38,937 nt of DNA from Candidatus Cloacimonadota bacterium (GTDB lineage: Bacteria > Cloacimonadota > Cloacimonadia > Cloacimonadales > Cloacimonadaceae): positions 1 to 38,937 of the forward strand of contig JAJBAY010000008.1 in the NCBI GenBank assembly GCA_020532515.1. Direction: 5' to 3'. This document shows, piece after piece, positions 1 to 38,937 of the stretch. The notes beneath the pieces were generated by a model, which made no database searches, had not been told where the DNA came from, and worked only from the letters and a program-made list of their open reading frames with translations. The position numbers were made by a program, and so were the translations under genes. Numbering within the stretch: position 1 is the stretch's first letter; every line of letters starts with the position of its first letter.

Positions 1-120
1 GAGTGAAAAGTTTTCTGACGGCGCTTTTCCGCTACGCTCCAAAGCACCGTCAGAGAACTTTAAAGGTTGAAAATAGTGGTGCAGTTTAAACTTCCAAAAG
101 TGGTGCACTTTAAAATTCCA
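1..120. mobile_element. Terminal end of an IS21-like insertion element (partial, continues left)
   Basis: Two 22-bp direct repeats occupy 75-96 and 99-120 and match at 20 of 22 positions; both contain GTGGTGCA followed by TTTAAA. Spaced short repeats of this type at an element end, finishing in CA-3', are typical of IS21-family (istA/istB) elements. The inferred element boundary is the CA at 119-120, because the sequence immediately beyond it is the 5' end of a gene on the - strand. The inner part (7-61) forms a long imperfect hairpin. No transposase is in the window, so the family call rests only on the terminal repeats. The element could also be a solo end or remnant. Confidence 0.5.
7..61. 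repeat. Long imperfect inverted repeat inside the element end
   Basis: Positions 7-25 and 43-61 are complementary at 17 of 19 positions (core CTGACGG against CCGTCAG), and the 17-nt loop may pair further (CTTTT against CAAAG). It could be a terminator for the element's genes or a structural part of its end. There is no long T-run on either side. Confidence 0.6.
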
Positions 121-143
121 TTGACAACGTAGATACGTTTCAT
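121..143 (-). pseudogene. 5' remnant of a secreted-protein gene interrupted by the IS-like element
   Basis: On the - strand an ATG at 143-141 follows a good ribosome-binding site (GAGG, revcomp of 150-153) by six bases and encodes MKRIYVV. The reading frame then enters the repeat sequence at 120 and stops within the element. The start MKRIYVV resembles MKQIYVL of the intact protein at 375-1670. The upstream leaders of both genes also align well (141-215 with 1668-1740), so this was probably a tandem paralogue of that gene. The rest of the gene, if it survives, lies left of the window. Confidence 0.5.
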
Positions 144-233
144 GTTACACCTCGTTTCTTAAGTTTAATTACAAGTTAATCGTTTTATTCCTTATGACAA
201 ATAGCATTATTTTAAGAAACTGGATTAGCGCCT

Positions 234-246
234 GGGGACGGTTCCT
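234..246. repeat. GGGGACGGTTCCT motif, possible REP-type scar
   Basis: This 13-base GC-rich motif sits in an otherwise AT-rich intergenic stretch. Motifs of this kind are often seen near REP-associated (Y1) transposases in other bacteria, but no such transposase or second copy is visible here. The rest of 144-328 shows nothing beyond the leader of the interrupted gene. Confidence 0.2.
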
Positions 247-330
247 CGGGGCTCAGATAAGATTAGAGTTATTAGTGCTAAGGTTTTAGATTTTTAAGGT
301 AATGGTGGTCGCTGTTTAGTCTAATAAGAA

Positions 331-353
331 AAGCCCGGTTTTACTCCGGGCTC
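331..353 (-). terminator. Rho-independent terminator of the 431-aa secreted protein gene
   Basis: AGCCCGG (332-338) pairs with CCGGGCT (346-352) around a 7-base loop. Read on the - strand it is followed by TTTTCTTATT. It lies about 22 bases beyond the stop codon of the gene at 375-1670. Confidence 0.8.
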
Positions 354-374
354 TTTACAAGCATAAAAGCTATT

Positions 375-1670
375 TTACTTCACGCGGATTACTTTGCTCA
401 CAGCAGAAGCTTTATCCTGCCAGGCTCTGATGAAATAAATGCCAGTGGCGCTATCTCTGCCCTGGGAATCTTTGCCATCCCAAAGGACACTATCAGAGTC
501 CTTATACTCTCGAATCAATTGACCACGGCTATTATAGATGCTGATCTGAGGAATACCTCCGAGTTTTGAACTAGTGCTGATGTTCAGGCTTTCAACAAAG
601 GGTATGGGCCAGGCCTTGATCTGCAGGGCAGGGCTGATGTCTTGCACGAGATCCTCGTTACTGATGGTAAAGCCTTCCCAGAAGTATTCGGTCTTTGTGG
701 CATCTTCCCAGCCCCAAGCATATGAGTATTGTTCGATGGAGCTGCTCAGGTTACCATTTGTATCGTAATAAAAGAAGACCTTATCTTCCGCAGTCCACTG
801 ATCTCCATCCCAATACTCCTCGTCCTGGCGGATTCTGCGCAATGAACCATCATATTCATAAATGGTACGATAATCCGGGATCCAACTATCATTTTCCCTA
901 AGATAACTGGTTGCGGAGCTTATCATGAGGGGCATATCCAGGTCTGACATGAAAAGGATGGAACCATACATCTGGGAGATATAGTTTATGACATCAGCGC
1001 CAGTGGAGGTATCTTGAGGATGATAGACCGTCACATCTTTGCTGCTAAGAACCCAATTTGTGGAATCCGGAGAATCATAGGTGAGCTCCTCTGTGAATCT
1101 GCCTGAGCTATCGTAACTGAAGGTGCCGTGATAATAGTTTTGACTATCGCCCCATCCGTCTTCCCAGCCAAAAACCTCAAATTCAGGATATTGCCCATAT
1201 ACCATATGATGTCTCGTTGAGGGAATCCAAGTTTGCATATCATCGAAATCTATATTGAAGATATTAAAATGAGTAATGCGGTTTTGGGCATCAAAAAAGG
1301 ACTCCGTACGCATCACAGGAAACATCTGAAAGCCTAAATCCATCAACATAATGTTGCTGATAACCATCCCAGCAGCATTGTATTCGGGGTAAATATAAGA
1401 CTCTGGGCCTTGCCATTCATTCTCTTCCCAGAAATAAAAAAGTACTGAATCTACTTGAGCAGGATGGTTTTCGGAGTAGTAAAACATGGTTTGTGAATCT
1501 GGAATCAAAACTTCATACTCATAATTACTGCTTATCTGATGTGTGAGTCTAAATTCACGACTTGGGGATTTTGGAAAGTTATTACCAAGCTGCTGAGCCC
1601 TGTCCAGCAAGCCAGCGTGTGCAAATAGTGGTAGAAAGACTACCAAGAGCAAAACATAGATTTGTTTCAT
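375..1670 (-). CDS. Secreted protein with FlgD-like C-terminal sorting domain
   Basis: A 431-aa exported protein of unknown function. Residues 1-19 form a signal peptide (MKQIYVLLLVV..FAHA). The middle (about 40-340) is rich in Trp, Tyr and Asp and contains short repeats of the type 'Y.YD..G.....' (for example FSYDSSGRFTEE, YEYDGSLRRI, FFYYDTNGNLSSS), as in surface proteins built from beta-hairpin repeats. The last 80 residues are a FlgD-like Ig domain with the motifs IYNSRGQLI and WDGKDSQGRDSATGIYFIRA, ending in a short basic tail (KVIRVK). That domain is thought to direct export to the cell surface in FCB bacteria. The ATG start has GAGG nearby. A homologous leader precedes the interrupted gene at 121-143. 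A terminator follows at 331-353. Confidence 0.85.
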   Translation of the reverse strand: MKQIYVLLLVVFLPLFAHAGLLDRAQQLGNNFPKSPSREFRLTHQISSNYEYEVLIPDSQTMFYYSENHPAQVDSVLFYFWEENEWQGPESYIYPEYNAAGMVISNIMLMDLGFQMFPVMRTESFFDAQNRITHFNIFNIDFDDMQTWIPSTRHHMVYGQYPEFEVFGWEDGWGDSQNYYHGTFSYDSSGRFTEELTYDSPDSTNWVLSSKDVTVYHPQDTSTGADVINYISQMYGSILFMSDLDMPLMISSATSYLRENDSWIPDYRTIYEYDGSLRRIRQDEEYWDGDQWTAEDKVFFYYDTNGNLSSSIEQYSYAWGWEDATKTEYFWEGFTISNEDLVQDISPALQIKAWPIPFVESLNISTSSKLGGIPQISIYNSRGQLIREYKDSDSVLWDGKDSQGRDSATGIYFIRAWQDKASAVSKVIRVK

Positions 1671-1818
1671 GACAACCTCTTTATTAAGTTTTGATACAAG
1701 ATTATCCCTTTAGTTTTTGTGTCAAGCCTTTTTTAAAGAAAAGAGCACTAGTAAATAAAATTGCTCAAATCTGCTAAGCTCTCAAGATATTTTATTGGGG
1801 CTATATGGGACTTAACCC

Positions 1819-2292
1819 TTAAAAAGTTAATCCGATATTTATGTTGCTGATAGAAGCCTTTATGCCGATATCCCACTCAATGAATAGATGAATGTCTTTA
1901 GCCAAATTGGTCTGGTAACCAAGACCTACTGTGATGTGAGGTATGAGTGCAGAACCGGGCTTATCTGAGTCGCCTGCATTAGAGCCCCCTATCGAGCCCA
2001 TATTATCTACTTCGACATAGTCAAGCCCTGTAGTTAGCAGCGTATAGAAATTACTGGAATGATATAATCTGTGTTCATGATTTATGCCTGCATACCAGAA
2101 TACATCGGTGGCATAATAAATGGCATTAACAAAGTGTTCCCGCTTGGGCTTTTCACCATTCTTCCAGCCAATTCCGAGTGTCGTACCGTTTACCAAACCA
2201 AAGCTCCCACTGCCTTTAAATAGAAAGGGCTCAATGCCGCTTAGCAGTGATATAAATAGCATCAACAAGAATAGGATGGTACAAGACTTCAA
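1819..2292 (-). CDS. Small outer-membrane beta-barrel-like protein
   Basis: A 157-aa hypothetical protein. The N-terminus (MKSCTILFLLMLFISLLSG) is a signal peptide. The mature part has alternating hydrophobic and polar strands with many Gly and Tyr, and it ends in a terminal Phe (NINIGLTF), as many outer-membrane beta-barrels do. The size would suit an eight-stranded barrel. The start is a TTG at 2292 with only a weak AGAGAAG upstream, so the start is less certain than the frame. It lies 58 bases downstream of the lipoprotein gene and may be cotranscribed with it. No family was recognised. Confidence 0.65.
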   Translation of the reverse strand: MKSCTILFLLMLFISLLSGIEPFLFKGSGSFGLVNGTTLGIGWKNGEKPKREHFVNAIYYATDVFWYAGINHEHRLYHSSNFYTLLTTGLDYVEVDNMGSIGGSNAGDSDKPGSALIPHITVGLGYQTNLAKDIHLFIEWDIGIKASISNINIGLTF

Positions 2293-2350
2293 AATATCTT
2301 CTCTAATTTTCAGATTTTGCTTGAAATGCAGATCACTCAGATCTTATAGA

Positions 2351-3028
2351 TCAGATACTTCCCTTATTTTTGTGAACAGGATTAGGTTCTTTCTGAATGA
2401 TCTTCCCCGTTCCGGTGCTAAATTCCTGCTGATTTATCTTGCTATTATTCAGAATTATGTCCCCTGTTCCGATCTTTATTGAGGCCGTGTTTACCTGATT
2501 GTTGCTGAGTGTGACTGATCCTGTTCCTGCTTTTGCAGAGAATACCTTAATACTACTGTCAGTTAATTCGATATCTCCTGTGCCACTTATGATTGATATG
2601 TTTTGCTGACCTTTCAAGCCTGATAGTTCTATGGTGCCGGTTCCGGTTTTTATGTCCAGCCCCAGATTCTCAGGTATATAGCCAGTTACATTATAAATTG
2701 ATACAGGTTTACCGGACTTAGATTTTGTTCTGATTTTACCATTTGAGATGTAAGCAACAGCGTCACCGGGCTCGTATTCTCTGTATTTGATAGCTAAGGT
2801 CATATCACTGTCAGCGTGGCCCTTGAGGCTGATTGAAAGCGTTCCGCCCAGAATCTCCAAATCGGACAAATCGTAGTTATCAGATAAGGTTATTTCATTA
2901 TCATATTTCAATTTAGTGCCGTCTATTGCCGTATCGTTTTGACCTTTAATCGCTATATGGCATGACGCTAGGACAAGCATTATAAGGCTTACCAGAACTA
3001 TTGAAAATAAATCGCGTAAATGTTGCAT
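2351..3028 (-). CDS. Lipoprotein with DUF4097/DUF2807-like repeated beta-strand domain
   Basis: A 225-aa predicted lipoprotein. The start chosen is the ATG at 3028, because AGGAGG (revcomp of 3035-3040) lies six bases upstream and the signal peptide begins here (MQHLRDLFSIVLVS). A longer frame to 3091 would only add an implausible leader. The lipobox is LASC at about residues 20-23. The mature part has a repeat of about 20 residues centred on GTG: GTGTIELSG, SGTGDIELTD, AGTGSVTLSN, GTGDIILNN and TGTGKIIQK. This is the pattern of putative auto-transporter or adhesin head domains (DUF4097/DUF2807), a parallel beta solenoid. Function is unknown; anchoring in the cell envelope is inferred from the lipobox. 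Confidence 0.75.
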   Translation of the reverse strand: MQHLRDLFSIVLVSLIMLVLASCHIAIKGQNDTAIDGTKLKYDNEITLSDNYDLSDLEILGGTLSISLKGHADSDMTLAIKYREYEPGDAVAYISNGKIRTKSKSGKPVSIYNVTGYIPENLGLDIKTGTGTIELSGLKGQQNISIISGTGDIELTDSSIKVFSAKAGTGSVTLSNNQVNTASIKIGTGDIILNNSKINQQEFSTGTGKIIQKEPNPVHKNKGSI

Positions 3029-3279
3029 TTCTAACCTCCTAAAGGTCTTAGGTTTCAAATATTGGTGTAAATTCCAACTCACAATCTCCACGGTCTTTTG
3101 AGAACATTTAAGGTTCTAGATTCTTGAAATTATTCTATGGTCCATCGACTGGTTACATTGTTTTTCATCTTGGGCTTAACTGTCAATATCTTTTTCTAAA
3201 CAGACCGCCTTTGCGATGGATTTAACACCACTAGCCCGGCTCAGTCTCCCTTGTGGTTTGCACTTGCTTCCAATTAGTC

Positions 3280-3323
3280 TTCGACTCGAGATGACTCGAA
3301 CACCTAAGTCAACTCGAGTCGAA
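3280..3323. repeat. Perfect 11-bp inverted repeat TTCGACTCGAG / CTCGAGTCGAA
   Basis: The left arm is 3280-3290, the right arm 3313-3323, and the spacer is 22 bases. The spacer carries another copy of GACTCGAA (3293-3300), so a 'GACTCGA' unit recurs three times in 44 bases. There is no adjacent T-run, so it is not a typical terminator. It could be a protein-binding site or the scar of a mobile repeat. Confidence 0.6.
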
Positions 3324-3418
3324 AACAAGTTAGAACCGAATCGAAATCTGAGGCGAGGGCTATGGCTTGGCAAACTGCGGAAAGTGGCTGTGCTCAACGA
3401 AATCGGTGTATTACGAAA

Positions 3419-3451
3419 ATAGGCCCGTACCACATAGCGGCACGGGCCTAT
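3419..3451 (-). terminator. Strong terminator of the PPDK-like/GAPDH unit
   Basis: Read on the - strand, TAGGCCCGT pairs with ACGGGCCTA, and the helix continues inward as GCCGC with GTGGU (with G-U pairs) around a three-base loop, giving about 14 stacked pairs. ATTTTCG follows. It lies about 27 bases after the GAPDH stop codon. Confidence 0.8.
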
Positions 3452-3477
3452 CATATTAGAAGTGACTCTCAGCTCAA

Positions 3478-4725
3478 TTAACTATTATCTGCGATATAGT
3501 TTGTGAGCAGAGAGAGGCAATGCACATAAGAGCCGAGCTCGTTATCGTACCAGCCAAAGATTTTGGCGTGGGTCACCGGCATGCCCAGTTCTTTGTCTGT
3601 CTTTACGCCTTGCGCAGCCAGAGCTTCCGGTGGGAAGCTGATGAAGCCGGTGCGGGTATGGGTTTCATGGGCTTCCAGAGTTACAGCGGCTGTAGTGCCA
3701 ACGATATCAGCGGAGACGTTTTGTCTTTCACTATAGACCAGGAGGCCTTTTTGGGCACCTTTGGCGGCATTGGCATAGACCTCGTTGAGCATATTGCGAT
3801 TGATCAGAGGCTCGCCCAGCTCGTCCAGCTCGGTATAGAAGGTAGCATTGAGGTTTATGAGCGACACCGTATTAGTAGGTATGCGAACGCTATCCGCCAT
3901 AAAGCCGATACGTTTCACCTCAGGCATTACCAGTTCCAGCGCTTTGGTGGCACCGGTGGTCGAGAGAATGATGTTATTGATCATGCTGCGGGATTTCCGC
4001 AGGTCTGTAGCTCCGGCTTTGGGCACGTTATCCAAAATGGATTGGGTATTAGTAGAGGCATGGATGGTGCTCATGGAAGCGGTGACGATTCTGGAGGTGA
4101 GTTTGTTTTCCATCAAAGGCTTCATCATGTGCGCCAAACCAGTGGTGGTGCAGGATGCAGCGGAAATGATGTGATGTTTTGCGGGGTCATAATTCAGATG
4201 ATTGATGCCAAAGATCATGGTTGTGGCATCATCGGGCATGGAGGCTGCGCCTTTGATCTTGAAAGGGGCACTGGCAATAACTTTCAGGGCACCGGAATCA
4301 AGGTGTCCGCGCAGGCAGGGTTTGCCGGATTCTGTGGACACGGTGGGGTCCAAAAATCCACCAGTGCAATCCACCACGATTTTCACGCCTTCATTCAGCC
4401 AATTGATGTCTTTGGGGTCCCGGGCTGTACGCAGGACTTTGATGGGGATGCCTTCGATGCTCAGGATTTGATTGTCTTTATCCAAAATCTTGATTTCGGC
4501 TTTCTTCCCCACCATTCCGTAGAGGAACTTGTGGATAGAGCCATAGTTGCTATCGTTTTCAATGGTCTGGATCAGATCATCGAAGCTTTTGCCGACCTCA
4601 CGTCCGCAATTTACTACGAAGCCATCGAAATGTCTTAGATGGATTTGTTTCCACAACAGTAGTTTTCCGATTCTGCCCAGGCTGTTGATGCCCAGCAGGT
4701 TTTTGTTGCGTAAGCTTAGATTCAT
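3478..4725 (-). CDS. gap: Glyceraldehyde-3-phosphate dehydrogenase (divergent, long form)
   Basis: Catalyses NAD(P)-dependent oxidation and phosphorylation of glyceraldehyde 3-phosphate in glycolysis, or the reverse, in the cytoplasm. The Rossmann motif GINSLGRIGK is at residues 12-21 (family consensus GINGFGRIGR). The catalytic Cys192 lies in SAASCTTTG (consensus SNASCTTN). His222 in IHASTNTQ is the general base. R281 in RIPTNTVSL contacts phosphate, and WYDNELGSY lies near the C-terminus. At 415 aa it is about 80 residues longer than ordinary GAPDH: roughly 40 extra before the catalytic Cys and 40 after. The ATG has AGGAGA eight bases upstream. It begins 32 bases after the stop of the PPDK-like gene, so the two are probably cotranscribed and end at the terminator at 3419-3451. 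The enzyme class is secure; cofactor preference cannot be read from the sequence. Confidence 0.9.
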   Translation of the reverse strand: MNLSLRNKNLLGINSLGRIGKLLLWKQIHLRHFDGFVVNCGREVGKSFDDLIQTIENDSNYGSIHKFLYGMVGKKAEIKILDKDNQILSIEGIPIKVLRTARDPKDINWLNEGVKIVVDCTGGFLDPTVSTESGKPCLRGHLDSGALKVIASAPFKIKGAASMPDDATTMIFGINHLNYDPAKHHIISAASCTTTGLAHMMKPLMENKLTSRIVTASMSTIHASTNTQSILDNVPKAGATDLRKSRSMINNIILSTTGATKALELVMPEVKRIGFMADSVRIPTNTVSLINLNATFYTELDELGEPLINRNMLNEVYANAAKGAQKGLLVYSERQNVSADIVGTTAAVTLEAHETHTRTGFISFPPEALAAQGVKTDKELGMPVTHAKIFGWYDNELGSYVHCLSLLTNYIADNS

Positions 4726-4757
4726 GCTTAGGGTCTCCTTTTTTTTATTTTTTTATC

Positions 4758-7700
4758 TTAAAATAGTGAATACACGCTTTGCAGGGGATAGTGTCCCAGG
4801 TAGATAGTTCCGCCGGTGGAATCCAGGGAGATCTTGTCTCCCGCTTTTAGCTGCACGTTTCCGATTCTGCAGGTGGAATTATCTTCATCCACAAAGAGGT
4901 CGCGGCAATTTACAATCCCGATCAAGCCCAAACGGGTCGCGGTTACTGCTGCGTGGGAAGTAACGCCGCCTCTGGAGGTTAAAAGTCCCTGACATTCAAA
5001 GAGAAGTGCCATGTCATCGGGCACAGTATCCGGTCTTACCAGGATCAAGGGGATATCCTGACCTTTGTAGAGCAGGATATCTTCTTCCCGAATCACGATG
5101 ATACCATTCATCGCACCTTTGCCAATGCCAATTCCAGTACCGATGCTCTGCAGCTTGGATTCTTTGTTGCCCAGGACCTTGTATTCCGGGCTTTTGCGGA
5201 TTACCTGGTTTCGAGTCTGGAGGATATACAGCTGTTCTTCCAAGGGGCCCTCAAAGGTAAATTCCATCTCCTGATGGGGATAGCGGCGCTCTTCAATGAG
5301 CTGTTTGGCATAGCGCAAAAGCGCTTGATACAAGGCGGGGAAATCCTTTTCCAATGATGCATCACCCTGTTGCCGGTTTCTTTCTGCTTCAGAAATGGGC
5401 AGAGTGTGCACCAGTCCTGCCACCACGTCTTCACCTTGACTGCAGAGGGTAAAATCCCCATTTAGACAGATGCCTGGTTCATGATGCCAATCCGCAAAAG
5501 TAAAGAGCACTCCGGTTCCGCTCTCCAAAGAGATATTGCCCATCACCATCTTTTGGATGATCACCGCTGTACCCCATTCTTCGGCGATATGGAGCTTGGC
5601 GCGATAGAGCCTGGCGCGGTCTGTATCCCAGCTATCCAAGACATGAGAGATGGCTTGATGGAGCTGCAAAAGGGGGTCCTGTTCAAAGGCTACATTGTGG
5701 CTCTCGAGCACAGCTTTATAATCCTGGGTCATAGCCTTCATCTGTTTATCGCTAAATTGAGTTTTGAGCTGAACGCCATATCGCTTTTTGTAATCTATCA
5801 TTACTCTATCAAATTCATCGCGGTCAATGTCATAGGCCATGCCCCAGCTTTGAATGAGACGGCGATAGCAATCCCAGGCTGTCCAGCCGTAATTATTCTG
5901 CTGGGACAGGCTCTCGGCGATCTCATCATTGAGTCCGATATTCAGGAAGGTATCCATGGCCCCGGGCAGGCTCATGGGGGCACCACTACGCACGGAAAAA
6001 AGCAAGGGGCGCTCTGGATTTCCAAATTCCAGATTTGTGTATTGTTCCATCAGTTTGAGGTTTTTTTGGAGCAGGCTGTAGAACTCTTTGGAGATATCGG
6101 GGTGAGTATTGATGATCTCGCGATTGCGAAAGAGATCGGTAGTGATCACAAAGCCCGGAGGCACAGGGAATTCGTATTGGTGCAAGCGCTTCAGGAAGAA
6201 GGCTTTGGAGCCCAGTAAGACCTGATTTTCTATCCTGGAATTGCGGGTGTAAAGATGGAAGAAAAGCCGATCCGGATCGTAAGACATCAGTTTGAAGATA
6301 TCCTCTTTGCAAAAGAGCTGGCGCATCTCGTTGAGAGCTTCCAAAATCCTGGTGATAAAGTTATCCAATCCTTGTACCAAAAAAGAAGCGCTAAGCAAAT
6401 TGCGGTAAAATTCCTCGGCAAAAATCTCTTTTTGCTGTCTGCTGCCCAGCTTCGCCTCCAATCTTGCAATTTGATGATCGTAAAATCGGTAATAGTATTC
6501 GTTGATGATCTCGTTCACGCTGTCTTTGAGCAGATTGAAGATATCCAGATACTGTTCCAGGCTGATATTGGAGACGTTTTGGACAGAGCTCAGCATTGCG
6601 ACTGCACTGCTAAAGGCGTCACTCGTGATCATTTCCTGCTCCATGGCGTAGTCATATATATCCAGGATGCGCACAATGCGGCGTAGCGTCTTGCCATTGA
6701 TATAATTGAGATTGAGCTGGTCTCTATTACGCTCAAAGAGGCGGCCGATTACATTTTCCAGCCTGAAGATCATGCCCATCGCTTCCAGTTTGGGTTCGCG
6801 GTAGATCCCGTACATCGAAGGTATGCCAGCGGCGATGTGGCGTTTGTAATAGATATTTTCCCAGGGGGTGGTGGGTTTGGGGTCCAGCACCTGTGTATTG
6901 AGCTTGCCGATGTATCCCAACATTTGCCGGATAGAGCTGTCATAGTCTCTGCGGTTCAGGCTGGTGCGCAGGCGGTTTTGCTCTTTGGCATCAAAAAAGC
7001 TGTAGCGGGTAAGGAACTTCACGATATCATAAGGGTCGAGGTTATATTTGTCCTTGAGCAAGAAGTGGCAGTAGCACAAGAGCTTCAGGCGTTTGGTATA
7101 ATAATCCTCTTCCAGGCCCCTGAAGATGATTTCCACTCTTTGCCAGGAAAGCGCCAGCAGCTCCGTATCGCTGAGCCCGATCTGGGCTAGAAAGGCATTC
7201 ACGGCCTCACTCTGGGCTTGGGTGCGTTTGTTTAAAGTCTTGATCTGCAGCCAGACATCCTCTGGGATAATCTTTTCGAGGGGACTGGGGTCCAGAGTGA
7301 CCCAATAGCGCAGAATTTTCTCTATGAGCGTGATATGAGTGTTGTTGCTCTCGGTATGCACCTGTTTGCGCAGGAAATGGATGAGCCGGTCTTTACGCTG
7401 GGAAAGTTCATCCAGATTCGTGCTGGCATCGCGTATTTCGCCTTCGGCTCCGATCTCGTTGAAGAAGACGGGAAACATTCTCAGCATGTGCTTGCTCTGC
7501 ACAAAGATGGGGCTGATGTCTGCACCTAAAAAGGCAGAAACATCCTTTTGAAAGAGGTCTGTATCGGCGATGAATACGCCTTTGCGGGTCATGCTGATGA
7601 TGGTGAAGGCAAGCAGGTCTTTGTTTTGCAGAGGATCGATGGCGATCAGCTCCAGCAGGATGCGCAGATGCTTCACGTGGTTTTTATCTACATCAATCTG

Positions 7701-8819
7701 CCAGTCGCTGGCGATGCGCACTTCTCCAGGGGAGGTAAAGCCGAGGTCTATGATCAGCTCGATGATTTTACGTTTCAAGTCCAGGTTAGAGCCCTTCAGC
7801 ACTGCTTTGCCGATGGTGTGCAGGCAATCCAGCACTATGCTCAGATGCGTCTTGCTAAAGGCATGCAGGGTTTCAAATACCGTATCCAGCATTTGGGATA
7901 CTTCGTCTGGCGTGAGCTCTTCATAGAGATTGGCCAATTGCCGGTTTAGATCCCACAAAAGGTGATCCATGAGATCGATCATGGTGGGTAGGCCCAAAAG
8001 GAAGAAGATGTATTGCACCCGATGGCTGAGATGGGGAAATTCGCTGATATAATCGCGATGCAGACTGGCAATTTCAGAAAAGGCGGGCACTGCTTTCAGC
8101 TCATCAGCGCTGGTGGCTGCTTTTACCACTTTCTGCCAATGCTCGTAAAAATCATCTGAAGGGAGGCGCGAGGTGTCCATGTCTTCCGGCTTATCTTGCA
8201 GGTGACTGAGCCAGGAATTGATATCGGTGCTCTTTTGCCAGTGAGACAGGGTTGCCTCCAGGAGCTGCCGCAAGATCTGGAGACTGCGGTCGTTATCTGG
8301 AGTTTTTTGCTCGAGCTTTATCAAGGCTTTGCGGGCCACGCTGCTGAGGCGGATAAACAGGAATTCATGGGCCTTGTAAAAAGCCTCAATCATGTCTAAA
8401 ACACGATCAAATATCGCTGGTAGAGGGTACTCACAGAGGGCCGAGCAAAACTCCAGAAAGTCCTGGAAGAGCTTCTTGTACTGCTCATCCTTTGTGCACA
8501 CAGTTTCCACTTTGTTATAGAAATCCAGGATCACATTCAGTGCTCTTTCGGCCTCCGTGCGGCCACAAAACCACCAGAGATCGCCCAAAATGCTCGTTCG
8601 CATCAGGGACAGGGCGATACCAGGGTTTACAAAGGGGTGATACAATTCATCCAAAAAGGCGCGCAGGCGTTGATTGACCCCATAATAATCACTGGAAAGA
8701 TCCAGTAACCATTTGGCAGAGTCATCCAGCTGGACCTCTATCACCCTGGTATTCTGAAGGTTCACGGTTAGAGCTTTTGATTCTATGCTATCCACTACCT
8801 TTTCCTTTAGTATTATCAT
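4758..8819 (-). CDS. Giant PPDK-like protein: ATP-binding and phosphohistidine domains, no PEP/pyruvate barrel
   Basis: A 1353-aa cytoplasmic protein. Residues 1 to about 865 are mainly helical and match no family I recognise. Residues about 867-1205 are the PPDK-type ATP-grasp domain: VLLGSKAFFLKRL, then FSVRSGAPMSLPGAMDT (about 941-957), SGTGVLFT (about 1100), QGEDVVAG (about 1128) and the closing LQTRN (about 1200). The swivelling phosphohistidine domain follows with GGVTSHAAVTATR, His1289 being the phosphorylated residue of the family. The protein ends about 64 residues later. Canonical pyruvate phosphate dikinase has a further TIM barrel of about 350 residues that binds PEP/pyruvate; it is absent here. 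The kinase half thus looks intact, but the acceptor is unknown and may be a partner protein or be recognised by the N-terminal region. ATG at 8819 is kept, although the ribosome-binding site is distant; a GTG nine codons in (RBS AAAGGA) is an alternative. Probably cotranscribed with gap. Confidence 0.8.
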   Translation of the reverse strand: MIILKEKVVDSIESKALTVNLQNTRVIEVQLDDSAKWLLDLSSDYYGVNQRLRAFLDELYHPFVNPGIALSLMRTSILGDLWWFCGRTEAERALNVILDFYNKVETVCTKDEQYKKLFQDFLEFCSALCEYPLPAIFDRVLDMIEAFYKAHEFLFIRLSSVARKALIKLEQKTPDNDRSLQILRQLLEATLSHWQKSTDINSWLSHLQDKPEDMDTSRLPSDDFYEHWQKVVKAATSADELKAVPAFSEIASLHRDYISEFPHLSHRVQYIFFLLGLPTMIDLMDHLLWDLNRQLANLYEELTPDEVSQMLDTVFETLHAFSKTHLSIVLDCLHTIGKAVLKGSNLDLKRKIIELIIDLGFTSPGEVRIASDWQIDVDKNHVKHLRILLELIAIDPLQNKDLLAFTIISMTRKGVFIADTDLFQKDVSAFLGADISPIFVQSKHMLRMFPVFFNEIGAEGEIRDASTNLDELSQRKDRLIHFLRKQVHTESNNTHITLIEKILRYWVTLDPSPLEKIIPEDVWLQIKTLNKRTQAQSEAVNAFLAQIGLSDTELLALSWQRVEIIFRGLEEDYYTKRLKLLCYCHFLLKDKYNLDPYDIVKFLTRYSFFDAKEQNRLRTSLNRRDYDSSIRQMLGYIGKLNTQVLDPKPTTPWENIYYKRHIAAGIPSMYGIYREPKLEAMGMIFRLENVIGRLFERNRDQLNLNYINGKTLRRIVRILDIYDYAMEQEMITSDAFSSAVAMLSSVQNVSNISLEQYLDIFNLLKDSVNEIINEYYYRFYDHQIARLEAKLGSRQQKEIFAEEFYRNLLSASFLVQGLDNFITRILEALNEMRQLFCKEDIFKLMSYDPDRLFFHLYTRNSRIENQVLLGSKAFFLKRLHQYEFPVPPGFVITTDLFRNREIINTHPDISKEFYSLLQKNLKLMEQYTNLEFGNPERPLLFSVRSGAPMSLPGAMDTFLNIGLNDEIAESLSQQNNYGWTAWDCYRRLIQSWGMAYDIDRDEFDRVMIDYKKRYGVQLKTQFSDKQMKAMTQDYKAVLESHNVAFEQDPLLQLHQAISHVLDSWDTDRARLYRAKLHIAEEWGTAVIIQKMVMGNISLESGTGVLFTFADWHHEPGICLNGDFTLCSQGEDVVAGLVHTLPISEAERNRQQGDASLEKDFPALYQALLRYAKQLIEERRYPHQEMEFTFEGPLEEQLYILQTRNQVIRKSPEYKVLGNKESKLQSIGTGIGIGKGAMNGIIVIREEDILLYKGQDIPLILVRPDTVPDDMALLFECQGLLTSRGGVTSHAAVTATRLGLIGIVNCRDLFVDEDNSTCRIGNVQLKAGDKISLDSTGGTIYLGHYPLQSVYSLF

Positions 8820-8846
8820 GTTTTATATACGAAATTACCTTCCCCC

Positions 8847-8874
8847 TTTTTAAATGCTGGTCACTTTCTGTCAA
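8847..8874 (-). promoter_or_regulatory. Candidate promoter for the PPDK-like/gap unit
   Basis: On the - strand TTGACA (8874-8869) is followed after 16 bases by TAAAAA (8852-8847). It lies about 30 bases upstream of the ATG in the short divergent region. Confidence 0.4.
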
Positions 8875-8911
8875 GCGAGATTCTTGAGGGAAGCGATAAT
8901 TGCGGAAATGC

Positions 8912-8940
8912 TTGACATGAACAGCCTCCTCAATTCTTAA
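8912..8940 (+). promoter_or_regulatory. Candidate promoter for the lptD operon
   Basis: A perfect TTGACA is at 8912-8917. A weak -10 (TCTTAA, 8935-8940) follows after 17 bases. It lies 17 bases before the lptD start, so the transcript would have a very short leader. Only the -35 is convincing. Confidence 0.35.
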
Positions 8941-8956
8941 GTTATCTGGTGAATAG

Positions 8957-11350
8957 ATGAAAATACCTGTTTTATGTCTCCTGATTATTGTCCTGTTGCC
9001 AGGCTTGGTGCTCGCACAAATAAGCCAGGGGGAGCTTGTGCCCATAAGCATGGATGCTCCCTTGCCGGATAGCCTCAAAATCGATCTGAACACAGCCAGC
9101 TCTCTGGATTCACTATTTTATGCAGCAGATAGCATCCGCGCTTATTATCAGGACGAGCAGATCTGGTTACATGGTAATACATCTATAGATTATGGTGTCT
9201 CCAAGATACAGGCTGATTCCCTCTTTCTGGATTTAAAAAGGGAACAGGCCACCACCTTTGGGCTCACTCTGATGCAGGATAACGGCCAACTTCTAATTGG
9301 AGAGGATGTGCAGTACGACATCCGCAGTCAGACCGGCAGGCTGAGCCGTGGACAGAGCTATATCGAAAATGGCTATTACAGCGGTGAGGAGATCCGGAAA
9401 ATAGATTCCACCATCTACGATATCGATGGAGGCAGCTTTACCACCTGTGATCTTGCCGAGCCCAGCTTTTGGTTCTGGGCCAAAGCCATGCGCATCTATC
9501 AAAAAGACAAAGTGGTAGGCAAACATGTGGTGGCCTATGTAAACCACATGCCTATCTTCTATTTCCCCTTCGTAACCATGAGTATCAAGCGTGGACGTCA
9601 TGCCGGCCTCCTGGTTCCCGAACCCGGATATAACAGCGTGGATGGCAAATATATCCGTGATATAGCGCTGTACTATCCTTACAAAGACTATGCCGATTTC
9701 ACCCTGGGTATGGATCTCATGGAAAAGACCGGATGGAAGGCTAAGTTCGATACAAATTACTTGAAACGCTATTACTTTAATGGTGGGCTTGCTGCCAGCT
9801 ATCAAAAGAATACCAGTAGATCTGGCACGCAATTTGACTGGTCTCTCAGGGCGAATCACCATCACGACTTGCCGGAGAAATCTGCCTTGGACGTTTCCCT
9901 GGACTTTATCAGCAATAAAAGGATCTGGCAAAGCAGTGATTTGGTGGACGAGTCTTTGGCTCAAAGGCTGAGTTCCAGCATTTCATATCGCAAGCCCATC
10001 GGCAATACCTATCTGAATGCAGGTGCACTCTACAATCAAGATCTGATCAACGATACCGCCAGCCTCAGCCTGCCGAGTGTAAGCTGGAGCGTATCCAGCC
10101 GGCCGGTTTATGAGTTCTTTAGACAAAAGAGCGATGTCTGGTACTCCGGGCTGAGTTACAACTACAATGTCCGTCTGGATCATACCGGGGATATTCGCAA
10201 AAAAGACCCGTCATTTCAGGATTACATCTGGGCAAATACCCTTGATGACGACAATCCGGACAAATACCTGGTGGAGCATCACGCTGGCGTCAGACACTCC
10301 ATGGGGCTCTCCAATAGCTTTAACTACCGCGGTTGGCTGAATTTGCGCCAGAGCGTGGACTATAACGAAGCCTGGTTCGATCGTAACCGCAAAGGGCAGA
10401 AGTGGGTGCGGGGAAACGACTATTCAGCCTCTCTGAATGGCAGCTTCAATATGTATGGACTCCGCAGCTTCGGCGCATCCGGAGTCAATGCTATCCGGCA
10501 TGTCTTGACCCCTTCCGTAGGCCTCAGCTATCTGCCGGATCACTCCGACAATAGCCAATATTACGGTTTCGGAGGCATTTCACTGAGACAGAATGCAAAA
10601 AGGCAGGCCAATCTCAGCTTTGCCCTGGCGCAGAAATGGCAGCTAAAACTGGGTGAAGAACGCACACAGCGCAAGCTAAACGATTTGCTGAGCTGGGATT
10701 CCCGCATCTCTGCAGACCTTCTCAAAGATGACAAACGTTTTGGCAATATTACTCACACCCTGGGTTTTCGGCCTGGATCAATGAATCTGGGTTCCCTAAA
10801 GCATGATAGCTGGGCTTTGAATAACCTGAAAGCCAGCTACAGCTCTCGCCTGAGTCTGATTCAAGAGACTTATAAAATGAGCTTCGATGACCTGGCCATC
10901 AAGAATCAATACTTTTCCCAGACTATCGGCATCGGTGGAGATGCAAATTATGCAGAGTACTTTCCCATGCCCTTAAACAGAACTTTTTCCGCCTTTGGGG
11001 AAGAGGCTCCTGCTACCAATCCCAGCATCTTGACTGATAGCTGGAACCTGAGCATTACCCACGATCTTTTTGCTCCCAAGAGCCTTTTATATCCCCGCAG
11101 CCAGAATCTGCGGATGAGCGCCGGCTTCAAGCTAAGCAAAAACTTCAGCCTGAGCTATTCGAACTACTACAACCTGAAGGATAAAGAGCTTATTTCACAG
11201 GGCCTCAGTCTCAGCCGGGACCTGCACTGCTGGAAGCTGGACTTTTCCTTTACCAAACGTAACGAGTATTGGGATTACCGCATTGTCTTCTTCAATAAGC
11301 AATTCCCAGACGCTCTGAAATTTAAGACCAGTGACAGTAAAAAGTATTAA
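8957..11350 (+). CDS. lptD: LPS-assembly outer-membrane protein LptD (OstA/Imp)
   Basis: Inserts lipopolysaccharide into the outer leaflet of the outer membrane. It has 797 residues, about the length of E. coli LptD. A signal peptide (MKIPVLCLLIIVLLPG..LA) covers about 1-21. The N-terminal OstA-like region (about 55-200) includes the typical beta-jellyroll segment with LFLDLKREQATTFG and YIENGYYSGEEIR. The conserved junction into the barrel, PIFYFPFVTMSIKRGRHAGLLVP, is at about 200-222 and is followed by alternating aromatic strands to the end, including RDIALYYPYKDYADFTLGMD. The ATG gives a clean signal peptide, though the ribosome-binding site is weak. It leads a four-gene unit, overlapping the next gene by 20 bases, which places LPS export beside a heptose-phosphatase-like gene. 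It indicates a diderm, LPS-bearing cell. Confidence 0.85.
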   Translation: MKIPVLCLLIIVLLPGLVLAQISQGELVPISMDAPLPDSLKIDLNTASSLDSLFYAADSIRAYYQDEQIWLHGNTSIDYGVSKIQADSLFLDLKREQATTFGLTLMQDNGQLLIGEDVQYDIRSQTGRLSRGQSYIENGYYSGEEIRKIDSTIYDIDGGSFTTCDLAEPSFWFWAKAMRIYQKDKVVGKHVVAYVNHMPIFYFPFVTMSIKRGRHAGLLVPEPGYNSVDGKYIRDIALYYPYKDYADFTLGMDLMEKTGWKAKFDTNYLKRYYFNGGLAASYQKNTSRSGTQFDWSLRANHHHDLPEKSALDVSLDFISNKRIWQSSDLVDESLAQRLSSSISYRKPIGNTYLNAGALYNQDLINDTASLSLPSVSWSVSSRPVYEFFRQKSDVWYSGLSYNYNVRLDHTGDIRKKDPSFQDYIWANTLDDDNPDKYLVEHHAGVRHSMGLSNSFNYRGWLNLRQSVDYNEAWFDRNRKGQKWVRGNDYSASLNGSFNMYGLRSFGASGVNAIRHVLTPSVGLSYLPDHSDNSQYYGFGGISLRQNAKRQANLSFALAQKWQLKLGEERTQRKLNDLLSWDSRISADLLKDDKRFGNITHTLGFRPGSMNLGSLKHDSWALNNLKASYSSRLSLIQETYKMSFDDLAIKNQYFSQTIGIGGDANYAEYFPMPLNRTFSAFGEEAPATNPSILTDSWNLSITHDLFAPKSLLYPRSQNLRMSAGFKLSKNFSLSYSNYYNLKDKELISQGLSLSRDLHCWKLDFSFTKRNEYWDYRIVFFNKQFPDALKFKTSDSKKY

Positions 11351-11924
11351 ACGCGCAGTATTTTTGGATCGGGATGGCACGATCAGCCCGGATGAATTCG
11401 GCTATATCAATAATCCTGAGCATTACCACCTTTACCCGCAGACCCCGCAGGCCCTGCGCATCTTTAGTGAACTGGGCTACCTGATCTTCATCGTTACAAA
11501 CCAAAGCGGCATCGCCAGAGGATATCTGGACCTAAAGCAGCTTAATCAGGTACATCAAAAGATGCGAGAGCTGATTGCAGACGCGGGAGTTCAGCTGGAT
11601 GGCATTTACTTTTCCCCTTATCATCGTGATGGCATTGTAGAGCCCTACAACTTGGATCATGAAGATCGCAAACCCGGAATAGGCATGTTCAAACAGGCCA
11701 GAGCCGAGTTCTGCTTCGATCCTTTCCAGTCTTTTATGATTGGCGATCGCAGCACCGATATCGGCTTTGCGCATAATTCAAAGATGAAGAGCATTTTGCT
11801 GCTCACCGGAAACGGCGAAGAGGAATTCAAGCAGCTTGTCAGCTCTTCTGCAGAATACAAACCTGACTTTATCTGTGAGAACATCCTGACCGCAGCCGAA
11901 ATGATAAAACGCTTTTACCCATGA
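11331..11924 (+). CDS. HAD-IIIA phosphatase, GmhB-like (heptose bisphosphate phosphatase family)
   Basis: A 197-aa cytoplasmic HAD phosphatase. Motif I is FLDRDGT with nucleophile Asp13 and acid/base Asp15. Motif II is IVTNQSGIARG (about 54-64), motif III is Lys114 in EDRKPG, and motif IV is MIGDRSTDIGFA (D139, D143). The closest families are D-glycero-D-manno-heptose-1,7-bisphosphate 7-phosphatase (GmhB) and the phosphatase half of HisB. GmhB normally has a Cys/His zinc loop before the RKP motif; here the equivalent segment (YFSPYHRDG...DHEDRKPG) has lost all those cysteines. Its position after lptD favours a role in LPS core heptose synthesis, but substrate is not proven. The GTG start lies inside the 3' end of lptD. 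Confidence 0.75.
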   Translation: MTVKSIKRAVFLDRDGTISPDEFGYINNPEHYHLYPQTPQALRIFSELGYLIFIVTNQSGIARGYLDLKQLNQVHQKMRELIADAGVQLDGIYFSPYHRDGIVEPYNLDHEDRKPGIGMFKQARAEFCFDPFQSFMIGDRSTDIGFAHNSKMKSILLLTGNGEEEFKQLVSSSAEYKPDFICENILTAAEMIKRFYP

Positions 11925-12727
11925 AGTTTATAGGCCGGTACAGCCCTGAAAAGTTCCAGAATTTCAGCTTCGATGCCCAGATCAAAGCGCTGAATAAACT
12001 CCTTACCGAGCTGGAATCTGAGCTTGCCAATCCCATCAGCCGCCAGTCTCTGATTCAGCAGCTCCAGGAGCTCTACCCTCTGTGCAAAAAGGCTTTACCG
12101 CCCCGAATGGACTCTCTGATCCGCGATCTGCCCACAGATCCTTTTCGGCTCCTGCGTGCCTTAGCCCAATATCAGGGAGATAAAACTTTCAAAGATAGCC
12201 AAATTCAGCTTAAAACCGGAGATGGCAATGCCAGACCTGATCCAGATGCCTTAAAACGAGCTGCTCAGATCACCGTGATAGCGGACAACCTGCGCAGCGT
12301 GTTTAACGTGGGCTCTCTATTTCGCATCGCAGAATGCCTGTCTATAGGCAAATTGATCCTCTGCGGCATATCGCCCACACCACAGCACCCGAATATGGCA
12401 AAAACAGCCTTGGGCACCTCTGAGCGAGTCCCTTTTAGCTATCGAGAGAGCACCATTGATGCCGTAATGGAGCTGAAGAACGCAGGACACAGGATCTACG
12501 CTTTGGAGACCGCTGAACCCTCGCAATCTGTCTATAAAACAGAGTTTGATCTGCCTTTGGCACTGGTAGTGGGTAATGAGGCCCTGGGCATCGATCCCCA
12601 AGTATTAAGCCTTTGTGATGAGATAGTATATCTTCCAGTTTTAGGCTGGAAGAATTCCCTCAATGTGAGCGTAGCCGCCTCGGTCGCGCTTTATCAAATT
12701 ATGTTTGGAGGAAACTATGCAAGCTAA
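11921..12727 (+). CDS. SpoU/TrmH-family RNA 2'-O-methyltransferase
   Basis: A 268-aa SPOUT-class methyltransferase that would methylate ribose 2'-OH groups in tRNA or rRNA using S-adenosylmethionine. The catalytic domain occupies about 115-262: motif 1 DNLRSVFNVGSLFRIAE with Asn129 and Arg135, motif 2 LVVGNEALGI (about 215-224), and motif 3 LPVLGWKNSLNVSVAASVAL (about 238-257), which forms the trefoil-knot cofactor site. Residues 1-110 are a helical extension that may bind RNA. The ATG overlaps the stop of the phosphatase gene (ATGA), which indicates translational coupling. The exact RNA target cannot be told from the sequence. Confidence 0.85.
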   Translation: MKFIGRYSPEKFQNFSFDAQIKALNKLLTELESELANPISRQSLIQQLQELYPLCKKALPPRMDSLIRDLPTDPFRLLRALAQYQGDKTFKDSQIQLKTGDGNARPDPDALKRAAQITVIADNLRSVFNVGSLFRIAECLSIGKLILCGISPTPQHPNMAKTALGTSERVPFSYRESTIDAVMELKNAGHRIYALETAEPSQSVYKTEFDLPLALVVGNEALGIDPQVLSLCDEIVYLPVLGWKNSLNVSVAASVALYQIMFGGNYAS

Positions 12728-13502
12728 CGAATACTATCAAAAAGTAGTGGAGCTGACCGCAGGCAATCAGCCGCTTTGGCAAGCCAGCATCATCCACACC
12801 GATGGCTCATCTCCGGCTCGAACTGGAATGAAGCTGCTCATCCCGCTTTCAGGCACTGTTTACGGCAATCTTGGTGGGGGAGAGCTGGAACACAAGATCA
12901 TTGAGTTTGTGCGGGAACATCAGCCGCCCCAGGCCCAGCAGCTCAGTTTTGATCTCGGCAGTGGCGAGCTTGGAGACCACAAACCTACTGCCATGATCTG
13001 TGGCGGATCAGCCACCGTATTCATCGAGGCACTCTTTGTTACCCATCAGCTTTTTATCATCGGAGCCGGACATTGTGGCAAGGCTTTGGGGCATTTGGCC
13101 AAACTCTGCGGCTTTTGGGTGCATTTGGTGGATAACCGCCAGGATATCCTGGACCTCATCCCAGAAGAAAGCTTTCACATGAGGCAGGTCAACGATTTTT
13201 CCGCTATATCCCAAGCTGTGAGCTTTGGTCCAAACTCCTGGATTGTGATCATGACCCATGGCCATCTGCATGACAAGCAGGTCTTACAGCAGTGTCTCAG
13301 CCAGGATTTCCGTTATCTGGGCATGATCGGCAGCCGAAACAAAGTCTCGGAAACCTTTGCTCTGCTCAGCAGGCAGGGTTATAGCCTCGATCTGCTCCAA
13401 AAAGTGCATGCACCCATTGGACTTACCATCGGCAGCCAACAGCCTTACGAGATCGCCATCAGCATTATGGCAGAGCTCATTCGCGAGCTGCGCCTCAATT
13501 GA
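12717..13502 (+). CDS. XdhC/CoxI-family protein (molybdenum hydroxylase maturation factor)
   Basis: A 261-aa protein. The N-terminal XdhC/CoxI domain has ASIIHTDGSSPARTGMKLLI and GNLGGGELEHKII. The C-terminal Rossmann-like domain starts at about residue 103 with LFIIGAGHCGKALGHLA. The last part holds GMIGSRNK and APIGLTIGSQQPYEIAISI, both typical of XdhC. Family members help insert the sulfurated molybdenum cofactor into xanthine dehydrogenase and its relatives; none of those subunits is in this window. ATG at 12717 is chosen because GGAGG (12707-12711) is five bases upstream; a TTG at 12705 would be less likely. It overlaps the methyltransferase gene by 11 bases. With guaD at 18480-19694 it hints at purine use. 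Confidence 0.8.
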   Translation: MQANEYYQKVVELTAGNQPLWQASIIHTDGSSPARTGMKLLIPLSGTVYGNLGGGELEHKIIEFVREHQPPQAQQLSFDLGSGELGDHKPTAMICGGSATVFIEALFVTHQLFIIGAGHCGKALGHLAKLCGFWVHLVDNRQDILDLIPEESFHMRQVNDFSAISQAVSFGPNSWIVIMTHGHLHDKQVLQQCLSQDFRYLGMIGSRNKVSETFALLSRQGYSLDLLQKVHAPIGLTIGSQQPYEIAISIMAELIRELRLN

Positions 13503-13813
13503 TCTTATAACCAAAAACGGCTCTCTTTCAAACCGAGTGAGTAATGCACTCTACCTCAATATCCGTATTCTTGTAAGAATTCCAGTCCAAAGTATGAGCA
13601 GGATTATAGCAAGAGTAGCTTGGTTGTTTTTCTTCGAAAGACAGCTTTATCAGCCTTGTTGCAGGAGGCATACAGTAGAGATACCGTGGAGATACCAGGA
13701 AATAATCCTCTTATCTCCACGTCATCGTGAGCATATATTATGCGCCATGGGCACTGCAAGAAATGACCTACCCACTCAGTTTGAAAGTGAGCCCCAAAAA
13801 CACAACTAACCAA
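13503..13813. other. Non-coding stretch between convergent genes
   Basis: No frame here has a plausible start or protein-like composition. The only structure seen is the hairpin at 13685-13721; the shared terminator follows at 13814-13842. Confidence 0.5.
13685..13721. repeat. Hairpin-forming inverted repeat
   Basis: CGTGGAGATA (13685-13694) pairs perfectly with TATCTCCACG (13712-13721). After a two-base mismatch on each side the inner AGGA pairs with TCCT around AATAA. No T-run follows on either strand. It may be an RNA end-processing structure or the remains of a mobile repeat. Confidence 0.5.
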
Positions 13814-13842
13814 AAAGGAGCCCGAACATTTCGGGCTCCTTT
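13814..13842 (-). terminator. Terminator of the 1013-aa secreted protein gene, possibly bidirectional
   Basis: AAAGGAGCCCGAA (13814-13826) pairs with TTCGGGCTCCTTT (13830-13842), 13 perfect pairs with a three-base loop. The - strand reading has a run of five Ts. The + strand reading ends in TTTAG, so it may also end the lptD operon. Confidence 0.85.
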
Positions 13843-13859
13843 AGCTATATAGAGCTAGT

Positions 13860-16800
13860 TTATTTCATGAGGATCATTTTGCGGCTTTGGCGCATCTCAC
13901 CCTGCGCAGCAGAGTAGAAATAAAGGCCACTGGACACGGCATTGCCGTTTTCATCTTGTCCATTCCAGGTAAAGCTGTGTGAGCCTTGTGCCAGTTTACC
14001 CTGGAAGAGCTTTTTCACCAATTGTCCTTTGGTATTATAGATAGTAAGCTCGATCTCGCCTTTCTGAGGCATATCAAGCGCTATCGTGGTAGAGGGATTG
14101 AAGGGATTGGGATAGTTTTGCCCAAGCTTGGGATTTTGCAGCCCGGGGGCTATCGGATCTTCATTTGAGACAGTTTCATTATTCAGTTTTTGAACGTAGA
14201 GTCCCATAATCACAGTTTTACCACCGCTGCGGCCATCTGCCCAGACCACATAAGCGTTGTTGTTCAAAACACAGCCTTTGGGCTCCAGCTGAGCCTTTAT
14301 CGCGCTGGAAAGTACGAGGCCAGTACCAGGAAAGACGAGTTGCCCATTGTTATTTAAATAGTTGTAATAAATATCAGGGTCTGGGGCAAGGTAATCGGCC
14401 CAGGTCACCAGAATTCCGTTGTCATCGAAGCTAAGCAGGTTGGGAGTGGACTGCGAGGAGTCTTTTACCGCCACTGCATTGCCCAGGCTTGCCCACAAGG
14501 GGATTCCCGGGAAGCTGAATTTCTGAGCTCTGATGTCGTGTTCGCCATCGACGATTTCGCACCAAGCGGCTATGATTCCATGATCGGTGACCGTGAGGTC
14601 TGCAAATTCTTGTTCCAGATCATTGGCTGCGATCTGCAAGCCCTCTGGGTCCCAGAGGATCTGGCCAGCTCCGGTGATATGCTGCGCATAATATTGCATA
14701 AAGCCAGCACGGAGGTCTTTCCAAGTGATTACTATACCCTGAGGAGTGGCTGCGGCTACGGGTAGATTCTGAGCCTGCAGCATCAGGTTTTCAACATCGC
14801 TGGCTTGCAGGCCTGCCTCTTCCCAACCGGCATAAGCAGTCCCATCTTCAGCCACACGTTTGGCCCAGATGGTCTGAGCCGAGCCTGTGCTCATGGAGTT
14901 TGTCCTGTGCCAGACATAGATATCATCGATAATGTCTGTGAGTATGCATTCGCTGAAAACATCATCACCCGTCAATACAGAGATCATGGTGCCATTTGGT
15001 CCCCAGAGCTTTTCATTATTCATGATCCTTTGACCGTGAACATGGTATACGAAAGTGCCAGCTATGGGGTCCCAATTTGACCAGCCAATATAGAAAGAGC
15101 CATTGTGATAGGAGATTTTGGGATCAAGCTGAGCAAGGGATTGTTCTGCGGTGATTTTGATGCCATTATCCCCCCAAAGCCTTTCACCATTTACACCTAT
15201 CAGCTGGGCATATATATTGGGATCATCATCACGCTTATCCACCCAGACCAAGGCTATCTCACCATTATCGTTCACCACGGCCTGGGGATATTCTTGAGAA
15301 CCTCCACCTTGCAGGGTTACAGGGCGCCCATTGGTCTCAAGGGTGGTCGTGCCATCTTCGGTCAGGAATTGGAAAAAGATGCGAGATCCGTCGTTTGCAA
15401 AGCGGGTATCTTGCCAAATTATTACGCTGTCATTCTGGCGGGGCAGGATCGTATATTGTCCTTCGATTGCATCGCCGCTGAGGCCCCAGAAGATTTGCTT
15501 GCCGTCGGGCTCAAGAAGCTCAGTGCCACTGGCATCCAAAACCTGATAATACAGGCCTACACTACCATTTCTTATGTCCATCCAGTTTATGAAAACCTTA
15601 TCTCCGCTTACTTTTATCAAGCCACCATTTTGCTCATTGGGCTGGGTGCAGATAGCCTTTCCGCCCGGGGTCCACATGGCTTCACCAGCGCTATTAAGAT
15701 GCTGGGCATAGACGTCGTCATTGGGAGTGTTTCCATTGCGCAGATCATCCCAGACTATATAGACTCCACCGTTGTTGTCAGAATCCATGCGCTGACCGAT
15801 CTGCGAGAATTCGGCGGTAGCGAGTTCTATACCTTCGGCTGCCCATAGCTTAGTGCCATTGGCGGATATCTTCTGTGCAAAGAGGTCTGCAGCTTGGTCG
15901 CTCAAGCGGAAGTCTTCCCAGACTATTACGACGGCGTTGTCCGAAGTTGCTTGAATTCGGGGATTCTTTTGAGGCGTGGGGGTACCCAAGAGCGTATCCT
16001 GATCGCCATAGACGATGAAGGGGTTTGGCCACAAGAATTCTCCGGCCAGATTAACTTTCTGAGCGTAGATATCCGGATCTGCAAAGCGTTGGTCTGTCCA
16101 GGTAAACACAAAATCACCACCACTTAGGGCTGCCATCCTCACTCCGAATTGGTCTCCGTCGGCCACAGCCAGATCAAGAGGAGCAGCCCAAGTCATATTG
16201 CCATTACCATCAAAACGCTTGGCATATAAACTCTTACTATTCACATAATCATGAGTATAGCCCAGCATTATGCCTCCCTGTCCATCGGGAAGCATGGTAT
16301 TTTGGGTTTCGTCGCCAGGGCCATTGGCCACAGGGATGCCGTTTAAAGCCCAAAGAGGCTCACCCGAAGCCGAAAGCCTTTGTGCATAGAGATCATTGCT
16401 GGGATTACGACCGTCTCCCCATACGATGAAAGCTCCACCATTCGGGTCTGCTTCCATATTGATTCCGAGTTGCAAGCCGTTTCCCACGCAAACTGGTTTC
16501 CCACCTGCTGGCCACAAAAGCTCACCATTCGTATTTATCTTTTGGGCAAAGACATCGCCATCCAAATCTTGGGAGAAGTCTATCCAGGCAATGATATAGT
16601 TATTGTCTGAAGTACGGGTGATCACAGGGTCTTCCTGACGGTCAGGCTTGCCATCAATGAGCACGGGATCTCCCCACACCATATTGCCACTGGCATCTAC
16701 TTTTTGAGCCCAAAGGTCTCTTTCACCCAGTTTGGTGTCACTCCATACATAGATCGCTCCACCATCAGGAGTATCGATTCCCGTGCGGAACCACTCAATA

Positions 16801-16901
16801 TTCACTCCCTGGCGGATGGGAACTGCGTCGTTCCACATTAAAGCCGCGGATAGTAAAGCTACCGACATCGTCAGTAACATGATCAGAGTAATCTGTCTCA
16901 T
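13860..16901 (-). CDS. Large secreted repeat protein (propeller-like) with FlgD-like sorting domain
   Basis: A 1013-aa exported protein. The start is the second ATG (16901), six bases after AAGGAG; the first ATG at 16907 would touch the ribosome-binding site directly. A signal peptide (MRQITLIMLLTMSVALLSAA) is followed by about 16 repeats of roughly 55 residues. Each has the form 'W.D.R.....DIYAQK....G..LW...G..V', for example DLWAQKVDASGNMVWG, DVFAQKINTNGELLWP and DIYAQKVNLAGEFLWP. Such repeats suggest one or two beta-propellers. The C-terminus is NYPNPFNPSTTIAL, then IYNTKGQLV, WNGQDENGNAVSSGLYFYSA and the tail RKMILMK, the FlgD-like surface-sorting domain. Ligand or substrate is unknown. 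The gene is followed by a strong terminator and stands alone. Confidence 0.8.
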   Translation of the reverse strand: MRQITLIMLLTMSVALLSAALMWNDAVPIRQGVNIEWFRTGIDTPDGGAIYVWSDTKLGERDLWAQKVDASGNMVWGDPVLIDGKPDRQEDPVITRTSDNNYIIAWIDFSQDLDGDVFAQKINTNGELLWPAGGKPVCVGNGLQLGINMEADPNGGAFIVWGDGRNPSNDLYAQRLSASGEPLWALNGIPVANGPGDETQNTMLPDGQGGIMLGYTHDYVNSKSLYAKRFDGNGNMTWAAPLDLAVADGDQFGVRMAALSGGDFVFTWTDQRFADPDIYAQKVNLAGEFLWPNPFIVYGDQDTLLGTPTPQKNPRIQATSDNAVVIVWEDFRLSDQAADLFAQKISANGTKLWAAEGIELATAEFSQIGQRMDSDNNGGVYIVWDDLRNGNTPNDDVYAQHLNSAGEAMWTPGGKAICTQPNEQNGGLIKVSGDKVFINWMDIRNGSVGLYYQVLDASGTELLEPDGKQIFWGLSGDAIEGQYTILPRQNDSVIIWQDTRFANDGSRIFFQFLTEDGTTTLETNGRPVTLQGGGSQEYPQAVVNDNGEIALVWVDKRDDDPNIYAQLIGVNGERLWGDNGIKITAEQSLAQLDPKISYHNGSFYIGWSNWDPIAGTFVYHVHGQRIMNNEKLWGPNGTMISVLTGDDVFSECILTDIIDDIYVWHRTNSMSTGSAQTIWAKRVAEDGTAYAGWEEAGLQASDVENLMLQAQNLPVAAATPQGIVITWKDLRAGFMQYYAQHITGAGQILWDPEGLQIAANDLEQEFADLTVTDHGIIAAWCEIVDGEHDIRAQKFSFPGIPLWASLGNAVAVKDSSQSTPNLLSFDDNGILVTWADYLAPDPDIYYNYLNNNGQLVFPGTGLVLSSAIKAQLEPKGCVLNNNAYVVWADGRSGGKTVIMGLYVQKLNNETVSNEDPIAPGLQNPKLGQNYPNPFNPSTTIALDMPQKGEIELTIYNTKGQLVKKLFQGKLAQGSHSFTWNGQDENGNAVSSGLYFYSAAQGEMRQSRKMILMK

Positions 16902-16931
16902 ACTCATCTCCTTTATTCATAATAAATTATT

Positions 16932-16959
16932 TAAAAAATCAACCCGATGATTTGCGGGT
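16932..16959 (-). terminator. Likely terminator downstream of the FG-GAP gene
   Basis: Read on the - strand, ACCCG and CGGGT pair around an eight-base loop (16959-16942). Four bases later comes a run of six Ts (16937-16932). The stem is only five pairs, so the call is moderate. It would end transcripts entering from the FG-GAP gene and perhaps from guaD upstream. Confidence 0.5.
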
Positions 16960-17077
16960 ATTTCTTCCTATCGCTTATTAGATGCAAGAAGAGTTCCAAT
17001 CTGCAGCTTAAACGGAATGATCACGATAAAATAAAGAGTCTGAGCTTAGAATAGATTGGTTTCTTTAGCCAGGACTG

Positions 17078-18367
17078 CTATTTCATGAGCATCATTTTTC
17101 GCGTATGGCAGTGTCCGCTGCTTTCCAGCTTCAGCAGGAAGACTCCGGAGCTGAGCTCACGGTTACTCTGATCTCTGCCATCCCAGATGAGCTGGTGCTG
17201 TCCTCGGGAGAAACTGCCGCTTGCCAGATCCTTAACCTTTTGCCCCCGTGCATTATAGATCGTGAGCTTCACCACCCCATCCTCCAGCATAAAAAATGAG
17301 ATAGTAGTACTGGGGTTGAAGGGATTAGGGGCGATGCTGATATACTGCTGAGTTCCACCCAAAAGATCATCGACGCCGGTGGGTGCCTCAAAAGATACTT
17401 CGGTGCTAAAACCCGAACTGGAGAATGAATTGTCGATGGCCACGACGCTCCAATAGTACGTAGCTCCAGGGGTGAAAACATCCTTCCTTATCCTATATGA
17501 CGTAGAAGAATGGATATTGCCAAAGTCTGGACGCAACCCCTGTCCATACTGGTTTGTTGAAGCAGAAACGATGTCACAGGCATCCGGAGATGATCCTATT
17601 TTGATGGAGTAGGATAAGCTGATCGGGTGCTGCTCACTATCGATGGATCTGTCCCAAGTGAAAAGTAGATAATCCCCATTTTCTGTCACAGCAAGGTTTG
17701 CAGGCTCATAGGGAGCCCAGTTTGCTTCGGCCCCGGTACTCTCGTACAGGCGGGATATAGCTGTACCGCTCGCATTCCTGCCCGTAATGAGTATGTCCAG
17801 ATCTCCATCGTTATCAAAGTCGCACAATCCTATCGAGGCAAAGCACACTCCGGTCAAAAGTTGCTGGAGGGCAAAGCTGCTGCCATCGTTCAGATACACC
17901 GCAGAATATGGGCTGAATGGGGAATTCAAGCTTCTGGCACCTGCTATCACCAAATCCAGATATCCATTATTATCCATGTCTCCCCAGGCTATTGAAGACA
18001 AAAAGACGCCCATCAGGGGTGCATTAATATCGGTAAATATCCCATTGTCGTTACGATAAATCTTGGTGACATATTCATTATTACTCGTTCGGCCCGAAAG
18101 AGCTATGTCCAAGAGCCCATCGTTATTATAGTCTCCCCAAGCCACAGAGGAATTCCCTACCGCCAGTAGATTGGCGTTGATATCGGTAAAGAAACCGTGA
18201 TCATTTCTGAAGATTTTGGATATCCTGGTCCCATCTTGAGTAATCCCTGTAATCAATATATCCAAGCATCCATCATTGTCATAGTCTGCCCACTTTACGG
18301 AACCAGAATGAACACCGGGTAGCTCAATTCCGCTGTCAACAAATCCTTCAGAGGTGTTCAAATACAA
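17078..18367 (-). CDS. FG-GAP/VCBS repeat surface protein with FlgD-like sorting domain, 5' truncated (probable broken gene)
   Basis: The frame gives 429 residues. From its first residue it is already inside FG-GAP repeats: WADYDNDGCLDILITG, WGDYNNDGLLDIALSG, WGDMDNNGYLDLVIAG and CDFDNDGDLDILITG, calcium-binding propeller blades. A fibronectin-III-like domain follows (about 210-330, LLFTWDRSIDSEQHPISLSY ... TYYWSVVAID). The FlgD-like C-terminal domain then has IAPNPFNPSTTISF, IYNARGQKV, WDGRDQSNRELSSGVFLLKL and the tail RKMMLMK. There is no signal peptide. The first usable start is a poor TTG (18367), yet repeat-like sequence (CTTILYLNT) continues in frame upstream of it to a stop codon at 18430-18428. 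The real 5' end therefore seems to have been lost next to guaD. A working protein without export signal is unlikely. Confidence 0.7.
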   Translation of the reverse strand: MYLNTSEGFVDSGIELPGVHSGSVKWADYDNDGCLDILITGITQDGTRISKIFRNDHGFFTDINANLLAVGNSSVAWGDYNNDGLLDIALSGRTSNNEYVTKIYRNDNGIFTDINAPLMGVFLSSIAWGDMDNNGYLDLVIAGARSLNSPFSPYSAVYLNDGSSFALQQLLTGVCFASIGLCDFDNDGDLDILITGRNASGTAISRLYESTGAEANWAPYEPANLAVTENGDYLLFTWDRSIDSEQHPISLSYSIKIGSSPDACDIVSASTNQYGQGLRPDFGNIHSSTSYRIRKDVFTPGATYYWSVVAIDNSFSSSGFSTEVSFEAPTGVDDLLGGTQQYISIAPNPFNPSTTISFFMLEDGVVKLTIYNARGQKVKDLASGSFSRGQHQLIWDGRDQSNRELSSGVFLLKLESSGHCHTRKMMLMK

Positions 18368-18479
18368 GATAGTCGTGCACTCAAAAGCGGATCGAAAGGA
18401 AAGGCGTGAGCAAGGGCTACTGGGGACTTATTGCCCGCAAGATTCTATATGCAGCAGCACAATCATCATCAATGGATAT

Positions 18480-19694
18480 TTAGTCCTTCACAGTCCGGTC
18501 TTGTCCTTGAACAAATACCTTCGAGAGCTCAAAATCCTCGCTCAGGAAGCAAACTTGACTAAGGCTGTGAGCTCCGATCTCGAAGCCCTGAGGCGGTTTG
18601 AGCAGGATGAAGTCCGCATCTTTGCCTGCAGATAGTGAGCCGAGGCGATCCTGAAGCCCCAGGATCTGCGCGCTACCCAGGGTGATATGATAGAGCATCT
18701 CTGCAGGCAATACAGGAAGCTCGCTTTGGCGGAAATTCATTTGTTTGGCGTGCTGCAGCATGTTCAGGGTGGTGCCCGCTCCCACATCGCTACCCAGACC
18801 AAAGGGGAGGCCTCTGTCTGCAATGCGCTTTAGGGGATATTCACCGCTTTTCAGATAGAAATTTGAATCCGGACAGTGGGCAATGGCGGAGTGGCTTTGC
18901 GCCAGCAGATCCAGCTCGGCATCCGCAAGATGGATAGCATGTCCCAAGATGGTGCGGGGCCCCAGAATGCCATAATCTGCATAGACCTCGGTGTATGTCT
19001 CCTGGCCAAAGAGCTGTTTCACCCACCTGGTCTCTTCCAGGTTTTCGGAGAGATGGGTCTGGATAAAGGCTTCATGTGCAGAGGCGTACTTGCCGGTCTC
19101 CCGCATCAAGGTCTCTGAGCAGGTGGGGGCAAAACGGGGGCTGAAGATGTAGCCCAAAAAAGGACTATCCCACTTTTCAAAAAGCTCGATGCTGTGCTTC
19201 AGGGCATAATCCGTGCTGTGCAGGATGCCCTCTGGAGAATTCATGTCCATCATCGTCATGCCGATCTTGGCGCGAATGCCCAGTTCGCGAGCCACTTCAA
19301 AGGCGGCATCAGCAGCCTGGCGGAATGGCGCTGTATAGATCACAGAAAAGGTGGTGCCGCGCCTGAGCAAAGCCTGATAGAAATCCAGACTTAGCTGGCG
19401 GGCATAATCGGGATCGCTGCTGCGCATTTCTTCGGGGAAGACATGCTCTTTCAGCCAGGGCAAGAGAGCCGGTTCATACATTCCCCGGATGCGGTATTGA
19501 GAAAGATGCACGTGCAGATCGATGAGGCCCGGCAGGATGATGTGATCCCGATAGTCTTCCCAGGCTCCTGAAAAGTCCCTGAAGGCAGTGATGGAGTGGA
19601 TCTTCTCCCCATCAAAGCTCAGCACATGATCTGCCAGATACTCTGCCTCAGTAGGCGAGATGGGGTTAAAGATATTGCTGCGCAGGTGCTTCAT
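18480..19694 (-). CDS. guaD: Guanine deaminase
   Basis: A 404-aa amidohydrolase converting guanine to xanthine and ammonia in the cytoplasm. Metal ligands are visible: His61 and His63 in LIDLHVHLSQ, His214 in IQTHLSENLEE, His252 in GHAIHL, and Asp303 in LGSDVGAGTTLNML. FSPRFAPTCS (about 184-193) and HCPDSNFYLKSG (about 273-284) are hallmarks of guanine deaminase rather than of the general cytosine/SAH deaminase group. The N-terminus is a short composite beta domain, and the length is slightly below the usual 430-450. It is the last gene of the nine-gene run; its ATG overlaps the stop of the preceding gene (ATGA). Together with the XdhC-like gene it suggests purine salvage or fermentation. Confidence 0.85.
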   Translation of the reverse strand: MKHLRSNIFNPISPTEAEYLADHVLSFDGEKIHSITAFRDFSGAWEDYRDHIILPGLIDLHVHLSQYRIRGMYEPALLPWLKEHVFPEEMRSSDPDYARQLSLDFYQALLRRGTTFSVIYTAPFRQAADAAFEVARELGIRAKIGMTMMDMNSPEGILHSTDYALKHSIELFEKWDSPFLGYIFSPRFAPTCSETLMRETGKYASAHEAFIQTHLSENLEETRWVKQLFGQETYTEVYADYGILGPRTILGHAIHLADAELDLLAQSHSAIAHCPDSNFYLKSGEYPLKRIADRGLPFGLGSDVGAGTTLNMLQHAKQMNFRQSELPVLPAEMLYHITLGSAQILGLQDRLGSLSAGKDADFILLKPPQGFEIGAHSLSQVCFLSEDFELSKVFVQGQDRTVKD

Positions 19695-22399
19695 GGCTTT
19701 GGCCTAAACAGTTCATAGTGCAGGATTTGGCTTTGTCCCAGACCAAAGTGCAATTCCGGAGCATTTTGGGTGCTGCTACCTTTGGCGGAGCTGAGCTCGC
19801 GGATCAGGCTGTAGTCCTGTCCATATTTATCTCTCAGATAGAGCTTTACCCGCGCGCCAAAAGCGGGACTATTGGGGTGCATCGGGGTGTCTTTTCCGAT
19901 CTGGATCAGTTCTATTTTACCTTTGTCATACACAGGCTTGATGTACAGGGCTTTATTGTAGTTTTTTGTTACATTACAGAGGATTTTAGTACCGTTTCCG
20001 CTGCCGATCACCAGATCAATGAGGCCGTCACGATTCAGGTCTCCCGCTGCGCAGGACCAGCCGTTGTAGACACGGGCGCCAGACAGGAAGGTGATATCGG
20101 TGAAAGTGCGATCGCCATTGTTGTGATACAGATAGCTGCGGTCATTTTCATAGACACTGGTGATATAAAGGTCAAGGAAGCCATCGTTATCGGCATCGAA
20201 GAAGAGCGGCTCTGCATGGAGTTCATCATAACTGATGCCGCTACCCTCTGTAATGTCCGTAAAGAGCCAATAGTAAAGGGTATCCGCGCCCACTACCCGA
20301 TGAGTCAGGCCATCATTGCGCAGGAGCATCGTGATATCCGAAATATCCATAAACCGGGGATGGGCTAGATTTGCGATGATGAGGTCCAGATCGCCGTCAT
20401 TATCTATATCCCCCCAATCCGCTCCGATGCTGTGGCCGTAATAGCCATTTGTATATTCTCCGGCCACGCCATAGAGGGCGGCTACATCGACAAAGAGAGA
20501 ATCGGCCTGTTTAAAGAGGAAATTGCGGTTCAGACGGTAGTTCGTCACCAGGATCTCCTGCTTTCCGTCGTTGTCAAAATCTGCGGGAGCCACTCCGCGT
20601 CCTGCCAGACCGGGTTCGGTGGTGTATTTTGGAAGCCGGAAGCCTCTTTCCTGGCTTCTGTCGCTGAAAAAGCCTCCCTCATTTTCCCAGAAGAAATCCG
20701 GGAAACCGCTTCTTTCTTGCCAGACTTCGTAATTTGCCATGTATAGCGAGGGATAGCCGTCTTGATTGATATTCACCCAAGCGGCACCTTCGGTGGGCAT
20801 TTGATCATCGATATCGCCGGCTTTGGCGTTTACTCTTACAAAAGAATGATCCTGATTTTGTTTCATGAGGGCGTCTCCCACACCCTCGGAATTGTGAGAC
20901 AGACTCACAAAGTCCAGGAGGCCATCTTGGTTAAAATCTGCCCAGAGACCGCCATTGCCATGTAAAAACACGGATGTATCAGGGTGTGCTGTGAAATTGA
21001 AAGAACCGAGATTGCGATAGATCTTGCGGCCATTGAAGAGGATATCAAGCTGGCCATCGTTGTCATAATCTGCCAAAGCTACGCGCGTATATCGTTCTTC
21101 ATCAAAGGTGTGCGTATCCTCAAAGATGATGCCGTCATAGTCAAAGACCTTCCTGAGATATTCCAGAGGGCCTTGGTTGATTTTCCTTTTCGCCAAAATG
21201 CTGTTGATCATAGCTAAAGCTTGGGGATCGTATTGTTTGCGGGGTGCGCCGTAGATCAGGCATTGGCCAAAGTCTTTGATGGCCTGTTTTTGGTAATCGG
21301 ACTTACTATACAGAGCGTTTAGCTTGCCCCGCCAAAAGTATAGCTCTGCCAGTTCACCTTGGTCGTTGGAGGCGAAAGAGACCTGGTTGATCATGTCCAA
21401 GAGCTTTATCTGATCCTTGCTTGGCTTTTTGTACAGACCGATCAGTTCTTCTTCATCACCGTATAAAGAGCCGCCTTTTGCCTTTGCTTTGTATAGGGAG
21501 AGCTGGTAATAATAGTGGGTTTTTACTTCTTGCAATTGAACCCGGTTCTTCCAGGCTTCTGTGGAATAGGAGTCATGCAATACTATGGCGCTATCTGCCA
21601 TGCTGGCAGTGGTTAGAGCTTTGATGGCTGCGTTCAGAAACTTTTGATTTGAGCCTGCATCTGTCTGCTGTCTTCTATTCGAGGGGCTCGCCATAAAAAG
21701 CGCTGCAATATAGGCATGAGCTGGGGATTTATCCTTTTGTTCATCAATCACACTTTGCATCTGAGCATAGTCTTTGAGCTGGGAAAGATGATAAAGGTGA
21801 TAGTAAAAAACGGCTTGGTGCCATTTGGAATGCGGATATACATCGTAAAAAGAGGCGATCAGTTCCAGGGCTTCATAGCTGCTGGCCAAAGTGGAGATTT
21901 CATCCAGGAGGCCTTTGGCATTGGCTTCGATCACAGCGTTGTATGCGCTGAGGTTTTGAAGTTTATCCAGCTCCAAGTCTTCACTGATACCGCTGTAATA
22001 GGCAAAGACCAGGGAATCTGCCTGGCTCTGAAAACTGGAGGAAAGCAGGAGGGTTTTGATCTTAAGAGCGGTGGAATCTGGCACTATAACACTTTGCAAA
22101 ATGAGCCATTGCAGGGCATCTTCCAAAGAGCCGGTTTCAAGGACAAGGCGGTAGTGCAGATCAGCGGCCAAATCTACCTTCTGCGTTCTTTGGGCATATT
22201 CGAGTAGCGCTTTTTGATCGTCCGGGTCGGCGCTATCTGCCAAAAGCAGGAAGTCGTTCTCATACTTTTGAATCAGTTCAAATTGCTCCCGATTCAGCAG
22301 GAAACGCAGGTCAGCGGCATTCACCCTTTGGGCTGCCAGAGCGCTGCTTGCATTGAGGCAGAGGGTGATAACTGTGAATAGTAATAATGCTTTTTTCAT
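19691..22399 (-). CDS. Secreted helical-repeat plus FG-GAP/ASPIC protein (CRTAC1-like)
   Basis: A 902-aa exported protein. The signal peptide is MKKALLLFTVITLCLNASSA (1-20). Residues about 30-420 are helical and look like TPR or SEL1-type repeats. From about 440 on there are at least six FG-GAP blades: ALADYDNDGQLDILFNG, WADFNQDGLLDFVSL, PADFDNDGKQEILVTN, WGDIDNDGDLDLIIAN, FFDADNDGFLDLYITS and AGDLNRDGLIDLVIGS. The last 55 residues (GARVKLYLRDKYGQ ... ELHFGLGQ) match the ASPIC/UnbV domain found in CRTAC1-like proteins. Unlike the other secreted proteins here it lacks the FlgD-like sorting tail, so it may stay in the periplasm or be anchored differently. It starts one base after the hslO stop codon and overlaps guaD by four bases. 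Function unknown. Confidence 0.75.
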   Translation of the reverse strand: MKKALLLFTVITLCLNASSALAAQRVNAADLRFLLNREQFELIQKYENDFLLLADSADPDDQKALLEYAQRTQKVDLAADLHYRLVLETGSLEDALQWLILQSVIVPDSTALKIKTLLLSSSFQSQADSLVFAYYSGISEDLELDKLQNLSAYNAVIEANAKGLLDEISTLASSYEALELIASFYDVYPHSKWHQAVFYYHLYHLSQLKDYAQMQSVIDEQKDKSPAHAYIAALFMASPSNRRQQTDAGSNQKFLNAAIKALTTASMADSAIVLHDSYSTEAWKNRVQLQEVKTHYYYQLSLYKAKAKGGSLYGDEEELIGLYKKPSKDQIKLLDMINQVSFASNDQGELAELYFWRGKLNALYSKSDYQKQAIKDFGQCLIYGAPRKQYDPQALAMINSILAKRKINQGPLEYLRKVFDYDGIIFEDTHTFDEERYTRVALADYDNDGQLDILFNGRKIYRNLGSFNFTAHPDTSVFLHGNGGLWADFNQDGLLDFVSLSHNSEGVGDALMKQNQDHSFVRVNAKAGDIDDQMPTEGAAWVNINQDGYPSLYMANYEVWQERSGFPDFFWENEGGFFSDRSQERGFRLPKYTTEPGLAGRGVAPADFDNDGKQEILVTNYRLNRNFLFKQADSLFVDVAALYGVAGEYTNGYYGHSIGADWGDIDNDGDLDLIIANLAHPRFMDISDITMLLRNDGLTHRVVGADTLYYWLFTDITEGSGISYDELHAEPLFFDADNDGFLDLYITSVYENDRSYLYHNNGDRTFTDITFLSGARVYNGWSCAAGDLNRDGLIDLVIGSGNGTKILCNVTKNYNKALYIKPVYDKGKIELIQIGKDTPMHPNSPAFGARVKLYLRDKYGQDYSLIRELSSAKGSSTQNAPELHFGLGQSQILHYELFRPKP

Positions 22400-22400
22400 C

Positions 22401-23279
22401 TTAATCCAAACTTTTGAGCAGATCTTCTATCTCATCTTTTGTGAAGGTATAGACTGCGCTGCAATAATGACAAACGGGCGAGATATCTTCCCGCAGGTCT
22501 TGCAATTCCTCTTTACCCAAAAGCAGGAGGCCACGGGCAAAACGTTCTTTGCTGCAATCGCACTGAAACCGGATGGGAGTGCTTTTGCTGATCTGCCAAG
22601 CGAGGCCTTTCAGCACAAATCTGTCCAGGATTTCTTCGATAGTCATGCCCATATCCATGAGATCTGAGACATTGGGGGTATTTATCATATTCTCTTCAAT
22701 CTGTAGAGTGAGGCTTTTATCTGCCTGAGGCAGGGCCTGGATCATGATTCCGCCTGCGGCACGGATGCGGGCTTCCTGATCAATTAAAACTCCCAGATTC
22801 ACCGCAGAGGGGAGTTGCTCGCTTTGGTGATAGTAGTAGGCCAGATCAGTGCCAATCTCGCCATCCCGCAGCTCAATCTTGCCTTGGTAGGGGGCTTTGA
22901 GCCCGCTTTGACGGATTACGGTGAAGGTTCCTTTGCCCAGGTTTTTACCCACCAAAAAGTTGTCTTGATTTTCCGGCAGCCAGAGCTGGGGTACAAAGGC
23001 ATAACCCTTGAGCATGCCTTCTTTGTTCGCGATAACGATGCCGCCCTTCAAGGGACCTTCCGCATCTATGCGGATAGAGATCTCGCCCTGCGGGGCTTTG
23101 AGTTCGCCGCTCATCAGGGCTACTGCGGTTATCAGACGTCCCATCAAGATCGAGGGCAGAGGGTACAGATCGTGTATATCTCTGATCTGCTGTACTATCC
23201 CTGTGGTTTCACAGGCAAAGAGGCGAAATTGATTATCCTCTATGCTGCCGCGTAGCAGGGTTTCTTTAGAATTCGTCAT
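22401..23279 (-). CDS. hslO: Hsp33 redox-regulated chaperone
   Basis: A 292-aa cytoplasmic holdase activated by oxidation. The four zinc-binding cysteines are present with family spacing: C240 and C242 in FQCDCSKERF, then 27 residues to C270 and C273 in VCHYCSAVY. The N-terminal domain has GRLITAVALMSGELK and IRIDAEGPLKGGIVIANKEG, both conserved in Hsp33. The length is that of E. coli Hsp33. It overlaps the SpoIID-like gene by 14 bases and is one base from the next gene, so it is translated as part of the run. Confidence 0.93.
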   Translation of the reverse strand: MTNSKETLLRGSIEDNQFRLFACETTGIVQQIRDIHDLYPLPSILMGRLITAVALMSGELKAPQGEISIRIDAEGPLKGGIVIANKEGMLKGYAFVPQLWLPENQDNFLVGKNLGKGTFTVIRQSGLKAPYQGKIELRDGEIGTDLAYYYHQSEQLPSAVNLGVLIDQEARIRAAGGIMIQALPQADKSLTLQIEENMINTPNVSDLMDMGMTIEEILDRFVLKGLAWQISKSTPIRFQCDCSKERFARGLLLLGKEELQDLREDISPVCHYCSAVYTFTKDEIEDLLKSLD

Positions 23280-24729
23280 TTTCTATCCAATCTGTGCTAA
23301 TTACAGTTTTGGGGTAATAAAGCTCCAGAATATCCGCATATTCAGAGCCGTTTCTGGCCATCCTGAGGGCTCCCACCTGGCACATGCCCACTCCGTGACC
23401 GGAGCCGCGGCCAATGATTACTATTGTGGCTGGCGGGTAAATGATGGGTCTGCCAGCTGCTCCCTCAAAATAGAAAAATGAGGAGGGTAGTGCCTCAAAA
23501 GCTTGGCGGATTTTGTATTCCCCGCTTAGGATGATTTCTTTGTTACCCTTGATTCTCAGCTTCAGGATGCGTCCGGAGCGTCCACGTTCGAGGATCTCGA
23601 TGCTATGGATCCGGGAAAGTCCGAGGCTTTTGGCCAGAGTCTTGCTGCTGAGACGCCTTTCCCAGTGGAGTGTGCCGCTTTCCCAGGTGCTCATGCCATT
23701 GGTTTGAGGCTTGATATTTAACCAATTGGCCGCACCTGCTTCGGTGGAAAGATCATATCGATCTGCCTCAGGAATGCAGGTAGAGCCACTGAGATGCGGG
23801 ATATAGCTGCCTTTCCAGATCGCTTGTGAAGAGTCCGTCTTGCCTCCGCAACAGCTGTGGTAGGTGGCGTCAGCTACACGGTCCAGGGTGGTCAAGATCT
23901 CGGCAGCGGTGTACATTACGGCACTTTCGATGGCTACATTACGCTGGTATTTGCCTTTATAAACCTGGCAGTGAGTGCGATTGCAGAGGTCGTAGCCGTC
24001 TTTGGTGTGGCGGTTGTACAAGAGCAGGTTCACGGCATGGGTTCTGGCAGCCACGGCTTGGGCTTTGAGGGCTTCAGCGGGGCTGTAATTGCCGATTTCA
24101 TTGGGTATGACTCCGGCGATATATTCCTCCAAGGGGATAATCTGATTTAGCACGAGCCTGTCTTCGACTACCTTAAGTATGAATTCCCCCTCATAGCGCA
24201 GTCCGTCTATCCAGATTTGATCTGAGAGAATCTTCAGCGGGCTCTCAAAATAGTAAGTCTTTCTTTTGGCATCTTTGAAAGATATGGTGGCGTTTACGAT
24301 GGGAATTAGCTGAATTCTCTGGGAGAAAATACCCAAAGCCTCTGCATACTTCTTGGCGCGGGCAATAGTGCTAAAGCTTTCCGGACGATAGTAAACGCAC
24401 TCTTTCTTTAAGACCAGATAGCCATCTTCCCAGGCAAAGTATTCCCTTTGTACAGCGTCATTTGGGTTATCTGTGCAGGCTTTTTCGATCCTGTCGATGA
24501 TGCCGTAGCGGTTTTCCTGCTCTGAGCTTGGCAGAGCTATATCCAGTTTCCCATGCAGATTCTCTTGAAATAGCTCAGTCTCATCGCTGATTTTCATGGA
24601 ACTGCTTTCTATGCTAAGGCTCGATCCCGTGGCAAGATTCACCTCCAGATAGAGGTGTCCATCCCTGAACTCAGCAGCAAAAAGTAGACTACCGATAAAG
24701 AGCAGGATCAAGAGGCTTTTTCGCATCAT
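23266..24729 (-). CDS. SpoIID/LytB-domain cell-wall protein
   Basis: A 487-aa exported protein. The signal peptide is MMRKSLLILLFIGSLLFAAE. The SpoIID/LytB domain spans about 190-470: PLEEYIAGVIPNEIGNYSPA, then EALKAQAVAARTHAVNLL, a Cys-rich loop (SCCGGKTDSSQAIWKG) and GRGSGHGVGMCQVGA near the end. Members of this family are lytic transglycosylases that cut denuded glycan strands or enhance wall amidases. They also occur in non-sporulating diderms. The glutamate in VIPNE is the likely catalytic residue by analogy with SpoIID. The ATG overlaps the metG stop (ATGA). A role in peptidoglycan remodelling is inferred from the family. Confidence 0.85.
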   Translation of the reverse strand: MMRKSLLILLFIGSLLFAAEFRDGHLYLEVNLATGSSLSIESSSMKISDETELFQENLHGKLDIALPSSEQENRYGIIDRIEKACTDNPNDAVQREYFAWEDGYLVLKKECVYYRPESFSTIARAKKYAEALGIFSQRIQLIPIVNATISFKDAKRKTYYFESPLKILSDQIWIDGLRYEGEFILKVVEDRLVLNQIIPLEEYIAGVIPNEIGNYSPAEALKAQAVAARTHAVNLLLYNRHTKDGYDLCNRTHCQVYKGKYQRNVAIESAVMYTAAEILTTLDRVADATYHSCCGGKTDSSQAIWKGSYIPHLSGSTCIPEADRYDLSTEAGAANWLNIKPQTNGMSTWESGTLHWERRLSSKTLAKSLGLSRIHSIEILERGRSGRILKLRIKGNKEIILSGEYKIRQAFEALPSSFFYFEGAAGRPIIYPPATIVIIGRGSGHGVGMCQVGALRMARNGSEYADILELYYPKTVISTDWIENDEF

Positions 24730-26735
24730 TGCACAGGGGCGCCAGGGGAGCCCCCATCGGATAAAACAACGTGCAAGCCATCCTCATCGTGTGCTGCCAG
24801 GATCATGCCATTGGAGAGGATGCCTCTGATTTTACGAGGCTCCAGGTTTACAAGCATGGTAACAGTTTTGCCGATCAGTTCTTCAGCTTTATAGGTCTGA
24901 GCGATACCGGCTACTAATTCCCGTTGTTCAAAACCCAGATCTACCTTCAGATGTAGGAGTTTGTCCGTCTTCGGCACAGGCGCAGCTTCCAAGACCTTGG
25001 CCAGGCGCAGATCAAGGGCGGAGAACTGCTCAAATGTGATCTGCTCTTTCACCGGCTCATAGGTCTTTTGCGGCTTGTTTTTTGCCTTGGCGTGAAGCTT
25101 GTCAAGCTGTGCCTGGATGGCTTCATCCTCGATCTTGCTAAGAAGAGGCTTGAACTCTCCCAGCCTAAAGTCTCTTTGCACAAAGGCATCGTCCCAAGAT
25201 AGCAAGTCTGGCAGCGACATCATTTGTCTGAGCGCCTTCATGTGCTTGGGCAAGATGGGGGAGAGGGCTACCGAGATGCGTTGCAAGAGCGCTGCACAGA
25301 CCCAAAGGGTTTGTTTCACCTTCTCTCTATCGGTTTTGATATTGAGCCAGGGCTTTTGCTCTTCAAAATAGCGATTGCCGGATCTGGCCATATCCATGAT
25401 CAGTCTGGTATTGCGTTTCACCTGATAATCTTCGTAGGAGGATGCGATCTCGGCCATGGTGCTATCTGCCTGAGTGAGTACCGCTTGAGCGGCTTCATCC
25501 AGGCTCACCTGTTCGATGATGGAAGCAAAGTTCAAGGCGGCAAAGCTGAAGACCCGGTGTCCCAGGTTGCCCAGCACGTTGTTGAGTTCGCCATTGATCT
25601 TAAGCTGAAAGTCCTTGAAGTTAAAATCTGCATCCTGACGCTCTGGCGCATTGGCAGCCAGATAGTAACGCAGGTATTCGCCATCAAAATCCTGCACAAA
25701 TTCATCCACCCAGATCGCCCAATTGAGGCTGGTGGAGATTTTCTCGCCTTCCAGATTCATAAACTCATTGGCAGGAATATCATGCGGCAGGCAGTAAGGG
25801 GTGTTTTGCCCCATCAGCACGGCTGGCCAGATCAAGGCGTGGAAGATGATGTTATCTTTTCCGATAAAATGAATCAAGCGGGTATCAGGATCCAGCCAAT
25901 AGTCCTTCCAGAGCTCTGGCTTGCCCATCTTTTTGGCCCATTCCACAGTGGATGAGATATAGCCTATGGGAGCTTCGAACCACACATACAGCACCTTCCC
26001 TTCTGTATCGGGTAAAGGCACTGGCACGCCCCAACTGAGGTCCCGGGTGATGGAGCGCTCGATGAGGCCTTGCTCCAGGAGATTGAGCATAAGGTTGCGT
26101 ACGTTCTCTTTCCAATAGTCCTTCTGAGCGATCCAAGCCTTGAGCTGATCTGTAAAGTGGGCTAATTGGATGAACCAGTGCTTGGTTTCGCGAATCTGGG
26201 GCTCATTGCCACAGATCTTGCATTTCGGGCTTTTCAGCAGGGTAGTCTCATAGGTTTGTCCGCATTTGTCGCATTGATCGCCGCGGGCTCCAGGGCTGTC
26301 ACATTTTGGGCAGATCCCTTCTACATAGCGGTCTGGCAGATAGCGGGCGTCATGCTGGCAATAGAATTGCATAGTAGTTTTGGCTACGATATGGCTATTG
26401 GCATAAAGATCGGAAAAGAACTCCTGTGCAAGCTCATAATGTTCAGGCCGGGCGGTGCCGGAAAAGTTGTCGAATTCGATGCCGATGCCATCAAAGGCAG
26501 CCTTGATGCTATCGTGATAGCGGTTTACCACGTCAATGGGCTGGACCCCTTCTTTGTCTGCAGAGATGGAGATGGGGGTGCCGTGTTCATCTGTGCCGCA
26601 GATGTAGATTACGTCTTCGCCCTTGAGGCGCAGGTAGCGCACAAAAATATCGGCGGGCAGATAAGCTCCTGCCACATGACCCACATGCAGCTTGCCATTG
26701 GCATAGGGCAGAGCGCTGGTAACGATGTATTTCAT
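24726..26735 (-). CDS. metG: Methionyl-tRNA synthetase with C-terminal tRNA-binding domain
   Basis: Charges tRNA-Met with methionine. The class I signature is ALPYANGKLHVGH (residues 8-20). Zinc-binding pairs are C142/C145, C155/C158 and C172/C175. The KMSKS-like loop is EKISTSLNW. The last 100 residues are a Trbp111/EMAP-II-type tRNA-binding domain (FSALDLRLAKVLEAAPVP ... RKIRGILSNGMILAA), which makes it the dimeric long form of 669 aa. The ATG follows GGAGAATAA and overlaps the lysC stop by four bases. Confidence 0.95.
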   Translation of the reverse strand: MKYIVTSALPYANGKLHVGHVAGAYLPADIFVRYLRLKGEDVIYICGTDEHGTPISISADKEGVQPIDVVNRYHDSIKAAFDGIGIEFDNFSGTARPEHYELAQEFFSDLYANSHIVAKTTMQFYCQHDARYLPDRYVEGICPKCDSPGARGDQCDKCGQTYETTLLKSPKCKICGNEPQIRETKHWFIQLAHFTDQLKAWIAQKDYWKENVRNLMLNLLEQGLIERSITRDLSWGVPVPLPDTEGKVLYVWFEAPIGYISSTVEWAKKMGKPELWKDYWLDPDTRLIHFIGKDNIIFHALIWPAVLMGQNTPYCLPHDIPANEFMNLEGEKISTSLNWAIWVDEFVQDFDGEYLRYYLAANAPERQDADFNFKDFQLKINGELNNVLGNLGHRVFSFAALNFASIIEQVSLDEAAQAVLTQADSTMAEIASSYEDYQVKRNTRLIMDMARSGNRYFEEQKPWLNIKTDREKVKQTLWVCAALLQRISVALSPILPKHMKALRQMMSLPDLLSWDDAFVQRDFRLGEFKPLLSKIEDEAIQAQLDKLHAKAKNKPQKTYEPVKEQITFEQFSALDLRLAKVLEAAPVPKTDKLLHLKVDLGFEQRELVAGIAQTYKAEELIGKTVTMLVNLEPRKIRGILSNGMILAAHDEDGLHVVLSDGGSPGAPVQ

Positions 26736-27904
26736 TTATTCTCCAGAAATTCCTGATGTAAGAGGACGAGAGTTTTTGCCACCTGCTGGCTAGGCAACAT
26801 CAATTCCAGACTCCGTTCACCGTGTGAAATGCGTTTGACTTCATTGTCTTCAGTTAGTTTCATTACCTTGGCCATGAAGGCAGGATCTGCCGCCAATCCA
26901 AGTCCGACCAGGATCACAAAGCCCAAATCCCGATCCTTGGAAACCTCATCATAGCCGGATTCTGACAAGAGATAATCGATCTCAGGCTCATACTTGGCCT
27001 CGATATACAGCTCTAGCACATCATCTTGCCTGCTTATCTTGAAGATCTCGTTTTTCCAGTTATTCAGCAGCAGCAGGGCTTTTGCATCAGGGGGAATCTG
27101 GTAACGCAAAATGTTTTCTTTGTGGGCGATGGCATTTACTTGAAGTTCTTCCATAGCTATATCCTTGGGGCTTTCTTCGTTTTTGATTATGGTTCCCGGT
27201 GCAAAACTAAGGGATGATTTGACTTCCACCGGAACTTTATACTTACTGGCAAATTCCACTGCTCTGGGATGCAAAACCTTGGAGCCGCTATAGGCTAAGG
27301 CCAGCATATCCAGATAGCTGATTTCAGGCAGCAGCTTTGCCTGGGGCACTATTCTGGGATCTGCGCTATAGACTCCGGCCACATCGGTATAGATCTCACA
27401 ACGTTCTGCCCCCAGATAGCAAGCCAGGGCTACTGCAGAGGTATCCGAACCCCCGCGCCCCAAAGTGGTGATTTCTTTACCCAGGCTCACTCCCTGAAAT
27501 CCAGCCACGATCACTACTTTGTCTTTGGCCAATTCTTCATGGATGCGGAAGGCATTTACTTTCAAGATCTTGGCATTGCCATGATGGTCATCGGTGATGA
27601 TCCCGCTTTGCGAGCCGGTAAAGGATATGGAGGGAATCCCCTCTTCCAGAAGCGAAAGTGAAAGCAGCGACATCGAGATCCGTTCGCCTGCGGTGAGTAG
27701 CATATCCATCTCTCTGCGAGAAGGATGTTTAGTGATCTCATAAGCGAGGCTAAAAAGGTTATCGGTAGTCTTGGCCATGGCTGAAACCACCAGGACTAAT
27801 TGATCGCCCCGATGATAATCCCTGGCCAGTTTTTTGGCGATGGCTTGAATCTGCGGCACACTGCCTACAGAACTGCCGCCAAATTTCTTTACGATAATCG
27901 CCAT
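26732..27904 (-). CDS. lysC: Aspartate kinase
   Basis: Phosphorylates aspartate in the first step of lysine, threonine and methionine synthesis. It has VKKFGGSSVGS at residues 5-15 with Lys7, the substrate loop TTLGRGGSDTSAVALA (about 160-175) and IYTDVAGVYSADPRIVP. About 130 C-terminal residues contain two ACT-like regulatory segments, which suggests feedback control by an amino acid. At 390 aa it is a monofunctional enzyme. The ATG directly follows the pyrG stop codon. Confidence 0.92.
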   Translation of the reverse strand: MAIIVKKFGGSSVGSVPQIQAIAKKLARDYHRGDQLVLVVSAMAKTTDNLFSLAYEITKHPSRREMDMLLTAGERISMSLLSLSLLEEGIPSISFTGSQSGIITDDHHGNAKILKVNAFRIHEELAKDKVVIVAGFQGVSLGKEITTLGRGGSDTSAVALACYLGAERCEIYTDVAGVYSADPRIVPQAKLLPEISYLDMLALAYSGSKVLHPRAVEFASKYKVPVEVKSSLSFAPGTIIKNEESPKDIAMEELQVNAIAHKENILRYQIPPDAKALLLLNNWKNEIFKISRQDDVLELYIEAKYEPEIDYLLSESGYDEVSKDRDLGFVILVGLGLAADPAFMAKVMKLTEDNEVKRISHGERSLELMLPSQQVAKTLVLLHQEFLENK

Positions 27905-29497
27905 CTAAGCCTTGATTGCAGCTCTCAGCAGACCTACAAAAAGAGGGTGCGGGCGATGGGGACGGGATTTGAATTCCGGGTGAAACTGTACCCCGATGTA
28001 AAAATCGTTGGCCGGATATTCCAGGATCTCCACCAAAAGGTTGTCATCGGAAACTCCGCTGAGGCAAAGCCCTGCATCCATCAGGCGTTGCCGATAGTCA
28101 TTGTTAAATTCATAGCGGTGGCGATGTCTTTCACTGATTTCCAGAGTGTCATAAGCTTTGTGAGCCAGACTGCCTTCGCTGAGTTTGCAGGTGTATGCAC
28201 CCAAGCGCATAGAGCCACCCGTCAGCTTTCTGTAGAGCTGCTTTTCCATCAGGTGAATCACGGGATCGGGTGAATCTTCGACGAATTCGGTGCTATGTGC
28301 CTGCTCCATCTTGCAGACGTTGCGGGCAAATTCTACCGCCATTACCTGCATGCCCAGACAGATGCCCAAAAGCGGGATGTTTTTGGTTCTGGCATATTTG
28401 GCGATGGCGATCTTGCCATCGATGCCGCGAATACCAAACCCACCCGGAATGAGTATGCAGTCTATGCCGGAAAGCTCTTTGTCCAAGTCGCCATTATCGA
28501 ATATGCGTTCTGTATCGACCCAGGTGATGATGATCTTTTTCTTCAGTCTGGCAGCGGCATGGTACAGTGCTTCCACGATGCTTTTATAGGCATCCTGGTG
28601 ACGCACGTATTTACCGCATACAGCTATCTTTACAGTGCCTTCGCTATTTTCACGATTGTCCAGAAATTCCTGCCAGTGAGAGAGATCGATGGGGCAGCTT
28701 TTCATATTGAAATGCTGGCAGATGATCTCAGGAAGGTTGGCCTTTTGGTAGTTCATGGGTATTTCATAGACGCAATTTACGTCGAGGGCATTGATCACAT
28801 TCTCTTTGCGCACATTGGTGAAGAGCGAGATCTTGGCATAGATTTCATCTTCAAAGGGCTTTTCACTGCGGCAAAGCAGGATATCCGGTTGAATTCCGAT
28901 CTCCCTGAGTTTATAGGTGCTATGCTGGGAGGGCTTGGTTTTCAGCTCACCGGCGGTCTTGATATAAGGCACATAGGTGAGCAGGATGTTCAGTGTGTTT
29001 TCATTGCCCAGATCGAGGTGCAATTGACGGATGGCCTCCAAAAAAGGCAAGCCTTCGATATCGCCCACGGTGCCACCGATCTCGGAGATCACAAAGTCAT
29101 TGCCTTCAGCCTGAGCCGTGATGCGGCGCTTGATTTCATCCGTAACATGGGGAATTACCTGGACAGTCTTGCCCAGGTAAATTCCCTTTCGTTCATTTGT
29201 AATCACGCTTTCATAGACTTGGCCTGCGCTGCAACTGCTGGCGCGGCTGAGGGCCTGATCCACAAAGCGTTCATAATGTCCGAGGTCCAGATCGGTCTCG
29301 GCTCCATCATCTGTGACAAAAACCTCTCCATGCTGGAAGGGGCTCATGGTCCCAGGATCCACATTCAGGTAGGGATCAAATTTTTGCAGTACTACCTTGT
29401 AGCCCATGGATTTCAGCAGCAGCCCTATTGAGGCTGTGGCTATCCCCTTACCCAAAGAGGATAGCACCCCACCCATTACGAAGATATATTTTGCCAC
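27905..29497 (-). CDS. pyrG: CTP synthase
   Basis: Makes CTP from UTP, ATP and glutamine. The N-terminal synthetase domain has GGVLSSLGKGIATASIG and KFDPYLNVDPGTMSPFQHGE. The C-terminal class I glutaminase domain has the nucleophile Cys in LLGICLGMQ and the His506/Glu508 pair in GVQFHPEF. The length of 530 aa is normal. It starts with GTG; GAGG (revcomp of 29504-29507) overlaps the stop codon of the preceding kat gene and sits seven bases upstream of the start, so translation is probably coupled. Confidence 0.96.
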   Translation of the reverse strand: MAKYIFVMGGVLSSLGKGIATASIGLLLKSMGYKVVLQKFDPYLNVDPGTMSPFQHGEVFVTDDGAETDLDLGHYERFVDQALSRASSCSAGQVYESVITNERKGIYLGKTVQVIPHVTDEIKRRITAQAEGNDFVISEIGGTVGDIEGLPFLEAIRQLHLDLGNENTLNILLTYVPYIKTAGELKTKPSQHSTYKLREIGIQPDILLCRSEKPFEDEIYAKISLFTNVRKENVINALDVNCVYEIPMNYQKANLPEIICQHFNMKSCPIDLSHWQEFLDNRENSEGTVKIAVCGKYVRHQDAYKSIVEALYHAAARLKKKIIITWVDTERIFDNGDLDKELSGIDCILIPGGFGIRGIDGKIAIAKYARTKNIPLLGICLGMQVMAVEFARNVCKMEQAHSTEFVEDSPDPVIHLMEKQLYRKLTGGSMRLGAYTCKLSEGSLAHKAYDTLEISERHRHRYEFNNDYRQRLMDAGLCLSGVSDDNLLVEILEYPANDFYIGVQFHPEFKSRPHRPHPLFVGLLRAAIKA

Positions 29498-29507
29498 TAT
29501 TTACCTC

Positions 29508-30752
29508 TTAGACCATTGATTTGCATGCGTCCAAGGATTCTTTGATGGCTTGTGCGCTATAAGCCAGATCTTCATCTGTATGTCTGTAGCAGATATAACC
29601 GTGGTGATAGGGCTGCAAGAAGACCTTGCGGCGGATCAGCTCGGTATAGAATTTTACTCTCATCTTTTTATACAGGCCATTATCGTCTCTGAGGAATGTG
29701 ATGAAGGGCATCCAGGGGGCGCCGCTGAATTCTACGGGCAGCGTGGATTCGTCGATCACTTTTTGTACGTCAGAGGCGAATTTATTGCCCTTGGCGGTGA
29801 TTACATCGAGGACCTTGTCTCTTTGTAAAATCTCGATGGTCTTGAGGGCTGCAACGATGCTATCGCTATTCGGGAAGAAGGTAGAGGAGAGGAAGACATC
29901 TTTCGTCAAAACTTCCATGACTTCCTTTTTACCTACCAAAGCGGCTACGGCATAACCGTTTGCCATGGCTTTTCCCACCGTGGTGAGGTCCGGAGTGACT
30001 CCGAAATACTCTTGGGCACCACCGAGAGCTACTCTGAATCCAGTGCGGATCTCATCAAAAATGAGCACACAATGATATTTGTCGGCCAGCTCACGCACAG
30101 CCTCAAGATACCCTGGTTTCGGCATTTCCACAGGTGCTCCCAGAGGGTGACCTACGGGGGTGATGATGATGGCGGCCATATCGTCTTTATTCGCTTTCAG
30201 GATGGCTTCCAGACTGTCTATATCGTTGTAATGGAATTCCAGGACGTCTTCATAGAGCTTTTCCGGTATTCCACCCTTGACTTCCACGCACCAGTCGTGC
30301 CAGCCGTGATAGCCGCAACGCGCGATCTTGGTTTTGCCTGTATAGGCGCGAGCCACGCGAATGGCGATGGTGGTGGCATCAGAGCCGGTCTTCACCAAAG
30401 CTACCATCTCGCAAGAGGGAATCACTTCTTTGAGCTTGAGCACCAGATCATTCTGGACCGGCTGGGTCAGAGAGAAGCAAAAGCCTTTCTCACTTACCTG
30501 TTTATACACTGCTTTATCGATTTCTTCTTCGCGGTAACCGATGATGATCGGCCCATAAGCGCAGAGATAGTCTATATATTCGTTGCCATCGACGTCGGTG
30601 ATGCGTCCACCTTTGCCGTGTTCAAAATAAATCGGGTATTCGCCCTGTACGAAGTTGTAAGGACGGCGGATGCCGGCTACTGCACCAGGAACTGTTTTTA
30701 ACGCTTCCTCATACATTGCCATGCTTTTATCGAGTTTAAGTTTTTGTGACAT
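29508..30752 (-). CDS. kat: Class III aminotransferase, probable 3-aminobutyryl-CoA aminotransferase (Kat)
   Basis: A 414-aa PLP enzyme. General annotation would call it glutamate-1-semialdehyde aminomutase-like: it has GSDATTIAIRVARAYTG (about 123-139), IFDEIRTGFR with Asp233, and the PLP lysine Lys261 in TTVGKAMANGY. No heme-synthesis genes are near. It lies two bases after a thiolase, and an acyl-CoA beta-transaminase of this family (Kat, 3-aminobutyryl-CoA + 2-oxoglutarate to acetoacetyl-CoA + glutamate) has been described from Candidatus Cloacimonas acidaminovorans. Motifs such as CAYGPIIIGYRE, GYHGWHDWC and QPYHHGYICYRHTDEDL fit my recollection of that enzyme. The start at 30752 has GGAGATG upstream; a longer frame to 30803 runs into the thiolase gene. 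The function is inferred from resemblance plus context. Confidence 0.75.
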   Translation of the reverse strand: MSQKLKLDKSMAMYEEALKTVPGAVAGIRRPYNFVQGEYPIYFEHGKGGRITDVDGNEYIDYLCAYGPIIIGYREEEIDKAVYKQVSEKGFCFSLTQPVQNDLVLKLKEVIPSCEMVALVKTGSDATTIAIRVARAYTGKTKIARCGYHGWHDWCVEVKGGIPEKLYEDVLEFHYNDIDSLEAILKANKDDMAAIIITPVGHPLGAPVEMPKPGYLEAVRELADKYHCVLIFDEIRTGFRVALGGAQEYFGVTPDLTTVGKAMANGYAVAALVGKKEVMEVLTKDVFLSSTFFPNSDSIVAALKTIEILQRDKVLDVITAKGNKFASDVQKVIDESTLPVEFSGAPWMPFITFLRDDNGLYKKMRVKFYTELIRRKVFLQPYHHGYICYRHTDEDLAYSAQAIKESLDACKSMV

Positions 30753-30754
30753 GT

Positions 30755-31954
30755 TTATTTCATCTCCCATAAAGTTGCTATTCCCATTCCCCCGCCGATG
30801 CACAGAGAGGCCAGGCCTTTCTTGTTGCCGCGGCGTTTCATTTCATGTAAAAGAGTAACAATGATGCGGGCTCCGCTGGCACCGATGGGATGGCCCAGCG
30901 CGATGGCTCCACCATTGACGTTTACGATATCGAGGTTGAGTTTTCCCAGACCCTCTTCTTCCAGACCTTTGAAGACTGAAAGTGACTGGGCGGCAAAGGC
31001 TTCGTTCAGCTCTGCCAATTCTACATCACCCAGCGACCATCCGCTCTTTTTGAGAACTTTCTTGATCGCAGGCACGGGGCCAAAGCCCATGATGGCAGGA
31101 TCCACACCGGCTGATGCGCTCTGTACAAAATATGCCAGAGGGGTGAGCCCCAGCTCTTTGGCTTTGTCTTCACTCATGATGAGCAGCAAAGCGGCACTAT
31201 CGTTGATTCCGCTGCTGCTGGCTGCTGTTACTGAGCCATCTTTTTTGAAAGCGGGGCGCAATTTGGCCAAACCTTCTGCGGTCACGCCGGCACGGGGCAT
31301 TTCGTCTGTATCGATTACGATTGGATCGCCCTTGCGTTGGGGGATGGAGATGGGCACGATTTCGTCTTTAAACTTGCCACTTTTTTGAGCGGCTTCAGTC
31401 TTGTTTTGAGACTTCGCAGAGAACTCATCCTGCTCTTGTCTGGTCAGATTAAACTTTTCAGCCAGATTCTCGGCAGTAATGCCCATGTGGTAGTCGTTGA
31501 AGATGTCGGACAAACCGTCGCGGATCATCAAATCCACCATGGTTTTATCTCCCATACGGGCACCCCAGCGGGCGTCTGGAAGTGCATAAGGGATCTGGCT
31601 CATGTTTTCAGTGCCACCGGCGACGACTATTTCGGCCTCTTCACAGGCGATCATCATGGCAGCCAGAGCAATAGCTTTCATGCCGCTTCCGCAAACTTTA
31701 TTCACGGTATAGGCAGGCACAGAATCCGGGATGCCGGCATGGATGCTGATCTGACGGGCTACGTTTTGCCCCAGGCCTGCTCCGCAGACATTGCCGACGA
31801 TCACTTCGTCGATGTTTTCCGGCTTGACGCCGGTTTCAGCAAAGATTGCTTGCAAGGTGTGCACCCCGAGTTGGACTGCGGACACGTCTTTAAAGACTCC
31901 GCCAAAATTTCCGATAGGGCTGCGTTTTGCACATACTACTACGGGTTTCTTCAT
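30755..31954 (-). CDS. Acetyl-CoA acetyltransferase (thiolase)
   Basis: Condenses two acetyl-CoA to acetoacetyl-CoA or, in fermentation, splits acetoacetyl-CoA. The nucleophile is Cys88 in [14 protein letters not shown], His355 lies in [13 protein letters not shown], and the second catalytic Cys385 in [13 protein letters not shown]. The 399-aa length is that of biosynthetic/AtoB-type thiolases. The ATG has a strong GGAGG (31959-31963). It heads the nine-gene run and is followed two bases later by kat, so acetoacetyl-CoA cleavage after the transaminase step is its likely role. Confidence 0.93.
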
Positions 31955-31993
31955 CTTTCCTCCAGATTTTCTATGATTTATTCATTTGTATTC

Positions 31994-32022
31994 CATTTAA
32001 ACAAACGCCTGATTTTAGTCAA
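31994..32022 (-). promoter_or_regulatory. Weak candidate promoter for the thiolase-led run
   Basis: On the - strand TTGACT (32022-32017) precedes TAAATG (31999-31994) with a 17-base spacer, about 40 bases upstream of the thiolase start. The -10 is poor. The rest of the 267-base intergenic stretch shows no gene. Confidence 0.3.
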
Positions 32023-32137
32023 TGGCAAAGTTGGAGGTTTTAGCGTTTTATCGTTTTGAGGTTTTACAGTATGGGCGGACTCCTGTTCGGCATAGACTGG
32101 GATTTACGCTTTTATTTTTAACGCTTTTTGGATTAAG

Positions 32138-32156
32138 AGCTGAGTTCAGCTCAGCT
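32138..32156 (-). terminator. Possible weak terminator after the 803-aa beta-helix gene
   Basis: AGCTGAG (32138-32144) and CTCAGCT (32150-32156) pair around five bases, about 65 bases past the stop codon on the - strand. No T-run follows, so this is tentative. Confidence 0.3.
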
Positions 32157-32221
32157 ATAACCTTACTGCTATGCAAGATAATCCTCAATTCGCAGAGGGA
32201 TAAATCACACAAGTTTAGCTA

Positions 32222-34633
32222 CTATTTAATTATCGTTATCTTGATGGTGGCTACCATTCTATCGGCCCTCACCTTCACAATATAGGTTCCGGAAGCAAGC
32301 GGTCTGTTCTGATCATCCTTGCCATTCCAAACCGTGGAATAGAACTCACCATTTTGTTTTACATCACCTGCTAAGCCAGCTTTGTGGATAAGACTGTTGT
32401 AGCTTTCGGTCAACCGCATGGTCTTTACTTTCTGCCCGCGGACATTATATATCTCAAGAACTGGCTCTGCAGCAGGCTTTCCAGGTAAGGTGAATTCGAT
32501 AAACACCCCCGCTGCTTTGCTGGTATTGAAGAGCGGATTGGGATAGGCGGATATTGAAATCCTATCTGGGGGAGGAGGTGAGGCCGGATCATCTATCCCC
32601 ACATAAGGCTCAGAACCATATTCATAGCAGCCCATGTCTATCCTATCGTTCCATATACGCCAGTTCCCTGCCAGATCCATCTGTGGCAGATTCAAGCCCG
32701 TGGTATCAGGTGTGCCGCTGTCTATGCAGGGCGATAGCGAACTAAGCTGATAGTATTCTGGCTGATCTACACTCAGGTTTGTATCCACGGTGCCCAGAAA
32801 CAAGGGATCGGAATTCATGATATTATCAGTAAGAGTGACCAGGTCGGGCAAAGAGCTGCCTACAGTTCCCGATCGGAAAAGGCTGTTGCTGATGCTGGCC
32901 TCATAACTCATCCCAATACTACTGATATAGTTCATTAAATAAAGCTCGTAAGGCGTTCCGGGGTTATATGTGATCAAATTCCGGATCTCGGCACCGCCTA
33001 TAATGCTGGTGAGAGTGGCATTGGTGTTGTTATTGGCAAAGGTGCAATTGTTGATCTGCATCGGCTGAAAGCGATTTTGTATATATATTGGATTATTTAC
33101 CCACCCGCAGTTCGAAATCGTGTTATTGATGATCAGCACATTGCTCATATCCAGGTTGAAATCCTCGAACCCAGGATAGATGTTAGTATAGAAAAAAGGC
33201 CAGGCATCCTGGGCTGTGTTGTTGGCAATGATCGAGTTTCGAAGAACCAAATCGCAGGTCTGAAAACGAAACCCCATATCATTACTTTCCCAATCGGTGA
33301 CCGTATTATTAGCTGAGATAAAATTACTAACCAACAGGTTGTCACAATCGAATGCCCCAAGCGTCATCAAATCATTATCATAAGTTGTATATCCGGCTAT
33401 GATGTTCTCAATTATGATATTGTCACAGTATCCAATAGTCATAGCTGAAAAATTAGCACCCCAGTTGTTCTCAAATTTCAAGTCATGCAGATAGATGTCT
33501 GATCCATAATAGACTCCAAGCGGAAAAGTATAGGATGATCTGCAGTTAACAATCTTCATATTGGCAATCTCGATATCGTTTGCATACCAGGCACCCCAGG
33601 CTGTGCGCAGGAATTCACAATCGAGTACTGTATCATCCATTCCTGCGCCTATCACCCTTACATGCGATTTCACGCCAGCAGGAAAGAGTTGGTTGTTATT
33701 TGAGTTTGAATAAATGCCTTCAGCCAAGTGAATCGTTCTGTGATTTGCCGAATTGGAAGCTATTCTCTGCATCGCATAAACAATCGATTGCATCGGAGAT
33801 TCAGCGGATAAACCAGTATTAGCATCATCACCATTGGGCGAGACGTATAGATCACTGTCTATCTGAGTTATATATCCCTCTTGGATATCAAGGGTCACAT
33901 TACAATTACGAACACCAACAAAGTAACCATCCGGTTCAGATAAAACACTGCTTCCTCGCAGTAAGTGGACATTGTAGCTATTTTGTGTCTCATAATGAAA
34001 GCTAAGACTAATGTCCATTCCAATGGTTGCAGTGTTGTTGTAAACTGAGCATAAAGCAACAGGATCAAAAAATAGGGTAACAGATTCATCAAACGCTATT
34101 CCTCCACCAAGTCTTAATGCTTGGTTGTCGAGTATCTTTACGTTAGATAATGAAAGATTTGAATGACTGCCAACACCTATCCCGCCACCAGACTGAGCAA
34201 TGCAGTCTCTGATAATGCAATTTGAGACTATTGCGCTAGAATAGTTTCTCACATCCACTCCACCCCCCGGATTGATCGGACTACCATAATACCCATTCTC
34301 ATTGTTGACTAAGGTAAACCCGTTTAAAGTGATAGTCTCACCGTTGATCACTCTAACACAAGTGCCGAGATTCCCATCGATTATTGTATTATCCATGTAA
34401 GATTGCTGGGGGTCTAATGAGTATAAACTGGCAATTGATATGCTTTGCCTTATGAGATTGATATTCTCAACATATCTACCCGGATATACTAAAATTGAAT
34501 CTCCATGGATAGATACATCGACTGCTGACTGGATAGTTGTATATTGTTGTGTGCCATCCAGAGACACAGTTCGGGTTGTGCACATAACTAATGCAGGCAG
34601 CATAGAGAGCAGAAGGATAAGTCGCTTTTTCAA
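32222..34633 (-). CDS. Secreted right-handed beta-helix protein with sorting domain
   Basis: An 803-aa exported protein. TTG at 34633 is chosen because AAAAGGAG lies five bases upstream and the signal peptide begins there (KKRLILLLSMLPALVM); the ATG at 34657 would add eight residues upstream of the ribosome-binding site. The first repeat block has TTIQSAVDVSIHGDSILVYPGRY (typed here only as TTIQSAVD ... VYPGRY), and a second DUF1565-like start is DLYVSPNGDDANTGL at about 275. Parallel beta-helix coils with Asn ladders follow to about 640 (for example NCTFANNNTNATL). A conserved module SPCIDSGTPDTTGLNLPQMD comes before the C-terminal FlgD-like domain (IYNVRGQKVK, WNGKDDQNRPLASGTYIVKV). The fold suits polysaccharide binding or cleavage; no catalytic residues could be identified. 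It is paralogous to the next gene. Confidence 0.8.
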   Translation of the reverse strand: MKKRLILLLSMLPALVMCTTRTVSLDGTQQYTTIQSAVDVSIHGDSILVYPGRYVENINLIRQSISIASLYSLDPQQSYMDNTIIDGNLGTCVRVINGETITLNGFTLVNNENGYYGSPINPGGGVDVRNYSSAIVSNCIIRDCIAQSGGGIGVGSHSNLSLSNVKILDNQALRLGGGIAFDESVTLFFDPVALCSVYNNTATIGMDISLSFHYETQNSYNVHLLRGSSVLSEPDGYFVGVRNCNVTLDIQEGYITQIDSDLYVSPNGDDANTGLSAESPMQSIVYAMQRIASNSANHRTIHLAEGIYSNSNNNQLFPAGVKSHVRVIGAGMDDTVLDCEFLRTAWGAWYANDIEIANMKIVNCRSSYTFPLGVYYGSDIYLHDLKFENNWGANFSAMTIGYCDNIIIENIIAGYTTYDNDLMTLGAFDCDNLLVSNFISANNTVTDWESNDMGFRFQTCDLVLRNSIIANNTAQDAWPFFYTNIYPGFEDFNLDMSNVLIINNTISNCGWVNNPIYIQNRFQPMQINNCTFANNNTNATLTSIIGGAEIRNLITYNPGTPYELYLMNYISSIGMSYEASISNSLFRSGTVGSSLPDLVTLTDNIMNSDPLFLGTVDTNLSVDQPEYYQLSSLSPCIDSGTPDTTGLNLPQMDLAGNWRIWNDRIDMGCYEYGSEPYVGIDDPASPPPPDRISISAYPNPLFNTSKAAGVFIEFTLPGKPAAEPVLEIYNVRGQKVKTMRLTESYNSLIHKAGLAGDVKQNGEFYSTVWNGKDDQNRPLASGTYIVKVRADRMVATIKITIIK

Positions 34634-34656
34634 GATTACTCCTTTTATAAATTGCA

Positions 34657-34678
34657 TGGGGCGAGTAAACCCGCCCCA
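34657..34678 (-). repeat. GC-rich hairpin between the first two beta-helix genes
   Basis: TGGGGCG (34657-34663) pairs with CGCCCCA (34672-34678). It lies between the stop codon of the 805-aa gene and the ribosome-binding site of the 803-aa gene. No T-run follows, so it may be a partial terminator or an mRNA stability element. Confidence 0.6.
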
Positions 34679-34690
34679 AACAAGTTTCTA

Positions 34691-37108
34691 CTATTTCATC
34701 AAAAGCATCTTGTGAATCAAAGTGCTTTTAGGAGTGGTCATTCTGTAGAAATATACTCCTGAAGCTACAGGTTTTCCTTTACTGTCAGTTCCATTCCATA
34801 TTATGGAATGTTGTCCGGCAATAAAGCTATCATTAACAAGTGCTTTCATCTTCTGCCCTTTGATGTTGAACACATCAATTGTAACCGGGCCTGGCTTTGC
34901 AAGGTCAAACCTGATCGTAGTTTCAGGATTGAAGGGATTGGGATAGTTTTGGTGCAGAGTTAGCTGCACAGGTTCTGGTAGCACCGGATCATCGTTACTC
35001 ACCCAAGGTTCACTGCCATATTCAAAACAGCCCATATCGATGCGACTGTTCCAGACGCGATAGTTTCCTGCCAGATCATAAGGAGGAAGTCCGAGCCCGG
35101 TAAGATCAGGTGTTCCGGCATCAATGCAGGGGGAATACTCAGAGAGGCTGTAGTAGAGCGGATCATGGATATCAAAGCCTCCGGCAAAGAGAGGATCACC
35201 GCTGATGCTACTGGGTAGAAAGTCGATGGTGTTGCCTGGCACCGGGAAGGGCAGAATGCCAGCAATACCGTCTTTCACCAGGGAATGGTCGATGCTTATA
35301 TTGGTGTGTTCATTGGGATTGCCATCCATAGGATTCACCTTGATCTGATATGGAGTATCGTTGTCGAAGATGGAATTGACTATGTTTACTTCTCCATTCA
35401 CCATCAGGGTGTATGCATCACCTTGATTGCCGGCAAAGGTGCAGTTGCTAATGTCAATGCGGGGGTTATTGGATGAGCCGAAATAGATCATGTCGTTGTG
35501 AGTGCTAATATTGCTGAACAAACAGTTATGAAATCCATAATGGTTTTGTTGTTGGGGGAATTGTACTGTTCCGATAGCGATTGCATAGCCGTCGTCATCA
35601 TGCATTGACAAGTTATCAAAGATACAGTTATCAAACAATAGTTTCTTATCGCCAGTTATATAAATTAATGGCCAAGCCCAAACATTTGGAGAAGTAAAAT
35701 TGTTTACTGCATTGCGGAAAGTGCATTCGGTAAAATTGCCATTGAATGCTGAAACTTCACCATTTTCTGTAATGCTTGATGTGATTTCAATCATCCCTAC
35801 ATCAGCTGGTCCTATATTCTCAATTGTGACATTGTCCCAATTGCTTTCCTTCTCGCCTGTAGCTCCAAGATATACAAGCGAGTAATCTCCAGTAAATGAA
35901 TCACTGGATGATATATCATGTATTCGCAAATTGGATAAGTTCATGTTCGAATTTCTTAAAGGACCGCGAATGGCTCCACAATAGTGGTTTATATTACGAG
36001 CAGTGATAGACAAATCAGATAAGTAAAAAGACGGTACCCTATTTGCAGAAAAAATGGTTGTCGAAACATTCTCATATATCAGCGGATGTGGTTCACCGAT
36101 GACGATTGTGGTATCAATGCCACTGCCTTGCACCTTCACCCAGCTCTTCAGAGCGATAGGGAAGATCTGGTCATTATCGGTGCGGGAATATTCACCGGGC
36201 AGAATATGCACCGTCTTCTGACAAAGGCTGTCGGAGGCAATTCTATAGATCCCCTCGTGGATGGTTTTTAGAGCAGTAGCCGGACTTAAGCCGTCGTTAG
36301 CATCATCACCGGTCGTTGAGACATAGAGATCACTATCAATCTCCTGATGATGCGCATTCAAGATATCAAAATTGATCTGATAGTGGCTGGTTAAAGGATT
36401 GTCACTTAAATAAACTGCGTGATAGTTATTTGGTTCCGCAATGGAAAAGGTGTCCAAAGGCATATATAAGTCATCGGTGGCGTGTTGAATATAGATGTCC
36501 TGGCCCGATCCAGAACGGTTATTGTATATGGAACAGCGATTTACTGGGTCGAAGGTGATTGAATGCGTATATCCGGACGGTCTTGAGGCATACAATCCAC
36601 CTCCAAGATTAATAGCGTAGTTATCATAAATATCAACACCTGAGAGATGAACTGTGGCCCCTCCGATATTTACCCCACCTCCATACGTAGAAGTACGGCG
36701 AAAAATTTTGCAATTGCTTACTATTGATTCAGAAGATGCACCCAAAGCTATACCTGCACCAATACCATTTGTGATTGAGAATCCTCGAATGTTAATATCA
36801 ATCTTGAATTGACCAACTATGATGCCTCCAATGGAATTAGTTCCATCAATAACCGTAGAATCAATATAAGCCGGATCTCCGCTCGTTCCTTCCAGGCTCA
36901 TCAGATTGATGTCATTGGTCTCAATGGTCAGATTTTCATAGTATCTCCCCGGATAGACCAGGACCGTATCTCCGGGGTCGGCAGCATCAAGGGCGGCCTG
37001 GATGCTCGTGTAATCTCCGCTACTGTCTTGCTTCACGGTCAGTGTCGCAGCGAACACAAGGCAGGGCAGGATCGCTGCCAGGATCAGCAGATATATCTTT
37101 CTGTGCAT
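34691..37108 (-). CDS. Secreted right-handed beta-helix protein with FlgD-like sorting domain
   Basis: An 805-aa exported protein, paralogue of its downstream neighbour. The signal peptide is MHRKIYLLILAAILPCLVFA. The first block has YTSIQAALDAADPGDTVLV and a VYPGRYYEN motif. A DUF1565-like restart with DLYVSTTGDDANDGLSPATA is at about 265. Beta-helix coils follow (NCTFAGNQGDAYTL, DNCIFDNLSMHDDDG), then SPCIDAGTPDLTGLGLPPYD and the sorting domain QNYPNPFNPETTIRF, VFNIKGQKMK, WNGTDSKGKPVASGVYFYRM, with tail KMLLMK. The ATG has GAGG five bases upstream. As in its neighbours, a GC-rich hairpin flanks it on both sides. It probably acts on or binds extracellular polymers; that is inference from the fold. 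Confidence 0.82.
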   Translation of the reverse strand: MHRKIYLLILAAILPCLVFAATLTVKQDSSGDYTSIQAALDAADPGDTVLVYPGRYYENLTIETNDINLMSLEGTSGDPAYIDSTVIDGTNSIGGIIVGQFKIDINIRGFSITNGIGAGIALGASSESIVSNCKIFRRTSTYGGGVNIGGATVHLSGVDIYDNYAINLGGGLYASRPSGYTHSITFDPVNRCSIYNNRSGSGQDIYIQHATDDLYMPLDTFSIAEPNNYHAVYLSDNPLTSHYQINFDILNAHHQEIDSDLYVSTTGDDANDGLSPATALKTIHEGIYRIASDSLCQKTVHILPGEYSRTDNDQIFPIALKSWVKVQGSGIDTTIVIGEPHPLIYENVSTTIFSANRVPSFYLSDLSITARNINHYCGAIRGPLRNSNMNLSNLRIHDISSSDSFTGDYSLVYLGATGEKESNWDNVTIENIGPADVGMIEITSSITENGEVSAFNGNFTECTFRNAVNNFTSPNVWAWPLIYITGDKKLLFDNCIFDNLSMHDDDGYAIAIGTVQFPQQQNHYGFHNCLFSNISTHNDMIYFGSSNNPRIDISNCTFAGNQGDAYTLMVNGEVNIVNSIFDNDTPYQIKVNPMDGNPNEHTNISIDHSLVKDGIAGILPFPVPGNTIDFLPSSISGDPLFAGGFDIHDPLYYSLSEYSPCIDAGTPDLTGLGLPPYDLAGNYRVWNSRIDMGCFEYGSEPWVSNDDPVLPEPVQLTLHQNYPNPFNPETTIRFDLAKPGPVTIDVFNIKGQKMKALVNDSFIAGQHSIIWNGTDSKGKPVASGVYFYRMTTPKSTLIHKMLLMK

Positions 37109-37129
37109 AATTCCTCACCAAATATCGGT

Positions 37130-37155
37130 GGGGAGGGTCGCTAAACCCTCCCCAG
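37130..37155 (-). repeat. GC-rich hairpin between the second and third beta-helix genes
   Basis: TGGGGAGGGT (37130-37139) pairs perfectly with ACCCTCCCCA (37146-37155) around six bases. It sits in the 57-base gap between stop and start codons. No T-run follows on the - strand. Confidence 0.7.
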
Positions 37156-37165
37156 CCACAATGGT

Positions 37166-38937
37166 TTATTTCATCAAGAGCATTCTCTTGGTTTGGGTAT
37201 TATTCGGGCTGCTAAGGCGGTAGAAATATACTCCGCTGGCCACAGCCTGATTATTGCCATCTTTTCCATTCCAGACCACGCTGTGTGGTCCGGCTGCTAT
37301 TTCGCTATCAATGAGCGTCTTCACTAATTGTCCTTTAAGGTTGTAAATGTCCAGGCGAACCCTGGCCGTTTCTGGCAACCAGTAACTGATCGAAGTGCTG
37401 GGGTTGAAAGGATTGGGATAGTTTTGCTTCAGGGCAAATACAGGTGGCTTGACATTATCCAGGTCTTTCTGGCTGATAGAGATCTCGTAAAACGGATACC
37501 TTGCCCCTGAAATCCCATACTTCGTCTGCATCTTGCCCGGGCTATAGCTGGTGGTTCTAAGCTCTTGATCCGGCCTTTTACTGTCTTCATAATGGAAGAT
37601 GAGCTCCAGGTCTGAATTTGTAAGCTCATCCTCGCTATCCACATAAGCGGAGATTTGCTCATAATCACTTTCGACGACTACGGCCCCCTTGCAGATCCCA
37701 TCCAGGTACAAGCCGATTTCCTTCAAATCCGGCATCAGGCTATCTGGTAAACTGACATATATGGGGATATAATCCTGCTTTTCATGGAAAGCAAAGTGCT
37801 GGGGCATGGATTTGACATCTGGAGGAGTCGGGTTGCTGCTGCCCCATTGGAAGGTATGGTTGTTAGTCGTGAGAATACTCACCATGTCGCCATAATGCAG
37901 GGTTCCCATTTTGCCGGTCAGCCGTCCGTTCGAATCTCGCACCAGACCCCAAGATTTACCTCTAACCATAATGATATCATCCCAGATATCGGCAAAGACT
38001 TCATTGGGCTTGGCTGGTGCTTCCTTGAAGTAACCCAGCCAGTTTTCCACCCCGCCATTGATAGGGAATTGTAGATTTTCAGGTGTTTTAAATCCGCTTT
38101 CTATCAGGGTAACTGTATCCGGGACATTTTGCAAGAGCCGGATCTTATAGCCCTGAGGACTAAAGACAAAGTGGGAGTCTTGGTTAGGAGTCCATTCATG
38201 TTCATCATCTAACCACTCTAAACTTAATGAATTCCCCTCCTCCATCCAATCTATCTTATCCAGGTAGGTGGGGGTGTCGACATAAATACCGTTTTCTAAG
38301 ATTTGATGCACTTGCAGTAATTCCTCAAAGAATTCACTTGCCATCATGGCGTTATCCGTAAGCGTATTTAATACCGGATAGCTCACCCAATGCCATCTTT
38401 CATAATCTGCTTGATTTTCGAAGCTGTATGTCCAATAGGCATGATCCTGCGCTGTTTTAGCACCTATATCAGGAGGTGTTCCATCGGGGTCGTAATCACC
38501 ATAGCCAGCATCAATGCAGGGCGACATAGTGGAAGCCGTCCAGATGGGTCGATAACTGTTATCGAGGTTCATTACTTGGACACTAATCACGGAATTCTCT
38601 ACCAAGGGACTACTTGTGTTGCCCGAAAAATCATAACGGGGAATAGAAGAGCTGAATAAACAGTGATTTGTGGTGAGTCCTCTTGTTACCCAGTCTGGAT
38701 GACCATCTTCATAATCTCCCCAGCATATACCGTTTGTACTGCAGTTCTCAAACACAGTATTGTTAACTGTAGTGGGTGGACTTTGGTAAAGAATCAACCC
38801 GCTACCGGTTATGTTTGAGAACGTATTGTTATTAAACGCAAAGTAATTTGATTGTGTGGGAGATGTTCCATCAGGATACCAAGAGTAAACACCATAGCCC
38901 TCGTACATGTTACTGGCAACCACATTTCCTGTAAAGG
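37166..38937 (-). CDS. Secreted beta-helix protein with FlgD-like sorting domain (5' end beyond the window)
   Basis: The frame stays open to the right edge, where it reads FTGNVVASNMYEGYG, so the N-terminus with its signal peptide is missing; about 590 residues are visible. The first part is beta-helix coil sequence (NNTFSNITGSGLILY, NTVFENCSTNGICWG). After SPCIDAGYGDYDPDGTPPD, where the two neighbours go straight into the sorting domain, this protein has an extra region of about 330 residues (YERWHWVSYPVL ... EISISQKDLD) of unknown fold. It then ends with QNYPNPFNPSTSISYW, IYNLKGQLVK, WNGKDGNNQAVASGVYFYRL and KRMLLMK. It is probably the first gene of the beta-helix set as transcribed, unless others lie to the right. 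Confidence 0.8.
   Translation of the reverse strand, partial: FTGNVVASNMYEGYGVYSWYPDGTSPTQSNYFAFNNNTFSNITGSGLILYQSPPTTVNNTVFENCSTNGICWGDYEDGHPDWVTRGLTTNHCLFSSSIPRYDFSGNTSSPLVENSVISVQVMNLDNSYRPIWTASTMSPCIDAGYGDYDPDGTPPDIGAKTAQDHAYWTYSFENQADYERWHWVSYPVLNTLTDNAMMASEFFEELLQVHQILENGIYVDTPTYLDKIDWMEEGNSLSLEWLDDEHEWTPNQDSHFVFSPQGYKIRLLQNVPDTVTLIESGFKTPENLQFPINGGVENWLGYFKEAPAKPNEVFADIWDDIIMVRGKSWGLVRDSNGRLTGKMGTLHYGDMVSILTTNNHTFQWGSSNPTPPDVKSMPQHFAFHEKQDYIPIYVSLPDSLMPDLKEIGLYLDGICKGAVVVESDYEQISAYVDSEDELTNSDLELIFHYEDSKRPDQELRTTSYSPGKMQTKYGISGARYPFYEISISQKDLDNVKPPVFALKQNYPNPFNPSTSISYWLPETARVRLDIYNLKGQLVKTLIDSEIAAGPHSVVWNGKDGNNQAVASGVYFYRLSSPNNTQTKRMLLMK

Follow-up and report, generated by a model that had tools for sequence, protein, structure and literature searches.

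In the modular dikinases an unchanging ATP half is combined with an acceptor half that sets the chemistry; few acceptor domains have been described. Acceptors can be gained that are quite different from one another, as in rifampin phosphotransferase (RPH; PMC4844700) and the two-component HpeHI (PMC12167813). The Mycobacterium tuberculosis protein VadK has lost the PEP/pyruvate barrel of PPDK and autophosphorylates; the paper describing it makes no mention of GAPDH (PMC13400623).

Our analysis covers a window of 38,937 nucleotides, the whole stretch of DNA examined, from a Cloacimonadota bacterium. It holds a PPDK-like dikinase lacking the same barrel and, as the next gene, a divergent GAPDH paralogue that we call GAPDH-L. 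The features of the pair, with the evidence for each, are as follows.

4758..8819, minus strand: barrel-less PPDK-like dikinase, 1353 aa (ORF, Pfam, phmmer against the PDB)
6225..8819, minus strand: dikinase residues 1-865, predicted all-helical, proposed acceptor or partner-binding part (sequence and fold searches, model)
7341..7565, minus strand: dikinase residues 419-493, invariant block D419xD-LFQKD426, IGAEG460xxR463, H481F-RK485-H488xE490 (61/61 at nearly all positions)
6795..6866, minus strand: dikinase residues 652-675, beta hairpin with invariant K659-R660-H661 and GIPSMYG (model and alignment)
5205..6224, minus strand: dikinase residues 866-1205, PPDK-type ATP-grasp domain with catalytic K872, R944, R987, E1186, Q1201 and R1203 (Pfam, phmmer, alignment)
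4776..5147, minus strand: dikinase residues 1225-1348, swivelling phosphohistidine domain with H1289 (Pfam, phmmer, alignment)
3478..4725, minus strand: GAPDH-L, 415-aa GAPDH paralogue, 32 nt downstream of the dikinase (Pfam, NCBIfam, alignment)

A dikinase without a barrel

The original prediction, made from the letters of this DNA, described well-preserved ATP-grasp and phosphohistidine (His1289) domains, a missing PEP/pyruvate barrel and a large helical region ahead of the kinase, and each of these points is borne out. The only Pfam matches are PPDK_N (residues 912-1138, 95 bits) and PEP-utilizers (1259-1336, 52 bits); PEP-utilizers_C was not found by Pfam in the 1353-residue protein, whose C terminus falls just past the His domain. 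PPDKs of known structure align by phmmer to residues 866-1205 and 1225-1347, matches separated by about 20 residues, with H1289 at the position of PPDK H455, and all the PPDK catalytic residues that we checked are present. Against the NCBIfam PPDK equivalog TIGR01828 the protein scores 356 bits, below the cut-off of 843.

The barrel is absent from the gene, from the sequence downstream and, as a stand-alone gene, from the assembly. A frameshift concealing it is ruled out, as GAPDH-L begins 32 nt past the dikinase stop with a good ribosome-binding site of its own; the homologues are barrel-less too, with 16 sampled family members from several phyla terminating 1-11 residues beyond the His-domain match. 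Barrels elsewhere in the assembly occur only in two EI-like (ptsI) genes and in an ordinary PPDK of which a contig edge has left just the C-terminal half, so that supply in trans was rejected and a separate partner barrel is not likely. The barrel-less architecture is confirmed as genuine, neither an artefact nor a broken gene.

When the architecture was surveyed across the phylum, many Cloacimonadota genomes proved to hold full-length homologues, and a profile of the N-terminal region (A1) built from 43 of them recovered further full-length members from at least three other phyla. Across the 61 full-length homologues aligned, most of them from Cloacimonadota and the rest from those other phyla, the architecture is conserved, and the equivalents of PPDK K22, R92, R135, E323, Q335, R337 and H455 are kept in every one (61/61). 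In a model of residues 395-1352 the kinase half resembles PPDK 1kbl (Foldseek E 4.9e-28), and the His domain is matched to 2fm4 and 1kbl. The kinase half looks functional, and autophosphorylation is predicted.

In a tree of the kinase region, a long stem leads to a single clade (100/100) of the 16 sampled members. Ordinary PPDKs, one of them from a Cloacimonadota genome, fall outside it, as do other barrel-less kinases from plasmids and the barrel-less proteins of Mycobacterium avium, Rhodococcus, Methylocella and Aquabacterium; some branches are long, two actinobacterial ones among them, the placement of the actinobacterial barrel-less forms is unsure, and VadK itself was left out of the tree. 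The dikinase belongs to an unnamed, phylogenetically broad subfamily of the dikinase superfamily. In-frame stops are listed for some relatives (G004, G009, G007 and G008); in the three copies read from genus g2 (L016, L018 and L019) the stops fall shortly ahead of the true start, so that recoding is ruled out there. PADLOC gave no match for an anti-phage defence role, and a mobile-element origin was likewise rejected: the N-terminal region is absent from plasmids, and the phage matches listed reach the PPDK half only.

A predicted helical N-terminal region with invariant motifs

Residues 1-865 match nothing in Pfam, NCBIfam, PDB sequences or plasmids. A model of residues 1-870, made with a 43-sequence alignment (mean pLDDT 85, pTM 0.78), is almost all helix, the sole exception being a beta hairpin at 653-674. 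Comparison of this model by Foldseek with the PDB and with viral proteins returned no match with E < 0.001; the top PDB matches have TM-scores of at most 0.21, and the weak leaders among them are protein-binding solenoids such as exportins. Identity with a known domain was thus rejected, no significant match having come from Pfam, from PDB sequences or from the folds of PDB and viral proteins; the region is not a PEP/pyruvate barrel, and the RPH fold was not found in it by Foldseek. Relatedness to the DUF47-type partner that adjoins the barrel-less kinases of Methylocella and Aquabacterium is not supported (hhalign probability 0.2%).

What the region lacks in recognizable homology it has in conservation: in the 61-sequence alignment its motif blocks are as invariant across phyla as the kinase site. 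The second block, KRH-x-A-x-GIPSMYG (659-671), lies on and around the hairpin, and the blocks at 419-493 and 652-675 may form one pocket. Invariant charged and histidine motifs are what a phospho-substrate site would show, and on their account we infer that the N-terminal region is the best candidate for the acceptor domain of the dikinase.

A near-obligate GAPDH-family partner

Cotranscription with GAPDH had been taken to suggest a link to lower glycolysis. The tie to a GAPDH-family gene proves strong, but the partner is a divergent 415-residue paralogue and not the housekeeping enzyme; because this paralogue co-occurs with the dikinase across phyla, the association is much stronger than co-transcription in a single genome. 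Wherever a dikinase locus has downstream sequence, genus g143 and one decayed copy apart, GAPDH-L is the next gene, across a gap that is mostly 30-80 nt and in two cases longer (~480-520 nt). In a first sample of 387 genomes the dikinase is found in 55, GAPDH-L in 57 and both in 54; in a second of 386, partly overlapping the first, the same 14 genomes carry both; related genomes share ancestry, and these counts are not independent events. Most exceptions to the pairing are explained by contig edges or decay: the end of the dikinase sits at a contig start in G044 and G013, the contig ends next to GAPDH-L in G088, and in G045 the dikinase survives only as a remnant (residues 122-299 and 894-985) and GAPDH-L is lost. 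In nine g143 genomes both genes are present on different contigs. The link recurs in several separate lineages, and by its gene distribution GAPDH-L is a near-obligate partner of the dikinase. Among open-licence literature we found no paper describing the pair.

GAPDH-L scores 289 bits against the type I GAPDH model TIGR01534, below its cut-off of 367, and yet retains the equivalents of catalytic Cys149 and His176, and of Thr150, Thr179, Arg195 and Arg231, in 38 of 38 sequences. The Asp that selects NAD after strand beta-2 occurs in none of the 38, as against 13 of 13 canonical GAPDHs of the same or related genomes; the canonical N-D-L is replaced by N-x-G-R throughout (38/38), which suggests NADP(H) as the cofactor. 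The CTTN of GAPDH reads CTTT (or CTTA), and the D181 site is T or S. Nearly all genomes with GAPDH-L carry an ordinary GAPDH as well, so the paralogue probably has a separate job.

Two further observations concern gene neighbourhoods. Five loci, four from Cloacimonadota, have an extra GAPDH-like gene immediately upstream. A second GAPDH-L copy in G026 sits in a same-strand cluster with genes for glycogen phosphorylase, GAPDH, PGK, TPI, PGI, PPDK, a PPDK regulator and phosphoglucomutase; this contig (C203) may be foreign or misbinned, its PGK being unlike that of the relatives of G026, but even if foreign it shows GAPDH-L among glycolytic genes.

Candidate reactions, and comparison with described dikinases

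With the kinase site intact and the barrel absent, the phosphate must go to another acceptor, as the original prediction supposed when it proposed another substrate or a separate protein; the identity of that acceptor we infer from the partner GAPDH-L only. Our leading reading, which we hold tentatively, is that the two proteins form a phosphoryl-transfer and redox module with 3-phosphoglycerate as the first-candidate acceptor; autophosphorylation, acceptor site, NADP preference, substrate and direction are all putative elements of it. ATP, with Pi as in PPDK, would phosphorylate H1289 with release of AMP and PPi; the His domain would then swivel to the helical N-terminal region, whose invariant D/E/H/R/K motifs would hold the acceptor, most likely a small carboxylate. 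Phosphoryl transfer would yield an acyl phosphate (1,3-bisphosphoglycerate, 1,3-BPG), which GAPDH-L would reduce with NADPH. The net effect would be to bypass phosphoglycerate kinase (PGK) by an AMP-forming route, which would stand to PGK as PPDK does to pyruvate kinase; run in reverse, the module would make ATP from AMP and PPi. The parallel with PPDK, together with the place of 3-phosphoglycerate as the acid counterpart in the GAPDH reaction, makes this compound the first candidate. It counts against this reading that none of the fold matches points to small-molecule binding by the N-terminal region. In its most specific form the proposal is an unlikely one: Cloacimonadota and three or more further phyla would bypass PGK with a 3-phosphoglycerate dikinase that forms AMP, has a helical acceptor domain of a kind not seen before and is coupled to a dedicated NADP(H) GAPDH paralogue.

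The distribution of PGK bears on this. Most genomes that have the module have PGK too, which makes a second route to 1,3-BPG unnecessary for survival, and simple replacement of PGK by the module is rejected; this argues against the necessity of such a route, not against a directional bypass. The source assembly, 93% complete, has no PGK match.

The acceptor in the same chemistry might instead be glycerate or some other sugar acid, a triose or an erythronate-type compound, or else a glycan, and GAPDH-L would then take the phospho-aldehyde or acyl phosphate that corresponds to it. Dikinases that have gained new acceptor domains do act on molecules as unlike as rifampin (PMC4844700) and hydroxyphenylethanones (PMC12167813), and changes at the CTT-N position and the D181 site point to an altered GAPDH-L pocket; yet the substrate-site residues tested (Thr179, Arg231 and Arg195) are kept in 38/38, and the G026 cluster is purely one of glycolysis and glycogen. 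We regard a different substrate as possible, if somewhat doubtful.

The main rival to the phosphoryl-transfer and redox module as a whole is a regulatory kinase like VadK: the dikinase would autophosphorylate on H1289 and control GAPDH-L, or else other enzymes of central carbon metabolism, by binding or phosphorylating them, its helical solenoid serving as a protein-docking scaffold. An analogous role has been proposed for VadK, GAPDH-L is the constant partner, and the folds nearest to the N-terminal model, the exportin-type solenoids, bind proteins; these matches, however, reach TM-scores of no more than 0.21, the N-terminal motifs (charged, invariant and clustered in sequence) resemble an active site more than they do a docking surface, and the family does not group with the sampled actinobacterial barrel-less forms. 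We think this regulatory reading unlikely.

An improbable variant retains both enzymes and turns the direction round, with GAPDH-L forming 1,3-BPG during fermentation and the dikinase using the acyl phosphate with AMP and PPi to make ATP. PPDK is reversible (PMC5371819), Cloacimonadota encode a PPi-dependent phosphofructokinase and a PPi-driven sodium pump (PMC8542988), and the residues checked for AMP/PPi chemistry are all conserved; against this, GAPDH-L looks NADP-type, which is commoner in the anabolic direction, and the same genomes also carry a canonical NAD-type GAPDH. That the protein is a PPDK in disguise, its barrel concealed by a frameshift (a version already refuted) or provided in trans by another gene, is scarcely credible: the kinase half is clearly PPDK-type, but the barrel-less homologues, the close start of GAPDH-L and the restriction of the assembly's barrels to the EI-like genes and the contig-cut PPDK all count against it.

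The near-constant inheritance of the dikinase with GAPDH-L, in several bacterial lineages that have been little studied, suggests an uncharacterised step around lower glycolysis. Should the 3-phosphoglycerate reading be true, that step would be an AMP-forming bypass at PGK; should the regulatory reading be true, PPDK derivatives would control central carbon through phosphohistidine outside the actinobacteria as well. In either case a vague annotation, 'PEP/pyruvate-binding protein', gives way to a pair of proteins with a handful of substrates to test, in which a dikinase family common to several phyla, with an acceptor candidate of no recognizable fold, is tied to one GAPDH paralogue.

Among described proteins, PPDK (TIGR01828; 1kbl) shares with the dikinase an ATP-grasp domain, a swivelling His domain, the catalytic residues checked and the order kinase then His, but the dikinase has no C-terminal PEP/pyruvate barrel, carries 865 extra helical residues in front and forms a separate clade. 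VadK (Rv1127c) and the PRK05878-type barrel-less PPDKs likewise combine ATP-grasp and His domains with loss of the pyruvate barrel; VadK, unlike the dikinase, has no large N-terminal region, and the sampled actinobacterial barrel-less forms lie outside the dikinase clade. Type I GAPDH (TIGR01534) has the catalytic Cys and His and the substrate-site Arg and Thr residues that GAPDH-L retains, whereas GAPDH-L is about 80 residues longer, with N-x-G-R for N-D-L and CTTT (or CTTA) for CTTN. RPH and HpeHI offer the precedent of a dikinase that pairs a swivelling His domain with a non-pyruvate acceptor domain; in RPH, however, the order is ATP-grasp, acceptor, His, while here the acceptor candidate is N-terminal and its fold unrelated.

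Loci of the dikinase and GAPDH-L

In genome G045, the dikinase (the barrel-less PPDK-like kinase) persists only as a degenerate copy retaining residues 122-299 and 894-985 (L152:2677-3447), and GAPDH-L, the GAPDH paralogue that accompanies it, is likewise missing, so that the two genes seem to have been lost jointly. At five loci an additional GAPDH-like gene, whose complete copies encode 332-334 aa, is found immediately upstream of the dikinase, which at some loci is thus flanked by two GAPDH paralogues:

L036, 12132-13133
L038, 980 onward
L042, 6845 onward
L039, 9180 onward
L108, 6661-7656

The window also encodes, at 375-1670 on the minus strand and a few genes beyond the downstream end of the module, a protein carrying a C-terminal sorting domain of type IX secretion.

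Glycolytic genes and bin composition

On contig C203 of genome G026, GAPDH-L belongs to a same-strand cluster (L164:46-14422) with genes for glycogen phosphorylase, GAPDH, PGK, TPI (short), PGI, PPDK, PPDK regulator and phosphoglucomutase; because its PGK is dissimilar to that of relatives, this contig may be foreign or misbinned. The PGK of most of the window's order is divergent and, at about 430 aa (230-300 bits), longer than the ordinary PGK present in the class's other families (about 400 aa, 540-570 bits). Two closely alike pairs of EI-like and glucose-6-phosphate-isomerase-like genes in genome G000 (contigs C61 and C111; L001, L002) probably reflect a bin that mixes two strains, not a duplication.

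Barrel-less kinases on plasmids

On two plasmids, a barrel-less PPDK-like kinase of ~530 aa is encoded immediately 3' of a 630-650 aa protein:

L155:3053-6521, both genes, Methylocella tundrae plasmid
L156:2960-6527, both genes, Aquabacterium olei plasmid

The C-terminus of the preceding protein is PhoU/DUF47-like, and together the two genes may encode a dikinase in split form, complete with a helical partner of its own.
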